Positions 1 through 64,000 of a stretch of DNA of 64,000 nt are shown here, in pieces. The stretch comes from Kitasatospora atroaurantiaca (GTDB taxonomy: Bacteria; Actinomycetota; Actinomycetes; Streptomycetales; Streptomycetaceae). The position numbers and the translations under genes were made by a program. Location of the stretch: positions 3,844,001 through 3,908,000 of the forward strand of contig NZ_VIVR01000001.1 of NCBI RefSeq assembly GCF_007828955.1, given 5' to 3'. The notes under the pieces were generated by a model that had not been told where the DNA came from, did not search any database, and saw only the letters and a list, made by a program, of their open reading frames with translations. The first letter of the stretch is position 1; every line of letters begins with the position of its first letter.

Positions 1-394
1 CGATCAGTGGACTGGACGTCATGTGGTGGGCGCCGTCGCCCCCGTAGTGGCCGATCCGGTAGACGTCCACGGTGAACTCGCGCGGCGGGTTCACCGTCAC
101 CCTGAAGTCCACCGAGCCGCCCGGGCGGATCACCCCGGCGGAGGCGAAACCTTTGATCTGCTGGTCGACGTCGTCCGCGTTGCCGGGGGTGCCGACCGCC
201 GCGGTCGGGCGGGGGGCGGTCAGCGGCTGCTGGCCCGGCGCGTCCAGGCTGACGTACCAGGGCACCGCGCCCCCGGTGCCGGCCACGTAGTGGTCGGGGC
301 TGCGCAGCCAGGGCAGCGGGCCCTGGCCGAAGGGGTCGGACACGCCGTGCGCCAGCGTGCCGGACTCCCAGCGGCGGTTGAGTTCCGTCCCCAC
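1..394 (-). CDS. N,N-dimethylformamidase-beta-like secreted protein, N-terminal part only
   Basis: The minus strand reads an open frame from a GTG at 394 that runs off the left edge of the window, so only about 131 N-terminal residues are present. A GGGAGG ribosome site lies seven bases before the GTG. The frame contains the motif VDVYRIGHYGGDGA, which is characteristic of the large family annotated as N,N-dimethylformamidase beta-subunit-like proteins, usually secreted in streptomycetes. No signal peptide is obvious at this start, so the true start could differ. Function is inferred only from this motif. The catalytic C-terminal part is outside the window. Confidence 0.55.
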   Translation of the reverse strand, partial: MGTELNRRWESGTLAHGVSDPFGQGPLPWLRSPDHYVAGTGGAVPWYVSLDAPGQQPLTAPRPTAAVGTPGNADDVDQQIKGFASAGVIRPGGSVDFRVTVNPPREFTVDVYRIGHYGGDGAHHMTSSPLI

Positions 395-579
395 GCGCCC
401 CTCCCCACGGTTGCACAGGCTCGGCACGGCTCGCCTCCGAGGGCGGCTCGCTCGCTCCGCCGGATGGCATGTGCCATACGGATGTGCGTGCGGTCCAGCA
501 CACCACAGAGTGCTGGCTCTGCGTCACCCAACCGTAGCAACAAGTACTCCCGACGCCCGATTCGACCTGATTCGACCGC

Positions 580-2109
580 TCAGAGCCGCACCGGCCGCTC
601 CAGCCGGATGCCCGCCGCCTCCAGCCAGACCCGCAGCGGGGCGTCCTTGCCCTGCTCGACCGCCTGGGCCACCAGGGTGGCCAGCTCGGCCCGCCGTACG
701 CCGTCGATGAGCAGCACCGGGCCGTCCAGCCAGTCCAGACCGGGCGCCCCGACGGCGGTGTCGACGGCTGCGCAGCACACCATCGCGGTGACGTGGTCGA
801 CCAGCAGGTCGCGCCCGCTGCGCTCCGGCTGCAGAGGGGGCGCGACCCGGCCGGTACGCGCCAGGTGGGTGGTGAGCGCGGCGGCCAGCGGCTCGCCGTC
901 GCCGTCCGCGAGGCGGGCCAGCAGTCGGGTGAGCGTCGGCCCGGCCTGCCGGCCGCCGGGGCCCGTCATCGCGCCGTCCAGCGCGGCCTGCAGGGCGGCG
1001 GCCTGGACCCGCCAGCCGCGGTCCACCACCTGCGCCGGGTAGTCGGCCCAGTCGAGCTCCTGCCAGCCCTTGGCCGGGGTGCCGAAGCTGTGCTCGCCTC
1101 CGAGCAGCTCGGCGGCCAGCAGGGACACCGCGGCGTCGATCTCGCCGGGCTCCTCCAGCAGGTCGCAGGCGGGCCGGTCGCCGAGGCGGGTCTCGTACCC
1201 GTCGGCGAGCCGGTCCCGGCGGGAGAGCTCGGTGAGGGCGGCGACCACGCCCGCGTTGAGGTGGGCGGGGTGGCGGCCGAGCCGCCAGGCCGGCAGGGCG
1301 ACCCTGGTCAGCAGCCTGTCCCACCCCGCGTAGGCGAGGCCGACCTGCTCCTGGGCGGCGATCCGCAGGCCGTAGTCGACGGCCTTGGCCTGGTCGGAGG
1401 CCCAGGCCGCGACCGAGCGCTCCAGCTCGGCCGAGTGCTCGCGGCAGGCGCCGAGGAGAGTGCGGGTGATCCGGTCGATCAGCGCGGCCGGGCCCCGGCG
1501 GGGCTCGCCGAGCGCGGCGTCCAGACTGCGGACGAAGCGGCGGGCGGCTGCGATCTCCGGGTCGGCCGCGGCGGCCGTGCCCGCCACCACCGGAGCGAGC
1601 AGGGCTCTCAGCTCGCCGGCCCGCATCCACCACAGGAAGGGCGAACCGATCACCAGCACGGGAGCCGGCAGGTCGGCCGGACGGCGGGCCAGGACGCGCA
1701 GGCGCGGGTGCGCGTCCTCCAGCCAGCTGTCGCAGTCGGGGGTGAGCGCGATGGCGGACGGGGCGGGCACCTCGAGGCGCTCCGCCAGCTCGTTGATCAG
1801 CCGGTAGAGCTCCGGGGCGGCCGCCGCGTCCAGCGGCACGGCCGGGGTGACGGGCGGCACGGCCCGTGCGTGGGCCCGCGCCGCCAGATAGGCGAGCGTG
1901 AGCGTCACGACGGCGACCGCGCAGACCACCCAGCGGGCGGCGTCCCAACCCGCCGCGTCGGCGGAACCGGGCGCGCCGAGCCTGCCGGTGAACCGCCCGG
2001 CGAGCAGCACCACCGCGAGGGCGGCGGGCAGCGCGGCGACGGCCAGGGCCAGCCCGCGGATCCGCAGCACGGCCTGGGCACGTGCGCGGGCTGCGTCGAC
2101 AGCGGCCAT
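580..2109 (-). CDS. M48-peptidase-like membrane protein lacking the HEXXH motif
   Basis: A 509-residue protein. I chose the ATG at 2109 because the upstream TTG alternative lacks a ribosome site, while GGGGG lies about ten bases before this ATG. Two hydrophobic segments (about residues 17-40 and 58-78) are followed by a stretch like M48 peptidases: ELYRLINELAERLEVP, then LVIGSPFLW and GELRALLAPVVAGTAAA. In true M48 enzymes the place of ALLAPVVAG holds the zinc-binding HEXXH, so the protein looks like an inactive relative. The middle is helical and rich in Ala, Arg and Glu. It lies downstream of purD in the same direction but is separated by a strong terminator, so it is probably transcribed alone. 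Role unknown. Confidence 0.65.
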   Translation of the reverse strand: MAAVDAARARAQAVLRIRGLALAVAALPAALAVVLLAGRFTGRLGAPGSADAAGWDAARWVVCAVAVVTLTLAYLAARAHARAVPPVTPAVPLDAAAAPELYRLINELAERLEVPAPSAIALTPDCDSWLEDAHPRLRVLARRPADLPAPVLVIGSPFLWWMRAGELRALLAPVVAGTAAAADPEIAAARRFVRSLDAALGEPRRGPAALIDRITRTLLGACREHSAELERSVAAWASDQAKAVDYGLRIAAQEQVGLAYAGWDRLLTRVALPAWRLGRHPAHLNAGVVAALTELSRRDRLADGYETRLGDRPACDLLEEPGEIDAAVSLLAAELLGGEHSFGTPAKGWQELDWADYPAQVVDRGWRVQAAALQAALDGAMTGPGGRQAGPTLTRLLARLADGDGEPLAAALTTHLARTGRVAPPLQPERSGRDLLVDHVTAMVCCAAVDTAVGAPGLDWLDGPVLLIDGVRRAELATLVAQAVEQGKDAPLRVWLEAAGIRLERPVRL

Positions 2110-2566
2110 ACGGCGCGGCACCCCCTTCGGGGCTCGGAGCCGGCGATCGTCGGCGGCCCTCAACGAGGAGGTCTGCCAACGATCCCGGACGCCCGAGCCG
2201 ACTCGAAATGATCAGTATCCGACCGGGAAACGGCGGTGGCCGACCCCGGCTGTGCATCCTGCACGGCACTTCTGACAGTTTTGACGCCCGCATGCGGGTG
2301 GGTGTTCCGGATCGGCACTCTTTCCACCCGTCCTGGTGACGCCGGAGCCGGTGCACAGGGAGCGGCCCCCGCTGCACCGCTGCCTTCAGCATCCCCCCGA
2401 CCAGGCCCGATCACCCGGCGGCGATCACCGTGGCAAGGTCCACGCCGCAGCGATCCAGCGCACCATAAGGCCGATGGCCGGTCCGCGTCAGCCGGATGGT
2501 GAGTCAGTCACCCGAAGGGCTGGAATCCTGCCGCCGACCGGTGTGGCGGCCCGTTCCGGAACACGA
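2110..2566. other. Intergenic region upstream of the M48-like gene
   Basis: This 457-base stretch lies between the purD terminator and the next gene on the minus strand. It must hold the promoter of the M48-like gene. I see no convincing -35/-10 pair, repeat or small gene. Short open frames here lack ribosome sites and streptomycete codon bias. Confidence 0.4.
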
Positions 2567-2612
2567 CGGAGGGCGCTGCGTCCGGTGGGATGACCGGTCG
2601 CAGCGCCCTCCG
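2567..2612 (-). terminator. Strong hairpin terminator after purD
   Basis: Perfect 14-bp arms CGGAGGGCGCTGCG (2567-2580) and CGCAGCGCCCTCCG (2599-2612) enclose an 18-base loop that itself can pair (CCGGT with ACCGG). It sits 11 bases after the purD stop, as expected for transcription termination on the minus strand. There is no T-run, which is usual in streptomycetes. Confidence 0.85.
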
Positions 2613-2623
2613 GACGCCTGGCG

Positions 2624-3871
2624 CTACTGCGCCGCCTTCAGCGCGATGTCGGTGCGGTGCTGGGAGCCCTTGAGGCCGATCCGCTCCACGCCCCGGTACG
2701 CGCGGATCCGGGCCTCGGCGAGGTCGGTACCCGTCGCGGTCACCGAGAGCACCCGGCCACCGGCGCTGAGCACCTCGCCGTCCTCGCCCGCCCGGGTGCC
2801 CGCGTGCAGCACGTACACCGTGCCGTCGGCGGCCTCCGCCTCCGCCAGGCCCTCGATCACGTCACCGCTGCGCGGCGCGGCCGGGTAACCCTCGGCGGCG
2901 ATCACCACGGTGACGGCGGCGCCCTCGTGCCAGCGCAGCGGCTCCAGCTGGTCCAGCGTGCCGTTGGCGGCGGCCAGCAGGACGCCCGCCAGCGGGGTCT
3001 GCAGCCGGGCCAGCACGACCTGGGTCTCCGGGTCGCCGAAGCGCGCGTTGAACTCGATCACCCGGGTGCCGCGCGAGGTCAGCGCCAGCCCCGCGTAGAG
3101 CAGGCCGGAGAACGGGGTGCCGCGGCGGCGCAGCTCGTCCACGGTGGGCTGCAGGACGGTCCGGAGCACCTCGTCGACCAGGCCCTCGGGGGCCCAGGGC
3201 AGCGGGGAGTACGCGCCCATGCCGCCGGTGTTCGGGCCCTCGTCGCCGTCCAGCGCGCGCTTGAAGTCCTGCGCGGGCTGGAGCGGGAGGACGGTGGTGC
3301 CGTCGGTGATCGCGAAGAGCGAGACCTCGGGGCCGTCCAGGTACTCCTCGATGACCACGCGCTCGCAGGACGCGGCGTGGGCCAGCGCCTCCTCGCGGTC
3401 CGAGGTGACCACCACGCCCTTGCCGGCGGCGAGGCCGTCGTCCTTGACCACGTACGGAGCGCCGAAGGCGTCCAGCGCCTCGGCCGCCTCCGCCGGGGTG
3501 GTGCAGACGTAGGAACGGGCGGTCGGCACGCCGGCGCCGGCCATCACGTCCTTGGCGAAGGCCTTGGAGCCCTCCAGCTGGGCAGCCTCGGAGGACGGGC
3601 CGAAGACGGGGATGCCGGCCGCGCGCAGCGGATCGGCGACGCCCGCGACCAGCGGGGCCTCCGGGCCGACCACGACCAGGTCGGCGGCCAGCAGCCGGGC
3701 GAGCGCGGTGACCGCGGCCCCGTCCAGCTGGTCGACCGGGTGGACCGTCGCCACCTGCGCGATCCCGGCGTTACCCGGGGCGCAGTGCAGCTCGGTGACG
3801 GCGGGATCTTGGGACAGAGAGCGGCACAGGGCGTGTTCGCGGGCGCCGCCGCCGATGACGAGGACCTTCAC
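2624..3871 (-). CDS. purD: Phosphoribosylamine-glycine ligase (GARS)
   Basis: Catalyses ATP-dependent joining of glycine to 5-phosphoribosylamine, the second step of de novo purine synthesis, in the cytoplasm. The product is 415 residues, normal for PurD. It opens with MKVLVIGGGAREHAL, the family N-terminus, which is why I start at the GTG at 3871 rather than the TTG three codons upstream. The ATP-grasp core is visible: GPEAPLVAGVAD, YVVKDDGLAAGKGVVV, EEYLDGPEVSL and IEFNARFGDPETQ near the end. No ribosome site precedes either start. A TACCCT box lies eight bases before the GTG, so a leaderless message is possible. Other purine genes are not adjacent. It is divergent from the SLATT gene. Confidence 0.97.
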   Translation of the reverse strand: MKVLVIGGGAREHALCRSLSQDPAVTELHCAPGNAGIAQVATVHPVDQLDGAAVTALARLLAADLVVVGPEAPLVAGVADPLRAAGIPVFGPSSEAAQLEGSKAFAKDVMAGAGVPTARSYVCTTPAEAAEALDAFGAPYVVKDDGLAAGKGVVVTSDREEALAHAASCERVVIEEYLDGPEVSLFAITDGTTVLPLQPAQDFKRALDGDEGPNTGGMGAYSPLPWAPEGLVDEVLRTVLQPTVDELRRRGTPFSGLLYAGLALTSRGTRVIEFNARFGDPETQVVLARLQTPLAGVLLAAANGTLDQLEPLRWHEGAAVTVVIAAEGYPAAPRSGDVIEGLAEAEAADGTVYVLHAGTRAGEDGEVLSAGGRVLSVTATGTDLAEARIRAYRGVERIGLKGSQHRTDIALKAAQ

Positions 3872-4254
3872 GGTTGGCAAGGGTAGTCGGTGGCGGATTC
3901 CGGCCGCTCTTCGGTCCCGTCGGAAGCTCCAATGGGCAGTGTTTTCTTCAGCTCCGCATTGGATGAATCTCCAGCTTCAGCGAAGAAACCGCGGCCCGGG
4001 CGGGCCCGGGTCAGAGCGGCGGGGCCCCGACGACTCGCTCGGAAGGGTGAAATCTCGCCGACCCCCGAAACCCTCTCACCTCGGCTTCCGGAGGTGAATT
4101 CCGGTAACGATCACAGGAGAAGCGCCCCCACGGTCAGCCATTTGGCGGTAAGAAGTGCTGTTGGACAAGGAACGACAGTGTCAGCTCAACGTGCCGTCAG
4201 GCCCGGTACCCAGCCAGGGCCGCGGCAGTCAGCCCGCCACAGGGAGCCCCACAG
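3872..4254. promoter_or_regulatory. Divergent promoter region between purD and the SLATT gene
   Basis: These 383 bases separate two divergent genes and must carry both promoters. On the minus strand a TACCCT box (3880-3885) eight bases from the purD GTG is the best -10 candidate. The plus-strand SLATT gene has a clear ribosome site AGGGAG at 4241-4246. The stretch around 3940-3990 is less GC-rich than its surroundings. No PurR-like or other operator was recognised. Confidence 0.4.
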
Positions 4255-5040
4255 GTGAGCCAGCCGGAAATGCAGCCCGAGGAGAGCCCCTGGGGCAAGG
4301 AAGTGGGCGAGGAGGACCAGCCCGTCGTCGCCTCCCCCGGACGTGCCCCCACCCGTCGCCGTACCGACCTGAGCGCCCGCCAGTTCCCCCTCGGGGACTG
4401 GGGAGAGCCGGCCGAGCGCCTGGAGGAGCTCTACCGCTGGTCCGAGGAGCGGGCGGTCGAGGCGATCGACTGGTACCGCCGTGACCGCATCTGGAAGCGC
4501 CGCTGGGCGCGGCTGCTGCGCTTCGGCTCGGCGACCTTCGCCGTGGCCGGGGTGACGGCGCCGCTGGTCGCCCTCGCCGGTGTCGCCGAGCAGGCCGCCA
4601 ACTGGGGCTACGTCGGTCTGGTGCTCTCGGCAGCCGCCCTGGGCGCGGACCGGGCCTTCGGTCTGACCTCCGGCTGGATGCGGGACGTGAGCACCGCTCA
4701 GGCGCTGCAGCGACGACTGGAGGCCTTCCAGTTCGACTGGGCCTCGGAGTGCGTGCGCGAGGTGCTCGGCCCGACCGAGGGCACCGCGGGCGAGGCCGCC
4801 GAGCGCTGCCTCGGCGTGCTGCGGCGCTTCTGTGAGGACGTCTCGGACATGGTCCGCAGCGAGACCTCGGAGTGGATGCTGGAGTTCCGGGCGACCATGA
4901 CCCAGCTGCCCACCCAGTCACCGGGCGCGTGGGGCGGGCGCAGCGAGGGCGGCGCGGGAGCACTGGTGCGCGTTCTGCCGCCGCCGGGCACCCGGCCCAC
5001 CATGCCCCGCCAGCGGCCGCCGGAGGGCCCGCTGCGCTGA
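4255..5040 (+). CDS. SLATT-domain two-transmembrane protein
   Basis: A 261-residue protein with GTG start and AGGGAG eight bases upstream. After a charged, disordered N-terminus (about 1-40) comes a helix rich in Trp, Arg and Glu (residues 50-88, with ELYRWSEERAVEAIDWYRRD), then two adjacent membrane segments (about 90-110 and 117-137), then a long amphipathic helical region. This is the layout of SLATT domains, proposed in comparative genomics to be membrane effectors of nucleotide-sensing conflict systems. Here no SMODS/cGAS-like synthase, SLOG, TIR or nuclease gene is next to it. Its neighbours are purD and an unknown gene. Streptomycetes commonly carry a copy near purD (from memory). Function is unproven. 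Confidence 0.75.
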   Translation: MSQPEMQPEESPWGKEVGEEDQPVVASPGRAPTRRRTDLSARQFPLGDWGEPAERLEELYRWSEERAVEAIDWYRRDRIWKRRWARLLRFGSATFAVAGVTAPLVALAGVAEQAANWGYVGLVLSAAALGADRAFGLTSGWMRDVSTAQALQRRLEAFQFDWASECVREVLGPTEGTAGEAAERCLGVLRRFCEDVSDMVRSETSEWMLEFRATMTQLPTQSPGAWGGRSEGGAGALVRVLPPPGTRPTMPRQRPPEGPLR

Positions 5041-5044
5041 GCCG

Positions 5045-5073
5045 CGGGTGGGGGTGGCCGACGCCCCCACCCG
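5045..5073. terminator. Bidirectional terminator between convergent genes
   Basis: Arms CGGGTGGGGG (5045-5054) and CCCCCACCCG (5064-5073) with a nine-base loop, just after the SLATT stop and before the stop of the convergent minus-strand gene. Confidence 0.75.
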
Positions 5074-5095
5074 GGCGCTCGCGCAGCGGTACCGC

Positions 5096-5743
5096 TCAGG
5101 CGAAGACGATCATCGAGCCCTGGGTGACACTGCGGGTCGCCGCCGCGTACAGGCCGGCCCAGGCGTGCCGCTCGCGCGCATAGGGGTGGAGGTCGTCCAG
5201 CGGCGGGCCGAAGGGCTGCTCGAGGCCGGTGGGGCCGAGCGGCCGGGTCGGCGCCGGCGGGTTGATCGGGTCGATCCCCAACACCGGTGCCACCGCGTGG
5301 AGTTCCCGCAGCAGGCCGTGCGATGAGCCGAGCGGTCCGCCGGACTCCAGCAGGCTGTCCACCACCAGCGGGAGCTGGAAGTCGATCGGCACGTACGCGC
5401 CCGCGTGGTCGAAGTGCCAGACCAGGTGCGACTGTTCGGCCGTACTCTCGAACATCTCCAGCAGCTGCTCGTAGTCCCCGCCGAGCGCGTCCACCGGGGT
5501 GATCTCGAAGCCCGTCACACCCAACAGGTAGGCGCGGCGCAGGAAGTGCAGCGAGTCGTAGTCGAACGCGGCTATCGGTTCGACCGCGCCGCTTATCCCC
5601 GGTACGTACTCGTAGACCGGCACCTCCGGTAGGCCGTGCGAGGCGAGCGCGGCGTTGTAACGCAGGAGGTCGTCCCGGAACGGGTTCTCGGGGCTGTGGG
5701 TCAGCACGTCCACGAGGGGGACGAGCCAGAGGTCGCAGGCCAT
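5096..5743 (-). CDS. Conserved-looking hypothetical protein, 215 residues
   Basis: I do not recognise the family. The ATG at 5743 is preferred to the ATG four codons upstream because GGAGAGGA lies about 11 bases before it, whereas it directly abuts the upstream one. The protein is soluble and acidic, with no membrane segment, and has well-conserved-looking stretches such as DLWLVPLVDVLTHSPENPFR, DYDSLHFLRRAYLLGVTGFE and a C-terminal ARERHAWAGLYAAATR. Codon use is typical of the genome, so it is a real gene. It is convergent with the SLATT gene and follows the GntR regulator gene on the same strand by 45 bases, so the two may be cotranscribed. Confidence 0.75.
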   Translation of the reverse strand: MACDLWLVPLVDVLTHSPENPFRDDLLRYNAALASHGLPEVPVYEYVPGISGAVEPIAAFDYDSLHFLRRAYLLGVTGFEITPVDALGGDYEQLLEMFESTAEQSHLVWHFDHAGAYVPIDFQLPLVVDSLLESGGPLGSSHGLLRELHAVAPVLGIDPINPPAPTRPLGPTGLEQPFGPPLDDLHPYARERHAWAGLYAAATRSVTQGSMIVFA

Positions 5744-5787
5744 GGGCCGGCTCATCCTCTCCGGTGGGCGGGCAACGACGGCCCACC

Positions 5788-6726
5788 CTACCGGCCCGGC
5801 GCCGGCTCCCCGTTCCCCGGCAGCAGCGGCCGCCCGAAGCGGCCGGGCGGGACGAAGCGCGGCAGCGGCACCAGGCCGAGGCCGACCTCCTTCACCTCCC
5901 GTACCTCCCGCACGGAGGACGCCGACGGCACCTGCTGTCCGGGCGGCAGCAAGGCCTCGGACGGCGCCGAGGCGGCCGGACCGGCCGCCTGCACGGGCGC
6001 GCGCAGCAGCGGGAGCACCGAGACCGAGTCCAGCGGCTGCCCGCTGAGCCGGGCCAGCAGCTCGACCGTGAAGAGGTTGTACTCGTTGACCATCCGGTGC
6101 GCGCCCGCCAGGTCACGCGCCTCGATCCGGTCGACCAGCTCGGTGTGCCGGTCCCAGCAGACGCCTCTGAGGTCGTCGGCCTCGCGCAGGTAGGGCGCCG
6201 CGAACATCCAGGACTGCACGCGCAGCCAGTCCAGGTAGCCGCTGATCCGGCGGTTGTCGAGCAGGGCGGCGGCCTCCTGCCAGAACCGGAGGTCGCAGCC
6301 GACCAGGACGTCCAGCTGTCCGGCCCGGGAGGCGCGGGCGGCGGCCTCGGCCCGGCGGCGCAGCGAGGGCAGCCGACCCCAGTCGTAGCCGTTGGCCCTG
6401 GTGCCGAGCTGGCGGAAGGCGCTGTCCGTGAGCAGGGTGCGGGCCTCGAAGATCTCCAGGAAGTCGTCCCAGGTGTACTCGGGCACCGTGAAGCCCCGGT
6501 GGTGCTCGGCCCGGAGCAGCCCCTGCGCCGCCAGGTCGACCAGGGCCTCCCTGGCCGGGGTCGCCGAGACCCCGTACAGCTCGGCGATCTCCTTGACCGT
6601 GAAGTTCCGGCCGGCCGCCAGGCGCCCGGCCATCATCTCCTCGCGCAGCGCCCCCGCGATCTGCTCACGGAGGCTGTTGCGCTGGATCGTGGGGCGGCTG
6701 TCGCCGGTGCTGGGAGTCCCGGACAC
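5788..6726 (-). CDS. GntR/FCD-family transcriptional regulator
   Basis: A 312-residue DNA-binding regulator. The N-terminal winged helix-turn-helix spans about residues 16-80 (LREQIAGALREEMMAGRLAAG, FTVKEIAELYGVSATPAREALVDLAAQGLL). An all-helical FCD-type ligand domain follows (about 90-235) with metal-ligand-like His in WDRHTELVDRIEARDLAGAH. An unusual Pro/Ala-rich tail of about 75 residues follows the FCD domain. Such regulators respond to small carboxylic acids or sugar acids, but the effector cannot be told here. It lies upstream of the hypothetical 5096-5743 gene on the same strand and after the nitrilase-like gene. Confidence 0.9.
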   Translation of the reverse strand: MSGTPSTGDSRPTIQRNSLREQIAGALREEMMAGRLAAGRNFTVKEIAELYGVSATPAREALVDLAAQGLLRAEHHRGFTVPEYTWDDFLEIFEARTLLTDSAFRQLGTRANGYDWGRLPSLRRRAEAAARASRAGQLDVLVGCDLRFWQEAAALLDNRRISGYLDWLRVQSWMFAAPYLREADDLRGVCWDRHTELVDRIEARDLAGAHRMVNEYNLFTVELLARLSGQPLDSVSVLPLLRAPVQAAGPAASAPSEALLPPGQQVPSASSVREVREVKEVGLGLVPLPRFVPPGRFGRPLLPGNGEPAPGR

Positions 6727-6866
6727 GGCGATGACGACCCCCTCTCCTGGCGCAGCGCGGTGCTGCTCTGAGCACGACGCTGAATACGACGGCGGCTCAT
6801 CTTCTCAAAAATGCCCACCAGGTGCGCAAGAGCCCTAACAGCGGCCATATCCGGACATGGTCCCGG

Positions 6867-7679
6867 CTATCGCTGCACCGGGGCCGGGATCCCCAGCAGA
6901 CGGTCGCGGTGGACGGGGAAGTCGGCCCGGGCCTTGGCCGCCTCGGCCGGGTCGAAGTCCACCGTCAGCACCTCCTCGCCGGCGCCCGCCTCGGCCAGCA
7001 CCCGGCCCCACGGGTCGACCACGATGCTGTGCCCCGCCTGCTCGACCCCGCCGTGGGTGCCGGCGGTGTTGCAGGCCAGCACGTACGCCTGCTCCTCGAC
7101 CGCACGGGCCCGGGCCAGCAGCGTCCAGTGCTCGCGGCGCCGCTCCGGCCAGGCGGCCGGGACGACCAGCAGCTCCGCGCCGGCGTCCAGCAGCGCGCGG
7201 AAGAGCTCGGGGAAGCGCAGGTCGTAGCAGGTGGCCAGGCCGAGCGTGCCCAGGTCGGTGACGGCGGTCACGATCTCCTGGCCCGCGCCCATCACGACCG
7301 CCTCGCCGCTGTCGAAGCCGAAGCGGTGGATCTTGCGGTAGGTGGTCACCAGCTCGCCGTCGGGGGCGAAGAGCAGGGAGGTGTTGTAGATCGGCCCGTC
7401 CGGGTCGCGTTCGACGATCGAACCGGCGTGCAGCCAGACCCCGGCCGCCTTCGCGGCGGCCGACATCGCGTCGGCGGTCGGCCCGTCGAGCGGCTCGGCA
7501 CCCTCCGACCACGCGTCGTAGGCGAAGCCCCCCAGCGGCCACAGCTCGGGCAGGACCACCAGGTCGGCGGTGTCCTGCGCCCGTACCAGGGCGGCCGCCC
7601 TGGCCCGCCGCTCGGCGGGCGGCTCGGCGTCGGAGACCGCGAGTTGGATCAATGAAGCGCGCACACTACCACCGTCCAT
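6867..7679 (-). CDS. Nitrilase-superfamily carbon-nitrogen hydrolase
   Basis: A 270-residue amidase-type enzyme. The catalytic triad is visible: E45 in LPELW, K116 in YRKIHRF and C151 in TCYDLRFPELF. Together with NTAGTHGG near the end these place it in the branch with omega-amidase/Nit2-like and predicted amidohydrolases. The start ATG at 7679 has AGGA eight bases upstream. The longer upstream open frame lacks homology and is excluded. The natural substrate is not evident. In this branch deaminated glutathione or alpha-ketoglutaramate repair is typical. Divergent from the mycothiol-isomerase-like gene. Confidence 0.9.
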   Translation of the reverse strand: MDGGSVRASLIQLAVSDAEPPAERRARAAALVRAQDTADLVVLPELWPLGGFAYDAWSEGAEPLDGPTADAMSAAAKAAGVWLHAGSIVERDPDGPIYNTSLLFAPDGELVTTYRKIHRFGFDSGEAVVMGAGQEIVTAVTDLGTLGLATCYDLRFPELFRALLDAGAELLVVPAAWPERRREHWTLLARARAVEEQAYVLACNTAGTHGGVEQAGHSIVVDPWGRVLAEAGAGEEVLTVDFDPAEAAKARADFPVHRDRLLGIPAPVQR

Positions 7680-7833
7680 GGGACCAGTCCTACGATCGTC
7701 ACCCGAAAGCGCTGCCCAGCTGTCATCCGGCAGCGTAACGTGCGGGTAGCGCGTGCGCCCGGAGGCCGGGGTTCCTGGTCCTCCTAGTCCTGGGCGGCGT
7801 GGTACGGAAGCTGACGGAGGGCCGGAGATTCCC

Positions 7834-8655
7834 GTGACGGACAACCAGACCGTGCAGGCCTACATCGACGCGTGGACGCAGTCCATCGAGTCGATAACCG
7901 AACTGCTGGCCCCGCTGCCCACCGACGCCTGGAACCGGCCGACGGAGTGCCCGGGGTGGTCCGTACGGGACGTCGTCGCGCACATCATCGCGGTCGAGTC
8001 CGAGCTGCTCGGCGACCCCCGGCCGATCCACTCGCTGCCGCGCGACCTGCTGCACGTCACGAGCGAGTTCGCCCGGTACATGGAGCTGCCGGTCGACAAG
8101 CGCCGCTGCCACACCGCCCCCGAGATGACCGGCGAGCTCGAGTACACCGTCATCCGCCGCTCGCGCGCCCTGCGCAACGCCCGGCACGAGGCGGCCGACC
8201 TGGTCCGCTGGCCGGCCGGCCCGCTCTCCCGCGACCTGCCGTACGCGGATCTGCTGCGCAACCGGGTGTTCGACGTCTGGGTGCACGAGCAGGACCTGCG
8301 GCGGGCCCTGGGCACGCCCGGCAACCTGGACTCGGCGGCGGCGCTCGTGTCGCGCGACTACCTGGTCGAGGGGCTGCCCAAGATCGTCGCCAAGCTGGCC
8401 GGCGCACCGGCCGGGAGCACGGTCGCCTTCGACGTGACCGGCCCGGTGGAGTTCCTCCGTACGGTGCGGGTGGACGCCAACGGGCGGGGCGCGGTGGACG
8501 AGACGGTCAGCCTCGCGCCGGACGTGCAGTTCACGCTCGGGTGGGAGACGTACCTCCGGCTCGCCTGCGGGCGCGGGCGCCCGGGGCCGGTCAAGGTCGA
8601 GGGCGACGAGGAGCTGGCGGCCCGGGTGCTGGCCAACTTCGTGTTGACGCCGTGA
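7834..8655 (+). CDS. Maleylpyruvate isomerase-family mycothiol-dependent protein
   Basis: A 273-residue cytosolic protein with GTG start and GGAG six bases upstream. The N-terminal half is a DinB-like four-helix domain with the family signature WNRPTECPGWSVRDVVAHIIAVESELLG (conserved His/Glu metal ligands) and VWVHEQDLRRALG. The C-terminal half resembles an SCP2-like sterol-carrier fold. Family members are mycothiol-dependent isomerases or S-transferases. The actual substrate is unknown. It ends convergently with the MFS gene through a shared hairpin. Confidence 0.88.
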   Translation: MTDNQTVQAYIDAWTQSIESITELLAPLPTDAWNRPTECPGWSVRDVVAHIIAVESELLGDPRPIHSLPRDLLHVTSEFARYMELPVDKRRCHTAPEMTGELEYTVIRRSRALRNARHEAADLVRWPAGPLSRDLPYADLLRNRVFDVWVHEQDLRRALGTPGNLDSAAALVSRDYLVEGLPKIVAKLAGAPAGSTVAFDVTGPVEFLRTVRVDANGRGAVDETVSLAPDVQFTLGWETYLRLACGRGRPGPVKVEGDEELAARVLANFVLTP

Positions 8656-8711
8656 TGTCCATGACGCGGCGTTACCTCTGATCGGAAGCACACCCGGACG
8701 GTGGATCTGCG

Positions 8712-8746
8712 CTCGGTAGCCCTCTCCCCGACAGAGGGCTACCGAG
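8712..8746. terminator. Bidirectional terminator overlapping an MFS stop codon
   Basis: Perfect 14-bp arms CTCGGTAGCCCTCT (8712-8725) and AGAGGGCTACCGAG (8733-8746) with a seven-base loop, followed by TTTC on the plus strand. The stop codon of the minus-strand MFS gene (8739-8741) lies inside the right arm. Confidence 0.88.
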
Positions 8747-10088
8747 TTTCCGCAGGTCGGAAGCCCTGTACCCGCCGCCGGAGCCGCAGGATCATTCCCG
8801 TCCCCACCGCCAGGGGCACGTACAGCCAGCAGAACGCCCACCGGTACGTCTCGGCCGTGTACCCGCTCGGCCCCGCCAGGGCGTCCAGCAGGACGCCGAC
8901 GCCGAGCAGCGTGACCACCGTCCCGATGAAGCCGCCCATGTTGGCGATGCCCGAGGCCGTGCCGAGGCGCTCGGGCGGGTTGTGGGAGCGGGCGTAGTCG
9001 AGGCCGACCAGCGAGGCGGGGCCGTTGCTGCCCATGACGACCAGCAGGACCACCAGCACCCAGAGCGGCGGCTGCCCGCCCGGCCAGGCCAGCGCGGCGG
9101 CCCAGCTCACCCCGGTGGCACCGATCACGCTCAGCGTGATGGGCATCCGGGCCCGTACCGAGCGCGAGAGCAGCCGCCCGAAGAAGAGCCCGAACGCCAT
9201 GTTGCTGACGACCAGGACCGTCAGCAGCCCGCCGGCCTCGGCCCGGGTCATCCCCTGGCCCTCCACCAGGTACGGCAGGCCCCACAGCAGCCCGAAGGCT
9301 GCACCGGGGAAGGCCGTGGTGAAGTGCACCCACATCCCGAGCCGGGTGCCCGGCTCCTGCCAGGAGCCGCGGATCTGCGCCCGCACGGACAGCCGCCGCT
9401 CCGCCGTCGGGACGACGACCACCCCGTCCGGCGCCTCCCGGAGCAGCAGCGCGACCAGCGCGAACACCCCGGCGCCGAGGACGGCGATGAGGCCGAAGGA
9501 GAAGGTCCAGCCCCTGCTGTGCAGGGCCTGCGCCAGCACCACCGTGGTCACCAGGTTGCCGCCCATTCCGGCCAGTCCGGTGAGCTGGGCGACCAGCGGG
9601 TTCTTCGCGGCCGGGAACCAGCGCGCGGAGATCCGCAGCACGCTGATGAAGGTCATCGCGTCGCCGCAGCCCAGCACCGCTCGCGAGGCCAGCGCGGGCC
9701 CGAAGGCGGAGCTGAAGGCGAAGGCGAGCTGGCCGGCGCTCAGCAGCAGGATGCCCAGCAGCAGCACCCGGCGCGGCCCGAAGCGGTCGACCAGCAGCCC
9801 GACCGGGATCTGCATGGCCGCGTAGACCAGCACCTGCAGGATGGAAAAGGTGGAGAGCGCCGAGGCGCCGATGCCGAACCGCTCGGCGGCGTCCAGCCCG
9901 GCCACACCGAGGCTGGTGCGGTGGATCACGGCGAGGACGTAGACGGTGACGGCGATGGACCAGGCGAACCAGGCGGCGCGGCCGCCGGGCGGCGTCGCAG
10001 CGGCGGGGACGGCGAGACGGGGACCGGGGACGGCGGAGGAGCGGGCGGGGCTGACTGGGTCCACGGTCACGGCGACCAGACTAGTCAT
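8739..10088 (-). CDS. MFS transporter
   Basis: A 449-residue membrane protein with about 12 hydrophobic segments. It carries the MFS loop motif VDRFGPRRVLLLG after segment 2 and RTSLGVAGLDAAERFGIGASALS in the first extracellular region, typical of the anion/cation (phthalate permease-like) symporter branch. Substrate unknown. The start ATG at 10088 has only a weak ribosome site. It lies downstream of the M64 peptidase gene on the same strand. Confidence 0.88.
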   Translation of the reverse strand: MTSLVAVTVDPVSPARSSAVPGPRLAVPAAATPPGGRAAWFAWSIAVTVYVLAVIHRTSLGVAGLDAAERFGIGASALSTFSILQVLVYAAMQIPVGLLVDRFGPRRVLLLGILLLSAGQLAFAFSSAFGPALASRAVLGCGDAMTFISVLRISARWFPAAKNPLVAQLTGLAGMGGNLVTTVVLAQALHSRGWTFSFGLIAVLGAGVFALVALLLREAPDGVVVVPTAERRLSVRAQIRGSWQEPGTRLGMWVHFTTAFPGAAFGLLWGLPYLVEGQGMTRAEAGGLLTVLVVSNMAFGLFFGRLLSRSVRARMPITLSVIGATGVSWAAALAWPGGQPPLWVLVVLLVVMGSNGPASLVGLDYARSHNPPERLGTASGIANMGGFIGTVVTLLGVGVLLDALAGPSGYTAETYRWAFCWLYVPLAVGTGMILRLRRRVQGFRPAETR

Positions 10089-10134
10089 CCCATCACATGA
10101 TCAATCCCCCGGGGCCCGAGAGTGGGGACACGAA

Positions 10135-10175
10135 GGACCCTGATCAGCCCTTAAGAGATCAGCCCTTCAGGGTCC
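10135..10175 (-). terminator. Hairpin at the 3-prime end of the M64 peptidase gene
   Basis: Arms GGACCCTGA (10135-10143) and TCAGGGTCC (10167-10175) enclose a loop holding a direct repeat GATCAGCCCTT (10142 and 10157). The right arm is in the end of the coding sequence. It is probably a terminator for the minus-strand gene. Confidence 0.55.
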
Positions 10176-11394
10176 AGGCCACCGTCCGGGTCATCCGCTG
10201 GTCCCGGAAGGCCTCGTCCCGTACCCAGTCCGTGGTGTCCCGCACGGTCGCCGTGACCGTCACGCTCTGGCCCGGTCGCACCACGAGCCCGACGGTGTCC
10301 AGCACGGACCGGTCCTGCGCCTGCGGCTCCACGGGCACACCGTCCACCCGCCAGTCCACCCGCAGCTGCTTGCCCCCGGCCAGCGACAGCGGCCGGACCT
10401 GCAGGCGCGGCCGTCCGGACACCGCGCCCGCGGCCGGTACGGGCGGGTCCATCGGCCCGACCTTGCGGTAGATCTGCTCGATGATCGCCTCGCGGGAGGG
10501 CAGGTTGTACGTCCCGCCGAGGGTGCGCATCACCGAGTCGACGGTCGGCCGGTAGATGCCATTGGCACTGCGGTACGCGCCGATCAGGCCGGCCCCGTCC
10601 GGGGACTGCGCGCCCAGCCAGCGCCACCACTTCACATGGGTGCGGCTCATCTCCTCGGCGTTCACCGTGGCCAGATTCGGGTAGTCGGCGTCGTCCGGGG
10701 CACTGTCGTACTCGTCGCCCAGGTCCCCGACGGTGTGCCCTATCTCGTGCTGGATGATCCGCCCGGCGTCCGGGCTGCCGCCCGCCAGTGTGGTCACCCC
10801 GGTGCCGCCCGCACCGCCGTACTCGGTGGAGTTGGCCAGCGCGATCAGGTACTGCGGGCCCTCCCCGTCACCCGCGTACCGGGCCGTGGCGCTCTCGTCC
10901 GCGCAGAGCAGCCGTGCGGTGCCCTCGCACCAGAAGTGCATGCCGAGCGGGGTGGCCGCCTTGCGCGCGCGGTTCTCCGTCTCGGCGATGCCGGAGACCG
11001 GGGAGACCACCTCGACCCGTCTTATGTTGAAGAAGCCCTGGTAGCTGCGGAACGGCTCGATGTCCATCAGCGCCCGCCACGCCCGGTCCGCCTGCTGCCG
11101 GAAGAGGTCCTGCTGGTCCGCGGTGTAGCCGTCCCCGAGCAGCACCAGGGTGATCCGGTTCGCGGGGTCCCCGGTGCGCCTTATGTCGACGGTCGGTGCC
11201 GTACCTGCCACCCGCAGGTCGGCCCGGGCGATGGCGTGCGGCGGGACCGCCCGGTCCGGAGCCGGCCCGGGCGCACCGATCGTGCCGAACGGCGGCGGCG
11301 CCGCCGCCTCCAGCGCGGCGGGCAGTACAGCGGCCGACAGCAGCACGAGCGCGGCCAGACTCCGGACGAGACGGCCAGGATTGCCAGACGGCAT
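10159..11394 (-). CDS. Secreted M64-family (IgA peptidase-like) metalloprotease
   Basis: A 411-residue extracellular zinc protease. A signal peptide is evident: Arg-containing start, hydrophobic LAALVLLSAAVLPAALEA, then AAAP. The zinc site HEIGH is at residues 216-220, and the third-ligand region DEYD at 227-230 matches the M64 pattern HEXXHxxxxxxDEY. The N-terminal LVLLGDGYTADQQDLF motif is also typical of M64. The C-terminal 100 residues form a beta-rich accessory domain. Family members cleave host or environmental proteins. A saprophyte probably uses it for nutrition. The gene directly upstream region holds a copy of an intergenic repeat. Confidence 0.93.
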   Translation of the reverse strand: MPSGNPGRLVRSLAALVLLSAAVLPAALEAAAPPPFGTIGAPGPAPDRAVPPHAIARADLRVAGTAPTVDIRRTGDPANRITLVLLGDGYTADQQDLFRQQADRAWRALMDIEPFRSYQGFFNIRRVEVVSPVSGIAETENRARKAATPLGMHFWCEGTARLLCADESATARYAGDGEGPQYLIALANSTEYGGAGGTGVTTLAGGSPDAGRIIQHEIGHTVGDLGDEYDSAPDDADYPNLATVNAEEMSRTHVKWWRWLGAQSPDGAGLIGAYRSANGIYRPTVDSVMRTLGGTYNLPSREAIIEQIYRKVGPMDPPVPAAGAVSGRPRLQVRPLSLAGGKQLRVDWRVDGVPVEPQAQDRSVLDTVGLVVRPGQSVTVTATVRDTTDWVRDEAFRDQRMTRTVAWTLKG

Positions 11395-11541
11395 ACGGGT
11401 GCGTCCTCGGTGCTCCGGTCACCCGGCGGGGGCACGGGTGGGGGGGGTCGCGAAGACGTACCCCTTCCGTGCGCCTTTGCAGACCTTTTGCACCCGAATT
11501 CGCTGGACCGGCGCAATCCCATGCCGAGTGCAGAGGGGCAA

Positions 11542-11654
11542 CCCACAGGGGCGCGGGGAACTGCGCGCAGCGGTAGGGCACAGGTCGTCGCCTTCCGATC
11601 TCGCGCAGTTCTCCCCCAGCCTTCGGCCGGGAGGTGCCCCCACGCGCCCCTGGG
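11542..11654. repeat. Streptomycete intergenic hairpin repeat, copy A, interrupted
   Basis: The left arm (11542-11567, containing CAGGGGCGCGGGGAACTGCG) pairs with a right arm that is split. The inner half CGCGCAGTTCTCCC (11602-11615) and the outer half GCGCCCCTGGG (11644-11654) are separated by about 28 bases that carry their own small hairpin (CAGCCTTCGGCCGGG). The loop contains GCCTTCCGA, the reverse complement of TCGGAAGGC found in copy B at 32341-32417, so A lies in the opposite orientation. The core GGCGCGGGGAACTGCGCG is, from memory, frequent between genes in Streptomyces genomes. Confidence 0.8.
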
Positions 11655-11680
11655 ATGCCCCGGACTGATCGGCGGAGCCT

Positions 11681-12949
11681 CTACCCCGCCCGCAGGGCCT
11701 TCATCGGGTCGGTCCTGGCCGCCCGGACCGCCGGGTAGAGGCCCGCCAGCAGCCCGACCGCGCTGCCGATCAACGGCGCCGGGAGGGTGGCGAGCGGCTG
11801 CAGCACCGCCGTCCAGTCCCGGGCCGCGGCGACCGCGAGGACGACCAGGACGCCGAGGCTGGTGCCGATCAGGCCGCCGAGGGTGCCCAGCGCCGTGGAC
11901 TCGGTGAGGAACTGCGCGGCGATGTGGTGCGTACGGGCGCCGAGCGAGCGCCGCAGGCCGATCTCCTGGGTGCGTTCCAGGACGGCGACCAGGGTGGTGT
12001 TGGCGATGCCCACGGCGCCGACCACCAGGCAGATCGCGGCGAGCGCCAGGAAGAGGCCGGTGAGGTCGGAGGTGACGTGGTCCTGCAGGCTGTGCGGGTC
12101 CGGCGGCGGCGTGACGGTCAGCCGGTCGGCCGCGTCCGGGCGGAGCGCGACCGCGAGCTGCTCGGCGACCACGGGGGCCGCGCCGGTCCGGGTGGCGGCC
12201 AGCAGGTGGGCGGCCCGCTCCTCGCCGGTGCCCGGGTTGCCGAACCGGTCCAGCGCCGTGGTGCTGGGGATGATCAGGCCCAGCAGGGTGTCCGGCAGGC
12301 GCTGGACGTCCCGGTAGACGCCGATCACGGTGTACGGCAGACCGTTGATGAAGACCGCCGGCTGCGCGTCGAGCCGGCCCACGCCGAGCCGCGCGGCGGC
12401 GGCCTGGCTGAGCAGGACCACCGGCAACCGGGCCCGGTGCGCGTACGGGTCCAGGGTGACCCCGGCGGTGAGCGTGGGCTGCATGGCGGCGACCGCGCCC
12501 GGGGTGGCCGCGAAGACGGAGAGACCCTGCCCGGCGGTGCTCTCGGCGGCCGGTGAGGAGCCGATCCGGAGGTCCTCGGCCGTGACCCGCCACCAGACCC
12601 CGGCGGCGGTGACCCCGTCGATCCGCTGGGCCCTGGCGTCGGCGTCCTCGGGGAAGGTCATCGGCGGGCTGCCGGTCGACGGGTTGCCGGTCGGCGGCAG
12701 GCCGTCGGTCACGGGGTCGTCGGTGACGGTGACGGTGGTCGCCCTGGTCAGGCTGAACTGCTGCCCGATCTGCCCGGACGCGGTCGCGGTGAGGCCGAGC
12801 ACGGCGACGAACGCACCGATGCCGAGCACCGTGCCCAGCATGGTCAGCACCGAACGGCCCGGCCGCTGCAGCACCCCGGCCGTCGCCTCGCCGACCAGGT
12901 CGCGCAGGCTCAACTTCGCGGCCGGGTCCGCCAGTACGCTCCTCGCCAC
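11681..12949 (-). CDS. MacB/FtsX-type ABC transporter permease
   Basis: A 422-residue permease. One membrane segment near the N-terminus (about 32-55, SVLTMLGTVLGIGAFVAVLGLTA), a large extracytoplasmic MacB-PCD-like domain (about 60-265), and three C-terminal segments (LALAAICLVVGAVGIANTTLVAV and following) match the MacB/FtsX architecture. The motif RTQEIGLRRSLGARTHHIAAQFLTE is the family coupling region. The GTG start lies three bases after the stop of the ATPase gene, so the two are translationally coupled. It is the last gene of the fusion protein-ATPase-permease operon. Confidence 0.92.
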   Translation of the reverse strand: MARSVLADPAAKLSLRDLVGEATAGVLQRPGRSVLTMLGTVLGIGAFVAVLGLTATASGQIGQQFSLTRATTVTVTDDPVTDGLPPTGNPSTGSPPMTFPEDADARAQRIDGVTAAGVWWRVTAEDLRIGSSPAAESTAGQGLSVFAATPGAVAAMQPTLTAGVTLDPYAHRARLPVVLLSQAAAARLGVGRLDAQPAVFINGLPYTVIGVYRDVQRLPDTLLGLIIPSTTALDRFGNPGTGEERAAHLLAATRTGAAPVVAEQLAVALRPDAADRLTVTPPPDPHSLQDHVTSDLTGLFLALAAICLVVGAVGIANTTLVAVLERTQEIGLRRSLGARTHHIAAQFLTESTALGTLGGLIGTSLGVLVVLAVAAARDWTAVLQPLATLPAPLIGSAVGLLAGLYPAVRAARTDPMKALRAG

Positions 12950-12952
12950 GGC

Positions 12953-13663
12953 TCAGCCCCCCGCCGGCTCGGCCACCGTCGACTCGACCGCCGTCGGCTC
13001 GCTGAGCCGGCCGTCGCTGATCAGCACGGACCGCCCCGCCCGGGCGGCCACCGCGGGGTCGTGGGTGATCACCACCAGCGTGTAGCCCTCGCCGTGGAGC
13101 CGGTCGAACTGGGCCAGTACGGCTGCTGCGTTGGCCGAATCGAGATTGCCGGTCGGCTCGTCGCAGAGCAGCAGGCTGGGGCGGTTCACCAGGGCCCGGG
13201 CGATCGCGACGCGCTGCCGCTCGCCGCCGGAGAGCGTGGTCGGCAGGGCGTCCACCCTGTGTTCCAGGCCGACTTGGTGCAGTGCCGCCCGGGCCGCCTC
13301 GCGGCGCCGCGAGCGCGGGGTTCGGTTGTAGACCTGGGCGAGCAGCACGTTCTCCTCGGCCGTCCGGTGCGGGAGCAGGTGGAAGGCCTGGAAGACGAAG
13401 CCGATCCGCCGCCCGCGCAGGGTCGAGCGGTCCCGGTCGGAGAGTGTCCCGGTGTCGATTCCGTCCAGCCGGTAGGTGCCCTGGCTCGGGGTGTCGAGCA
13501 GCCCGAGCAGGTGCAGCAGGGTGGACTTGCCGGAGCCCGACGGCCCGGTGACTGCGAGGTACTCGCCCCGGCCCACCGTCAGGTCCGAGGGGTGGAGCGC
13601 CGTCACCGGTGGCGGACCGGTGAAACTGCGTCCCACCTGGGCGAGTTCGATGACCGCCGTCAC
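12953..13663 (-). CDS. ABC transporter ATP-binding protein, MacB/LolD type
   Basis: A 236-residue ATPase. It has Walker A GPSGSGKSTLL (about 40-50), Q-loop FVFQAFHLLPHRTAEENVLL, signature LSGGERQRVAIARAL, Walker B LLLCDEPTGNLD and the switch His in VVITHD. The sequence class (LolD/MacB/FtsE) powers mechanotransmission-type exporters rather than import. It overlaps the upstream fusion-protein gene by four bases (GTGA) and is followed by the permease. Confidence 0.95.
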   Translation of the reverse strand: MTAVIELAQVGRSFTGPPPVTALHPSDLTVGRGEYLAVTGPSGSGKSTLLHLLGLLDTPSQGTYRLDGIDTGTLSDRDRSTLRGRRIGFVFQAFHLLPHRTAEENVLLAQVYNRTPRSRRREAARAALHQVGLEHRVDALPTTLSGGERQRVAIARALVNRPSLLLCDEPTGNLDSANAAAVLAQFDRLHGEGYTLVVITHDPAVAARAGRSVLISDGRLSEPTAVESTVAEPAGG

Positions 13664-15117
13664 CGGCCGACCGCCACCTGGTCGCCCTGGTCCAGCCGGC
13701 CGCCTGCGGTCGCCGTCACGCCGACGTAGCCGCCCGCGGTCACCCCGACGGTCACCGGCACGGTCACCCGCTGCCCGTCGGCCGTCACCCGGGTCACGGC
13801 GGTCTGCCCGGACGCATCCGTGAACACCGCCGCCACGGGGACGCTCGGGACCGCCTCGGCCGCCGGGCCGCTCAGCACGGTGATCCGGACGTTCTGGCCG
13901 TTGAGACCGGCCGGCAGCGGCTCGGCGGTGGTGATGTGGAGCGGTACGTACGCGGCGACGGCCTGTCCGCCCGCGCCGGGAGCGGACCCGTTGCCGGCGC
14001 CCGCCGCCGCTGCCGGGGCGGCGGGGCCACCGATCGCTATCACCTTGCCAGCCAGGGGAGTTGTGCTCTGCGCACCGAGGCCGGAGACCGTGCCCTTGAT
14101 CCTCGTACCCGTCGCCTCCGAGAAGACCTCCACCGCCATCCCGGCCTTGACCCCGGCCGCCTGGCCGGGTGTGAGCTGCCCGGTCACGGCGAGTCCGCCG
14201 CTGGTCAGGGAGAGCAGTGCGCCCGAAACCGGTGAACCCACCGCGGAGTTGACCGCGGTCACGGCGGCGGGCAGGGCGGGCAGGAAGACCACCTCGCCGG
14301 CCGGGACCATCGGCCCGTTGACCGCCTCCGCCCTGGCCAGCGCCTCCTTGTCGTCCGCCACCTTCTTCTTGGCGGTGGCGAGTTGCTGAGCGATGCTCGG
14401 CCCTCCGGGCGTCGGCGCGGTCGACTGCGCCTTGAGGGTGTCCAGTTGCTGCTGGTCGGCCTCGACGGTCTTCTTCGCGGCGTCGACCGCCTGCTGGGTG
14501 GCCGGGCCCGTGGTGGGAGCGGTGTATCCGAGGTGGCGGTAGAAGTCCGCGACCGCCTTGGCCGTGCCGCGACCGTACGTGCCCTCCTCGTCGCTCCCGC
14601 TCGGGTACCCGAGCAGCTCCAGGGCGGCCTGCAGCTCGGCGACGTCGGGGCCCGAACTGCCCGGCCGCAGGTCCCGGTAGGCCGGTACCGGACCCTGCAG
14701 CACGAAGAGCGGCTGGCCCGAAACCTCCGCCAGCAGCTGCCCGTTGGCCGCCGAGTCACCCGACTTGGCGGGCGGCTTCGAGACGTAGAGCTGGGTCACG
14801 TCCGTCGATGCCGCGGTGGGCGTGATGTTGAACTGCGTCGGCGGATACACCTGGCCGCGCGTCACCACCGACTGGGTCAGCACCCGCATGCCCACCGGCA
14901 CCGTGACCACCGTACGAGGGGGCGGCGCCGCGTCCGCGGCACGCTCCGCCGGGGACTTGATCAGCGAGGAGGCCGCCCAACCGCCCGAGGACACCAGCGC
15001 CGCGACCACCGCCACGGCCAGGAACGCCCGCTGCCGGCGCGCCATCCGCGACCGCCCGGCCGGGGCGGGCGCGGAGTCCGCCACCGCCCGCTCGGGCACC
15101 AGGACCCCCTCGGTCAC
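13660..15117 (-). CDS. Membrane-fusion-like protein with peptidoglycan-binding domain
   Basis: A 485-residue protein with one N-terminal membrane segment (about 30-50). An extracellular part contains a PG_binding_1-like domain (YRDLRPGSSGPDVAELQAALELLGYP...YGRGTAKAVADFYRHLGY, about 150-200), a coiled-coil hairpin (VDAAKKTVEADQQQLDTLKAQ ... KKKVADDKEALARAEAV), and lipoyl/beta-barrel-like segments as in HlyD/MacA adaptors. In a Gram-positive cell the peptidoglycan domain may seat the adaptor in the wall. I chose GTG at 15117 (MTEGVLVPERAV) over the longer frame. The substrate could be an antimicrobial peptide or lipid. This is inference from the MacAB layout. Confidence 0.88.
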   Translation of the reverse strand: MTEGVLVPERAVADSAPAPAGRSRMARRQRAFLAVAVVAALVSSGGWAASSLIKSPAERAADAAPPPRTVVTVPVGMRVLTQSVVTRGQVYPPTQFNITPTAASTDVTQLYVSKPPAKSGDSAANGQLLAEVSGQPLFVLQGPVPAYRDLRPGSSGPDVAELQAALELLGYPSGSDEEGTYGRGTAKAVADFYRHLGYTAPTTGPATQQAVDAAKKTVEADQQQLDTLKAQSTAPTPGGPSIAQQLATAKKKVADDKEALARAEAVNGPMVPAGEVVFLPALPAAVTAVNSAVGSPVSGALLSLTSGGLAVTGQLTPGQAAGVKAGMAVEVFSEATGTRIKGTVSGLGAQSTTPLAGKVIAIGGPAAPAAAAGAGNGSAPGAGGQAVAAYVPLHITTAEPLPAGLNGQNVRITVLSGPAAEAVPSVPVAAVFTDASGQTAVTRVTADGQRVTVPVTVGVTAGGYVGVTATAGGRLDQGDQVAVGR

Positions 15118-15184
15118 GCCCCACCCCCACAACCGTTCGACCGACCAGACGAAGTATGCCAACCATCGGCGATCTCCGGTGGCG

Positions 15185-16423
15185 TTAGGCCGAGTTGGCC
15201 TTCCGCGCCCGCAGCACCAGGTGCGTGGCCAGGCCCAGCAGCAGGCCCCAGAAGGCGGAGCCGATACCGAACAGGCTCATCCCCGAGGCGGCGGCCAGGA
15301 AGGTCACCACGGCGCCGTCCCGGCCGGCCTCGTCGGCGGCGGCTCCGGCCAGGCTGCCCTGGAAGGAGCCCAGCAGGGCCACTCCGGCGATCACCGCGAT
15401 GAGCGCGGTCGGCAGCCCGGTGAACAGGCTCACCAGCACCCCGCCGAAGCTGCCGACCACCAGGTAGAGGAACCCGGCGGACATCCCCGCGATGTAGCGG
15501 CGGCGCGGGTCCGGGTGGCTCTCCGGGCTGGTGCAGATCGCGGCGGTGATGGCGGCGAGGTTGACGCCGGGCGAGCCGAACGGCGCCAGCAGGACGGAGA
15601 GTCCGCCCGTCGCGCCGATCAGCAGCCGGTCGTCCGGCTGGTAGCCGGAGGCGCGCATGATGCCGAGGCCCGGCGCGTTCTGGGAGGCCAGGGCGACGAT
15701 GGTGAGCGGCAGGGCGAGCCCGACCATCGCGGGCCAGGAGAACGCCGGGGCCGTGAACACCGGCCTGGTCGGTCCGCCGTCGCCCAGGTGCAGCGGCAGG
15801 CCCACGGTGGCCGCCGCGAGCAGCGCACCGGCCAGCAGCGCCACCGGCACCGCGTAGCGCGGGACGAACCTCTTGGCCACCAGGAAGGCCGTGAAGCTGC
15901 CGAGTACCAGCACGGGAGCGCCGCGCAGCGAGGTGAAGATGCCCGCACCGAAGGTGAACAGGATGCCCGCCAGCATCGCGTTCACGATCCCGGTCGGGAT
16001 CGCCCGGATCAGCCGTCCGAACAGTCCGGTGACGCCGAAGAGGGCGACGGCGACGCTGCTCACCACGAACGCGCCGACCGCCTCCCGGTACGGGTACTCC
16101 CCCAGGCTGCTCACCAGCAGCGCGGCACCGGGCGTGGACCAGGCGGTGATCACCGGGGTGCGGGTCCACCAGCTGAGCAGCAGGCAGGTCAGGCCGCTGC
16201 CGATCGAGACGGCCCAGATCCAGGAGGCCGTGTGTGCCTGGTCGAGGTGGCCCGCCGCAGCCGCCGCCAGGACGACCACGAGCGGCCCCGAGAACGACAC
16301 CGCGACACACACCAACCCCGCGAGCAGCGCGGGCAGCGAGGCGTCCCGTCGTATCGACGGGCGGTACGGGGACTCTTCGGGGGCGGCCTCGACCGGGGGC
16401 GCCGTCTGCTGCTGCTCTGCCAT
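15185..16423 (-). CDS. BenE-family benzoate/H+ symporter-like transporter
   Basis: A 412-residue integral membrane protein with about 12 segments. SLPALLAGLVCVAVSFSGPLVVV near the start, SWWTRTPVITAWSTPGAALLV, AIPTGIVNAMLAGILFTFGAGIF and FGSPGVNLAAITAAICTSPE are typical of the BenE branch of the nucleobase-cation symporter-2-like fold. Benzoate uptake is the known role in the family, but no aromatic catabolism genes are nearby, so the substrate is uncertain. It lies just upstream of the fusion-protein operon on the same strand. Confidence 0.9.
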   Translation of the reverse strand: MAEQQQTAPPVEAAPEESPYRPSIRRDASLPALLAGLVCVAVSFSGPLVVVLAAAAAGHLDQAHTASWIWAVSIGSGLTCLLLSWWTRTPVITAWSTPGAALLVSSLGEYPYREAVGAFVVSSVAVALFGVTGLFGRLIRAIPTGIVNAMLAGILFTFGAGIFTSLRGAPVLVLGSFTAFLVAKRFVPRYAVPVALLAGALLAAATVGLPLHLGDGGPTRPVFTAPAFSWPAMVGLALPLTIVALASQNAPGLGIMRASGYQPDDRLLIGATGGLSVLLAPFGSPGVNLAAITAAICTSPESHPDPRRRYIAGMSAGFLYLVVGSFGGVLVSLFTGLPTALIAVIAGVALLGSFQGSLAGAAADEAGRDGAVVTFLAAASGMSLFGIGSAFWGLLLGLATHLVLRARKANSA

Positions 16424-16613
16424 CGGAGCAGTATCCCTGGCGGCCGCTCACACGTCCCGGAAAAATTCTTCGAACCCACCTGCAACCGCCGCCGGGGATG
16501 GACGTCTATGAGGGTGAAGGAACGGAGAGCGAGACCGGCAGGCCCGGGGGGAGCGAAGACCGGCCACCTTCACCACCACACCGTCAGTTCACCGCCCCTG
16601 GGGGACCTCCATC

Positions 16614-17453
16614 ATGCGCACGCCCGTTATCTCCCGATTTGTCGCCGCCTCCGCCGCCGCTCTCACCCTCACCCTCGGCCTCCCGCTCCTCGCGAGCTCC
16701 CCCGCATGGGCCTGCGGCGAGGACAGCCCGACGGCCGTCCAGGAGGCGCCGGAGCGCCACGCCAAGGACCCGGTCGAGGCCTTCCTGCCGCCGGTGCCGA
16801 AGTCGGTGACCGCCGGTGGTGCCCCGGTGGAGATCGGCCTGGAGCAGGTCAACTTCACCGGTGAGCCGTACCGGCGACTGGCGCCGGGCTTCGCGCTCTT
16901 CGCCTCGGAGCCCTCGGCGACCGAGTCGCACAGGCTGGTGAACCTGCAGCCGGAGGACGTGACGGTCGAGGTCATGTTCCACGGAGAGTGGAAGCGCCTC
17001 CGGATGCGCCACTCCTGCGACCCGACGATCGTCGCCGACACCTCGTCGGTCGCCGAGCCGGTGGCCGACGGGCGCGCGCACCGCTACATGTTCCGGCTCA
17101 GCCTCTCGGCGAAGGCTCCCAAGGAGCTGAAGAAGATCGACGTCTTCGGCGGCCCGGACGGCCACGGCAGGATTTCCGGCTTCGCGCTCACCATCGCCCG
17201 GCCGAAGGCCACCGCCACGCCGACGCCCAAGGCCCCGACCACGCCCGCCCCATCCCCGACGGCCACCACCGTCCCGGCCGTTGCCGTCTCCGCCCCCGCT
17301 GCGACGCCGACCACCGCCGGCGCGGAGCCCGTCACCGAGCTGGCGTCCACCGGACCGTCCGCGCCGACCGGGTTCCTGTTCGGGTCGGCGGCCGCGCTGA
17401 TCGCGTTCGGGGGTGGGGTGCTGTACGCGGTGCGGCGGATCGCCAAGCGATAG
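16614..17453 (+). CDS. Sortase-anchored secreted protein with LASTG signal
   Basis: A 279-residue surface protein. The signal peptide (about 1-33) ends in AWA before CGED. A folded domain covers about 40-195 (EIGLEQVNFTGEPYRRLAPG...). A Thr/Pro/Ala-rich spacer runs to about 240. The C-terminus has LASTG at 243-247, a hydrophobic stretch (FLFGSAAALIAFGGGVLYAV) and a basic RRIAKR tail. LAxTG is the motif used by streptomycete class E sortases, so covalent attachment to peptidoglycan is likely. GGGGGACC precedes the ATG. Ligand or role unknown. Confidence 0.85.
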   Translation: MRTPVISRFVAASAAALTLTLGLPLLASSPAWACGEDSPTAVQEAPERHAKDPVEAFLPPVPKSVTAGGAPVEIGLEQVNFTGEPYRRLAPGFALFASEPSATESHRLVNLQPEDVTVEVMFHGEWKRLRMRHSCDPTIVADTSSVAEPVADGRAHRYMFRLSLSAKAPKELKKIDVFGGPDGHGRISGFALTIARPKATATPTPKAPTTPAPSPTATTVPAVAVSAPAATPTTAGAEPVTELASTGPSAPTGFLFGSAAALIAFGGGVLYAVRRIAKR

Positions 17454-17460
17454 GGAAAAA

Positions 17461-17498
17461 CGGAAGGGCCCTGCTCCCGAGGGAGCAGGGCCCTTCCG
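17461..17498. terminator. Bidirectional terminator, surface protein gene and bkd operon
   Basis: Eighteen-base perfect arms, CGGAAGGGCCCTGCTCCC (17461-17478) and its complement (17481-17498), with a minimal loop, preceded by AAAAA on the plus strand. It lies between two convergent genes. Confidence 0.92.
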
Positions 17499-17506
17499 CC
17501 GTTGCG

Positions 17507-18904
17507 TCAGCCCCAGGTGATGAGGCGCTTCGGGCGTTCCAGGATCGCGGCGGTGTCCGCCAGGACCTTGGAGCCGAGCTCTCCGTCCACCAGGCGGTGG
17601 TCGAAGGAGAGGGCCAGCGTGGTCACCTGACGGGGAACCACCTTGCCCTTGTGGACCCACGGCATCAGCCGGACCGCGCCGAAGGCGAGGATCGCCGCCT
17701 CGCCGGGGTTGAGGATCGGCGTACCGGTGTCGACGCCGAAGACGCCGACGTTGGTGATGGTGATGCTGCCGCCCGACATGTCGGCGGGCGAGGTCTTGCC
17801 CTGGCGGGCGGTGTCGATCAGCTCGCCGAGCGAGATCGCCAGCTGCGGGAGGGTCTTGGACCCGGCGTCCTTGATGTTCGGGACGATCAGGCCGCGCGGG
17901 GTGGCCGCGGCGATACCGAGGTTCACCTGGCCCTTGATCACGATCTCCTGGGCCGCCTCGTCCCAGCTCGCGTTGATCTCGGGGTACCGCTTGACGGCCG
18001 TCAGGAGCGCCTTGGCGACCAGCAGCAGCGGGCTGACGCGGACGCCCTGCCCGAGCTCGCCGCTCTCCTTGAGCTCCCGGACGAGCTTCATCGTCCGCGT
18101 CACGTCGACCTGCACGAATTCGGTGACGTGCGGCGCGGTGAACGCCGAGGCCACCATCGCCTGCGCGGTCGCCTTGCGCACACCCTTGACCGGAACCCGG
18201 ACGTCCCCGAGACCGCTCACCACGGGCGCGGCCTCGACGGCGACGGCCACCTCGGCGACCACAGCCACCGGCGCGGCCGCCGCGTGCACGTCCTCACGCG
18301 TGATCACACCGTCCGGACCGGTCGGCGTGACCGTCCGCAGGTCGATCCCGAGGTCCTTGGCGAGCTTGCGCACCGGCGGCTTGGCCAGCGGCCGCTCACC
18401 CTCGGCCACGACCGGAGCCGCGGGCACGACCGGAGCCGCGGGCGCCGCGACGACCGCAGGAGCGGCAGCCGGGGCCGGCACGGTCGTCCGGCGGGCGCGC
18501 CGCTGGGCACCGCCCGTACGCGGCCCGTACCCGACCAGCACCTCGCGGCGCTCCGGCTCGGGCTCGACAGCGGCGACGGCAGCAGCAGCGACAGCAACAG
18601 CGGCCGGAGCGGGTGCAGCCACCGGGGCGACGGGCTCCGCAGCGCCCTCGCCGACCGCGACCGAGATGATCGCCGTACCGACGTCCACCGTGGCCCCGGC
18701 CGGGAAGAACAGCTGCTCGACGACCCCGTTGAACGGGATCGGCAGCTCGACCGCAGCCTTCGCGGTCTCCACCTCGCAGACGACCTGCCCGTCGGTGACG
18801 ACGTCGCCCGGCTTGACGTACCAGGTGAGGATCTCGGCCTCGGTCAGCCCCTCGCCGACGTCCGGCATCTTGAACTCGCGGAGCGAGCGCACTTCAGTGG
18901 TCAT
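17507..18904 (-). CDS. bkdC: Branched-chain 2-oxo acid dehydrogenase E2 (dihydrolipoyl acyltransferase)
   Basis: The acyltransferase core of the complex that turns branched-chain 2-oxo acids into acyl-CoA primers for fatty acids and polyketides. It is 465 residues, with ATG at 18904 and GAGGAG upstream. The domains are an N-terminal lipoyl domain (5-85, lipoyl K49 in VETAKAA), an Ala/Pro linker, a peripheral-subunit-binding domain (about 175-212, KPPVRKLAKDLGIDLRTVTPTG) and a CoA acyltransferase domain with active-site H436 in DHRLVDG. It is the third gene of E1alpha-E1beta-E2, 13 bases after E1beta. A pyruvate- or 2-oxoglutarate-type specificity is less likely given the two-subunit E1. Confidence 0.93.
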   Translation of the reverse strand: MTTEVRSLREFKMPDVGEGLTEAEILTWYVKPGDVVTDGQVVCEVETAKAAVELPIPFNGVVEQLFFPAGATVDVGTAIISVAVGEGAAEPVAPVAAPAPAAVAVAAAAVAAVEPEPERREVLVGYGPRTGGAQRRARRTTVPAPAAAPAVVAAPAAPVVPAAPVVAEGERPLAKPPVRKLAKDLGIDLRTVTPTGPDGVITREDVHAAAAPVAVVAEVAVAVEAAPVVSGLGDVRVPVKGVRKATAQAMVASAFTAPHVTEFVQVDVTRTMKLVRELKESGELGQGVRVSPLLLVAKALLTAVKRYPEINASWDEAAQEIVIKGQVNLGIAAATPRGLIVPNIKDAGSKTLPQLAISLGELIDTARQGKTSPADMSGGSITITNVGVFGVDTGTPILNPGEAAILAFGAVRLMPWVHKGKVVPRQVTTLALSFDHRLVDGELGSKVLADTAAILERPKRLITWG

Positions 18905-18917
18905 GGTCGCTCCTCTC

Positions 18918-19892
18918 TCAGAACGCCAGCGCGCGGTCGACGGCGTCGAGCACACGGTCCAGGTCGGGCAGGAAGGCCTCTTCGACCCGCGACGGCGGGT
19001 ACGGCGCGTGGTAGCCGCCGACCCGCAGGATCGGTGCCTCCAGGTGGTAGAAGCACTTCTCGGTGAGCCGGGCGGCCAGCTCGGAGCCCATGCCCAGGAA
19101 GACCGGGGCCTCGTGCACCACGATGCCACGCCCGGTGCGCTTGACGGAGTCCTCCAGGGTGGCGAAGTCCACCGGGGAGAGCGAGCGCAGGTCCACGACC
19201 TCCAGGCTGCGGCCGTCCTCCGCGGCGGCCGCGGCGGCCTCATGGCAGACCTTGACCATCGGCCCGTACGCGATCAGCGTGGCGTCCGTGCCGGGGCGCA
19301 CGATCCGCGCCGCGTGCATCGACAGGTCGGCGGCGTCGCCGACCTCGCCCTTGTCCCAGTAGCGCCGCTTGGGCTCCAGGAAGATCACCGGGTCGTCCGA
19401 GGCGATCGCCTGGCGCAGCATCCAGTGCGCGTCGTGCGCGTTGGACGGCGTGACCACCCGCAGGCCCGCGGTGTGGGCGAAGTAGGCCTCGTGGGACTCG
19501 CTGTGGTGCTCGACCGCGCCGATGCCGCCCGCGTACGGGATGCGCACGGTGACCGGCATCTTCACGTGACCGAGCGCGCGGGCGTGCATCTTCGCCAGCT
19601 GCGAGACGATCTGGTCGAACGCCGGGTAGACGAACCCGTCGAACTGGATCTCCACCACCGGGCGGTAGCCGCGCAGCGCCAGGCCGATCGCGGTGCCCAT
19701 GATGCCGGACTCGGCGAGCGGGGTGTCGATCACCCGGTCCTCGCCGAAGTCCTTCTGGAGGCCGTCGGTGATCCGGAAGACACCGCCGAGCTTTCCGATG
19801 TCCTCGCCCATGAGGAGGGTCTTGGGGTCGTTCTCCAGCGACTTGCGAAGTGCGTCGTTGAGCGCCTTCGCAATGCTCAGCTGACCGGCCAT
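18918..19892 (-). CDS. bkdB: Branched-chain 2-oxo acid dehydrogenase E1 beta subunit
   Basis: A 324-residue thiamine-diphosphate enzyme subunit. It starts MAGQLSIAKALNDALR, and has LMGEDIGKLGGVFRITDGL, the E1beta glutamate region, EIQFDGFVYPAFDQIVSQ and YAGGIGAVEHHSESHEAYF. The C-terminal transketolase domain carries LRSLSPVDFATLEDSVKRTGR. It forms the alpha2beta2 E1 with the preceding gene. Its ATG shares one base with the E1alpha stop (TGATG), indicating coupling. Confidence 0.95.
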   Translation of the reverse strand: MAGQLSIAKALNDALRKSLENDPKTLLMGEDIGKLGGVFRITDGLQKDFGEDRVIDTPLAESGIMGTAIGLALRGYRPVVEIQFDGFVYPAFDQIVSQLAKMHARALGHVKMPVTVRIPYAGGIGAVEHHSESHEAYFAHTAGLRVVTPSNAHDAHWMLRQAIASDDPVIFLEPKRRYWDKGEVGDAADLSMHAARIVRPGTDATLIAYGPMVKVCHEAAAAAAEDGRSLEVVDLRSLSPVDFATLEDSVKRTGRGIVVHEAPVFLGMGSELAARLTEKCFYHLEAPILRVGGYHAPYPPSRVEEAFLPDLDRVLDAVDRALAF

Positions 19893-21049
19893 CAGAGGTT
19901 CTCCCCGCCCTCGAAGGACGCCGCGTACGCCTCGTACTCAGCTCGCTCCTCGTCCACCAGCGTGTGCGGCTCCGCGTACACGTGGTCGAAGATCAGCGTC
20001 GGGTCCGGGTCCGGCATGCTCCGCACGCCCTCGCGCACCCGCAGCCCCAGCTCCTCGCTCGCGGCCTCGACGCCGGCGAAGAAGGCCTCGTCGGCGAGGC
20101 CCTCCTTCTCCAGGTGGGCCTTGAGGCGGGAGATCGGGTCCTTGGCCTTCCAGGCCTCGGTCTCCTCGGTGGGCCGGTAGCGGGTGGGGTCGTCGGAGGT
20201 GGTGTGGGCACCCATCCGGTAGGTGAAGGCCTCGATCAGCACCGGGCCCTGGCCGGTACGGGCGTGGTCCAGCGCCCAGCGGGTCACCGCCAGGCAGGCC
20301 AGCACGTCGTTGCCGTCGACCCGCACGCCCGGGAAGCCGAAGCCGGAGGCGCGGCGGTAGAGCGGGATCTTGGTCTGGGTGGTGGTGGGCTCGGAGATCG
20401 CCCACTGGTTGTTCTGGCAGAAGAACACCACCGGGGCGTTGTAGACCGAGGCGAAGGTGAAGGCCTCGTTGACGTCGCCCTGGCTGGAGGCGCCGTCGCC
20501 GAAGTACGCGATCACCGCGTCGTCCGCGCCGTCCTTGGTGATGCCCATCGCGTAACCGGTGGCGTGCAGGGTCTGCGCGCCGATCACGATGGTGTAGAGG
20601 TGGAAGTTCTTCTCGTTCGGGTCCCAGCCGCCGTGGTTCACGCCGCGGAACATGCCGAGCAGGTTCAGCGGGTCCACGTCGCGGCACCAGGCGACGCCGT
20701 GCTCGCGGTAGGTCGGGAAGGCGTAGTCGCCGGGGCGCATCGCACGGCCCGAGCCGACCTGGGCGGCCTCCTGGCCGAGCAGCGAGGCCCACAGGCCCAG
20801 CTCGCCCTGGCGCTGAAGGGAGGTGGCCTCCGCGTCGAAACGCCGGACCAGGATCAGGTCGCGGTAGAGCGAGCGCAGCTCCTCCGGCGTGATCGCCAGC
20901 TGGTAGTCAGGGTGCTCGACCCGGTCGCCTTCCGGCGTCAGTAGCTGTACGAGTTCCGGCTGCGCATCCGTACCCGCGCGGAGGTTGTCAGGTACGACGG
21001 GGGCGGCCTTCTTGCGCGTCCTCGCCGTGCTTTTGACGGTCACGTTCAC
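19892..21049 (-). CDS. bkdA: Branched-chain 2-oxo acid dehydrogenase E1 alpha subunit
   Basis: A 385-residue subunit that binds thiamine diphosphate. The cofactor motif GDGASSQGDVNEAF...FFCQNN and the phosphorylation-loop region MGAHTTSDDPTRYR are present. It decarboxylates 2-oxo acids from Val, Leu and Ile and passes the acyl group to E2. It is the first gene of the operon, and no E3 (lipoamide dehydrogenase) gene is nearby, so a shared E3 is expected. In S. coelicolor the similar cluster adjoins an orphan response regulator (from memory), as here. An acetoin- or pyruvate-type E1 is an alternative of lower likelihood. Confidence 0.93.
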   Translation of the reverse strand: MNVTVKSTARTRKKAAPVVPDNLRAGTDAQPELVQLLTPEGDRVEHPDYQLAITPEELRSLYRDLILVRRFDAEATSLQRQGELGLWASLLGQEAAQVGSGRAMRPGDYAFPTYREHGVAWCRDVDPLNLLGMFRGVNHGGWDPNEKNFHLYTIVIGAQTLHATGYAMGITKDGADDAVIAYFGDGASSQGDVNEAFTFASVYNAPVVFFCQNNQWAISEPTTTQTKIPLYRRASGFGFPGVRVDGNDVLACLAVTRWALDHARTGQGPVLIEAFTYRMGAHTTSDDPTRYRPTEETEAWKAKDPISRLKAHLEKEGLADEAFFAGVEAASEELGLRVREGVRSMPDPDPTLIFDHVYAEPHTLVDEERAEYEAYAASFEGGENL

Positions 21050-21401
21050 TCCTCGGTCTGTCCGGCCGCCCGGGGTCGCCGGTGACCGGTCCGGTCACCT
21101 CCTCGCAAGCGCGCGTGGGTGTGCGCGCCGACTGCGGGGCAGGTGGTGTTCCCTTTCCGACGGCGTCCCTCACGAGAACGTTACCCAGCGGCGCCCCTTG
21201 GCGCGCTTGCGCTAGGACGTCCTACTTGTTCGCGCTCGAGAGCTGCTGGTGTGGTGCAGCTCTCACAACGGTGGCCGTCAGGACACCTGCGCACGCTATC
21301 CGGGCAGAGCTCTCCGCGTAAGGGGGTAATCGGCATCGATTCTGTCTTCGCGACGGCATGGGCGATAGACCCTTTATAAGGGTGCATGGGAGTATTTGTC
21401 C
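21050..21401. promoter_or_regulatory. Divergent region between bkd operon and response regulator
   Basis: These 352 bases must hold promoters for both directions. The half nearer the regulator is comparatively AT-rich. The only clear symmetric element is ACCCTT-TAT-AAGGGT at 21369-21383, listed separately. I could not assign a -35/-10 pair with confidence. Confidence 0.45.
21369..21383. promoter_or_regulatory. Inverted repeat upstream of the response regulator start
   Basis: ACCCTT (21369-21374), centre TAT, AAGGGT (21378-21383) is a perfect inverted repeat, 18 bases before the GTG at 21402 and just ahead of the GGGAG ribosome site. It could be an operator, possibly for autoregulation, or a short hairpin in the leader. 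It does not match the DosR box. Confidence 0.45.
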
Positions 21402-22061
21402 GTGGCCGAAAAGGGACAAATCAGGGTTTTTCTACTGGATGATCATGAGGTCGTCCGACGGGGCGTCCACGATCTTCTCTCCATGGACGGCGATATCGAG
21501 GTGGTCGGCGAGGCCGGCACCGCCGCCGAGGCGCTGGCCCGGATCCCGGCCGTGAACCCGGACGTGGCCGTCCTCGACGTCCGGCTGCCGGACGGCAACG
21601 GCGTCGAGGTCTGCCGCGAGGTCCGCTCCCTGCGGCCGGAGATCAAGTGCCTGATGCTCACCTCGTTCTCCGACGACGAGGCACTCTTCGACGCCATCAT
21701 GGCCGGGGCCTCCGGGTACGTCCTGAAGGCGATCCGCGGCACCGACCTGCTCTCCGCCGTCCGGGACGTCGCGGCCGGCAGGTCGCTGCTCGATCCGGTC
21801 GCGACCAGCCGGGTGCTGGAGCGGCTGCGCGACGGCGGCGAGAAGGAGGACGAACGACTCGCCAGGTTGACGAAACAGGAGCGCCGCATCCTCGATCTGA
21901 TCGGCGAGGGGATGACCAACCGCCAGATCGGCAACGAGCTGCACCTGGCCGAGAAGACCGTCAAGAACTACGTCTCCAGCCTGCTCGCCAAGATGGGCAT
22001 GGAGCGCCGGACCCAGGCCGCCGCGTACGTCGCCCGCCACCAGGCCGACCACCCCCACTGA
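21402..22061 (+). CDS. NarL/LuxR-family response regulator (DevR-like)
   Basis: A 219-residue regulator. The receiver domain (about 7-122) has acidic pocket DDHE, phospho-acceptor D56 in [13 protein letters not shown], Thr in MLTSF and Lys in YVLKAI. The C-terminal LuxR helix-turn-helix (about 148-210) carries [22 protein letters not shown] and [18 protein letters not shown]. It resembles DevR/DosR-type regulators. No sensor kinase gene adjoins it, so it is an orphan here. The GTG at 21402 is chosen for the GGGAG nine bases upstream. It is divergent from the bkd operon, a possible target. Confidence 0.93.
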
Positions 22062-22127
22062 GCACATCTCTGACGCTCTGTCAAGTACCCCTGCAGCGCA
22101 TCACTACGCTCTGCTCCGTGATTCCTT

Positions 22128-22265
22128 CCTCGCCTCCGGGCGCTCCTGGCCCGGTGTCGACACTCGCCCTCCTTGCCCGCCATCGGGCAGGAGGGGCCCA
22201 CCCTCCGGCGCTCCTTCGTCGCTTGTCGGTCGTCCCTTTCGACACCGGCGCGCCCGGAGGCGAGG
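22128..22265 (+). promoter_or_regulatory. Highly structured leader that masks a ribosome binding site
   Basis: Outer arms CCTCGCCTCCGGGCGC (22128-22143) and GCGCCCGGAGGCGAGG (22250-22265) are perfect over 16 bases. A second stem CCGGTGTCGA (22151-22160) with TCGACACCGG (22239-22248) continues it. Inside is a hairpin CCTCCTTGCCCG/CGGGCAGGAGG (22168-22194). The right outer arm contains GGAGG, nine bases before the GTG start at 22270. In RNA the ribosome site would therefore be paired. It could be a regulatory leader or an inverted-repeat element. Confidence 0.6.
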
Positions 22266-22269
22266 GAGA

Positions 22270-23358
22270 GTGACGACGTACGCCCAGCTCATCGTGTGCC
22301 CACCGGGCCGCCCGGACAGCACCGCACCCCCGATCGGGACCCTCAGCCCGCCGGTCCCGCATTCCACCGTCAACGGCGTGTTGCGCGCCTACGAGGTCGG
22401 GCGGGCCGGCGGCGCCGTCCCGGTGGCCGAGGGGCTGCTCAACCGGGGCTACCGGGTGGCCACCGAGGCGGGGACGTACTTCCTCAAGTGCTACGTCGAC
22501 CAGGCCACCGCCACCCGGTCCGCGATCACCGCCCAGCACCGGGCCACCGCCGCCCTGCACGCCCTCGGCCTGCCCACGGCGCCACCGCTGCGCGCCCGGG
22601 ACGGGCGGACCGTGACGGCGTACGGCGGGCGGCTGTTCGCCCTCTTCCCCTGGATCGAGGGCGGCCACCCGCACGGGACCGAGCTCGACCAGCAGCAGTG
22701 CGGCGAGCTCGGGGCGTTGCTCGGCCGGCTGCACGGCGCACTCGACCAGGTCTGCGCCCCCGTACGCCAGCCCGCCGGACACCACTCCGCCGACCCCGAC
22801 GACACCGAGCAGCTGATCACCGAGCTGCGGGGGCGGGCCCGCCTGCAGGAGCCGTACGGGCCGTTCGACGCCCTCGCCGAGCAGCGGCTGGCCGAGCGGC
22901 TCGACCTGCTCGCCGCCCACCGGCACCGGCGCCCCGCCCCCGAGGACGCCCCGCCGACCGGCTGGACGCACGGCGACTTCCACGGCCTCAACCTGCTGCA
23001 CCGGGGCGGCCGGGTGACCGCGGTGCTCGACTGGGACAAGCTCGGGCTGCAGCCGCGTGCCGAGGAGGCCGTCCGGGGCGCCACGCTGGTCTTCAACGAC
23101 CGGGAGAGCGGCGTGCTCGACCTGGTCCGGGTCCGCCGCTACTCCCAGGCGTACCGGGCCTCCGGGGCGGCCACCGTGGCCGAGATGGCCGCGGCGGTGC
23201 ACCGGGTCTGGTGGGAGCGCCTCAACGACCTCTGGATGCTCCAGTGGCGCTACCAGCGCCGCGACCACCGCGCCGACCCGCTCTTCCCGGCCGCCGCCGG
23301 GCAGCTCGCCTGGTGGTGCCAGGAGTACGAGCAGGTCCTGGACGCCTTCACCAACTGA
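22270..23358 (+). CDS. Aminoglycoside phosphotransferase-fold (APH) protein
   Basis: A 362-residue kinase-fold protein. The catalytic loop THGDFHGLNLLHR (D236, N241) and metal-binding VLDWDK (D254) are intact. The nucleotide-loop Lys is probably K73 in YFLKCYV. Such enzymes phosphorylate small molecules such as sugars, choline, homoserine or antibiotics, and no specific substrate is indicated. The first 35 residues are not typical of the fold, so a start near the VNGVLRAYE segment is possible. The GTG at 22270 is chosen because GGAGG lies nine bases upstream, though that site is within a stable stem. It is convergent with the first kinase gene. Confidence 0.88.
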   Translation: MTTYAQLIVCPPGRPDSTAPPIGTLSPPVPHSTVNGVLRAYEVGRAGGAVPVAEGLLNRGYRVATEAGTYFLKCYVDQATATRSAITAQHRATAALHALGLPTAPPLRARDGRTVTAYGGRLFALFPWIEGGHPHGTELDQQQCGELGALLGRLHGALDQVCAPVRQPAGHHSADPDDTEQLITELRGRARLQEPYGPFDALAEQRLAERLDLLAAHRHRRPAPEDAPPTGWTHGDFHGLNLLHRGGRVTAVLDWDKLGLQPRAEEAVRGATLVFNDRESGVLDLVRVRRYSQAYRASGAATVAEMAAAVHRVWWERLNDLWMLQWRYQRRDHRADPLFPAAAGQLAWWCQEYEQVLDAFTN

Positions 23359-23365
23359 CGCTCCG

Positions 23366-25078
23366 TCAGGGCGTCTGGAGCGGGCTGACCTTCGACGACG
23401 GCGTCGGCGGCACGGGGTTGGAGGTGACGCTCGTCGCGGTCGGGCTGCTCGGGGCCGAGGGGGATCCCGACGGCGAGGTCGATGCGGACTCCGACGGGGA
23501 GGCCGAGGCGGAGGGCGACGGCGAGGTCGAGTGCGAGGCGCTCGCGGACGGCGAGCTGCTCGGCGACTCGCTCGGCGAGGCGCTGCGGCTGTGGCTCTGC
23601 GTCGGCGAAGGCGTGGTGGAGGGCGTCTCGCTGGGCGTGGAGACGCTGCTCTGGGCCGGCGACGGCACGGAGGGGCCGGGGTTGCCGCCGGACCTCAGCC
23701 CCAGCGCCACCCCGAGGCCCGCCGCGAGCAGCAGCACCACCGCGCCGAGCACCCAGGGCCAGGGGCTGCGGCGCCTGACCTCCGGCTCCTCGTCGTGCGG
23801 ACCGCCGCCCCCGGCTGCCGGGTAGGGCGCCGCCGGGGTGTTGTAGGGCGAGCCGACCGGGTAGGGCAGCACCGAGGTCGGCTCGGAACCGGTGCCGGGA
23901 CCCGCACCCGCACCCGTACCTGCGCCTGCACCGCCGACCGCGCCCAGCGGCTCGGTGATGGCCGTGCCGCCGCTCGGTGAACCCTCGTACCCCGGGTAGC
24001 CGCCCGTGTTCCCCGATCCGGCCGCCGCCAGACCGGCGGCGGCCGCCGCGGCGGCTGCGGCGCCCGCCGCGTAGCCGGCCCCGGCCGCGCCGTGCATCTC
24101 GCGCAGCGCGTGCTGCAGGTGCGCGCGGAACTCGTCGGCGCTCTGGAAGCGGTCGTCCGGGTTCTTGGCCAGCGAGCGCAGCACAAGATCGTCCAGCACC
24201 GGCGGCACCCGGTCGTTGGCCCGCGAGGGCGGTACGGGCGCGTCCTGGACGTGCTGGTAGACCACCGCGAGCGGGGTCTCGCCGGTGAACGGCGGGCGCA
24301 GCGTCAGCAGCTCGTAGAGCATGCACCCGGCCGCGTACAGGTCGGAGCGGTGGTCGACGGCCTTGCCCAGGGCCTGCTCGGGCGAGAGGTACTGCGGGGT
24401 GCCCATCACCATGCCGGTCTGGGTCATGGTGCTGGCGGCGCCGGTCAGCGCGCGGGCGATGCCGAAGTCCATCACCTTGACCGCGCCGCCGGTGGTGATG
24501 ATGACATTGGCCGGTTTGATGTCCCGGTGCACGATGCCGTGCCTGTGGCTGTACGCCAGCGCCTCCAGGACCCCGGCGATGATGATCAGCGCCTGGTCGA
24601 CCGGCGGCGCCTCCTCGTCCACCAGCAGCTCGCGGACGGTACGCCCCTCGACCAGCTCCATCACGATGTACGGCGTGGACTCGCCGCCGACGTGCTCCTC
24701 GCCGGTGTCGTACACCGCGACGATCGAGTGGTGGTTGAGCGAGGCCACCGAGTGTGCCTCGCGGGTGAAGCGGAGCCGGGCCACGTCGTCCTGGGCCAGC
24801 TCGGAGCGGAGCAGCTTGACGGCGACGGTACGGCCGAGCCGGACGTCCTGCGCGGCGTAGACCTCGGCCATGCCGCCCCGGCCGAGCCGGTGGGTGAGGC
24901 GATAGCGGCCCTCGCCGACGGTGCCCAGCGGGGCCGTCGTGCCGCGCACGGGCGTCTGCGCCGCAGTGGCGGGCAGCGCGGCGGTCTCGGCGGCGGCCTC
25001 CGGCTGCTCGGGCTCGGGGACGTCCGCACCGGCAGTGCGCTCCGTCTCGCCGTCACCCGGCTGCTGTGTCTGTGCCAT
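23366..25078 (-). CDS. Membrane Ser/Thr protein kinase with Ser/Pro-rich outer tail
   Basis: A 570-residue transmembrane eukaryotic-type kinase. The kinase domain spans about 59-325: LGRGGMAEVY, K88 in AVKLL, HRDIKPANV (D186), MDFGIA (D204), GTPQYLSPEQ and SDLYAAGCMLYELL. An Ala/Gly-rich cytoplasmic linker leads to one membrane segment (about 440-460), then an outer tail of about 100 residues made almost only of Ser, Pro, Thr and Ala. No PASTA repeats are present, so the tail may span the wall rather than bind muropeptides. It lies 111 bases downstream of a second, paralogous kinase on the same strand, suggesting duplication and possibly cross-talk. Confidence 0.95.
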   Translation of the reverse strand: MAQTQQPGDGETERTAGADVPEPEQPEAAAETAALPATAAQTPVRGTTAPLGTVGEGRYRLTHRLGRGGMAEVYAAQDVRLGRTVAVKLLRSELAQDDVARLRFTREAHSVASLNHHSIVAVYDTGEEHVGGESTPYIVMELVEGRTVRELLVDEEAPPVDQALIIIAGVLEALAYSHRHGIVHRDIKPANVIITTGGAVKVMDFGIARALTGAASTMTQTGMVMGTPQYLSPEQALGKAVDHRSDLYAAGCMLYELLTLRPPFTGETPLAVVYQHVQDAPVPPSRANDRVPPVLDDLVLRSLAKNPDDRFQSADEFRAHLQHALREMHGAAGAGYAAGAAAAAAAAAGLAAAGSGNTGGYPGYEGSPSGGTAITEPLGAVGGAGAGTGAGAGPGTGSEPTSVLPYPVGSPYNTPAAPYPAAGGGGPHDEEPEVRRRSPWPWVLGAVVLLLAAGLGVALGLRSGGNPGPSVPSPAQSSVSTPSETPSTTPSPTQSHSRSASPSESPSSSPSASASHSTSPSPSASASPSESASTSPSGSPSAPSSPTATSVTSNPVPPTPSSKVSPLQTP

Positions 25079-25189
25079 CACTCCTCGCCCCGGGCCGTCG
25101 CTCGGTGCGCGGTCGCCCTGTGGTTCCGTCCCTCAGACGCTACCGCTTCGGCGAGCCCGCCGGGGAACGGCAGAGCCGCGGGCGGGGGT

Positions 25190-26632
25190 TCAGATCAGGC
25201 CTTCCTGGCCCAGGTCCAGGACGGCTGCGGGGCGCTGCGATCCGTAGGTGGAGGACTTGTCCTTCTCGCTCTTCGTGGCCACGATCCCGACGATGATCAC
25301 CGCGAGCACGATCAGGCCGATGATCACACCGACCACGATCAGCGCGGTGGAGCAGCCGTTGTTGTTGCTGGTGGCCGGCGTCGGCACGAAGGTGGGCTGC
25401 GGCGCCCGGGCGAACGGCGGCGGGGTCTGCGCCTGCTGCGGGAAGGGCTGCGGCGTCTGGTACTGCTGCGGGAACGGCTGCGGCGTCTGCGGAGCCTGGT
25501 ACTGCGGCTGCACCTGCGGGAAGGGCTGCGGGGTCTGCGGGGCCTGCGCGTAGGGCGGCGGCGTCTGCGGCCCGTACGGCGGCGGGGTCGGCGCCCGGTA
25601 CGGCTGCTGCACCTGCGGCGCCGGGGTCCGGATGTCCCCCGTGACCTGCGGGAAGTTGGTCAGCGACGGTGCGGCGTGCACCGAGCGCGGGCCCTCGCCG
25701 ATCACCAGCGGGGTGCTGGCCTGCAGGGTGTTGCCACCGCCACCGCCACCGGCCTTCGCGCCCGCCGCGATCCGCTCGACCTCCTCGCGCATCGCCTCGG
25801 CGGTCGGGAACCGGTGCGCCGGGTCCTTGCGCAGCGAGCGGGCCACCAGCGCGTCCACGCCCGGCTGCACCGCGCGGTTCAGCCCGGACGGCGCCGGCGG
25901 CTCCTCCTGGACGTGCTTGTACGCGATCGAGAACGCCGAGTCGCCGTCGAACGGCAGCTGGCCGGTGAGCAGTTCGAAGAGCATGCAGCCGACCGAGTAG
26001 AGGTCGGATCGCGCGTCCACGCTCTTGCCCAGCGCCTGCTCGGGCGAGAGGTACTGCGGCGTACCGACCACCATGCCGGTCTGCGTCATCGAGGTGACAC
26101 CGGACTGCAGCGCACGGGCGATGCCGAAGTCCATCACCTTGACGATGCCCTTGGTGCTGACCATGACGTTGCCCGGCTTGATGTCACGGTGCACCAGGCC
26201 CTGGTCGTGCGAGGCCTCCAGCGCCGAGAGCACCGAGGCGGTGATCTTCAGCGCCTGGTCGGTGGGCATCGCGCCGTGCTGCGCGATCGCCTCGTTCAGC
26301 ACGTCGCGCAGGGCCTTGCCCTCGACGTACTCCATCACGATGTAGGGCGTGGTCGCGCCGTCCGCGGCGACGTCCTCGCCGCTGTCGAAGACCGAGACGA
26401 TGTTGGTGTGCTGCAGCCGCGCGACGGCCTGCGCCTCCCGGCGGAACCGCTCCTTGAACGAGGCCTCACGGCCGAGTTCGGTGTGCAGCGTCTTCACCGC
26501 GACCTGGCGGTCCAGCACCGTGTCGTACGCCAGGTGGACGGACGCCATGCCGCCCTGACCGAGCAGGTGCTGCAGCACATACCGGCCGTTGCCCAGGGAG
26601 TGACCCTCGACCGTGGTGCCGTCGTCGCTCAT
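25190..26632 (-). CDS. Membrane Ser/Thr protein kinase with Pro/Gln-rich linker
   Basis: A 480-residue kinase paralogous to the next gene downstream. The kinase domain spans about 18-280: LGQGGMASVHLAY, K47 in AVKTL, VHRDIKPGN (D150), MDFGIA (D168) and GTPQYLSPEQALGKSVDARS. A linker of repeated PQTPQPFPQ-like units follows (about 340-420), then NNNGCSTALIVVGVIIGLIVLAVIIVGIV as a single membrane segment and a short outer tail. Proline/glutamine repeats may act as a protein-binding scaffold. The start ATG at 26632 has AGAGGA upstream. Its promoter region contains repeated CGGACAC elements. Confidence 0.95.
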   Translation of the reverse strand: MSDDGTTVEGHSLGNGRYVLQHLLGQGGMASVHLAYDTVLDRQVAVKTLHTELGREASFKERFRREAQAVARLQHTNIVSVFDSGEDVAADGATTPYIVMEYVEGKALRDVLNEAIAQHGAMPTDQALKITASVLSALEASHDQGLVHRDIKPGNVMVSTKGIVKVMDFGIARALQSGVTSMTQTGMVVGTPQYLSPEQALGKSVDARSDLYSVGCMLFELLTGQLPFDGDSAFSIAYKHVQEEPPAPSGLNRAVQPGVDALVARSLRKDPAHRFPTAEAMREEVERIAAGAKAGGGGGGNTLQASTPLVIGEGPRSVHAAPSLTNFPQVTGDIRTPAPQVQQPYRAPTPPPYGPQTPPPYAQAPQTPQPFPQVQPQYQAPQTPQPFPQQYQTPQPFPQQAQTPPPFARAPQPTFVPTPATSNNNGCSTALIVVGVIIGLIVLAVIIVGIVATKSEKDKSSTYGSQRPAAVLDLGQEGLI

Positions 26633-26804
26633 GGTCCTCTGCTCCCCCTCGGCGCGGTCTGCCACCGCTGCCGCGACGTGTGGTCTCGTCCGGTCGGCTC
26701 GCGTACGGCGCCCTCGGCCCGCCCGACCCCGGTCGGCAGCCGGGGCCGACACAGGGGTCAGGGTATCGGCTCAGACCCACACAACCGGGTGCAGGGGCGG
26801 CACT

Positions 26805-26849
26805 GTGTCCGAGCCGCGACCAAGCACGGACACTCCGGACACGGACACT
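26805..26849. repeat. CGGACAC repeat cluster upstream of a Ser/Thr kinase gene
   Basis: CGGACAC occurs at 26827, 26836 and 26842, and its complement GTGTCCG at 26805, all within 45 bases of the promoter region of the kinase gene that starts at 26632. It could be a protein-binding array. No known regulator is assigned. Confidence 0.4.
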
Positions 26850-26880
26850 TGGACCGGCCGGCACTTGGGAGCTGTCGGTC

Positions 26881-27498
26881 TCAGAGGTACGGGCCCGAGC
26901 GGATGCCCCGCCCCTCGCCGGGCTCCTCGTCCTCCGGCTCGCCGCCGTGCATGCCCGGCGGCAGGGCGCGGCGCATCTGCTCCAGCTGCGCCCGTGCGGC
27001 CATCTGCTGGGCGAAGAGCGCGGTCTGGATGCCGTGGAAGAGCCCCTCCAGCCAGCCGACCAGCTGGGCCTGGGCGATCCGCAGCTCGGCCTCGGTGGGG
27101 ATGGTGTCGTCGGTGAACGGGAGCGACAGCCGCTCCAACTCCTCGACCAGTTCCGGCGCGAGGCCCAGCTCCAGCTCCTTGATCGAGCTCTTGTGGATCT
27201 CCTTCAGCCGCACCCGGCTGGCCTCGTCGAGAGGCGCCGCCCGGACCTCCTCCAGCAGCTGCTTGATCATGCTGCCGATCCGCATGACCTTGGCCGGCTG
27301 CTCGACCATCTCGGTCACGGGCAGCTCCCGGGACTCCATCGCGTCACCCTCCCCGGGCCGGCCGAAGCCTGCGCCCGCCGCCCCGCCGATCGGCATTCCG
27401 TCCGGGCCGACGACCAGCACTCTCGAACCGTCCCCCGGCTGTCCGCCCGACGCCTGATACGACTCCGGCTGTGACCGTTCGTTCATCGGCTTAGTCAT
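26881..27498 (-). CDS. bpa: Bacterial proteasome activator Bpa/PafE
   Basis: A 205-residue ring-forming, ATP-independent activator that opens the 20S proteasome gate in actinobacteria. The conserved helical bundle is at about 60-165 (VTEMVEQPAKVMRIGSMIKQLLEEVRAAPLDEASRVRLKEI; DTIPTEAELRIAQAQLVGWLEGLFHGIQTALFAQQM). It ends in GPYL. In mycobacterial PafE the C-terminal GQYL docks into the proteasome, so GPYL is the likely docking tail here. The start ATG at 27498 has AAGGAG upstream. It lies directly upstream of two Ser/Thr kinase genes on the same strand, with about 250 bases between. Confidence 0.9.
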   Translation of the reverse strand: MTKPMNERSQPESYQASGGQPGDGSRVLVVGPDGMPIGGAAGAGFGRPGEGDAMESRELPVTEMVEQPAKVMRIGSMIKQLLEEVRAAPLDEASRVRLKEIHKSSIKELELGLAPELVEELERLSLPFTDDTIPTEAELRIAQAQLVGWLEGLFHGIQTALFAQQMAARAQLEQMRRALPPGMHGGEPEDEEPGEGRGIRSGPYL

Positions 27499-27645
27499 AG
27501 CTCCTTCATATGCTTCGGGCATGGAGAGGGTCAACTGACTGTCCATGATGCAGCTCGGACGGCTGACAGCGGGGTGCGCACGGAGGCACCACTCGGCGTG
27601 ACTTCCCACGTCCGCGCGCCACTTCGCAGCGGCCTTTGCGCCCGT

Positions 27646-28467
27646 TCAGCGGCGGCGCAGGCGCAGGCCGATCAGGGCCAGGCCGCAACCGATCAGGGCC
27701 AGGCCCGCGCCGAGCGGGAGTTGGAGGTTGGAGGCGTCCGTCCAGCGCAGCGGGACCACCACGTCATTGGCCGCCTGGGCCGCCTGGCCGCCCACCGGCG
27801 GGCGGGGCTCTGCGGGCATCGCCGCAGCCACCGCCTCGGCCGAGTCGTCGTCGGCGGAATCCTCGGCGAGGTCCTCGGCCAGTGGCTCGTCGCTCGGCTG
27901 GTCACCGGCCTCGTCCACGGCCGGGGACTCCTGCTCCAGCTCCGGAGCGGGCAGCTGGAACGCGGGCCAGGGCACCTGCCGGACCGGCGCCGCCGAGGGG
28001 GACGGGCTCGCCGAGGCGGAGGGCGTCGGGCTCGCGGAGGAGCCGGCGGTCGGCGAGGCCGTCGGGGTGGCCGAGGGCGACGCCGACTGCGAGGGCTGCG
28101 GCTCGGGTGAGACCGACCGGCCGGGTGTGGGGGTAAGGGCCTCCGGGCATGGCGGCTCGGAGAACAGCGGAAGTTCCGGCAGCGAAGGCAGCAGCGGCAG
28201 CTGCGGCACGCACGGTAGCTGCGGTAGCTGCGGTACGACGACGGCCGGTAACGAAGGGACGGAGATCGGCTGCTGGGCCACCTGAACCCGCTCCGTCACA
28301 CTGCCGGAGGCCGCCACCCCCGGGCCGCCCGCCGCTGCGGCCGGAAAGGCCAGCAGCAACGGAACGGCCAGCCCGGCGGCGGCAGCGGCCGCCCATCGGC
28401 ATGGCCCGGCGCAGCCGGACGGCAGGGCGGAGGAGAGCACGCTGAATGCGAACGGAAGTGCAGCCAC
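27646..28467 (-). CDS. Secreted membrane-anchored Ser/Pro-rich protein
   Basis: A 273-residue protein of unknown function. The GTG at 28467 is chosen because AAGGA lies eight bases before it. A signal-like segment (about 22-45, AAAAAAGLAVPLLLAFPAAAAG) leads to a Val/Leu/Pro-rich region with spaced Cys (LPQLPCVPQLPLLPSLPELP), a Ser/Pro/Thr-rich stretch, an acidic Glu/Asp-rich stretch, and a C-terminal membrane helix LPLGAGLALIGCGLALIGLRLRRR. No LPxTG or LAxTG motif is present, so it is membrane- rather than wall-anchored. Low complexity makes homology assignment unreliable. Confidence 0.75.
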   Translation of the reverse strand: MAALPFAFSVLSSALPSGCAGPCRWAAAAAAGLAVPLLLAFPAAAAGGPGVAASGSVTERVQVAQQPISVPSLPAVVVPQLPQLPCVPQLPLLPSLPELPLFSEPPCPEALTPTPGRSVSPEPQPSQSASPSATPTASPTAGSSASPTPSASASPSPSAAPVRQVPWPAFQLPAPELEQESPAVDEAGDQPSDEPLAEDLAEDSADDDSAEAVAAAMPAEPRPPVGGQAAQAANDVVVPLRWTDASNLQLPLGAGLALIGCGLALIGLRLRRR

Positions 28468-28607
28468 GGACGGAGTCCTTCCGACGGCCGACCGCGCTGG
28501 GACACGGACGGCGGCGGGACAGCTCCGGACCAGCCTCACACATTCCGGCATTCCAGGCATTTCGGACACCGCAGCCACCCGGGCGACAGGTACCCCGACG
28601 GGTGCTC

Positions 28608-29597
28608 CTACCTGGCCGGCGGAACCCGCAGCACCACCTTGCCCACCTGCTCCCCCGCCTCCAGCACCCGGTGCGCGGCGGCGACGTCGGTGAGGGGCAG
28701 CACCCGGTCCACCACGGGCCGGACCACGCCCGCCTCCACCAGCGGCCAGACATGCTCACGTACCGCCGCCACGATGGCCGCCTTCTCGCCCAGCGGGCGC
28801 GGCCGCAGCGAGGTGGCCGCCACGGCGGCGCGCTTGGCGAGCAGGGTGCCCAGGTTGAGCTCGCCCTTGACGCCGCCCTGCAGGCCGATGATCACCAGGC
28901 GCCCGTTGACCGCCAGGGCGTCCACGTTCCGCTGCAGGTACTTGGCGCCCATGATGTCGAGGATCACGTCCACGCCCTCCCCGCCGGTGGCCTCCCTGGC
29001 CGCCTCGAGGAAGTCCTGCTCCCGGTAGTCGATACCGACGTCCGCACCCAGCTCGGCGCAGCGGGCCAGCTTCGCGGGGCTCCCGGCGGTGACCAGCACC
29101 TTGGCGCCGACCGCCTTGGCCAGCTGGATCGCCATCGTCCCGATGCCGCTCGCTCCGCCGTGCACCAGGACCGTCTCGGCAGGCCGCAGGTGGGCCACCA
29201 TGAAGATGTTCGACCAGACCGTGCAGGCCGCCTCGGGCAGCGCGGCGGCCTCCTCCAGGCTCACCCCCTTCGGCACGGGCAGCAGCTGCCCGACCGGTAC
29301 GGCGACGCGCTCCGCGTACCCGCCGCCGGCCAGCAGCGCGCAGACCTCGTCGCCGACGCCCCAGCCGGCCACGCCGGGGCCGAGCGCGACGATCCGCCCG
29401 GAGCACTCGAGGCCGGGGTAGGGGGAACTGCCGGGGGGTGGGTCGTAGAAGCCCTGGCGCTGCAGCAGGTCGGCCCGGTTGACGGCGGTCGCCGCGACCT
29501 CGACCAGCACCTCGCCCGCAGCGGGCACCGGATCGGGCACCTCCGCCCAGGTCAGCACCTCAGGGCCGCCGGGCTGGGGAATCGTGATGGCTCGCAT
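28608..29597 (-). CDS. NAD(P)H:quinone oxidoreductase, MDR superfamily
   Basis: A 329-residue zinc-free medium-chain dehydrogenase. It begins MRAITIPQPGGPEVLTWAEVPDPVPAAGEVLV, has GLECSGRIVALGPGV, the nucleotide-binding VHGGASGIGTMAIQLAKAVGAKV and a C-terminal AAHRVLEAGEQVGKVVLRV. These match the quinone reductase/zeta-crystallin branch (PIG3-like). It probably reduces quinones with NADPH in redox protection. The start ATG at 29597 was preferred because family proteins begin with MRAI. Confidence 0.92.
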   Translation of the reverse strand: MRAITIPQPGGPEVLTWAEVPDPVPAAGEVLVEVAATAVNRADLLQRQGFYDPPPGSSPYPGLECSGRIVALGPGVAGWGVGDEVCALLAGGGYAERVAVPVGQLLPVPKGVSLEEAAALPEAACTVWSNIFMVAHLRPAETVLVHGGASGIGTMAIQLAKAVGAKVLVTAGSPAKLARCAELGADVGIDYREQDFLEAAREATGGEGVDVILDIMGAKYLQRNVDALAVNGRLVIIGLQGGVKGELNLGTLLAKRAAVAATSLRPRPLGEKAAIVAAVREHVWPLVEAGVVRPVVDRVLPLTDVAAAHRVLEAGEQVGKVVLRVPPAR

Positions 29598-29706
29598 ACC
29601 CGTCACGCTACGCGCGGACATGCCGTCAGGTCCCGTCGGCCCGCTGTCTCAGGTCAGGCAGCCGATCAGCCCCCGGTGGTTGCCCCGCCCCCCGAGCCGG
29701 AGGCTC

Positions 29707-30753
29707 TCAGGCGGAGCCGGCCCGCTGGATGGTGATGACCCGGTCGGTGAGCTGCAGGGTCGCGGCCTCCGGATCGGTGTAGTTGAGCACCCGTCGGCCA
29801 CGGACCACCGCGAGCACCAGGTCGGCGCACTCACGCGGGCTGCGCCCGGCCTCGGCCCTGGTGACCGGGCGCTCGACCACGTCCAGACCGGTGCCGTAGG
29901 TGAACAGGTCCTCCATCACGGCGCCGGCGTGCGGGCTGAGCATCGACATGCCGAGCAGCCGGCCCGCCGAGCTGGAGCTGGTGACCACCACGTCGGCGCC
30001 GCTCTGCCGCAGCAGCGGGGCGTTCTCGTCCTCCCGTACGGCTGCGACGACCGTGGCGCCCTTGTTGAGCTGGCGGGCCGTCAGGGTGATCAGGACGGCG
30101 GTGTCGTCGCGCTCGGGGGCGACCACCACCTGGGAGGCCGTGGGGAGTTCGGCGCGCCGCAGGGTGTCGGTACGGGTGGCGTCACCCAGCACACCGACCA
30201 GTCCGTCACCGGTCGCCTGGTCGATCGCCTTGCGCTGCGGGTCGACGACCACGATCGAGTCCTTGCGGACGCCCTGTCCGAGCAGCGTGGCCACGGCGTG
30301 ACGGCCCTTGGTGCCGTACCCGACGACGACGGTGTGCTCGCGCACGGTGGACCTCCAGCGGTTCAGCCGCCACTGCTGGCGGGTGCGCTCGGTGAGCACC
30401 TCGAGGGTCGTGCCGACCAGGATGATCAGGAAGATCACGCGCAGCGGGGTGATCACGAAGATGTTGGTGAGCCGGGCGGCGTCGCTGACCGGGGTGATGT
30501 CGCCGTAGCCGGTGGTGGAGAGGGTGACCGTCGCGTAGTACGCGGAGTCCAGGAAGTCGACCGTGCCGTCGGCGTTGTCGTGGTAGCCGGCGTGGTCCGC
30601 CCAGACGATCAGGGTGGTGGCGACCAGCACGCCCAGGGCCATGGCCAGCCGCAGCGCGACCTGGCGGAGCGCCGGGGCGGCCTTCCTGGCGGGCAGCAGG
30701 ATGTCGGTGTCCCGGCCCGGCTCGTCGCCCGCGTGCAGCCGTGCCCTGCTCAA
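29707..30753 (-). CDS. Two-helix potassium channel with TrkA-N (RCK) domain
   Basis: A 348-residue channel. Two membrane segments (about 32-52 and 95-120) flank the pore with selectivity filter TTGYGD (80-85). The cytoplasmic part has a Rossmann-type TrkA-N domain (VVVGYGTKGRHAVATLLGQG, about 140 onward) and a TrkA-C-like end. It would conduct K+ under control of a bound ligand. The likely TTG start at 30753 overlaps the stop of the MoeA-like gene (TTGA), so the two are translationally coupled. No independent ribosome site was seen. The open frame extends further upstream but without similarity. Confidence 0.88.
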   Translation of the reverse strand: MSRARLHAGDEPGRDTDILLPARKAAPALRQVALRLAMALGVLVATTLIVWADHAGYHDNADGTVDFLDSAYYATVTLSTTGYGDITPVSDAARLTNIFVITPLRVIFLIILVGTTLEVLTERTRQQWRLNRWRSTVREHTVVVGYGTKGRHAVATLLGQGVRKDSIVVVDPQRKAIDQATGDGLVGVLGDATRTDTLRRAELPTASQVVVAPERDDTAVLITLTARQLNKGATVVAAVREDENAPLLRQSGADVVVTSSSSAGRLLGMSMLSPHAGAVMEDLFTYGTGLDVVERPVTRAEAGRSPRECADLVLAVVRGRRVLNYTDPEAATLQLTDRVITIQRAGSA

Positions 30754-31958
30754 GGGGCCGGCAGCAGCTCGGTCCGGCCGCCGGCCGGGACACCGCCGGG
30801 CGGGACGACCGCGAGCGCCTCGGCGAGCGCGAGACCGCGCAGCATCGCCGGGCCGTCGAAGGCGAGCGGGACGACGCCCTGATCGGTGCGGACGACGGGC
30901 AGCAGCCGGGTGTCGGTGGGGTGCCCGGGGAGGTCGACGGCGGCGGGTTCCGTCCGCAGGTCGGGCCCCGGACGGCCGGAGAGGCCGTGCAGCAGCGGGA
31001 GGGCGAGGGTGACGGCCCCCGCGACGGCGGCCAGCGGGTTGCCCGGCAGGCCCACCAGGTGGCGGCCTCCCGGGAGTTCGGCGAGCAGCATCGGGTGGCC
31101 GGGGCGGACGGCGACGCCGTCGACCAGCAGGTGAGCTCCGGAAGCCTCCAGCGCGGCGTGCAGGAAGTCGACCGGGCCGGCCGCGGTGCCGCCCGTGGTG
31201 ATCACGACGTCGGCGGGCGAGTGCCGGACGGCGTCCCGGAGCAGTCCGAAGTCGTCCCTGACCTGGCGCCGGCCGGTCAGCTCCGCCCCGGCGGCGCTCA
31301 GCCACGGGGCGAGCATCGGACCGAGCGCGTCGCGGACCCGCCCGGTCTGCGGCAGCCCGGAGTCGAGGAGCTCGTCGCCCAGAAGGAGGAGCTCGACGGT
31401 GGGGCGGCGGTGGACGGTGAGCCGGTCGTGCCCGCAGGCCGCGGCGAGGCCGAGCACGGCCGGGGTGACGGGCGTACCGGCCGGGAGCAGCGCTTCGCCC
31501 CCTCGGCACTCCTGGCCGCGCGGGCGGACGTCCTGGCCGGGGGCCACCTCGCCAAGGGCGTACAGCAGGCCGTGCTCGGTGCGGCCGTGCTCACGGCGCA
31601 GTACGCCGGTCGCGCCCGGCGGGAGCTGGGCACCGGTGGCGATCTCCACGGCCTCGCCGTCGGCGAGGGGTGCCGCGTCCTGCCCGGCGAGCACGCGGCC
31701 GGCCGGGCGCCAGGGGCCAGGCCCGGAGACGGCCCAGCCGTCCATCGCGGAGGTGTCGAAGGCGGGGAGGTCGGTGAGCGCGGCGAGCGGCGCGGCCAGG
31801 GTGTGGCCGAGGGCGGCCGCCAGCTCCGCCTCGATGGCGGGCAGCGGCTGACGGGCCGCCAGGCGGGCGGCACGGCGGGCCTGCGGCCACGGTCCGTCGT
31901 GCAGCGTCCCGGCAGTGGGCGGGGGCGCCATCGCGGGCACCTCGGTGAGCGCGCTCAC
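30750..31958 (-). CDS. moeA: MoeA-family molybdopterin molybdotransferase
   Basis: A 402-residue enzyme that inserts molybdate into adenylyl-molybdopterin. It shows FDTSAMDGWAV (domain I), AVEIATGAQLPPGATGV, the MoCF-biosynthesis domain with DVVITTGGTAAGPVDFL and LVGLPGNPLAAVAG. The domain III/IV parts are shorter and divergent compared with canonical MoeA, so a specialised paralog is possible. GTG start overlaps the upstream DUF6457 stop by four bases. The downstream potassium channel gene also overlaps it. Confidence 0.9.
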   Translation of the reverse strand: MSALTEVPAMAPPPTAGTLHDGPWPQARRAARLAARQPLPAIEAELAAALGHTLAAPLAALTDLPAFDTSAMDGWAVSGPGPWRPAGRVLAGQDAAPLADGEAVEIATGAQLPPGATGVLRREHGRTEHGLLYALGEVAPGQDVRPRGQECRGGEALLPAGTPVTPAVLGLAAACGHDRLTVHRRPTVELLLLGDELLDSGLPQTGRVRDALGPMLAPWLSAAGAELTGRRQVRDDFGLLRDAVRHSPADVVITTGGTAAGPVDFLHAALEASGAHLLVDGVAVRPGHPMLLAELPGGRHLVGLPGNPLAAVAGAVTLALPLLHGLSGRPGPDLRTEPAAVDLPGHPTDTRLLPVVRTDQGVVPLAFDGPAMLRGLALAEALAVVPPGGVPAGGRTELLPAP

Positions 31959-32209
31959 GCCGGGTCCGCTGCGGCCCAGCGCTCGGCGAGCACGGTCGTA
32001 CGGGCGTTGGCCGCCGCGACGGCGGCCGGCCCGCCGCCCTGCTGGGCGGCGGCGTAGCCGACCAGGAAGGCGGTCAGCGGCGCGGCCGGGCGGGCCACCC
32101 CGTGCGCGACCACGCGGGCGAGGTCGAGCAGCCCGGGCACGTCCACGTCGAGGTCGATGCCCAGCTCGGCGCTGACCTCGGCGATCCAGTCATCCAGCGT
32201 GCGGTCCAT
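31955..32209 (-). CDS. DUF6457-like small protein of the molybdenum cofactor cluster
   Basis: An 84-residue soluble acidic protein, MDRTLDDWIAEVSAELGIDL at the N-terminus, then helices with VPGLLDLARVVAHGVARPAAPL. Proteins like this occur beside mobA/moeA genes in actinobacteria and are labelled DUF6457 (from memory). It lies between mobA and moeA and overlaps moeA by GTGA, implying a role in the same pathway. The ATG at 32209 starts the conserved part. Confidence 0.75.
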   Translation of the reverse strand: MDRTLDDWIAEVSAELGIDLDVDVPGLLDLARVVAHGVARPAAPLTAFLVGYAAAQQGGGPAAVAAANARTTVLAERWAAADPA

Positions 32210-32340
32210 GGCCCCATGCTGCCCGATCCAGCGCCACGCGGAGGTGTTCCGGCCGTGAGTATCGCGCGTCGTTTCGCTCACTCCGGGGCCTGACGGCTGG
32301 TGAGCAGGGACTCTTAGGCACCCGATCCAGTTGCACCGCC

Positions 32341-32417
32341 CAGGGGCGCGAGGAACTGCGCGAGGTCGGAAGGCAACAGCCCGCAGCCTCCCGCGTCGCG
32401 CAGTTCTCGCGCCCCTG
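32341..32417. repeat. Streptomycete intergenic hairpin repeat, copy B
   Basis: The left arm 32341-32363 (CAGGGGCGCGAGGAACTGCG...) pairs with the right arm 32396-32417 (TCGCGCAGTTCTCGCGCCCC...) with one bulged base. The loop contains TCGGAAGGC, shared in reverse complement with copy A at 11542-11654. It sits between mobA and the DUF6457 gene, downstream of mobA, and could terminate or attenuate transcription. Confidence 0.85.
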
Positions 32418-32440
32418 TTGTGGTCGCCCGGCTGCCCAGG

Positions 32441-33040
32441 TCAACAGTCGGGCCTCGCCTCGGCGCGTTCGCGTTCGCGGGCCTGGGCAAGTTCCTCCCA
32501 GGTGTCGCAGTCGTACGCCACTCCGTCCAGGTCCGCCAGCCGTACGGCGCGCAGCGGCGCGGTGAGCCGACGCAGCGGCAGCCCGGCCGGGTCGCCGAGG
32601 GCGGCGAGCGAGGCGCGCAGCGGGGCGGTCCGGTACGCGGCGGCCAGCGGCTGGTCACGCCCGGCCGCGTCGACCAGCAGGGCCACCTCGGTCTCCCCCT
32701 CGTCCTCGTCGAGGGCGGCGAGCAGCCGGGTGACGGTCGGCCGGTCGATGAAGGGCAGGTCGGCGGCGAGCAGCAGGACCCGTTCCGCGGTCACGTACCG
32801 GAGCCCGGCGGCGACGGCCGCGACCGGGCCGCCGCCCGGCGGCTGCTCACGCGTCCAGCGCAGGCCGCCGCGTACGGTCTCCCGCTGCGGGCCGACCACC
32901 ACCGTCGTCCCGGCGTCGGAGCAGACCGCGAGGACCCGGTCGAGCAGGGTCCGGCCGCCGACCGCCAGCGCGGGTTTGTCCGCCCCGCCGAGCCTGCGTG
33001 CCGCACCGCCGGCCAGCACCATCGCGTCGTACGCCGTCAT
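32441..33040 (-). CDS. mobA: Molybdenum cofactor guanylyltransferase-like NTP transferase
   Basis: A 199-residue nucleotidyltransferase. The N-terminal loop AMVLAGGAARRLGGADKPALAVGG is the MobA-type signature, and AADLPFIDRPTV gives the metal-binding Asp. LLVDAAGRDQPLAAAYRT fits the MobA branch. It would attach GMP (or CMP) to molybdenum cofactor. The ATG at 33040 begins the conserved domain. The three cofactor genes lie on one strand but a hairpin repeat separates mobA from the other two. Confidence 0.9.
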   Translation of the reverse strand: MTAYDAMVLAGGAARRLGGADKPALAVGGRTLLDRVLAVCSDAGTTVVVGPQRETVRGGLRWTREQPPGGGPVAAVAAGLRYVTAERVLLLAADLPFIDRPTVTRLLAALDEDEGETEVALLVDAAGRDQPLAAAYRTAPLRASLAALGDPAGLPLRRLTAPLRAVRLADLDGVAYDCDTWEELAQARERERAEARPDC

Positions 33041-33065
33041 GGTGCAAGTATCGGCCCGCCGGGGA

Positions 33066-34001
33066 TCAGGGATCCTCGATGATCTCGGCGTCGATGATGC
33101 CGTCCTCGTCCGGCTGGTGGGAGGCCAGGGTGATGCGGGCGGTGTTGGCCGACGCACCGAGTTCCAGGATGGCGGGGAGGGTCAGGCCGCCGTAGCGCTC
33201 GTTCACCGCCGCCGTGAGCCCCTCGGGGTCGCCGGGGTGCTCGGCGAGCGCGCGGTCGAAGTCCTGGAGGTACTCGCCGGTGAAGGAGAGCACCCGCATC
33301 GCGTCGTCGTCCGCGCCGGGTGCCCGGTGCCCGGCGATCACCCGGTCGATGCCGAGGTCGGCGATCCGGGCCAGGTTGTTGATCCACTCGACGCGCTGGA
33401 CTGGGTCGGTGTCGGCCGTCCAGACGTGCGTGCCGTTGTAGACGAAGTCACCGGCCACCACGGTACGCAGGCTGGGGATGTGGGCGAGGGTCGAGGCCTC
33501 GCAGTCGCCCTGGCCCAGGTGCAGCACGCGGATCAGCTGGCGGTCGATCATCAGCGGCTGCGGCAGCAGGGGCGCGGGCAGCAGCGGCTGGTCGGGGATG
33601 TCGTCCCCGTACACCGGCTTCCACTGCGCCACCTTGGCGGCGCCCGTCCGCGCGATGGCGTCGACGACCGGTGGCGCGGCGAGCAGCTGCGCCCTGGGGA
33701 AGAGCCGCAGCACCTCCTCGGCGCCGAAGTAGTGGTCCGGGTGCTGGTGGGTGATGACGATGGCCAGCAGCTGGCGGTTCTTGCCCGCGATCCACTCGGC
33801 GAGTTCCCGGCCGGCGCTGCGGGTGAGCTGGGCGTCGACGAGGATGGCGGTGCGCTCGCCCATGATCAGGCTGGACGTCGCGAAGAAGGCCGCCTCGGGT
33901 CCGGTGAAGACCTCGATCTGCAGTGGGCCGGCGGCCGGGATCCCCGTACCGCGGCCGGCCGGGTCGGCTCCGGCGGTCTCGTCGGGCGGGGACGGCGTCA
34001 C
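33066..34001 (-). CDS. MBL-fold metallo-hydrolase
   Basis: A 311-residue hydrolase with the metal motif THQHPDHYFG (H85, H87, D89, H90), a further ligand in VVAGDFVYNG and VIAGHRAPG near the end. The first 25 residues are flexible. The GTG start has GGGAG upstream. It is close to the beta-lactamase-superfamily glyoxalase II-like group, but the substrate is unknown. It lies 25 bases upstream of mobA on the same strand, so the two may be cotranscribed. Confidence 0.9.
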   Translation of the reverse strand: MTPSPPDETAGADPAGRGTGIPAAGPLQIEVFTGPEAAFFATSSLIMGERTAILVDAQLTRSAGRELAEWIAGKNRQLLAIVITHQHPDHYFGAEEVLRLFPRAQLLAAPPVVDAIARTGAAKVAQWKPVYGDDIPDQPLLPAPLLPQPLMIDRQLIRVLHLGQGDCEASTLAHIPSLRTVVAGDFVYNGTHVWTADTDPVQRVEWINNLARIADLGIDRVIAGHRAPGADDDAMRVLSFTGEYLQDFDRALAEHPGDPEGLTAAVNERYGGLTLPAILELGASANTARITLASHQPDEDGIIDAEIIEDP

Positions 34002-34147
34002 ATCGGCTCCCTGGTCGGCTCGGGGGCCCGGACCGGGCCCATGTACGGGACCAGCTTGGGAGCAACGACCCTCGATTGCCGGTTAGGCGCGCCCGGGCGG
34101 TGTGGCCGACCACACCGCCCGCGCCACCGCCCGGGTGCCGGAGGGCG

Positions 34148-34795
34148 TCAGGCCGCCAGCTTGGCGCTGAGCGCCTTGGCCTTCTCGACCGCGTCCTGGT
34201 GCGCCTGCGCCTTGGAGGCGTCGGCGGTGTCGATGAAGTCGGCGAGCGCCGGGTTGACCCGGGCGAGGGTGAACTCGGGGAGGACGAAGTCGACCTCCAG
34301 GCCCAGCATGCCGGTCAGCACCTTCTCCAGGTAGGTGGTGACGAACTCGAAGCTCTCCCGCGGCGTACCCGCCGCGTAGGAACCGCCACGCGCCGAGACC
34401 ACCGTCACGGAGGTACCGGCCGCGGAGGGCTGCTCACCGGCGGTGCGGCCCATCAGGATCACCTGGTCGAGCCAGGCCTTCAGGCTGGACGGGATCGTGA
34501 AGTTGTACATCGGGGTGCCGATCACCACCGCGTCGGCCTGCTCCAGCTCGCTGATCAGCTCCTCGCGCAGGGCGAGTGCGGCCTGCTGCTCGGGAGTGCG
34601 GTGCTCGGCCGGCACGTAGGAGGCGGTGATGCCGTCGGCGGACAGGTGCGGCACGGGGGTGGCAGCGAGGTCGCGGTAGATCACCGTGCCCTCGGGGTTC
34701 TGGGCCTCCCACTCCTTGCGGAAGGTCGCGGAGACCTCACGCGAGACGGAACCCTCGGTGAGCGCGGACGAGTCGATGTGCAGCAGTGTGGACAT
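34148..34795 (-). CDS. azoR: FMN-dependent NADH azoreductase/quinone reductase
   Basis: A 215-residue flavodoxin-like enzyme. LLHIDSSALTEGSVSREV is the phosphate loop, GTPMYNFTIPSSLKAWLDQV the flavin-binding segment and SARGGSYAAGT the third loop, all as in AzoR/AcpD. It reduces quinones and azo compounds with two electrons and protects against electrophiles. GGAGG precedes the ATG at 34795. It is divergent from an HxlR regulator gene, which very likely represses it in response to quinones or aldehydes. Confidence 0.95.
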   Translation of the reverse strand: MSTLLHIDSSALTEGSVSREVSATFRKEWEAQNPEGTVIYRDLAATPVPHLSADGITASYVPAEHRTPEQQAALALREELISELEQADAVVIGTPMYNFTIPSSLKAWLDQVILMGRTAGEQPSAAGTSVTVVSARGGSYAAGTPRESFEFVTTYLEKVLTGMLGLEVDFVLPEFTLARVNPALADFIDTADASKAQAHQDAVEKAKALSAKLAA

Positions 34796-34900
34796 GGGAG
34801 CCTCCATTCGGAAAGTTGCTGCTCTTTCGTTGGCAGCTTCATCTAACGTAGCAGCTTACTTTTCTTTCGTCACTAGCGCGAGGGCAGTACGCTGTATGAC
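34796..34900. promoter_or_regulatory. azoR-hxlR divergent promoter and probable operator
   Basis: For azoR (minus strand) a -35 GTGACG (34868-34873) and -10 TACGTT (34845-34850) are 17 bases apart. For hxlR a -10-like TACGCT (34888-34893) ends seven bases before the ATG, suggesting a leaderless message. Direct repeats GCAGCTT (34833, 34851) and CTTTCGT (34824, 34864) lie within the azoR promoter and are the best operator candidates. Confidence 0.6.
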
Positions 34901-35272
34901 ATGGCTCAGGAAGCGGCACAGCAGGCGCACACGGCGTGCACCGGGGTGGACATGGCGCTCACCCGGGTCTTCGCCCTGCTCGGTAAGCGCTGGACCGGCC
35001 TGATCGTGGCCGTACTCAGCCAGAGCCCGGGCTACTTCTCCGAGCTGCGCCGGGCGATCCCCGGCATCAGCGAACGGATGCTCTCCGACCGACTCACCGA
35101 GCTGGCCGAGGCCGGACTGGTGGTGCGTACCGTCGACGAGGGCCCGCCGCTGCGGGTCAGCTACCACCTCACCGAGTCCGGCCGGGCCCTGCGGCCCGCG
35201 CTCGCGGAGCTCCGCAACTGGGCCGAGGTCCACCTGCCCCCGACCCCGGCCGTCTGCGACGAGCAGGGCTAG
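34901..35272 (+). CDS. HxlR-family transcriptional regulator
   Basis: A 123-residue winged-helix protein: LLGKRWTGLIVAVLSQSPGYFSELRRAIPGISERMLSDRLTELAEAGLV is the HxlR signature. Two Cys (TACTGVD near residue 13 and AVCDEQG at the end) could sense quinones or oxidants, as in QorR/YodB types. It is divergent from azoR, the presumed target. No ribosome site is visible before the ATG, in keeping with a leaderless transcript. Confidence 0.93.
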   Translation: MAQEAAQQAHTACTGVDMALTRVFALLGKRWTGLIVAVLSQSPGYFSELRRAIPGISERMLSDRLTELAEAGLVVRTVDEGPPLRVSYHLTESGRALRPALAELRNWAEVHLPPTPAVCDEQG

Positions 35273-35446
35273 GCCCGGCGCCGATCGCGATCCGCCCCAG
35301 CGCCACGTACGCGGGCGGGCATCACGCCGACCGCGACCTTGAGGAAGAACTGCCCCAGATCAGGGCAGGCAACGGCAGAGCGTCCCACCAACGTGCCTTC
35401 GGTCCGGTCACGACAGCACCGTAGGGGCGGGACGCCTCCGAACACA

Positions 35447-35483
35447 CCACGCCCGCCCTGACGGTACGTCAGGGCGGGCGTGG
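35447..35483. terminator. Bidirectional terminator after hxlR and ppm
   Basis: Sixteen-base perfect arms CCACGCCCGCCCTGAC (35447-35462) and GTCAGGGCGGGCGTGG (35468-35483) with a five-base loop, just before the stop of the minus-strand ppm gene. Confidence 0.92.
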
Positions 35484-35494
35484 TCGGTACGGCG

Positions 35495-36256
35495 TTACTT
35501 CTTTCCGGTGAGCTTCTGGATGCGGGATCCGATGCCCCAGCCGGTGACGCGCCAGAGGGCTTCGACGAGGATGGCGCGGCTCATCTTGGAGGCGCCGAAT
35601 TCGCGTTCGACGAAGGTGATGGGGACCTCGACGACCTTGAAGCCGGCCTTCACGGTGCGCCAGGCGAGGTCGACCTGGAAGCAGTAGCCGGCGGAGGCGA
35701 CCTCGTCCATGCCGAGGCCGAGGAGGGTCTCCTTGCGGAAGGCGCGGTAGCCGCCGGTGACGTCCTTGATGGGGACGCCGAGCATGAGGCGGGAGTAGAG
35801 GGAGCCGCCGCGGGAGATCAGCAGGCGGGACTTGGGCCAGTTGACGACCTTGCCGCCGGGGACCCAGCGGGAGCCCTGGACGAGGTCGGCGGTGCGCAGG
35901 GCGGTGAGCAGGCGGTGGAGTTCCTCGGGCTGGTGGGAGCCGTCGGCGTCCATCTCGACGAGGACGTCGTAGCCGTTGTCGATGCCCCAGCGGAAGCCGG
36001 CCAGGTAGGCGGCGCCGAGGCCTTCCTTGCCCTTGCGGTGCATGACGTGGACGTGGTCGTCCTCGGCGGCGATCTTGTCGGCGAGTTCGCCGGTGCCGTC
36101 GGGGCTGTTGTCGTCGGCCACCAGGACGTGGACCTCGGGGACGGCGGTACGGACCCGGGAGGTGATCCGCTCGACGTTCTCGGCCTCGTTGTAGGTCGGG
36201 ATGATCACCAGCACCTTGCCGAGATCGGCGAAGGTGCTCTCCTCAGGGGCAGTCAC
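35495..36256 (-). CDS. ppm: Polyprenol-phosphate mannose synthase (GT2)
   Basis: A 253-residue inverting glycosyltransferase. [31 protein letters not shown], the metal motif [12 protein letters not shown] and [19 protein letters not shown] and [15 protein letters not shown] match DPM1/Ppm1. It moves mannose from GDP-mannose to polyprenol phosphate, the donor for protein O-mannosylation and glycolipids. There is no membrane domain fused, unlike some mycobacterial versions. It is divergent from manB, which with manA makes mannose-1-phosphate, so this locus supplies the same pathway. Confidence 0.93.
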
Positions 36257-36555
36257 GTCTGTGCCTTTCGAAGCAGCTGGGAACAGGCAGCAAGAATGGG
36301 CATGCTACAACGGCCCGCATTCCCGGCCGACCGCCAGGCCTGGCCTGCACCGCCCGGCCGTCCGGCCCTCACCAGGTAGTCTTCCTGCTCAACCTGAACA
36401 CCCGTGGGTCGCGAAGCAACCGGTCGCTCGCGTCCGGCCTCGCCGCCCGCTGCGCCTTCCCCCGACGCACGCAGGCCCGATGGGGCCGGAGCCTGCCCGC
36501 TGGTGTCGACCGACAGCGTGCGGCCCATGCCGCACCGAGCAGGGTGGAGCCAGCA
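36257..36555. promoter_or_regulatory. Divergent region between ppm and manB
   Basis: These 299 bases carry the promoters for ppm and manB. On the minus strand TAGCAT near 36305 is a possible -10 for ppm. No paired -35 was clear. The manB ribosome site GGAG lies six bases before its GTG. No repeat was seen. Confidence 0.35.
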
Positions 36556-37941
36556 GTGCGGGACCTGAAGCAGTTGGTGAAGGCGTACGACGTCCGGGGT
36601 GTGGTGCCGGATCAGTGGGACGAGTCGTTGGCTCGGGCGTTCGGTGCGGCGTTCGTGCGGGTGGTGGGTGCGTCGGCGATCGTGGTGGGGCATGACATGC
36701 GTCCGTCCTCGCCGTCGCTGTCGCGGGCGTTCGCGGAGGGCGCCGCCGCGTACGGCGCGGACGTGGTGGAGATCGGGCTGTGCTCCACCGACCAGCTGTA
36801 CTACGCGTCCGGGAAGCTGGACCTGCCCGGGGCGATGTTCACCGCCTCGCACAACCCCGCGCAGTACAACGGCATCAAGCTCTGCCGTGCCGGCGCGGCG
36901 CCGGTCGGCCAGGACACCGGGCTGTCCCAGGTCCGGGAGCTGGTGGAGTCCTGGACCGCCGCGGACGACACCGTGACCATCCCGCCGGTGGACGTGAAGC
37001 CGGGCTCGCTCTCCTCCCAGGACACCCTGCGCGGCTACGCCGACCACCTGCTGGGCCTGGTGGACCTGTCCGCGATCCGGCCGCTGAAGGTCGTCGTCGA
37101 CGCCGGCAACGGCATGGGCGGGCACACCGTGCCGACCGTGTTCGACGGGCTGCCGATCGACCTGGTCGACCTGTACTTCGAGCTGGACGGCACGTTCCCC
37201 AACCACGAGGCCAACCCGCTGGACCCGGCCAACCTGGTCGACCTGCAGGCCAAGGTCGTCGAGACCGGCGCGGACATCGGCCTGGCCTTCGACGGCGACG
37301 CCGACCGCTGCTTCGTCGTCGACGAGCGCGGCGAACCGGTCTCCCCCTCCGCGATCACCGCCCTGGTCGCCGCCCGGGAGATCGCCCGCGCCAAGGCCGC
37401 CGGCGAGCACAACCCCACCATCATCCACAACCTGATCACCTCCTGGACCGTCCCCGAGGTGGTCCGCGAACTCGGCGCCACCCCGGTGCGCACCCGCGTC
37501 GGCCACTCCTTCATCAAGCAGGAGATGGCCACCACGGACGCCGTCTTCGGCGGCGAACACTCCGCCCACTACTACTTCCGCGACTTCTGGCGCGCCGACA
37601 CCGGCATGCTCGCCGCCCTCCACGTCCTCGCCGCCCTCGGCGGCCAGACCGGCACCCTGTCCGCCCTCACCGCCGAGTACGACCGCTACGCCGCCTCCGG
37701 CGAGATCAACAGCACCGTCGCCGACCAGGCCGACCGCACCGCCGCCGTCCGCACCACCTACGCCTCGCTCGAGGACGTCACCGTCGACGAACTGGACGGC
37801 CTGACCATCGCCGGCAAGGACTGGTGGTTCAACCTCCGCGCCTCCAACACCGAACCGCTGCTCCGCCTGAACGTCGAGGCCCGCGACCCCGGGAAGATGG
37901 CCGAGGTCCGCGACGCCGTCCTCGCCCTCGTCCGCGCCTGA
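36556..37941 (+). CDS. manB: Phosphomannomutase/phosphoglucomutase
   Basis: A 461-residue alpha-D-phosphohexomutase interconverting mannose-6-P and mannose-1-P (and likely the glucose forms). The active-site serine loop is TASHNPAQYNGIK, metal loop DGDADR, sugar loop GGEHSAHYYF and phosphate loop RASNTEPLLRLNVEA. The GTG at 36556 is chosen over the one four codons earlier because GGAG is then six bases away. The first ~180 bases use many G- and T-ending codons, whereas the rest is strongly C-ending, an unusual shift within one gene. manA follows after 129 bases. Confidence 0.95.
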   Translation: MRDLKQLVKAYDVRGVVPDQWDESLARAFGAAFVRVVGASAIVVGHDMRPSSPSLSRAFAEGAAAYGADVVEIGLCSTDQLYYASGKLDLPGAMFTASHNPAQYNGIKLCRAGAAPVGQDTGLSQVRELVESWTAADDTVTIPPVDVKPGSLSSQDTLRGYADHLLGLVDLSAIRPLKVVVDAGNGMGGHTVPTVFDGLPIDLVDLYFELDGTFPNHEANPLDPANLVDLQAKVVETGADIGLAFDGDADRCFVVDERGEPVSPSAITALVAAREIARAKAAGEHNPTIIHNLITSWTVPEVVRELGATPVRTRVGHSFIKQEMATTDAVFGGEHSAHYYFRDFWRADTGMLAALHVLAALGGQTGTLSALTAEYDRYAASGEINSTVADQADRTAAVRTTYASLEDVTVDELDGLTIAGKDWWFNLRASNTEPLLRLNVEARDPGKMAEVRDAVLALVRA

Positions 37942-37950
37942 GACCGCAGC

Positions 37951-38000
37951 CGACCGTCCGTACGGATCATGTTCCGTTCACCAGGCCGTACGGACGGTCG
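37951..38000 (+). terminator. Inverted repeat between manB and manA
   Basis: Perfect 15-bp arms CGACCGTCCGTACGG (37951-37965) and CCGTACGGACGGTCG (37986-38000) with a 20-base loop. It follows the manB stop by nine bases. TAGGGT at 38003-38008 could be a -10 for manA, so the repeat may be a terminator or an operator overlapping the manA promoter. Confidence 0.65.
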
Positions 38001-38070
38001 GTTAGGGTCGTCTCCTTCAGCTCCACCGGATCGCCGCAACACGACCCAGAGAACAGACAGGACCGCGCCC

Positions 38071-39264
38071 ATGGACAGGCTCGTCAACACCGTCCGCCCC
38101 TACGCGTGGGGATCGGTCACCGCCATCCCCGAGCTTCTGGGTCAGGAAGCGACCGGCGAACCGCAGGCGGAACTCTGGATGGGCGCACACCCCGGCTCAC
38201 CGTCCCGGGTCGACCGGGGCAGCGGCCCGCGTTCGCTCGCGGAGCTGATCGCCGAGGACCCGACGGCCGAGCTCGGCGCCGCGGCCGTGGCCAAGTTCGG
38301 CCCGAGCCTGCCGTTCCTGCTCAAGGTGCTGGCCGCCGGTACCCCCCTCTCCATCCAGGCCCACCCCGACCTCGAGCAGGCCAAGGCCGGTTTCGCCGAC
38401 GAGGAGTCCCGGGGCGTCCCGGTCGACGCCCCGCACCGCAACTACAAGGACGCCAACCACAAGCCCGAACTCATCTGCGCACTCGACGAGTTCGAGGGCC
38501 TCTGCGGCTTCCGCACGCCCGCCGCGGCCGCCGACCTCATGGAGTCGCTGGGCGCCCCGGTGCTCGCCCCGCTGGTCGAGCTGCTGCGCAACAAGCCCGA
38601 GGCCGAGGCACTGAGCGAGGCGCTCGCCACCATCCTGTCGCTGACGGGGGCCGCCGCCACCGCCGCGGTGACCGAGGTCGCCGCGGCCGTCGAGCGGGCC
38701 GCCGCGGCCGCCCCGGGCGGGGAGTTCTCCGCCTACGCGTACGCGGCCCGGGAGTTCCCCGGCGACACCGGCCTGCTCGCCGCCCTGCTGCTGAACTACG
38801 TACGGCTCCAGCCCGGCGAAGCGCTCTACCTGGGCGCGGGCGTCCCGCACGCGTACCTGCGCGGCATCGGCGTCGAGATCCTGGCCAACTCCGACAACGT
38901 GCTGCGCGGCGGCCTGACGCCCAAGCACGTGGACGTCCCCGAGCTGCTGCGCGTGGTCGAGTTCAGGGGCGGGCAGCCCGACGTCCTGCGGCCGGTCACC
39001 GACGGCGCCGGCGAGCAGCTGTACCCGGTGCCGATCGACGAGTTCCGGCTGTCCCGCTTCGTCCTCGGCCCCGAGCCCCGGCGGGTCGACGGCGACGCCC
39101 CGCAGATCCTGCTCTGCACCGAGGGCGCCGTCCGGCTCGCGCACACCGATGGCAGCACCCTCACGCTGGCCCGTGGCGAGTCCGCCTTCCTCCCCGCCAC
39201 CGGCGGCGGCACCGAGCTGTCCGGCCCCGGCGCCACGGTCTTCCGCGCCACGGTCACGCTGTAG
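38071..39264 (+). CDS. manA: Mannose-6-phosphate isomerase, class I
   Basis: A 397-residue zinc isomerase converting fructose-6-P to mannose-6-P. LVNTVRPYAWGSVTAIPELLG, AELWMGAHPGSPSRV, LPFLLKVLAAGTPLSIQAHPD (zinc Gln/His), DANHKPELICAL (zinc Glu) and the C-terminal cupin with YLGAGVPHAYLRGIGVEI...NSDNVLRGGLTPKHVD are all canonical. AGGA precedes the ATG at 38071. With manB it forms the route to GDP-mannose. The 3-prime end overlaps the convergent NTF2-like gene by 11 bases. Confidence 0.96.
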   Translation: MDRLVNTVRPYAWGSVTAIPELLGQEATGEPQAELWMGAHPGSPSRVDRGSGPRSLAELIAEDPTAELGAAAVAKFGPSLPFLLKVLAAGTPLSIQAHPDLEQAKAGFADEESRGVPVDAPHRNYKDANHKPELICALDEFEGLCGFRTPAAAADLMESLGAPVLAPLVELLRNKPEAEALSEALATILSLTGAAATAAVTEVAAAVERAAAAAPGGEFSAYAYAAREFPGDTGLLAALLLNYVRLQPGEALYLGAGVPHAYLRGIGVEILANSDNVLRGGLTPKHVDVPELLRVVEFRGGQPDVLRPVTDGAGEQLYPVPIDEFRLSRFVLGPEPRRVDGDAPQILLCTEGAVRLAHTDGSTLTLARGESAFLPATGGGTELSGPGATVFRATVTL

Positions 39265-39778
39265 CAGCCGGGGGCTCACCGGTCGTCCACACCAGCTGCA
39301 GGGCGAGCCGGCTCAGCCGCCAACCGCTCTCGGTCCGCTCGGCTTCGCCGTCCATCCGGCCGCCGATGTCGAAGTGGGTGCCCGGGGCGTAGCCGCGCTC
39401 GGCATGGGCGGCGTCCGAATGGACGTGCGCGGCCAGCAGGTTGAAGCTCAGTGTGGCCCGGTCCCCGTGCACCGCGATGGCGTGGTTCGAGCCGACGTGC
39501 AGCGTCCGCCCGAACTTCGCCATCGCCGCCGCCTGGAACTCTGCGAGCCCCGCACGCCCCGTACGGCTCCCGACGGGGAACTCCAGCCGGACGTCCTCCG
39601 TGAAGAACGAGCGGGCCCAGGCCTCGTCGAAGACCCGCTCGTCCAGGCTCGCCAGGTATCTGTCGATCAGCCTGGCGACCGCGTCCCGGTCCACGAACGC
39701 CCCGAGCAGCTCGCGCAGCATCGCCACCTCGGGGTCTGCGGGGATCCGTGCGTGTGCCTTGGTCTCTGTCCGTGTCAT
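39254..39778 (-). CDS. SnoaL-like/NTF2-fold protein
   Basis: A 174-residue protein with the NTF2-like layout: N-terminal helices (VDRDAVARLIDRYLASLDERVFDEAWARSFFTEDVRLEFP) followed by a beta sheet (RATLSFNLLAAHVHSD...ESGWRLSRLALQLVWTTG). Such SnoaL_4-type proteins are isomerases, dehydratases or carriers in diverse pathways, and none can be assigned here. The last 11 bases overlap the end of manA on the other strand. The methyltransferase gene lies 17 bases upstream on the same strand. Confidence 0.85.
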   Translation of the reverse strand: MTRTETKAHARIPADPEVAMLRELLGAFVDRDAVARLIDRYLASLDERVFDEAWARSFFTEDVRLEFPVGSRTGRAGLAEFQAAAMAKFGRTLHVGSNHAIAVHGDRATLSFNLLAAHVHSDAAHAERGYAPGTHFDIGGRMDGEAERTESGWRLSRLALQLVWTTGEPPAATA

Positions 39779-39795
39779 GCGAGAAGCATGGAACC

Positions 39796-40383
39796 TCAAG
39801 CCGACTTGAGGTCAAGCCCCAGATGGGTCCAGCTGACACCGGTCCGGCCGTGCGCGTCGGCGCGCTCGCTCCGGTGCACCTCCACCAGGCCGAACTCGCC
39901 TGCCAGCGCTACCGTTTCGTCCGCCGAGACCGGGTGCATCCGCCGCCCCTGCGGTACCGGGCCGTGCCGCAGCAGCAACAACACCCGCCCCTGCGGGGCC
40001 AACAGCTCGGACACCCGCCGCATCGCCCGCCCGCGCTCCGCCGGGTCCAGGTGCATCCAGACGGCCGTCGCCAACACCAGGTCGAACTTGCCTGCGACCT
40101 CCCGGAGTTCAGGCAGCGAGTCGCTCAGCCAGGTGAACCCGGCCGCCTCGTGCACCCGCAGCTCGACGGTCGGCTCCACGGCCACCACCGTGTGGCCGCG
40201 GGCCGCCAGTGCGGCCGCGTCCCGGCCCGTCCCGGCGCCGAGGTCGAGCACCCGGGCCGGAGCCTCCGGGAAGAGGTGCAGCACCTCCCGGTGCACCTTC
40301 TCGAACGTCACGCTCTCGTACTGCCGGGCCAGTTCGCCCGCATCCTCGCGATAGCCGGCGGTCCCGGCCGGACGTGTCTCCAT
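39796..40383 (-). CDS. Class I SAM-dependent methyltransferase
   Basis: A 195-residue Rossmann methyltransferase. Motif I ARVLDLGAGTGRDAAALAARG, acidic loop VVAVEPT, and FDLVLATAVWMHLDPAERGRAMRRV are clear. The substrate is unknown. The start ATG at 40383 is the most likely, with another in-frame ATG five codons upstream. It probably forms a two-gene unit with the NTF2-like gene. Confidence 0.88.
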   Translation of the reverse strand: METRPAGTAGYREDAGELARQYESVTFEKVHREVLHLFPEAPARVLDLGAGTGRDAAALAARGHTVVAVEPTVELRVHEAAGFTWLSDSLPELREVAGKFDLVLATAVWMHLDPAERGRAMRRVSELLAPQGRVLLLLRHGPVPQGRRMHPVSADETVALAGEFGLVEVHRSERADAHGRTGVSWTHLGLDLKSA

Positions 40384-40562
40384 AACGTGGCAGCACATCA
40401 CGGGGCCGGCCGTACGCACCAGGGGATTCAGCCACCGGCGCAGCCTGGGACTGCCGATCCCAGGCAGAACGGTCCTCTCCACACCCCGGCTCACGGCTGA
40501 GAACGTCTTGATGTCGGAAGCACAAGGCAGTCCAGGTGGACCGTCCAAGAGGAGAACCAGCC

Positions 40563-41495
40563 ATGCGCGCAGTCGTCGTGAAGACCTTCGGTGGACCCGA
40601 GGTCATCGAGATCGCCGAGGTCGAGATCCCGCAGCCGGGCCGCGGAGAGATCCGGATCCGGACCCAGGCCGTCTCCGTGCACCCGGCCGATGCGGCCGTC
40701 CGCTCAGGCGCGGTGGCCCACCACCTGCCCGAGCGGCCCCAGCACCAACTGGGCTGGGACGTGGCCGGAACGGTCGACGCCCTCGGCGAGGGGGTGGACG
40801 GCTTCCGTACCGGGGACGCCGTGATCGGACTCTCGCACTGGTTTGCGAGCCACAACGGTACGCACGCCGACTACGCGGTGCTGCCCGCCTCGGCGGTCGG
40901 CCCCGCTCCGGCCGGTACGTCGGTGACGGCCGCCGCCACCCTCCCGCTGAACGGACTGACGGCCCTGCAGGCACTGGAGCTGACCGGGCTGACCGAGGGG
41001 CAGACCCTGCTGGTCAGCGGCGGCGCGGGCGCACTCGGCGGGTTCGCCGTCCAGCTCGCGGTCGGGCGCGGCCTCAAGGTCATCGCCATCGCGGGGGCCG
41101 CCGACCGGGAGTTCATCACCGGTCTCGGTGCCCGGTGGGTCGAGCGCGGCGAGGACGCGGTCGCGGCGGTCCGGGAGCTGGCCCCGGAGGGCGGTGTGGA
41201 CGCGGCCGTCGACACGGCCCTGCTGGGCACCTCCCTGCTGGCCGCCGTCCGGGCCGACGGCGCCTTCGTCTCCGTCCGCCCCGACACCGTGCCCGACTCC
41301 GAGCGCGGCATCCGGGTCGCCGTCATCGACGTACGCCCCGACGGCGCACAGCTCGCCGAGCTCGCCGCCCTCACCGAGGCCGGCCTGCTGACCCCGCGCG
41401 TCGACTCCGAGTACCCGCTCGCCGAAGCCGCCAAGGCTCACGCCCGCCTCGCCGAGTCCGGCACCCGCGGCGGCATCGTCCTGACCACCACCTGA
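40563..41495 (+). CDS. MDR-superfamily NADPH oxidoreductase
   Basis: A 310-residue quinone-reductase-like enzyme. MRAVVVKTFGGPEVIEIAEVEIPQPGRGEIRI, LGWDVAGTVDALGEGV, LLVSGGAGALGGFAVQLAVGRGLKVIAIA and the C-terminal LAEAAKAHARLAESGTRGGIVLT are family features. GAGGAG precedes the ATG at 40563. It is similar in class to the gene at 28608-29597 but clearly diverged. Cofactor NADPH is inferred. Confidence 0.92.
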   Translation: MRAVVVKTFGGPEVIEIAEVEIPQPGRGEIRIRTQAVSVHPADAAVRSGAVAHHLPERPQHQLGWDVAGTVDALGEGVDGFRTGDAVIGLSHWFASHNGTHADYAVLPASAVGPAPAGTSVTAAATLPLNGLTALQALELTGLTEGQTLLVSGGAGALGGFAVQLAVGRGLKVIAIAGAADREFITGLGARWVERGEDAVAAVRELAPEGGVDAAVDTALLGTSLLAAVRADGAFVSVRPDTVPDSERGIRVAVIDVRPDGAQLAELAALTEAGLLTPRVDSEYPLAEAAKAHARLAESGTRGGIVLTTT

Positions 41496-41512
41496 GCCGT
41501 GCCGCCGGGACG

Positions 41513-42019
41513 CTACACCGCCACCCGCAGCCGCCACCGGACCTCGCCGTCCAGCCGTTCCCCGGTGGGCGCGAGGCCGGCTGCGGCGGCGACCGCGGCG
41601 GAGGCGCCGTGCTCCGGGTGGACGTGCGCGGTCACGGTACGGACCCCCTGGCCGACCAGCCATGTCACCAGGCCTCGGGCCGCCTCGGTGGCGATCCCCC
41701 GGCCCTGCCAGGGCGTCCCCACCACCCAGGCCACCTCGGCGGCGGGCTCGTCCTGCCCGGTGGCGACCGTCGCCTGGACCCAGCCCACCAGGCGGTCCTC
41801 CGCCCGGAGCCGCACCACCCAGTTCCACCACCTCTCGGCCGGATCGGGCGAGCCGGCCGTCCACCGCTCGTAACGGGCCCTCAGTTCCGTCGGCCGCTCG
41901 GGCTCACCGCCGGTGAAGCCGTACAACGCCGGGTCCGCCATGACCTCGGCCATCTCCTCCGCGTGCTCGACCCGCAGCGGCACCAGGACCAGCCGCTCCG
42001 TACGGATCTCCCGGATCAT
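41513..42019 (-). CDS. GNAT-family N-acetyltransferase
   Basis: A 168-residue RimJ/RimL-type acetyltransferase. It begins MIREIRTERLVLVPLRVEHAEEMAEVMAD, and the acetyl-CoA loop VAWVVGTPWQGRGIATEAARGL is intact. It could modify a protein N-terminus, tRNA-linked amino acid or small amine. Its ATG shares one base with the NADAR gene stop (TGATG), so the two are translationally coupled. Confidence 0.92.
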   Translation of the reverse strand: MIREIRTERLVLVPLRVEHAEEMAEVMADPALYGFTGGEPERPTELRARYERWTAGSPDPAERWWNWVVRLRAEDRLVGWVQATVATGQDEPAAEVAWVVGTPWQGRGIATEAARGLVTWLVGQGVRTVTAHVHPEHGASAAVAAAAGLAPTGERLDGEVRWRLRVAV

Positions 42020-42477
42020 CACCGCGCGGTCCCCTCGCGCTCGACGGCCAGCCGTGTCCGCGTCCGCATCAGGATGCGGCCCAGCATGTTCCTGCCCGTA
42101 CCCGTGGAACCTCGGCCCCAGTAGTGGTCGGTGGTGGTGTCCTCCACGAGATCCTCCTGACCGGTGGCCAGCAGGATCTCCCTGATCTCCGGGTTCTGCG
42201 AGAACTTCCCGTGGACCGCCCGCCGCATGACGTCGTCCCTGACCTTCTCCCAGTCCCGCCGCAGCGGCCGCGCACGGGTCCGGCCGAGCTCCGCGGCCTG
42301 CAGGGCCGACGACGCGCGCCGTATCCGGTCGGCATGACCGGTGCCGGCGTACTTCTGCGCCTGGAAGTAGTGCTCGGACGTGGGCCACCAGAGGCCGTCG
42401 GCGGAGAAGCCGTGCGGGGAGAAGTTGGAGAAGCACCCGTACGGGACCTCGTCCGCACCGTAGAAGTAGATCGTCAC
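42019..42477 (-). CDS. NADAR-family protein (YbiA-like)
   Basis: A 152-residue protein: MTIYFYGADEVPYGCFSNFSPHGF, WWPTSEHYFQAQKYAGT and the C-terminal DHYWGRGSTGTGRNMLGRIL are the NADAR/YbiA signature. YbiA-type enzymes hydrolyse the N-glycosidic bond of early riboflavin intermediates. Others remove ADP-ribose from nucleic acids or act in NAD-related conflict systems. Its coupling to an acetyltransferase gene is noted. No ADP-ribosyltransferase gene is adjacent. Confidence 0.93.
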   Translation of the reverse strand: MTIYFYGADEVPYGCFSNFSPHGFSADGLWWPTSEHYFQAQKYAGTGHADRIRRASSALQAAELGRTRARPLRRDWEKVRDDVMRRAVHGKFSQNPEIREILLATGQEDLVEDTTTDHYWGRGSTGTGRNMLGRILMRTRTRLAVEREGTAR

Positions 42478-42844
42478 GGAAGTAGGTCCAGCCCCTCGGT
42501 AGCCGTCAGGGGCACCGTAGCCTCACCCCACGCCCCCTGCACGGGGGTTTTCGGGCGTCCCTCGGGCCGGCTCTCGTTCGTTGCCGGCGGAAGCGGTGAC
42601 CCTACAGGTTGTAGGATCTCGCCGCCGATGACATGTCGATCTTCTGTGACCTGCTGGTTCTCTGTTGTCTCACCGCGATGTCACCCAAGATCAGTCTCAG
42701 ATCGATGCCATTTCCTCGGCGGAACGATGAGTCTGCGGCTGAGCCACCGAGCACGAGGACTACATGTGAGCTCAGATCGCGCACCGATGAGTTTCCCGCG
42801 CGCCGGTCTGTACGCGTGAGACCGACTCACGGAAGGCTGGCGCC
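42478..42844. other. Intergenic stretch with lower GC and a short inverted repeat
   Basis: In this 367-base region the part 42600-42790 is clearly less GC-rich than the rest of the window. It contains CCTACA-GGT-TGTAGG (42601-42615), followed by TAGGAT. Small open frames on either strand (60-75 codons) have no ribosome site or streptomycete codon bias. It may hold promoters for the flanking divergent genes or a remnant of transferred DNA. No transposase sequence was recognised. Confidence 0.45.
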
Positions 42845-43408
42845 ATGCGGAAACTGATCTACGGCATGAACCTGACCCTGGACGGCTATATCGCCGCGCC
42901 CGGCGACGACATCGGCTGGAGCGTGCCGAGCGACGAGCTGTTCCAGTTTTGGTCCGACCAGTTGCAGGCGACCGACCTGTCGCTGTACGGGCGCAAGCTG
43001 TGGCAGACGATGAGCTCCTACTGGCCGACCGGCGACCAGCAGCCCAACGCCACCCCGGCGGAGATCGAGTTCGCGCGCCGCTGGCGGGACATGTCGAAGG
43101 TGGTGTTCTCCTCGACGATCGACAAGGTCGACTGGAACACCCGCCTGGTCACCGGCGACGCGGTCGCCGAGATCACCCGGCTCAGGGCCGAGGACGGCGG
43201 CCCGATGGACATCGGCGGCGCGACGCTCGCCGGGGCGGCCATGCGGGCCGGGCTGATTGACGAGTACGTGCTGGCCACCGCGCCGGTCCTGGTGGGCGGC
43301 GGCACGCCGTTCTTCACCGCGCTGGACAACTGGGTGAACCTCAACCTGGTGGAGACGCGGACGCTTCCCTGCGGCGTGATCCTGACCAGGTACGAGACGA
43401 GGCGCTGA
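42845..43408 (+). CDS. Dihydrofolate reductase/RibD C-terminal-family protein
   Basis: A 187-residue reductase-fold protein: MRKLIYGMNLTLDGYIAAPGDDIGW, SLYGRKLWQTMSSYWPTGD, KVVFSSTIDKVDWNTRLV, DIGGATLAGAAMRAGLIDEYVLATAPVLVGGGTPFF. This is the stand-alone RibD_C group found widely in actinobacteria, of unknown substrate, probably NADPH-dependent. GGAAGG precedes the ATG. It ends convergently with dnaB through a hairpin. Confidence 0.93.
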   Translation: MRKLIYGMNLTLDGYIAAPGDDIGWSVPSDELFQFWSDQLQATDLSLYGRKLWQTMSSYWPTGDQQPNATPAEIEFARRWRDMSKVVFSSTIDKVDWNTRLVTGDAVAEITRLRAEDGGPMDIGGATLAGAAMRAGLIDEYVLATAPVLVGGGTPFFTALDNWVNLNLVETRTLPCGVILTRYETRR

Positions 43409-43469
43409 GCGCCCGTGACCCGGACTACCGCCCGAGCCACCCAAACGAGTGAAGCCCCTGAACTGCAAG

Positions 43470-43517
43470 TCTCATGGCAGTGGCATTTCTGCCATCCATC
43501 TGCCAACTGCCGTGAGA
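43470..43517. terminator. Hairpin between the RibD-like gene and dnaB
   Basis: Arms TCTCATGGCAGT (43470-43481) and ACTGCCGTGAGA (43506-43517) pair with one G-U, and an inner TGGCA/TGCCA stem lies in the loop. It is a probable bidirectional terminator between convergent genes. Confidence 0.75.
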
Positions 43518-43545
43518 TTCCGCCAAGGCTTGAGACCCGACAAGG

Positions 43546-45159
43546 TCAGGTCACGTCGCGGGTCATGTCGACGAAGCGGGAGTAGTGGCCCTGGAAGGCG
43601 ACCGTGATGGTGGCAGTGGGGCCGTTACGGTGCTTGGCCACGATCAGGTCGGCCTCGCCGGCGCGGGGGGACTCCTTCTCGTAGGCGTCCTCGCGGTGGA
43701 GCAGGATGACCATGTCGGCGTCCTGCTCGATCGAGCCCGATTCACGCAGGTCGGAGACCATCGGCTTCTTGTCCGTACGCTGCTCCGGGCCACGGTTCAG
43801 CTGGGACAGCGCGATCACCGGGACCTCGAGCTCCTTGGCCAGCAGCTTGAGGTTTCGCGACATGTCGGAGACCTCCTGCTGGCGGCTCTCGGCCCGGCGC
43901 GAGCCGCCCGACTGCATCAGCTGGAGATAGTCGATGACGACCAGCTTGAGGTCCTGCCGCTGTTTCAGACGGCGGCACTTGGCACGGATCTCCATCATCG
44001 ACAGGTTCGGCGAGTCGTCGATGTAGAGGGGAGCCGCCGTCACATCCGGCATCCGGCGGGCGACCCGCGTCCAGTCGTCGTCCGTCATGTTTCCGGAGCG
44101 CATGTGATGCAGGGCCACCCGCGCCTCGGCGGAGAGCAGACGCATGGCGATCTCGTTGCGCCCCATTTCGAGCGAGAAGATCACACTCGGCAGACCGTTG
44201 GTGATCGAACAGGCCCGGGAGAAGTCCAGGGCCAACGTCGACTTACCCATGGCGGGTCGTGCGGCGATGACGATCATCTGGCCCGGGTGGAGGCCGTTGG
44301 TGAGGGCGTCGAGGTCGGCGAAGCCGGTGGGGACGCCGGACATCTGGCCTGCGCGGGAGCCGATGGCCTCGATCTCGTCGAGGGCGCCCTCCATGATGTC
44401 GGCGAGCGGGGCGTAGTCCTCGCTGGTGCGCTGCTCGGTGACGGCGTAGATCTCGGCCTGGGCGGCGTTGACGATCTCGTCCACGTCGCCCTCGGCGGCG
44501 TAACCCATGCCGGCGATCCGGGTGCCCGCCTCGACCAGGCGGCGCAGGACGGCGCGCTCGTGGACGATCTCGGCGTAGTACTCGGCGTTGGCGGCGGTGG
44601 GGACGGAGTTGACCAGGGTGTGCAGGTAGCCGGGGCCGCCGACCCGGGTGAGTTCGCCGCGCTTGGTGAGCTCCCCGGCGACGGTGATGGGGTCGGCCGG
44701 CTCGCCGCGGGCGTAGAGGTCGAGGATGGCGCCGTGGATCAGCTCGTGGGCGGGCCGGTAGTAGTCGGCGGGCTTGAGCACCTCGACGACGTCGGCGATC
44801 GCGTCCTTGGAGAGCAGCATGCCGCCCAGCACGGACTGTTCGGCGGCGAGGTCCTGCGGCGGGACGCGCTCGAAGCCGTCCACAGCCTGGCGGGTGTCGT
44901 CGGAGCCCGACCCACCGTCACGCTTGCGCTTGTCCCCGAAGCCCCCCGAGCCGCCGAAACCACCTGAGCCACCCGCTCCACCGGAGCCGCCGCGCTGAAA
45001 GCCGCCCTTTCCTCCGCCCTCGGAGCTCTTGCGCGAGACCGGCAGGCGGTCTCCCGGGCCGTCCGGGAAGGGGCCGGGGGGGAAGGCGTCGTCGGACGGC
45101 TGCCAGTCATCCTCCGGTGGCGGAGGTACGTCGTGGTCGTCGTACTGGGGGCCGGTCAC
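43546..45159 (-). CDS. dnaB: Replicative DNA helicase
   Basis: A 537-residue ring helicase that unwinds DNA at the replication fork. The first ~75 residues are an acidic and Gly-rich extension (GGSGGAGGSGGFGGSGG). The DnaB N-terminal domain follows (PPQDLAAEQSVLGGMLLSKDAIADV), then the RecA-like core with Walker A ARPAMGKSTLALDF, Walker B LKLVVIDYLQLM and LSQLNRGPEQRTDKKPMVSDLRESGSIEQDADMV. It has no intein, which interrupts dnaB in some actinobacteria. The GTG at 45159 has GGGGA upstream. The region before it carries a cluster of DnaA boxes. Confidence 0.97.
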   Translation of the reverse strand: MTGPQYDDHDVPPPPEDDWQPSDDAFPPGPFPDGPGDRLPVSRKSSEGGGKGGFQRGGSGGAGGSGGFGGSGGFGDKRKRDGGSGSDDTRQAVDGFERVPPQDLAAEQSVLGGMLLSKDAIADVVEVLKPADYYRPAHELIHGAILDLYARGEPADPITVAGELTKRGELTRVGGPGYLHTLVNSVPTAANAEYYAEIVHERAVLRRLVEAGTRIAGMGYAAEGDVDEIVNAAQAEIYAVTEQRTSEDYAPLADIMEGALDEIEAIGSRAGQMSGVPTGFADLDALTNGLHPGQMIVIAARPAMGKSTLALDFSRACSITNGLPSVIFSLEMGRNEIAMRLLSAEARVALHHMRSGNMTDDDWTRVARRMPDVTAAPLYIDDSPNLSMMEIRAKCRRLKQRQDLKLVVIDYLQLMQSGGSRRAESRQQEVSDMSRNLKLLAKELEVPVIALSQLNRGPEQRTDKKPMVSDLRESGSIEQDADMVILLHREDAYEKESPRAGEADLIVAKHRNGPTATITVAFQGHYSRFVDMTRDVT

Positions 45160-45332
45160 GCGTGTTCCCCGATCAGCGAGTGGTGCGAGTTGGAGCAGGC
45201 CTTGCCGGTGACGCACCCTCTTTCATACGCCACCGCACCGACAAATCCGGCGCCGGGAGGGAGGTGTCGCGCGGGCGGCAGCGGTGGGTAAGCGACCACG
45301 CTAAGGGGCTGGACGCCGATCGGCCAAGATGG

Positions 45333-45421
45333 TTATCCACAGGGCATGTGGATGACGGGCCCTCACCTGTGGAGAACTCCCTCAAACCTGTGCACAAGTC
45401 TGTGGACACTACTGTGGATAA
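45333..45421. promoter_or_regulatory. Cluster of six DnaA-box-like sites upstream of dnaB
   Basis: Six 9-mers occur in 89 bases. They are TTATCCACA at 45333 (plus); on the minus strand TCATCCACA (45347-45355), TTCTCCACA (45368-45376), TTGTGCACA (45389-45397), GTGTCCACA (45401-45409) and TTATCCACA (45413-45421). Two are perfect E. coli-type boxes. The others differ by one base from TTATCCACA or the streptomycete TTGTCCACA. Starts are spaced 14, 21, 21, 12 and 12 bases. They lie between divergent dnaB and the MATE gene. Confidence 0.85.
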
Positions 45422-45572
45422 CCACACCATCTACCTGGCGTCAACCTGCTGACCTGCGGTTACTCCGTCCACGGGCTGTGCATGAGAAATACTTCACACA
45501 CTCAGGTCTCCCACCGTCGACCCCACCGACACCCGCCCTCGATCAAGATTTCGAGTAAGCATCCAAAGCTGC

Positions 45573-45602
45573 TTGCGCCTATTACCTGTGGATGAGTACT
45601 CT
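45573..45602 (+). promoter_or_regulatory. Predicted MATE promoter with a DnaA box in its spacer
   Basis: A -35-like TTGCGC (45573-45578) and -10 TACTCT (45597-45602) are 18 bases apart. The ATG follows six bases after the -10, so the message would be leaderless. The 9-mer TGTGGATGA at 45587-45595 (complement TCATCCACA) lies in the spacer. Confidence 0.55.
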
Positions 45603-45608
45603 GACCGC

Positions 45609-46940
45609 ATGACAAGCGCCTCCGCCCCGCCTCGCCGGCAGCACGACCGGGAGATCCTGGCCCTGGCCGTCCCGGCCTTCGGGGCGCTGGTCGCAGAGCC
45701 GCTCTTCCTGATGGCCGACTCCGCCATTGTCGGCCACCTCGGCACCGCTCAGCTGGCCGGTCTCGGGGTCGCCTCGGCGGCGCTCACCGCCGCCACCGGC
45801 GTCTTCGTCTTCCTGGCGTACGCGACCACCGCCGCCGTCGCCCGCAGGATCGGGGCGGGCGACCGCCAGGCCGCCATCCAGCAGGGCATCGACGGTATCT
45901 GGCTCGCCCTGCTGCTCTCGGTCGGCGTGGTCGTGCTGACCCTTGCACTGGCCCCCCAGGCCGCCACCGCACTGGGCGCCTCGCCGACGGCCGCCCCGTA
46001 CGCCGTCACCTACCTCCGGATCAGCGCCCTCGGCATCCCGGCGATGCTGATGGTGCTGGCCGCCACCGGCGTGCTGCGCGGCCTGCAGGACACCCGCACA
46101 CCGCTGCTGGTGGCCGTCGGCGGCTTCGCCTCCAACATCCTGCTCAACCTCGGCCTGGTGTACGGCGTCGGCCTGGGCGTGGCCGGCTCCGCCTGGGGAA
46201 CGGTGCTGGCGCAGAACGGGATGGCGGCCGCATACCTGCTGGTCGTGGTCCGCGGGGCCCGCCGGGAGCGGGCACGCCTGCGCCCCGACCCGGAAGGGAT
46301 ACGGGCCTGCGCCAAGGCCGGCGGACCGCTGATGGTCCGCACGCTGAGCCTGCGGGCCGTCCTGCTGATCGCCACCGCCGTGGCCGCCCGGCTCGGCGAC
46401 GCGGAGGTGGCGGCCCATCAGATCGCCATGACGCTCTGGGGGTTCCTGGCCTTCGCTCTGGACGCCATCGCGATCGCCGGCCAGGCCATCATCGGCCGCT
46501 ACCTCGGCGCCGGGGACGTCCCGGGCACCAGGGCGGCCACCCGGCGGATGGTCGAGTGGGGGGTCGGCTCGGGGATTGTGCTCGGGCTGCTGATGGTGGT
46601 CGCCAGGCCGCTGTACGTGCCGCTGTTCACCCCGGATCCGGCGGTCCAGGACCTGCTCTCCGCCGTTCTGCTGCTGGCGGCCCTGACCCAGCCGCTGGGC
46701 GGTCTGGTCTTCGTGCTGGACGGGGTGCTGATGGGCGCCGGCGACGGGACCTACCTGGCCTGGGCCATGCTGGCCACGCTCGCTGTCTTCGCCCCGGTCG
46801 CCTGGGCGGTGCCGGCGCTCGGCGGCGGCCTGATGGCGCTGTGGTGGGCGATGAACCTGTTCATGCTGGTACGGGCGCTGTTCCTGGGCCTGCGCACGCG
46901 GACCGGCAGCTGGCTGGTCACCGGAGCCGTGCGGGTCTGA
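45609..46940 (+). CDS. MATE-family efflux transporter (DinF-like)
   Basis: A 443-residue membrane protein with 12 segments: ILALAVPAFGALVAEPLFLMADSAIVGHLGTAQLAGLGVAS is the MATE start, ATGVLRGLQDTRTPLLVAVGGFASNILLN the second signature, and the C-terminal half repeats the fold (VAAHQIAMTLWGFLAFALDAIAIAGQ). It exports cationic or aromatic compounds with H+ or Na+. It lies between dnaB and rplI as is usual in Streptomyces. No ribosome site is seen, consistent with a leaderless transcript. Confidence 0.94.
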   Translation: MTSASAPPRRQHDREILALAVPAFGALVAEPLFLMADSAIVGHLGTAQLAGLGVASAALTAATGVFVFLAYATTAAVARRIGAGDRQAAIQQGIDGIWLALLLSVGVVVLTLALAPQAATALGASPTAAPYAVTYLRISALGIPAMLMVLAATGVLRGLQDTRTPLLVAVGGFASNILLNLGLVYGVGLGVAGSAWGTVLAQNGMAAAYLLVVVRGARRERARLRPDPEGIRACAKAGGPLMVRTLSLRAVLLIATAVAARLGDAEVAAHQIAMTLWGFLAFALDAIAIAGQAIIGRYLGAGDVPGTRAATRRMVEWGVGSGIVLGLLMVVARPLYVPLFTPDPAVQDLLSAVLLLAALTQPLGGLVFVLDGVLMGAGDGTYLAWAMLATLAVFAPVAWAVPALGGGLMALWWAMNLFMLVRALFLGLRTRTGSWLVTGAVRV

Positions 46941-46988
46941 CCACGGCGTCGGCCGGAAAAGAGCCCGCAGAAGCCGGGCAGCGCAAAA

Positions 46989-47028
46989 CCTGAGGGCCGG
47001 ACCCCCCGAAGGGAGTCCGGCCCTCAGG
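46989..47028. terminator. Bidirectional terminator between MATE gene and rplI
   Basis: Perfect 14-bp arms CCTGAGGGCCGGAC (46989-47002) and GTCCGGCCCTCAGG (47015-47028) with a 12-base loop that can add C-G pairs. It lies between convergent genes and ends the rpsF-ssb-rpsR-rplI operon. Confidence 0.92.
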
Positions 47029-47045
47029 CGCGGCTAGCGCAGAGC

Positions 47046-47492
47046 TCAGGCAGCGACGACGGCGACGTCGAGGTTGGCCTGGACGTCGGCGTGCAGCTTG
47101 ACCGAGACCTTGTGGGTGCCCACGGTCTTGATCGGCGAGGCGATCGCGACGGCGCGCTTGTCCACGACCGGGCCGTCGGCGGCCTTGATGGCCTCGACGA
47201 CGTCGGCCTGGGTCACCGAGCCGAACAGGCGGCCGGCGTCGCCGGAGCGAACGGCCAGCTTGACCTGCAGGCCCTCGAGCTTCGCCTTGACCTCGTTGGC
47301 GGCCTCGAGGGTCTGGATGGCGTGGACCTTACGGGCGCGACGGATGGCGTCGACGTCCTTCTGGCCGCCCTTGGTCCAGCGGATGGCGAAGCCACGCGGG
47401 ACCAGGAAGTTACGGGCGTAGCCGTCCTTGACCTCGACGACCTCGCCGGCGCCGCCGAGACCGGGGACCTCGTGAGTGAGGATGATCTTCAT
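47046..47492 (-). CDS. rplI: Ribosomal protein bL9
   Basis: A 148-residue protein of the large subunit. [36 protein letters not shown] is the rRNA-binding N-domain signature, followed by the long connecting helix and the C-domain ([25 protein letters not shown]). It is the last gene of the rpsF operon, 17 bases after rpsR. Confidence 0.98.
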
Positions 47493-47509
47493 TCTTCGGT
47501 CACCCTCTC

Positions 47510-47746
47510 TTAGCGCGTGGTGGAGGTGTAGGGCAGGAGTGCCATCTCACGGCTGTTCTTCACGGCCGTGGCGACGTCACGCTGGTGCTGGGTGCAGTTG
47601 CCGGTCACCCGGCGGGCACGGATCTTGCCGCGGTCGGAGATGAACTTCCGCAGCAGGTTCGTGTCCTTGTAGTCAACGTAGTTGACCTTGTCCTTGCAGA
47701 AGACGCAAACCTTCTTCTTCGGCTTGCGAGCAGGCGGCTTCGCCAT
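47510..47746 (-). CDS. rpsR: Ribosomal protein bS18, zinc-ribbon (C+) type
   Basis: A 78-residue small-subunit protein. The pattern CVFC near the N-terminus with NCTQH further on gives four zinc ligands, so this is the C+ form; streptomycetes often carry a zinc-independent C- paralog elsewhere that is controlled by Zur. The ATG at 47746 rather than the adjacent upstream ATG is chosen because GGAG is six bases away. It pairs with S6 on the ribosome. Confidence 0.98.
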
Positions 47747-47849
47747 CATGTGCTCCATTTGGGGTTCACGACCCACAGGTGCCGGGGCACCGCGCGGATC
47801 GCACGAAATCTCTCAGCATGCCTGGGCCCGAGGGCCCGGCGCGCACCGC

Positions 47850-48452
47850 TTAGAACGGAGGCTCTTCCGAGTAGCCGCCACCGGCCGGGGCACCCCAGCC
47901 GCCGCCACCACCCTGGTTTCCACCAGGGGCGGGAGCGCTGGACGCCCACGGGTCGTCGGACGGAGCGGACTGACCGCCGCCGGAGCTACCGCCCCAGCCG
48001 CCGCCACCCTGCTGGCCGCCGCCGTACCCGCCGCCGCCGTTGCCGCCACCGAAGCCGCCGCCACCGGGGCCGCCCTGGCCGCCGGACCGGTTGGCCCGGG
48101 TGACCTTGGCGGTCGCCGAACGCAGGCTCGGGCCGACCTCGTCGACCTCGACCTCGAAGACCGTCCGCTTCTCGCCTTCCTTGGTCTCGTAAGACCGCTG
48201 GCGCAGTCGGCCCTGCACGATGACGCGCATGCCGCGCTGCAGCGACTCGGCGACGTTCTCCGCGGGCTGACGCCAGACGTTGCACGTGAGGAAGAGGCTC
48301 TCGCCGTCCTTCCACTCGTTGGTCTGACGGTCGAAGGTCCGCGGCGTGGACGCGATGCGGAACTTGGCGACCGCGGCACCCGAAGGGGTGAAGCGCAGCT
48401 CGGGGTCGTCGACGAGATTGCCGACGAGGGTGATGACGGTCTCGCCTGCCAT
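47850..48452 (-). CDS. ssb: Single-stranded DNA-binding protein
   Basis: A 200-residue SSB with OB fold in residues 1-112 ([21 protein letters not shown]-like start, [40 protein letters not shown]), a Gly-rich linker ([17 protein letters not shown]) and the C-terminal tip YSEEPPF that recruits repair and replication proteins. It is the essential SsbA type by its place between rpsF and rpsR. A parS site lies 45 bases upstream of its ATG. Confidence 0.97.
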
Positions 48453-48496
48453 GGTGGTGATGACCTCTCGGAAAGGAGTTCTGCGGTGCTCGTCCG

Positions 48497-48516
48497 GATG
48501 TTTCACGTGAAACATC
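48497..48516. promoter_or_regulatory. parS: parS site 1 (ParB binding)
   Basis: GATGTTTCACGTGAAACATC is a perfect 20-bp palindrome containing the canonical 14-bp parS core GTTTCACGTGAAAC (48500-48513). ParB loads here for chromosome segregation. The site lies inside the rpsF operon, between rpsF and ssb, so transcription crosses it. In streptomycetes parS sites concentrate around oriC. Confidence 0.96.
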
Positions 48517-48556
48517 GGACGTGAGTCACCCGACGCCCGAAGGCATCAGAGACGAC

Positions 48557-48847
48557 TCAGTGGGTGTCCGGGCGCAGGACCTTGGTCCGCAGAACCGACT
48601 CGCTCAGGCCAAGCTGGCGGTCGAGCTCCTTGACGACCTCAGGCGTGGCCTTGAGGTCGATGACCGAGTAGATGCCCTCGGACTGCTTGTTGATCTCGTA
48701 AGCCAGACGGCGACGACCCCAGGTGTCGACCTTCTCCACGTTGCCGCCGCCGTTGCGGACGACGGTGAGGAAGTTCTCGATCAGGGGGGCGACAGCGCGC
48801 TCCTCGACCGAGGGGTCGAGGATGACCATCAGCTCGTAGTGACGCAT
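48557..48847 (-). CDS. rpsF: Ribosomal protein bS6
   Basis: A 96-residue small-subunit protein: [50 protein letters not shown]. The ATG at 48847 has the near-perfect ribosome site AAAGGAGGTG upstream. It is the first gene of the operon rpsF-ssb-rpsR-rplI. Its leader contains a hairpin that can mask the ribosome site and may mediate feedback by the S6-S18 complex. Confidence 0.98.
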
Positions 48848-48857
48848 GAGTAACCCA

Positions 48858-48901
48858 CCTCCTTTGGACTCAGCGGCCACGGTCTTTCCGTGGCAGGAGG
48901 G
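48858..48901 (-). promoter_or_regulatory. rpsF leader hairpin able to mask the ribosome site
   Basis: On the minus strand CCCTCCT (48901-48895) can pair with AGGAGG of the ribosome site (48863-48858). Between them is a hairpin GCCACGG-AAAGA-CCGTGGC (48894-48876). This arrangement fits an autoregulatory leader. An S6:S18-binding leader motif before rpsF is known in many bacteria, but I could not confirm the consensus. Confidence 0.5.
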
Positions 48902-49149
48902 TTGTGCAGCGTCGGCACCGGTGCAGTGACGACGTACGGCCACCGTAGCGGCCAGGTCCGACAGTCGGCCTCCGGCCCGGCTAAGGGCAGACGGGGGCAC
49001 AACTACACCAGTGCAGACCGCACAGCCTACCCGCACCCATCCGGCCGAACAAAATGCATACCGGTTGTGATCCAGGGCGTAACGGCGGGAATCTGTACAG
49101 AACGGGTGTCCAGCCCGTCCGCGTGTCCTCCACCAGGAGGTGGGTCCTC
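48902..49149. promoter_or_regulatory. Divergent promoter region, rpsF operon and small membrane protein
   Basis: This stretch carries the promoters of both directions. A strong ribosome site AGGAGGTGGG (49135-49144) serves the plus-strand gene. No secure -35/-10 pair was found for either gene. Confidence 0.35.
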
Positions 49150-49458
49150 ATGGCACAGACCATCCGCCGATTCCCGCAGCTCACCCTCAACACCGACGGC
49201 CGGCCGCACCCGAAGGAGAACACCCTCGTCGGGCTGACCGTCGTCTTCGGCCTGCTGTCGTTCGTCAGCTCGTTCTTCTACAACCTCCACATCATGAGCT
49301 CGTGGACCGGCCTGGCCGGTGTCGTCACCGGCCTGTGGGGCCAGTTCATCTCGGTCACCACGGCCGAACGGTTCGTCCTGGTCATCGCACTGGTCGCTTC
49401 GGCGTTCGGGCTCGGCATCGGCATGGCCCACGGGGGGTTCTTCGGGGGCGTGTGGTGA
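49150..49458 (+). CDS. Small two-helix membrane protein
   Basis: A 102-residue protein of unknown function with two membrane segments (about 28-50 and 75-97: VGLTVVFGLLSFVSSFFYNLH and ERFVLVIALVASAFGLGIGMAHGG). The N-terminus RRFPQLTLNTDGRPHPKENT is cytoplasmic. AGGAGG upstream supports the ATG at 49150. A gene of this kind stands beside rpsF in S. coelicolor (from memory). Confidence 0.85.
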   Translation: MAQTIRRFPQLTLNTDGRPHPKENTLVGLTVVFGLLSFVSSFFYNLHIMSSWTGLAGVVTGLWGQFISVTTAERFVLVIALVASAFGLGIGMAHGGFFGGVW

Positions 49459-49657
49459 CACGCGCGCTCTGATCCGTCCGGGGAAAGCCGTGCAAGCGGC
49501 GTAACCTCCGGCGCCCTCCTCCCGTACATACCTGTGCACAGGTCCGCGAGGAGGGCGCCGCCATGTCTGCCCGGCACGTCCAGCCCGGCCCGCCCGAAAC
49601 GGACCATTCGGGCGATAGGGTCACCCCTACCGGCCGACCGAGGAGGAGCACCCCAGC

Positions 49658-50776
49658 ATGAGCCTGCGCCTGAGGACGATCACCCGTGAGGAGCACCTGG
49701 CGTTCATCAGGACGCGCTCGTCGGCCAGCCACATGCAGGTGCCGTCCTGGGGGGACGTCAAGGCCGAGTGGCGCACCGAGAGCCTCGGCTGGTTCGACGG
49801 CTCGGGCGAGCTGGTCGGCGCCGGGCTGGTGCTCTACCGGCAGCTTCCCAAGGTCAAGCGCTACCTGGCGTACCTGCCCGAGGGCCCGGTGATCGACTGG
49901 TTCGACCGGGAGCTCGACCAGTGGCTGGAGCCGATGCTGGCCCACCTCAAGGCGCAGGGCGCGTTCTCGGTGAAGATGGGCCCGCCGGTGGTGATCCGCC
50001 GCTGGGACGCCCCGACCATCAAGGAGGCCATCTCCGGCGGGACCGCCAAGCGGCTGCGCGACCTCGACCCCGACTGGTACGAGCCGCGGGCCTTCGAGGT
50101 GGCCGACCGGCTGCGCAAGGCCGGCTGGCTGCAGGGCGAGGACGGCGGGGCCGGCTTCGGCGACGTCCAGCCCCGGTACGTGTTCCAGGTGCCGCTGGCC
50201 AACCGCTCGCTGGACGACGTCCAGAAGGGCTTCAACCAGCTCTGGCGCCGCAACATCAAAAAGGCCGAGAAGAGCGGCGTCGAGGTGGTCCAGGGCGGCT
50301 ACGAGGACCTCGCCGTCTTCCATCAGCTGTACGTGGTCACCGCCGAGCGCGACCACTTCACCCCGCGCCCGCTGGCCTACTTCCAGCGGATGTGGAAGGC
50401 GCTCGTCGCCGAGGACCCGAACCGGATGCGCCTCTACGTCGCGTACCACGAGGGCGAACCGCTGGCGGCCACCACGATGCTGACGGTCGGTGAGCACGTC
50501 TGGTACTCCTACGGCGCCTCGGCCAACCACAAGCGCGAGGTCAAGCCGTCCAACGCGATCCAGTGGCGGATGATGCGCGACGCGTACGCGCTCGGCGCGA
50601 GCCTGTACGACCTGCGCGGCATCAGCGACACGCTCGACGAGGACGACCACCTCTTCGGGCTGATCCAGTTCAAGGTGGGCACCGGCGGCCAGGCCGCCGA
50701 GTACCTCGGGGAGTGGGACTTCCCGCTCAACAAGCTGCTCCACAAGGCGTTGGACCTCTACATGTCCCGCCGCTGA
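49658..50776 (+). CDS. femX: FemX-type lipid II aminoacyltransferase
   Basis: A 372-residue Fem-family enzyme that uses aminoacyl-tRNA. It has two GNAT-like subdomains: SHMQVPSWGDVKAEWRTESLGWF, RYLAYLPEGPVIDW, the RRNIKKAEKSGVEV segment, YVVTAERDHFTPRPLAYFQRMWKAL and WYSYGASANHKREVKPSNAIQWRMMRDAYALGASLYDLRG. In S. coelicolor FemX is known to attach the single glycine to lipid II stem peptides. AGGAGG precedes the ATG. The next gene follows after 23 bases, so the two probably form an operon. Confidence 0.93.
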   Translation: MSLRLRTITREEHLAFIRTRSSASHMQVPSWGDVKAEWRTESLGWFDGSGELVGAGLVLYRQLPKVKRYLAYLPEGPVIDWFDRELDQWLEPMLAHLKAQGAFSVKMGPPVVIRRWDAPTIKEAISGGTAKRLRDLDPDWYEPRAFEVADRLRKAGWLQGEDGGAGFGDVQPRYVFQVPLANRSLDDVQKGFNQLWRRNIKKAEKSGVEVVQGGYEDLAVFHQLYVVTAERDHFTPRPLAYFQRMWKALVAEDPNRMRLYVAYHEGEPLAATTMLTVGEHVWYSYGASANHKREVKPSNAIQWRMMRDAYALGASLYDLRGISDTLDEDDHLFGLIQFKVGTGGQAAEYLGEWDFPLNKLLHKALDLYMSRR

Positions 50777-50799
50777 GCCCCAACCCACGGGAGAGACCG

Positions 50800-51843
50800 A
50801 TGACCCTGTCGCTGTACGTGGACGCCGCACGCTGGCGCGCTCACCAGCGGGCGGTGCTGGCCGAGTTCCCCGGCCTGGTACCGGTGGCCAAGGGCAACGG
50901 TTACGGCTTCGGGAACGGCCTGCTGGCCGGGGAGGCGGGGCTGCTGCGGGCGGCCGACGGCCGGGTGGACTGCCTGGCGGTGGGGACGGCCTACGAGGCC
51001 GCCGACGCGGCCGGGCGGTACGAGGGCGAGCTGCTGGTGCTCACCCCGTACCGGACCGGTGAGGAGTCGCCGGAGCTGCCGCGAAGAGTGCTGAGAACCG
51101 TGGCGCACGTCGAGGCGCTGCGGGCGCTGCCGCCCGGCTCACGGGTGGTGGTGGAGTGCATGACCAGCATGCGGCGGCACGGCATCGGCCCGGCCGACCT
51201 CGGCAGGCTCCCGGTGGACTCGGTGACTCTCGAAGGCTTCGCGCTGCACCTGCCACTGGACCGGCCGGACGGCTCCGACCCGGTCGCCGAGGTCGCGCAT
51301 TGGGTGCGGGCCATCGGAGCGGCCGGGCTGCCGGCCCGCACGGTCTTCCTGAGCCACCTCGGCTCGGCGGACCTGGCCCGGCTGGCCCGGCAGTTCCCCG
51401 CCACCTTCTTCCGCTCGCGGATCGGCACCCGGCTCTGGCTGGGCGAGATCGGCGCGCTGGAGAGCCGGGCCACCGTCCTGGACGTCACCCCGGTCGCCAG
51501 GGGCGACCGCTACGGCTACCGCCAGCACAAGGCGCCGTCCGACGGCCACCTCCTGGTGGTCACCGGCGGTACGGCGCACGGCGTCGGGCTGGAGGCGCCC
51601 AAGTACGTGCACGGCATGGTGCCGCGGGCCAAGGGCCTGGCCCGGGCCGGGCTCGCCACCGTGAACCGCACCCTCTCGCCGTACGCCTGGGCGGGCAGGC
51701 AGCTCTGGTTCGCCGAGCCGCCGCACATGCAGGTGAGCATCCTCTTCCTGCCCGGCGACACGAAGGCCCCTTCGATCGGCGACGAGCTGTCGCTGAACGT
51801 CCGGCACACCACGACGCACTTCGACCGGGTCGTGCTCCGCTGA
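50800..51843 (+). CDS. Alanine racemase-fold PLP protein
   Basis: A 347-residue fold-type III PLP protein. K31 in VPVAKGNGYGFG is the expected Schiff-base lysine (family motif KxNxYG). SMRRHGIGPADLG and GFALHLPL follow. The C-terminal beta domain is short, and the canonical catalytic Tyr region is not obvious, so racemase activity is uncertain. Being cotranscribed with femX it may act on wall amino acids. The start ATG at 50800 has GGGAGAG upstream. Confidence 0.82.
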   Translation: MTLSLYVDAARWRAHQRAVLAEFPGLVPVAKGNGYGFGNGLLAGEAGLLRAADGRVDCLAVGTAYEAADAAGRYEGELLVLTPYRTGEESPELPRRVLRTVAHVEALRALPPGSRVVVECMTSMRRHGIGPADLGRLPVDSVTLEGFALHLPLDRPDGSDPVAEVAHWVRAIGAAGLPARTVFLSHLGSADLARLARQFPATFFRSRIGTRLWLGEIGALESRATVLDVTPVARGDRYGYRQHKAPSDGHLLVVTGGTAHGVGLEAPKYVHGMVPRAKGLARAGLATVNRTLSPYAWAGRQLWFAEPPHMQVSILFLPGDTKAPSIGDELSLNVRHTTTHFDRVVLR

Positions 51844-51863
51844 GCCCGTCGGCCTGACAGGGC

Positions 51864-53405
51864 CTAGCGGTCGACGTGCTCCCCCGGAGGCAGCCACTCC
51901 ATCTCGCCCGGCAGGGCGAACCCCGCGTACGTCTCCTCCTCGCGGAGCCGGCGGGCGGTGCCCAGGACGAAGACGTCCGGCGCGTGGTCGAGCACCCCGC
52001 CCGAGGGATCGTCACTGCCGTCCCAGCGGACCGGGTCGCGCTCCGGCAGCAGGATGTCGCGGATCACCATCACGCAGAGGTAGAGCGTGCCGAGCAGGTG
52101 CAGCACGATGGCGAAGTGGTACCAGTCCTGCCCGATGCCGTGCTGCTTGGAGTCGCCGGTGTAGGCCAGGTAGGACCAGACGCCGAGGAAGTACAGCACC
52201 TCGCAGCCCTGCCAGATCAGGAAGTCCCGCCAGCGCGGGCGGGCCAGCGCGGCGAGCGGGATCAGCCAGAGCACGTACTGCGGTGAGTACACCTTGTTGG
52301 TCAGGATGAAGGCGGCCACCACCAGGAAGGCCAGCTGGGCGAAGCGCGGCCGGCGGGGGGCGGAGACGGCCAGCCAGCCGATGCCCAGGCAGCTGAGGAC
52401 GAGCAGGCCCCCGATCCAGATGTTGAGGGTCTCCAGCTGCTTGCCCCGGTCCTGCATCAGGATCAGCCAGAACGAGCCGTAGTCCTCCTTGCGGGTCTGG
52501 CTGAAGGTGTAGAAGGTCGCCCAGCCCTTCCAGTTGGCCAGCATGATCGGCAGGTCGACCAGCAGCCAGGCCCCGACCGCGGCGGCGGCCGCCTGCCCGA
52601 AGGCGCGCCAGCGGCCGGCCCGCCAGCAGAGCACCAGCAGCGGGCCGAGCAGCAGCACGGGGTAGAGCTTGGCGGCGGTGGCGAGTCCGATGAAGACACC
52701 GGCCCAGACCGGCCTGCTGCCCGACCAGTACGCCATCGCGACGGCGGTGAGGGCGACGGCGAGCAGGTCCCAGTTGATGGTGGAGTCCAGCGCCAGGCAC
52801 GGGGCGAGCGCGAAGAGCAGCGCGTCCCAGGGGCGGCGCCGGTGGGTGCGGGAGAGGGCGACCACCACGACCACCGCGCAGATCAGCAGCATCGCGGCGT
52901 TGACCATCCAGAACCACTGTTCGCGGGTCTCGGTGCTGCCGCCGGGCGGTGTCAGCCAGGCGGCGATCTGCATGAAGAACCCGGTGAGCACCGGGTACTC
53001 CAGGTACTGCATGTCGGGCGTGGGCTGCGGCAGCATGTCGACGTACGGGTGCAGCCCGGCGGCGAAGCCGCGCCCGGTGAACAGGTGCGGGATGTCGCTG
53101 TAGCAGGCGTGGGTGTACTGGGCGGTGGCCCCACGGAACCAGCCGCCGTTGTAGCAGGGCAGCTTCTGCACCATGCCCAGGATGTACGTGACGACGACCG
53201 TCAGGGCCAGGAACCGGGCCGGGATCCACCACGAGACACCGAGCAGCGCCCGCCGTCCGGGCGGGCCGCCGAGCACCTCGCTGCCGGCGGCCGCGACCGG
53301 GTCCTCGTCGGCCGGGACGACCACGGTGTTGGGCAGCGGGCCCTCGGGCACCGCGATCGCGGGCCCGGCGGTTTCGTCACTCGCGCTCGACGTCATGGCG
53401 GACAT
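51864..53405 (-). CDS. GT87-family (DUF2029) polyprenol-dependent mannosyltransferase-like protein
   Basis: A 513-residue membrane glycosyltransferase with about 11 segments. LPCYNGGWFRGATAQYTHACYSDIPHLFTGRG with an acidic loop, DMQYLEYPVLTGFFM, and APCLALDSTINWDLLAVALTAVAMAYWS, GLATAAKLYPVLLLGPL are features of GT-C-type GT87 proteins such as mycobacterial PimE. It would use polyprenol-P-mannose made by Ppm. The acceptor is unknown. The first 50 residues are disordered. The ATG at 53405 is preferred. Confidence 0.88.
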   Translation of the reverse strand: MSAMTSSASDETAGPAIAVPEGPLPNTVVVPADEDPVAAAGSEVLGGPPGRRALLGVSWWIPARFLALTVVVTYILGMVQKLPCYNGGWFRGATAQYTHACYSDIPHLFTGRGFAAGLHPYVDMLPQPTPDMQYLEYPVLTGFFMQIAAWLTPPGGSTETREQWFWMVNAAMLLICAVVVVVALSRTHRRRPWDALLFALAPCLALDSTINWDLLAVALTAVAMAYWSGSRPVWAGVFIGLATAAKLYPVLLLGPLLVLCWRAGRWRAFGQAAAAAVGAWLLVDLPIMLANWKGWATFYTFSQTRKEDYGSFWLILMQDRGKQLETLNIWIGGLLVLSCLGIGWLAVSAPRRPRFAQLAFLVVAAFILTNKVYSPQYVLWLIPLAALARPRWRDFLIWQGCEVLYFLGVWSYLAYTGDSKQHGIGQDWYHFAIVLHLLGTLYLCVMVIRDILLPERDPVRWDGSDDPSGGVLDHAPDVFVLGTARRLREEETYAGFALPGEMEWLPPGEHVDR

Positions 53406-53546
53406 GATGCCGCACCATTCCTGGGCGGACGAGGAGACCCCGGAAAACACACCGGCGGCCCGGCCGGGGCCGGCACAGACGCCGGTGGCGGCCCTCCGAG
53501 GAGAGCCGCCACCGGGTGGTCGTCGATCGGGACCGGGCCCAGGCCC

Positions 53547-53588
53547 GGTCTGACAATTCGCCGTGCGCCCGGCGGGAATTGTCAGACC
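53547..53588 (-). terminator. Terminator after the class A PBP gene
   Basis: Perfect 13-bp arms GGTCTGACAATTC (53547-53559) and GAATTGTCAGACC (53576-53588), five bases after the stop of the minus-strand PBP gene. Inner GCCG/CGGC pairs can lengthen the stem. Confidence 0.88.
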
Positions 53589-53592
53589 TGGC

Positions 53593-56145
53593 CTAGCCCG
53601 CGCCGGTGTTGTTCGCCGCTGCGCCGGCCGACGGTGTCGAGGTGTCGGTCGGTGACTGGTCCGGCTTGCCCGTGGGCTTCTTGGTGTTCGTGGGGCAGAA
53701 GCCCAGGAAGCAGGACGGGGTCGCGGTCGGCGAGGTGGTCGGGTCGGCCGACTTGCTGGCGCTGGTCGTGGCCGACGGCGCCGTGGTCGTCGGGGCGGTG
53801 GACGCGCTTTCGGAGGCCGAGGCCGACGGGGACGCCGTGGACGGGGCACCCGAGGAGTCGACCTGGTCGCCGAACGGCTCCGGGTCCGGGAAGGGCTCGC
53901 CCTTCTGACCGTTCATCACCGTCCTCATGTAGCGGGCGAAGATGTCGGCCGGGAAGTCACCACCGTGGACCTCGTCCTTGCCGGCGGTGCCGTCCAGCGA
54001 GAGCAGGCCGGGCTTGCCCGGCTCCTCACGCCACATACCGACCGAGGTCACCAGCTTCGTGGTGTAGCCGACCCACCAGGCCGAGGTGCCGGCGTCGGTG
54101 GTGCCGGTCTTGCCCGCCACCGGGAAGCCCAGGGAGCTGGTGGCGGCCTTACCGGTACCGTTCTTGGCCACGTTCTCCAGAACGTCGGTGATGTTGTCCG
54201 CCACCGCCTGGTCCAGCACCGCCTTGGACTGCGGCTTGGCGAAGCCGGGCTTCTCGACGCCGTCCTTGAGGACCTTGACCACCGAGTAGGGGTCGGTCTG
54301 CTGACCGCGCGCGGCGAACACCGAGTACGCGGAGGCCATCCGGATCGCACTCGGAGTGGAGGTGCCGAGCGGGTACGTGAGGGTCGAGGAGTCGACGAGG
54401 CCCGCCTTCAGGCCCAGCGCCTTCACCATCTTCTCGACGTTCTTGCCGCCCACGTCCTGGCCCAGCTGGACGAACGGCACGTTGTACGAGTACTGCATGG
54501 CCGTCTTGAGCGTGACGAAGCCCTTCGTACCCCCGCCGCTGTTCCTCTGGTGGTAGGGCTTGCCGTCGTCGCCGATCGCCGGGGAGCCGTCAGCCTTGTA
54601 GATCGGGGCCATGTTGTCGGCGAGGTAGCGGCTCTCCGCGTTGATCCGCTTCGGCTTGCCGTCGTCACCGGTCTGGCTGAGCACGCCGTTCTGCATCGCG
54701 GTGGCCAGCACGAAGGGCTTGAAGGTCGAGCCGACCGGGATACCGCCGGCGTCCGCGTTGTTGGTGTAGTGCTTGTTCTCCACGCCGGGGCCGCCGTAGA
54801 TGGCGACGATCGCTCCGTCGTTCGGGAGCACCGAGGCCGCGCCGACCTGGACGAACTTGTCCTGTTCGTGCTTGTCCGGATGCAAGGTGGCGGCCTGGAA
54901 GTCGTCGACGGCCTTCTTCAGGGCGTCCACCTTGTCCCGCTGGAACGTGGTGTAGATCTGGAAGCCGCCCTTGCCGAGCACGAGATCCGTGATCGTCTTG
55001 TCCTTGGTCTGCACGAAGTTGTTGGCCATCTCGACCAGGTAGCTGATCTCACCGTTCATGCTCGCCGGAGCCTTCTGCGGGGTCGGCTCGGGGAACTTGC
55101 CGCACTTGGCCCGGTCCTCGGGGGTGAGCGTCTTGGTGATCACCATCCGGTCGAGGATCCACTTCCAGCGGTCCTCCGCCCGGGCGTGGTTGGCGGGGCT
55201 GAGGGTGGGGTCGTACAGGCCGGCGCCCTTGAGCAGACCGGCCAGCATCGCACCCTGGCAGGCGTCGATCTTGCTGGCGTCCACGCCGTAGTACGCCTGC
55301 GCCGCGGCCTGGATGCCGGTGGCACCGCGGCCGAACCAGCTGGTGTTCAGGTAGCCCTCGAGGATGTCCTCCTTGCCCTTGCTCTGGTTGATCTTCAGGG
55401 TGATGAAGAACTCCTTGGCCTTACGGCTCAGCGTCTGGTCCTGGCTGAGGTAGGCGTTCTTCACGTACTGCTGGGTGATGGTCGAGCCGCCCTGGGTCTC
55501 GCCGCCGGTGGCCATGTTGTAGACGGCCCGGGCGATGCCCTTGGGGTCGATGCCCGTGTCGTTCCAGAAGCTCTCGTTCTCGGCTGCGACCACGGCGTTC
55601 TGGGCCGGTTTGCTTATGTCCCCGAGCTTGACGACCTGGCGGTTGGTGGTGCCCTGCCTGGTCATCTCCTGGCCGTCGGCCCAGTAGTAGATGTTGTTCT
55701 GGTCGTGCACCAGGTCCTTGACGTCGGGGACCGGCGTCAGTGCGTACGCGACGCCGACGGCGGCCACCCCGCCACCGAAGAAGATGAGGAAGACCGTCAG
55801 CAGCTGCTTCCAGGACGGCAGCCAGCGACGCACCCCGGACTTGCCGTACCTGGGGTAGTCGATGAACCGCTTCATGCCCGGCTTGCCGCCGCGCCCGGTC
55901 GCCGGCTCGGCCGCACCGCGCTTGCCGCCCTTCTGGGCCTGCTTGCGCATCTCGGCCCTGGTCAGCCGGGGCTGCCGGGCCGTCTCCCGCCCGCCGGCAC
56001 CGGGCCTGGCGCCTCCGGGACGGTCGTACGAGGGCGCACCCTCGGGCGGGGTCCCGTAGGCGTACGGGCGTCCCCCGTCGGCCCGACGGCCCGGAGGCTG
56101 CTCACCGCCGCCCGGGTTGGGCGACCTTCGCCGGTGTTCGCTCAT
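53593..56145 (-). CDS. ponA: Class A penicillin-binding protein (glycosyltransferase/transpeptidase)
   Basis: An 850-residue peptidoglycan synthase. A cytoplasmic disordered N-terminus (1-105), one membrane helix (about 113-136), the GT51 domain with E189 in VAAENESFW and GGSTITQQYVKN, then the transpeptidase with S473 in GSTFKP, SYN (553-555) and KTGTTD (679-684). A Ser/Thr/Pro-rich outer tail ends the protein. It polymerises and crosslinks lipid II at the membrane. No PASTA domain is present. It is divergent from the PadR gene. Confidence 0.97.
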   Translation of the reverse strand: MSEHRRRSPNPGGGEQPPGRRADGGRPYAYGTPPEGAPSYDRPGGARPGAGGRETARQPRLTRAEMRKQAQKGGKRGAAEPATGRGGKPGMKRFIDYPRYGKSGVRRWLPSWKQLLTVFLIFFGGGVAAVGVAYALTPVPDVKDLVHDQNNIYYWADGQEMTRQGTTNRQVVKLGDISKPAQNAVVAAENESFWNDTGIDPKGIARAVYNMATGGETQGGSTITQQYVKNAYLSQDQTLSRKAKEFFITLKINQSKGKEDILEGYLNTSWFGRGATGIQAAAQAYYGVDASKIDACQGAMLAGLLKGAGLYDPTLSPANHARAEDRWKWILDRMVITKTLTPEDRAKCGKFPEPTPQKAPASMNGEISYLVEMANNFVQTKDKTITDLVLGKGGFQIYTTFQRDKVDALKKAVDDFQAATLHPDKHEQDKFVQVGAASVLPNDGAIVAIYGGPGVENKHYTNNADAGGIPVGSTFKPFVLATAMQNGVLSQTGDDGKPKRINAESRYLADNMAPIYKADGSPAIGDDGKPYHQRNSGGGTKGFVTLKTAMQYSYNVPFVQLGQDVGGKNVEKMVKALGLKAGLVDSSTLTYPLGTSTPSAIRMASAYSVFAARGQQTDPYSVVKVLKDGVEKPGFAKPQSKAVLDQAVADNITDVLENVAKNGTGKAATSSLGFPVAGKTGTTDAGTSAWWVGYTTKLVTSVGMWREEPGKPGLLSLDGTAGKDEVHGGDFPADIFARYMRTVMNGQKGEPFPDPEPFGDQVDSSGAPSTASPSASASESASTAPTTTAPSATTSASKSADPTTSPTATPSCFLGFCPTNTKKPTGKPDQSPTDTSTPSAGAAANNTGAG

Positions 56146-56446
56146 CTTCCAGCAACTCCTCGGTCAGACCGTCTAGGGCCTGAAGGCAGGGTTCACTTCC
56201 GATGCCCGCAACCGCCTTAACCCCGGAGGTGGTCCTCGTGCACACGCGACAGCGTACGCACCCGTAAATGAGTACTAATCGGGCATCACCTGCCAAGAGC
56301 CGCAAAATGGCTCCAGATCATTACATGCCCGTTGCCAAGTGGACCCGAGTGGCGCTTGACGCGCTGTCGACTGAGGGGTCGTCGGAATCCTGTGATCACA
56401 TTCACCCGCGTCCCCCTTGCCCGTTCCGTGACCCAGGTTTACTGTT
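56146..56446. promoter_or_regulatory. Upstream region of ponA
   Basis: These 301 bases between divergent ponA and padR hold the ponA promoter. The middle part, around 56265-56350, is less GC-rich. I see no repeat other than the operator-like palindromes at its right end, listed separately. Confidence 0.35.
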
Positions 56447-56472
56447 CTCGATATATCGAGCCGATACATCGG
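56447..56472. promoter_or_regulatory. Tandem palindromes, probable PadR operator
   Basis: CTCGATATATCGAG (56447-56460) is a perfect palindrome and is followed directly by CCGAT-AC-ATCGG (56461-56472). They overlap a possible promoter, -35 GTGACC (56428-56433) and -10 TATATC (56452-56457), of the padR gene. Autoregulation by the PadR protein is likely. TATATCG-type palindromes are common before padR genes. Confidence 0.65.
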
Positions 56473-56530
56473 AACGGCATAGCACCGGGGAACCCCCGGT
56501 GGGAGTCGTCGGGGAAGGAGGCGGGACGGC

Positions 56531-57214
56531 ATGAGCAGGCGCTCAGGAGTGCTGGAGTTCGCCGTCCTCGGCCTGCTCCATGACGCCCCGATGCACGGCT
56601 ACGAGCTGCGCAAGCGGCTCAACGTCCTGCTCGGCTCGTTCCGCGCCTTCTCGTACGGGACGCTCTACCCCTGTCTGAAGAGCCTGGTGGCCCAGGGTTT
56701 CCTGGTCGAGGACAACCCGGACGTCGAGTACGTCCCGGCCACCGCGCTCAACGGCAAGCGGTCGAAAATCGTCTACCGGCTGTCCGCCGAGGGCAAGCAG
56801 CGCTTCGAGGAGCTGCTCGCCGACTCGGGCCCGGACGCCTGGGAGGACGAGCACTTCGGCGTGCACTTCGCCTTCTTCGGTCAGACCGACCGAGCCGTGC
56901 GGATGCGCGTCCTCGAGGGGCGGCGCAGCCGGCTCGAGGAGCGGCTGGAGCGGATGCGCAGCTCGATCGCCCGTACCCGCGAGAGGTTCGACGACTACAC
57001 GCTCGAGCTCCAGCGGCACGGTCTCGAGTCGGTGGAGCGCGAGGTCCGCTGGCTGAACGAGCTGATCGAGACCGAGCGAGCCAACCGGACGGGGCGCAAC
57101 GGCGCGCCCACCGGTGAATCCAAGACTTCGGACGGCCGTGGCCAGGAGGCCGGGTCCTCGGACCCGCCGAGGCCACCGCACGACCGCCCGGGGCGCTCCG
57201 GACAGGAGCGCTGA
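56531..57214 (+). CDS. PadR-family transcriptional regulator
   Basis: A 227-residue regulator. The PadR winged helix is at about 8-90 (LEFAVLGLLHDAPMHGYELRKRLN, FRAFSYGTLYPCLKSLVAQGFLVE, KIVYRLSAEGKQRFEELL), followed by a long dimerising coiled coil (RRSRLEERLERMRSSIARTRERFDDYTLELQRHGLESVEREVRWLNEL) and a disordered tail. GGAAGGAGG precedes the ATG. It sits between ponA and ino1. In S. coelicolor a similar gene also precedes inositol-phosphate synthase (from memory), so ino1 is a candidate target. Confidence 0.95.
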   Translation: MSRRSGVLEFAVLGLLHDAPMHGYELRKRLNVLLGSFRAFSYGTLYPCLKSLVAQGFLVEDNPDVEYVPATALNGKRSKIVYRLSAEGKQRFEELLADSGPDAWEDEHFGVHFAFFGQTDRAVRMRVLEGRRSRLEERLERMRSSIARTRERFDDYTLELQRHGLESVEREVRWLNELIETERANRTGRNGAPTGESKTSDGRGQEAGSSDPPRPPHDRPGRSGQER

Positions 57215-57337
57215 CTCCGCGTTCGCCCTGTGCGCGCGGCAGGAGTGGGCGCATCGCGCCCGTCTACAAGTCAGAACAGAAGTTGAGCGAGAACCGCCGG
57301 TGAGGCGGGCCTCATGAGATCACAGGGAGCAACCGGA

Positions 57338-58420
57338 ATGGGTTCGGTTCGCGTAGCCATCGTGGGCGTCGGCAACTGCGCCGCGTCGCTGGTGCAGGGT
57401 GTCGAGTTCTACAAGGACGCCGACCCGGCCGGTAAGGTCCCCGGCCTGATGCACGTGCAGTTCGGCGAGTACCACGTCAAGGACGTCGAGTTCGTTGCGG
57501 CGTTCGATGTCGATGCCAAGAAGGTCGGCTTCGACCTGGCTGACGCCATCGGCGCCAGCGAGAACAACACCATCAAGATCTGCGACGTGCCGCCGACCGG
57601 CGTCACCGTGCAGCGCGGCCACACGCTCGACGGCCTCGGCAAGTACTACCTCGAGACCATCGAGCAGTCCGCCGAGGAGCCGGTCGACGTCGTGCAGGTC
57701 CTCAAGGACCGCCAGGTCGACGTGCTCGTCTGCTACCTGCCCGTCGGCTCCGAGGACGCTGCGAAGTTCTACGCGCAGTGCGCCATCGACGCCAAGGTCG
57801 CCTTCGTGAACGCCCTCCCGGTGTTCATCGCCGGCACCAAGGAGTGGGCGGACAAGTTCACCGAGGCCGGCGTGCCGATCGTCGGTGACGACATCAAGTC
57901 CCAGGTGGGCGCCACCATCACGCACCGCGTGATGGCGAAGCTCTTCGAGGACCGCGGTGTCCTGCTCGAGCGCACCATGCAGCTGAACGTCGGCGGCAAC
58001 ATGGACTTCAAGAACATGCTCGAGCGCGACCGCCTCGAGTCGAAGAAGATCTCGAAGACCCAGGCCGTCACCTCCCAGGTCCGCGACCGCGAGCTGGGCT
58101 CGAAGAACGTCCACATCGGCCCGTCCGACTACGTCGCGTGGCTCGACGACCGCAAGTGGGCGTACGTCCGCCTCGAGGGCCGCGCGTTCGGCAACGTCCC
58201 GCTGAACCTCGAGTACAAGCTCGAGGTCTGGGACTCCCCGAACTCGGCCGGTGTCATCATCGACGCCGTGCGCGCCGCGAAGATCGCCAAGGACCGCGGC
58301 ATCGGCGGCCCGATCCTGTCGGCGTCCTCGTACTTCATGAAGTCCCCGCCGGTGCAGTACTTCGACGACGAGGCCCGCGAGAACGTGGAGAAGTTCATCC
58401 GCGGCGAGGTCGAGCGCTGA
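57338..58420 (+). CDS. ino1: Inositol-3-phosphate synthase
   Basis: A 360-residue NAD-dependent cyclase turning glucose-6-P into myo-inositol-3-P, the start of mycothiol and phosphatidylinositol synthesis. [22 protein letters not shown] is the NAD site, then [49 protein letters not shown] and [28 protein letters not shown] carry the catalytic Lys/Asp residues. It is the short actinobacterial/archaeal form. GGGAG precedes the ATG at 57338. It may be cotranscribed with padR, 123 bases upstream. Confidence 0.97.
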
Positions 58421-58466
58421 GCGTTGAGCTGATAGCTCGACAAGCGTTGAGCTGACCGCTCGACAA
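58421..58466 (+). repeat. Tandem 23-bp duplication after ino1
   Basis: Two adjacent 23-bp units (58421-58443 and 58444-58466) share GCGTTGAGCTGA and GCTCGACAA and differ only at TA versus CC in the centre. Each unit has short self-complementary arms (GAGCT/AGCTC, GAGC/GCTC). It begins immediately after the ino1 stop codon. Confidence 0.75.
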
Positions 58467-58479
58467 GCTCCTCAGGCCT

Positions 58480-58521
58480 CCGAGGGGTCCCGGTTCCGTA
58501 CCGGGGCCCCTCGGGGCTTTT
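58480..58521 (+). terminator. Intrinsic terminator after ino1
   Basis: Arms CCGAGGGGTCCCGGT (58480-58494) and ACCGGGGCCCCTCGG (58500-58514) pair with one G-U, followed by GGCTTTTT. This is a classical rho-independent terminator, rare in such clear form here. Confidence 0.93.
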
Positions 58522-58523
58522 TC

Positions 58524-58553
58524 CGGCCGATGTTTCACGTGAAACATCGGCCG
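58524..58553. promoter_or_regulatory. parS: parS site 2 (ParB binding), extended palindrome
   Basis: The core GTTTCACGTGAAAC (58532-58545) is embedded in a perfect 30-bp palindrome reaching CGGCCGATG/CATCGGCCG on the flanks. It lies between the ino1 terminator and the MFS start codon. It is about 10 kb from parS site 1. Confidence 0.96.
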
Positions 58554-58574
58554 TCGACATGGCACCCTGAGCGG

Positions 58575-59939
58575 GTGGCTCTCACGGAGAACGGCAGTAC
58601 CGCGCACGGCAGCACCCGAGTACCGCCGCGTGCCACCCTGGGCGGGTTGCTCCGCGGGCGCGACTTCCGCCGCCTGCTGACCGCCCGGATGCTCTCCCAG
58701 CTCTCCGACGGCGTCTTCCAGGTCTCGCTGGCCTCCTACGTGATCTTCTCGCCGGAGCGCCAGGCCAGCCCCGCCGACATCGCCTCGGTGCTCGCGGTCC
58801 TGCTGCTGCCGTTCTCGGTGATCGGGCCGTTCGCCGGGGTGCTGCTGGACCGCTGGCGGCGCCGCCAGGTCCTCTACCTGGGCAACCTGGCCCGCTGCGG
58901 GCTCGGTCTGGTCACCGGGGGGCTGTTGCTCGTCAACGCCCCCGTCTGGCTCTTCTTCGGTGCCGCCCTGCTGGTAACGGCGCTCAACCGCTTCATCCTG
59001 GCCGGTCTGTCTGCGGCGCTCCCCCGCGTTGTCGGCCAGGAGCAGCTGGTCACGGCCAACGCCATCTCCCCCACCCTCGGCACGGTCGCCGCCGCCTGCG
59101 GTGGTGGCCTCGGCTTCCTGGTCCACCAGGTGCTGCCGCCGGGCAACCAGGCGGATGCCGCCCTGGTGAGCGTGGCCGCCGTGCTCTACCTCAGCGCCGC
59201 ACTGGCAGCCCAGCGGATGGCGCCCGGCCTGCTGGGGCCCGACCACCACCCCGAGCGCCCCGCTCTGCACCGGGCCCTCGGCGAAGCGGCGCGCGAACTG
59301 ACCGACGGGGTCCGGCACCTGGTGCGGGACTGCCGCCCTGCGGTGCTCGCACTGGCCGCCGTCACGGTGACCCGGTTCTGCTACGGCGTGCTGGTCGTGG
59401 TGGTGCTGATGCTGTCGCGGTACACCTTCAACGACCCCGCCGACAGTGCGGCCGGGCTGGCCACTCTCGGCAAGGCGGTCGCCGTCTCGGCGGTGGGGTT
59501 CTTCCTGGCCGCCGTCATCAGCCCCTGGTGCACCCGCCGGCTCGGGCTCTCGGGCTGGCTGACGGTGTGTTCGGCCTCGGCAGCCGTCTTCGTACCGGCC
59601 CTGGGACTGCTCTTCACGGTCGGGCCGAGCATGGCCGCGGCGCTGCTGCTCGGGGTGGTCACCCAGGGCACCAAGATCTGCGCGGACACGCTCGTCCAGG
59701 AGTCGGTCGAGGACGACTTCCGCGGCCGGGTCTTCGCCATCTACGACGTCCTGTTCAACCTCGCCTTCGTCGCGGCGGCGGCGGTGACCGCGCTGGTCCT
59801 GCCGCTGAACGGCCGCTCGGTGCCGGTCGTGGTGGGCGTCTCGCTGGTGTACGCGCTCACCGCCGTGCTCTACGCCCGCGCCGCCCGCCGGGCACCGGAA
59901 CCCACCCTGGCCGGTCCTGACGGACCGTTGACTCGATAG
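58575..59939 (+). CDS. MFS transporter
   Basis: A 454-residue membrane protein with about 12 segments. RGRDFRRLLTARMLSQLSDGVFQVSLASYVIF and GVLLDRWRRRQVLYLGNLARCG are typical of the MFS group related to enterobactin exporter-like/multidrug proteins. The GTG at 58575 excludes the parS palindrome, which would otherwise be translated as MFHVKH. No good ribosome site is visible. Substrate unknown. Confidence 0.88.
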   Translation: MALTENGSTAHGSTRVPPRATLGGLLRGRDFRRLLTARMLSQLSDGVFQVSLASYVIFSPERQASPADIASVLAVLLLPFSVIGPFAGVLLDRWRRRQVLYLGNLARCGLGLVTGGLLLVNAPVWLFFGAALLVTALNRFILAGLSAALPRVVGQEQLVTANAISPTLGTVAAACGGGLGFLVHQVLPPGNQADAALVSVAAVLYLSAALAAQRMAPGLLGPDHHPERPALHRALGEAARELTDGVRHLVRDCRPAVLALAAVTVTRFCYGVLVVVVLMLSRYTFNDPADSAAGLATLGKAVAVSAVGFFLAAVISPWCTRRLGLSGWLTVCSASAAVFVPALGLLFTVGPSMAAALLLGVVTQGTKICADTLVQESVEDDFRGRVFAIYDVLFNLAFVAAAAVTALVLPLNGRSVPVVVGVSLVYALTAVLYARAARRAPEPTLAGPDGPLTR

Positions 59940-59975
59940 GGTACGGATCGCGACCACAGCTGCCCGGGGGGACTG

Positions 59976-60638
59976 ATGAGCACACCGCCGAATCCGTACG
60001 GCCAACCCCAGTACGGATATCCGCCGAACCAGCCTCAGCCGCCCCAGCAGCCCTACGGCCAGCCTCCGGCGTACGGATACCCGGCTCCTCCTCCCCCGCC
60101 GCCGGCGTACGGCCAGCCTCCCGCGTACGGGCAGCCGCCCGCGCCCCAGCCCGGCTACGCCCAGCCTCCGGCCTACGGACAGCCCCCGGCGTACGGGCAG
60201 CAGCCCTACGGGCAACAGCAGCAGCAACCGCCGTACGGCCAGCCCCAGTACCCGCCGCCGCCCGCGCCTCCGGCCGCACCCGCCAAGCCCAAGCCGGGCT
60301 TCCGTGCGATCGCCCGGATGGTCGGCGTGGGGCTCGGCCTCGTGATGCTGCTGGTCGGCTTCCTCATGTCCGGCAGCAACCCCGCCAAGGCCAAGATCGG
60401 GGACTGCGTCGACGCCAAGGGCAGCAACAGCGTGGACAAGATCGCCTGCAGCGATCCCAAGGCCGACTACGTCGTGCTGGCGAAGATCAACGACACCAAC
60501 GACACCAACCGCTGCAAGCAGACGCCCGGCACCACCTCGACGTACTGGAGCAGCACCGGCCGCCGCTACCACAAGACCAAGTACGTCCTGTGCCTCGGCC
60601 CGGTCAAGGGCGGCTCCCCGGCGGCCAAGAAGTCCTGA
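59976..60638 (+). CDS. LppU/SCO3897-family membrane protein
   Basis: A 220-residue protein. About 100 N-terminal residues are Pro/Tyr/Gln/Gly repeats (YGQPPAYGQPP). One membrane segment follows (about 112-132, MVGVGLGLVMLLVGFLM), then an outer domain with four Cys (GDCVDAKG, IACSD, RCKQT, VLCLGP) as in the LppU/SCO3897 family. Two disulfides are likely. Function unknown. The genomic place next to the MFS gene and cca agrees with the S. coelicolor namesake. Confidence 0.88.
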   Translation: MSTPPNPYGQPQYGYPPNQPQPPQQPYGQPPAYGYPAPPPPPPAYGQPPAYGQPPAPQPGYAQPPAYGQPPAYGQQPYGQQQQQPPYGQPQYPPPPAPPAAPAKPKPGFRAIARMVGVGLGLVMLLVGFLMSGSNPAKAKIGDCVDAKGSNSVDKIACSDPKADYVVLAKINDTNDTNRCKQTPGTTSTYWSSTGRRYHKTKYVLCLGPVKGGSPAAKKS

Positions 60639-60659
60639 GCCACCGGGGGCGGCGCCCTG

Positions 60660-60680
60660 GCTCCCGGTCAGACCGGGAGC
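60660..60680. terminator. Short hairpin between convergent genes
   Basis: GCTCCCGG (60660-60667) pairs with CCGGGAGC (60673-60680) around a five-base loop. It overlaps the stop of the minus-strand gene and follows the LppU-like gene by 21 bases. Confidence 0.55.
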
Positions 60681-61372
60681 TCCTCCAGGCCCTCCTCGGC
60701 GCCTTCGTCCAGGGCGCGCAGCAACCGGAGCCGACGGCGGGCGACGGCCTTCTCGTCGTCGTCCAGCACGATGCGCTCCAGCCGGTCGACGCGGTCGGCC
60801 ATCGCGTCCAGCTTGCGGCTGTTGCTGCCGACCTCCGCGACGAGGGAGTTGAGTACCGGGATCACCGCCGTGGCGACGACGCCCCGCACCACGTTCTCGG
60901 CGATCCGCGCCACGGCCGCGTCGATCGTCCCCTCGAGCGGCTGGACGAGGTTTTCCACAGGCTGGACCACCGGGGCGCTCCGCCCGGCCTGCTCCGCGTC
61001 CAGCAGGTGGCACCGCACCTGACGTGCGATGTCGCTGTCCCGGAGGAGCATCGCGACGTTCAGCACGGTGCGCCGGGTGAAGAGCGCGATGGACCGGGCA
61101 CGGGACTGGATCCCACAGACCTCCTTCAAGGAGGCCAGTCGGCTGCCCGTGGCCACCCGGTAGCCGTTCGAGGTCAGCTCGGCCCGGTGGTCGACGACCA
61201 GCGAGTAGACGGCCTTCTCGCTCACGTCGAAGTACGCCGCCACGCTCTCGGTGGTCACGTGCACCCCGTCCGGGAGCAGCATGAGCGCCCTCACCCGGTC
61301 CAGCACCTCGACCCGCTCGGCCACCCGGGCCCGCATGGTCGGGGACTCCAGCAACACGGCTTCCACAGACAT
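60668..61372 (-). CDS. Putative DNA-binding protein, phage-regulator-like
   Basis: A 234-residue soluble protein I cannot assign to a named family with certainty. An N-terminal part has a helix-turn-helix-like segment (HVTTESVAAYFDVSEKAVYSLVVDHRAEL, about 38-66). The middle, RARSIALFTRRTVLNVAMLLRDSDIARQVRCHLLDAEQ, resembles a motif found in phage antirepressor/KilA-type regulators. The C-terminus is a probable coiled coil (SNSRKLDAMADRVDRLERIVLDDDEKAVARRR). GGAAGGAG supports the ATG at 61372. No phage genes are nearby. Confidence 0.7.
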   Translation of the reverse strand: MSVEAVLLESPTMRARVAERVEVLDRVRALMLLPDGVHVTTESVAAYFDVSEKAVYSLVVDHRAELTSNGYRVATGSRLASLKEVCGIQSRARSIALFTRRTVLNVAMLLRDSDIARQVRCHLLDAEQAGRSAPVVQPVENLVQPLEGTIDAAVARIAENVVRGVVATAVIPVLNSLVAEVGSNSRKLDAMADRVDRLERIVLDDDEKAVARRRLRLLRALDEGAEEGLEELPV

Positions 61373-61509
61373 GATCACTCGCTCCTTCCGAGAGAGGAGA
61401 CCGTCCCCTCCCTCGGATGGAGCAACGCCACCGTTGATCAGCCAGTCACACCTACTGCCCGGCAATACACGATCGAGCGGAAGTGCTAAAGCGACTCACG
61501 CCCCAGCCG

Positions 61510-62997
61510 TCACTGCTGCCCCGCCCACCACTCCTTGAGCACCGCGACCGCCGCCTCGTGCTCCATCGGCCCGTGCTCCAGACGCAACTCCAGCAGGTGC
61601 TTGTACGCCTTGCCGACCTGCGGGCCCGGCTTCAGGCCGAGCAGCTCCATGATCTGGTTGCCGTCCAGCGCCGGGCGGATGGCGTCCAGCTCCTCCTGCT
61701 CCCTGAGCTCCTCGATCCGCTTCTCCAGCGAGTCGTAGGTGCGGGACAGGGCGGCCGCCTTCTTGCGGTTGCGGGTGGTGCAGTCGGAGCGGGTCAGCTT
61801 GTGCAGACGCTCCAGCAGCGGCCCGGCATCGGTGATGTACCGGCGGACCGCGGAGTCCGTCCACTCGCCGCTGCCGTACCCGTGGAAGCGCAGGTGCAGC
61901 TCGACCAGGCGGGAGACCTCGTCGATGAGCTCCTTGGAGTACTTGAGTTCCCGCATCCGCTTGCGGGTCATCTTGGCGCCGACGACCTCGTGGTGGTGGA
62001 AGGACACCCGGCCGTCCAGCTCGAAGCGCCGGGTGCGCGGCTTGCCGATGTCGTGCAGCAGCGCGGCCAGCCGCAGGGTCAGGTCCGGGCCGTCCTGCTC
62101 CAGGGCGATGGCCTGCTCGAGGACGGTGAGCGAGTGCTCGTAGACGTCCTTGTGGCGGTGGTGCTCGTCGCTCTCCAGCCGCAGCGCGGGCAGCTCCGGC
62201 AGGACGTGGTCGGCGAGGCCGGTGTCGACCAGCAGCCGCAGTCCCTTCACCGGGTGGTCCGCGAGCAGCAGCTTGTTCAGCTCGGCCTGCACCCGCTCGG
62301 CGGAGACGATGGTGATCCGCTCGGCCATCGCGGTCATCGCCACGACCACCTCGGGGACCGGGGTGAAGTCCAGCTGAGCGGCGAAGCGCGCGGCCCGCAT
62401 CATCCGCAGCGGGTCGTCGGAGAAGGACTCCTCCGGGGTCGCCGGCGTCCGCAGCACGCGCGCCTCGAGATCGTCCAGGCCGTGGTGCGGGTCGACGAAG
62501 CCGCGTCCGGGCAGGTCGACGGCCATCGCGTTGACGGTGAAGTCACGGCGGACCAGGTCCTGCTCGATGGTGTCGCCGTACGTCACCTCGGGCTTGCGCG
62601 AGGTGCGGTCGTACGCCTCGGAGCGGTACGTGGTGATCTCGATCAGGAAGCTGCCGTCGGACGTGTCCTTGCGGGCGCCCACCGTGCCGAAGGCGATACC
62701 GACGTCCCAGACCGCGTCGGCCCAGCCGCGGACCAGCTTGAGCACCTGCTCGGGGCGGGCGTCGGTGGTGAAGTCGAGGTCGTTGCCGAGCCGGCCCAGC
62801 AGCGCGTCGCGCACCGAGCCGCCGACCAGGGCCAGCCGGTGGCCGGCCGCCTGGAAGCGGCGGGCGATCTCGTCGGCGACCGGGGAGACGCGGAGCAGCT
62901 CCTGGAGGCCCAGGGCCTGCGCCTCGCTCAACCCTGGGACTGTGGCGGGGGTGGCAGTGCTGGAATGATTGGCGATGGGCTCATTGGCAGTGGACAC
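61510..62997 (-). CDS. cca: CCA-adding tRNA nucleotidyltransferase / poly(A)-polymerase family
   Basis: A 495-residue class II nucleotidyltransferase. LALVGGSVRDALLGRLGNDLDFTTDARPEQ holds the catalytic Asp pair, RRDFTVNAMAVD and DPLRMMRAARFAAQLDF follow, and an HD domain (LLHDIGKPRTRRF, VSFHHHEVVGAKMTRKRM) is fused. It matures or repairs tRNA 3-prime ends. In S. coelicolor the cognate was studied as a possible poly(A) polymerase but behaves as the CCA enzyme (from memory). GTG start, weak ribosome site. Divergent from the DUF6049 gene. Confidence 0.95.
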   Translation of the reverse strand: MSTANEPIANHSSTATPATVPGLSEAQALGLQELLRVSPVADEIARRFQAAGHRLALVGGSVRDALLGRLGNDLDFTTDARPEQVLKLVRGWADAVWDVGIAFGTVGARKDTSDGSFLIEITTYRSEAYDRTSRKPEVTYGDTIEQDLVRRDFTVNAMAVDLPGRGFVDPHHGLDDLEARVLRTPATPEESFSDDPLRMMRAARFAAQLDFTPVPEVVVAMTAMAERITIVSAERVQAELNKLLLADHPVKGLRLLVDTGLADHVLPELPALRLESDEHHRHKDVYEHSLTVLEQAIALEQDGPDLTLRLAALLHDIGKPRTRRFELDGRVSFHHHEVVGAKMTRKRMRELKYSKELIDEVSRLVELHLRFHGYGSGEWTDSAVRRYITDAGPLLERLHKLTRSDCTTRNRKKAAALSRTYDSLEKRIEELREQEELDAIRPALDGNQIMELLGLKPGPQVGKAYKHLLELRLEHGPMEHEAAVAVLKEWWAGQQ

Positions 62998-63291
62998 GGC
63001 TCACAAGGGTACGTGCCCGGCCTCCCCCGGCGCCCGTCCGTTTTGCTGCGCACAGCTTCCGGCCCGCAACACTGCAAACCTGACAGCCTCGTTACCATGC
63101 CGGGGAGCACTTCTAGCTCGGCGGGGCGGGCCGCTCCGGTCCGGTGCGCTGCCCCGGTTCGGCATCGGTGCCTCGGTTCGGCGTCGGTGCCCCGGTTCGG
63201 CGCCGGCCGATGGCCGGGCCGTACGGCTGTTCATGCTGTACCTATTCATGAGCTGATCGACCAACGATCGAGAACGGCGAGGGCAAAGCGC
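62998..63291. promoter_or_regulatory. Divergent region between cca and the DUF6049 gene
   Basis: This 294-base region holds promoters in both directions and, at 63155-63206, a tandem repeat of CGGTTCGGCRTCGGTGCC units. A TTACCAT motif at 63091-63097 is a possible -10 on the plus strand. A further AT-richer patch around 63230-63275 precedes the GTG at 63292. Confidence 0.45.
63155..63206 (+). repeat. 2.7 copies of a 19-bp tandem repeat
   Basis: CGGTTCGGCATCGGTGCCT (63155-63173), CGGTTCGGCGTCGGTGCCC (63174-63192) and the partial CGGTTCGGCGCCGG (63193-63206). It lies in the cca/DUF6049 promoter region. It could arise by slippage or bind a regulator. Confidence 0.7.
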
Positions 63292-64000
63292 GTGAGCGAG
63301 CCGGCACGGCACTCGGGGCTGACAGCGTTCGGACGAACCGGACGCACCGGGCGTGTGGTCAAGCGGCTCGCCGCGCTGGCGGCGGGCAGCGCCGTGCTGC
63401 TCTCGGCCGCCCCGCCCGCCCTCGCCGCCGCCCCCGGCCGTACCGGTTTCGCCGAGGCCTCGGCCGACTACCCGGCGTCGGTGGCGATCGACACCGTCAC
63501 CCCGACGGTGGCCGGACAGAACGATCCCATCACGATCACGGGCCGGGTGGTCAACGCCGGCGGCGGCGAGCTCAAATCCGCTCACGCCGCGGTACGGGTC
63601 CCGCTCGGCGGCAAGTCGCTGCGCACCAGGAGCGACATCGCCCTGGTCGCGTCCCGCAACAACCCTTCCACCCAGGACGGGTCCGACCTGCAGAGCCCGC
63701 AGGCCGCCCTCGGTGACATCGGCGCCGGCCAGAGCCGCCCGTTCACCCTCCAGGTCACACCGGCGGACCTCACGATCAGCAAGGCCGGCGTGTACGAGCT
63801 CGCCGTGGACGTCTGGGGCGGCACCGCCGACAACGAGCGCATGCACGCCCTCGGCATCGCCCGTACCTTCCTGCCCTACAACGCCGAGCCGACCTCCAGG
63901 GCGACCCAGGTCGCCACCCTCTGGCCGCTCACCCACACGCCCGAGCTGGTCGCCCAGACCATGCCCGACAACGACCAGATGCCGGTGCTGCGCGACGACG
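63292..64000 (+). CDS. DUF6049-family secreted protein, N-terminal part
   Basis: The open frame from the GTG at 63292 runs off the right edge with 236 codons visible. A signal peptide (KRLAALAAGSAVLLSAAPPALAAAPG, cleavage near residue 50) leads to a beta-rich extracellular region (VAIDTVTPTVAGQNDPITITGRVVNAGGG, then an Ig-like domain). Its position next to cca and the sequence match large actinobacterial envelope proteins labelled DUF6049, which in S. coelicolor stand beside a MurJ-like flippase gene (from memory). Role unknown. The C-terminal membrane anchor is beyond the window. Confidence 0.82.
   Translation, partial: MSEPARHSGLTAFGRTGRTGRVVKRLAALAAGSAVLLSAAPPALAAAPGRTGFAEASADYPASVAIDTVTPTVAGQNDPITITGRVVNAGGGELKSAHAAVRVPLGGKSLRTRSDIALVASRNNPSTQDGSDLQSPQAALGDIGAGQSRPFTLQVTPADLTISKAGVYELAVDVWGGTADNERMHALGIARTFLPYNAEPTSRATQVATLWPLTHTPELVAQTMPDNDQMPVLRDD

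Follow-up and report, generated by a model that had tools for sequence, protein, structure and literature searches.

The window analysed here is a 64,000-nucleotide (64-kb) stretch of the Kitasatospora atroaurantiaca genome, in which the genes for the replicative DNA helicase, dnaB, and for a MATE family efflux transporter lie divergently across a gap that bears DnaA-box-like sites. The two genes are:

43546-45159, minus strand: dnaB, replicative DNA helicase (TIGR00665, 541.9 bits; cut-off 385)
45609-46940, plus strand: MATE family efflux transporter gene (TIGR00797, 323 bits; cut-off 147)

The dnaB start was picked by hand as the GTG at 45159, which has a GGGGA-type ribosome site just upstream, over a longer open reading frame extending to 45216. 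No tRNA or known RNA family was found in the 64-kb window. Six DnaA-box-like sites occupy 89 bp of the gap (45333-45421) with start-to-start spacings of 14, 21, 21, 12 and 12 bp, and a sequence scan of the window bears out the number, position and spacing that an earlier note on this DNA had assigned to them. These sites, together with two others closer to the MATE gene, are:

45333-45341, plus strand: box 1, perfect TTATCCACA
45347-45355, minus strand: box 2, TCATCCACA, one base off TTATCCACA
45368-45376, minus strand: box 3, TTCTCCACA, one base off TTATCCACA
45389-45397, minus strand: box 4, weak, TTGTGCACA, two bases off TTATCCACA and one off TTGTCCACA
45401-45409, minus strand: box 5, weak, GTGTCCACA, two bases off TTATCCACA and one off TTGTCCACA
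45413-45421, minus strand: box 6, perfect TTATCCACA
45477-45485, minus strand: weak box-like site, TCATGCACA, two mismatches
45587-45595, minus strand: box 7, TCATCCACA, one base off, 13 bp ahead of the MATE start codon

The earlier note had described the array as two perfect boxes and four sites one base away. Both perfect boxes stand, and just two of the other four are single-base variants of TTATCCACA; the weaker boxes 4 and 5 qualify as such if TTGTCCACA is also admitted as a box. This is reasonable because the perfect actinomycete DnaA box is given as TT(G/C)TCCACA (PMC4285127). The presence of several boxes is to be expected, as the S. coelicolor DnaA protein is reported to bind a single box weakly (PMC4285127). 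Boxes 4, 5 and 6 are separated by gaps of 3 bp, a pitch favoured by E. coli DnaA, for which box pairs 2-3 bp apart are described as preferred, binding being lost upon insertion of a single base (PMC11317965). Between box 6 and the predicted MATE promoter, the weak site at 45477 falls within a strongly conserved 24-bp element (45477-45500, TGTGCATGAGAAATACTTCACAC in the window), the conservation of which sits around +144 of box 1 in aligned family genomes.

As previously noted, the region is relatively AT-rich, with a GC content of 56.5% at 45300-45499 compared to 71.9% for the whole window. No point was found in favour of a chance accumulation of sites in this low-GC gap: simulated sequences (100 64-kb sequences from an order-3 Markov model and 5,000 intergenic stretches of order 1) never contained more than two sites per 89 bp, against the six observed, and the cluster is conserved in many genera. 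Chance was thus rejected and is in our judgement almost inconceivable. The density of boxes, comparable to that at oriC, and the GC content below that of the surroundings could also point to a secondary or cryptic replication origin. The oriC itself is located elsewhere, at 3927355-3927873 of the contig, where 18 box-like matches with at most one mismatch are flanked by dnaA and dnaN, whereas the present array is situated in a promoter gap; the second-origin reading was rejected on these grounds and is very improbable. The absence of dnaA and dnaN from the window, remarked on earlier, is correct, as both flank oriC 38 kb away.

Conservation among relatives, the absence of which the earlier note would have taken against its proposal, was looked for, and found, in DNA upstream of dnaB from 70 genomes of the genus Kitasatospora and 43 other Streptomycetaceae, to which five more were later added; one family genome with 224 bp of upstream DNA was left out of the family counts. 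Since these genomes are related, the counts given here are not independent. At least three boxes within 120 bp were found in 70/70 genus genomes and 40 of the 42 usable genomes from the rest of the family, compared to never more than one site per 120 bp for a reversed motif in the same genomes, and the five later additions contain three or four boxes each. Box 1 is present in every usable genome of the anchored family set (112/112), its invariance in the promoter, box 7 and column comparisons being by construction as it served there as the alignment anchor; the anchor-to-box-1 distance is variable and includes dnaB coding DNA. Most genomes repeat the distances +14, +35 and +80 relative to box 1, some being shifted by one base (e.g., +79). 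Within the genus, column identity is 0.84-1.0 in the boxes, compared to 0.74 for the spacers and 0.45 for the flank on the dnaB side. Box 4 (+56) was detected with at most one mismatch in a fraction of 0.76 of 46 genus genomes vs. 0.03 of 37 other family genomes, and box 5 (+68), with the same tolerance, in 0.30 of the genus genomes, making it largely a genus feature; outside the genus, both boxes are poorly matched or missing, and the tandem run with them.

A blind search for boxes 1-3 at exact spacing, allowing one mismatch, recovered this geometry once each in 129 of 150 family genomes, with none in the control. Of the 21 genomes lacking it, 12 were inspected, each of which retains two or more boxes ahead of dnaB with altered spacing. 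A scan of a public collection for the exact three-box pattern returned at least 116 matching stretches, including an Arthrobacter and a Microlunatus among those listed. In 109 of the 116 listed, the pattern lies upstream of dnaB, in the same orientation and at a distance of 211-532 nt; five of the remaining seven are too near a sequence end to include dnaB, and two are stretches of ~3 kb without dnaB.

The conserved boxes lie beside promoter-like elements on both sides of the gap:

45298-45303, minus strand: predicted dnaB -10, TAGCGT
45322-45327, minus strand: predicted dnaB -35, TTGGCC
45573-45602, plus strand: predicted MATE promoter, TTGCGC-N18-TACTCT (-35 read by hand)

On the dnaB strand, the pattern TTGNNN-N16-19-TANNNT occurs near box 1 in 109/117 family genomes and in 0/117 for each of two controls, and in 93 of the 117 the best-scoring -35 sits at an identical distance from box 1. 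In the window, the candidate is TTGGCC-18-TAGCGT, with a predicted start at ~45291; relative to this start, the centres of boxes 1-6 were calculated by hand to fall at about -46, -60, -81, -102, -114 and -126, such that boxes 2, 3 and 4 are two helical turns apart. The dnaB gene of S. coelicolor is listed as a member of the HrdB regulon (PMC6344877), and among the literature matches listed, none was identifiable by title as a study of a streptomycete dnaB promoter. On the opposite side, box 7 lies in the spacer that separates the predicted -35 and -10 elements of the MATE gene. A TANNNT motif 10 bp past the start of box 7, followed 4-8 nt on by the start codon, was found in 102/117 family genomes, with the strict box 7 pattern missing from 13 of the 117; transcription from the predicted MATE promoter would start at the MATE start codon or directly beside it. 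In the 104 genomes where both boxes 1 and 7 were found, the distance between them is exactly 254 bp in 73, and the sequence between them is just moderately conserved despite this fixed distance. When sought with this pattern, the box in the MATE promoter was absent from all 20 MATE-bearing genomes examined outside the family, and the idea of a class-wide feature was rejected.

Beyond the family, the boxes follow dnaB. In a hand-picked set of 55 genomes representing 36 other families of the class Actinomycetes, with at least one genome per family, two or more boxes were found within 500 nt upstream of dnaB in 44, and fewer than two in the other 11. The association holds with a MATE gene upstream (18/20), with rplI upstream (16/22) and with neither gene found (10/13), and the MATE gene was ruled out as sole target as the boxes persist with rplI or neither gene upstream. 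In mycobacteria, the upstream genes are presumably rplI-Rv0057, not MATE. In the 53 genomes with full-length upstream DNA (two of the 55 were dropped as too short), the first 500 nt contain 155 sites (permuted motifs averaged 4.1, with a maximum of 25), while the next 500 nt contain eight and the following 900 nt contain 19. Box orientation in the class genomes is biased, with 123 sites directed with dnaB transcription and 38 against it. Box spacing varies freely between families, and exact spacing is unsupported as a class-wide rule; a same-strand pitch of 12 bp, the most frequent one, occurs in 8/55 genomes, and the 14-bp inverted pair in 5/55. In other classes of the phylum, represented by 20 genomes hand-picked from 60 non-class matches, at least two boxes were found in 2/20, with ten sites in total vs. 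a permuted mean of 1.1 (maximum 4). The association of boxes with dnaB is common in the class Actinomycetes and sparse in the other classes of its phylum.

Taken on sequence grounds, the dnaB–MATE gap is likely to be a divergent control region read by DnaA, which would regulate dnaB as a transcription factor, most likely by activating it. In the proposed mechanism, DnaA would bind the array just upstream of the predicted dnaB promoter and regulate dnaB: a 5-bp gap separates box 1 from the predicted -35, and boxes 2-4 would be in the register of upstream activators, so that the supply of helicase would follow that of active DnaA. In the Streptomycetaceae, DnaA bound at box 7, inside the predicted MATE promoter, should block RNA polymerase. 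The sequences establish the sites, their repeated arrangement, their tie to dnaB and the conserved promoter-like elements; we infer that DnaA binds at the gap, that both promoters are functional, and that DnaA probably activates dnaB, probably represses MATE via box 7, and couples helicase expression to initiation. Activation of dnaB is the most likely direction, in preference to repression, given the position of the boxes and the behaviour of one mycobacterial mutant. The link between dnaB and DnaA raised in the earlier note is supported by the recurrent geometry, the promoter-like element, the independence from the neighbouring gene and the binding of DnaA in mycobacteria.

The closest known parallel is in the same class: in both M. 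tuberculosis (dnaB, Rv0057) and M. smegmatis, DnaA sites lie upstream of the same gene as here. DnaA is reported to bind upstream of dnaB in vitro in M. tuberculosis and in vivo in M. smegmatis, and a mycobacterial DnaA mutant with weaker binding at this region under-expresses dnaB (PMC7738170). Binding has thus been measured in mycobacteria (PMC7738170), whereas the Kitasatospora sites are known from sequence. Features particular to streptomycetes, in comparison with the mycobacterial dnaB region, are the spacing of the six boxes and the box in the MATE promoter. In a distant phylum, C. crescentus dnaB likewise has predicted DnaA boxes upstream and is placed in the DnaA regulon (PMC8203912). 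Cytosine methylation is another layer of dnaB control, beside the DnaA model and counted against it, as the upstream region of S. coelicolor dnaB is described as cytosine-methylated and 5-aza-dC raised the dnaB transcript (PMC10148868). With a DnaA array conserved next to the helicase promoter, the way in which bacteria with many chromosomes per hypha match their replication machinery to initiation becomes testable via a few base changes.

The array could alternatively be a DnaA sink near oriC, in which an early-copied cluster would sequester or inactivate DnaA and hold back renewed initiation, with any effect on dnaB being incidental. The cluster is indeed outside oriC yet near it, at 38 kb, and dnaB is reported to border the syntenic origin island of streptomycetes (PMC8743542). 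DnaA boxes outside oriC are likewise known from E. coli datA and from B. subtilis clusters, and non-oriC clusters near the origin are reported to repress untimely initiation in B. subtilis and S. coelicolor (PMC4585315, PMC5742627, PMC10950094; for S. coelicolor citing Smulczyk-Krawczyszyn 2006). A sink requires sites, but not a fixed spacing beside a promoter, an orientation bias or persistence when the neighbouring gene changes, and unlike datA and the B. subtilis clusters, the boxes of the dnaB gap keep a constant position with respect to a predicted promoter. This genome also has further groups of exact boxes available for such a role. We therefore regard a sink as a rather unlikely primary function, although DnaA titration may be a second role of the gap alongside the proposed control of dnaB.

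The other clusters of this genome bear on a further suggestion of the earlier note, that the array might be the cluster which restrains replication in S. coelicolor. Exact TTRTCCACA boxes were listed across the whole 7.87-Mb genome, giving 58 matches vs. 13 for the reversed pattern, and weaker sites were sought in selected stretches. Two box groups with four exact boxes separate serS from the prephenate dehydratase gene pheA (contig 4120895-4121261). Near oriC, contig positions 3952000-3983000 carry exact DnaA boxes beside a rhomboid-like gene; this stretch is present in both inverted and direct orientation, with long arms that are 100% identical and copies that differ slightly in length, a duplication that is possibly an assembly artefact. 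In S. coelicolor, a close relative in which box clusters are likewise found outside oriC but near it, Smulczyk-Krawczyszyn and co-workers reportedly described in 2006 three clusters known by the cosmid names H69, H24 and D78, and deletion of D78 is said to have raised replication, making D78 the restraining cluster. D78 reportedly lies towards serS/pheA, and H69 in the neighbourhood of rhomboid and crgA genes. The cluster in the serS–pheA gap is probably the counterpart of D78, and the reported replication phenotype would belong to a locus other than the dnaB gap. The suggested identity is thus probably wrong, given the separate serS-pheA cluster here and the reported position of D78. Because the serS-pheA and rhomboid-side clusters fit the reported positions of D78 and H69, the dnaB cluster may be H24. 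A literature search by the S. coelicolor cosmid names returned nothing on a dnaB–MATE cluster.

A second arrangement of boxes was observed elsewhere in the genome. Tandem pairs of the form TTATCCACA-N8-TTRTCCACA, 17 bp from start to start, occur seven times (six exact and one with a mismatch), with none for the reversed control. They are located outside the window, at the following contig positions:

2431347, tandem pair
2515955, tandem pair
3436924, tandem pair
4526507, tandem pair
5256736, tandem pair
5262766, tandem pair
5550018, tandem pair

The pairs adjoin comEA with a ComEC-like gene, a CpaE/TadZ-like ATPase gene with TadA, T2SSF and TadE genes, YifB and DprA, an SSB paralogue, an M23 peptidase gene next to rpsB, a DUF6099 gene and an mscL/MFS locus. 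The literature matches listed contained none combining "DnaA box" with com genes. Exact pairs, one or more per genome, were found in 56/70 genus genomes, with none in the control, and 28 of the 29 pairs read, one per genome, adjoin an orthologue of one of these genes. The 17-bp pairs are possibly a DnaA-box-like operator of a competence-type gene set or regulon, read by DnaA or by another protein. Tentatively, and with considerable doubt, Streptomycetaceae DnaA could be pictured as a promoter regulator with two spacing codes, in which the dnaB array would raise helicase, one box would silence MATE, and the 17-bp pairs would mark a DNA-uptake set (Tad pilus, ComEA-ComEC, YifB-DprA, SSB paralogue and M23 peptidase). 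If so, the replication state would set both the supply of helicase and competence-like functions.
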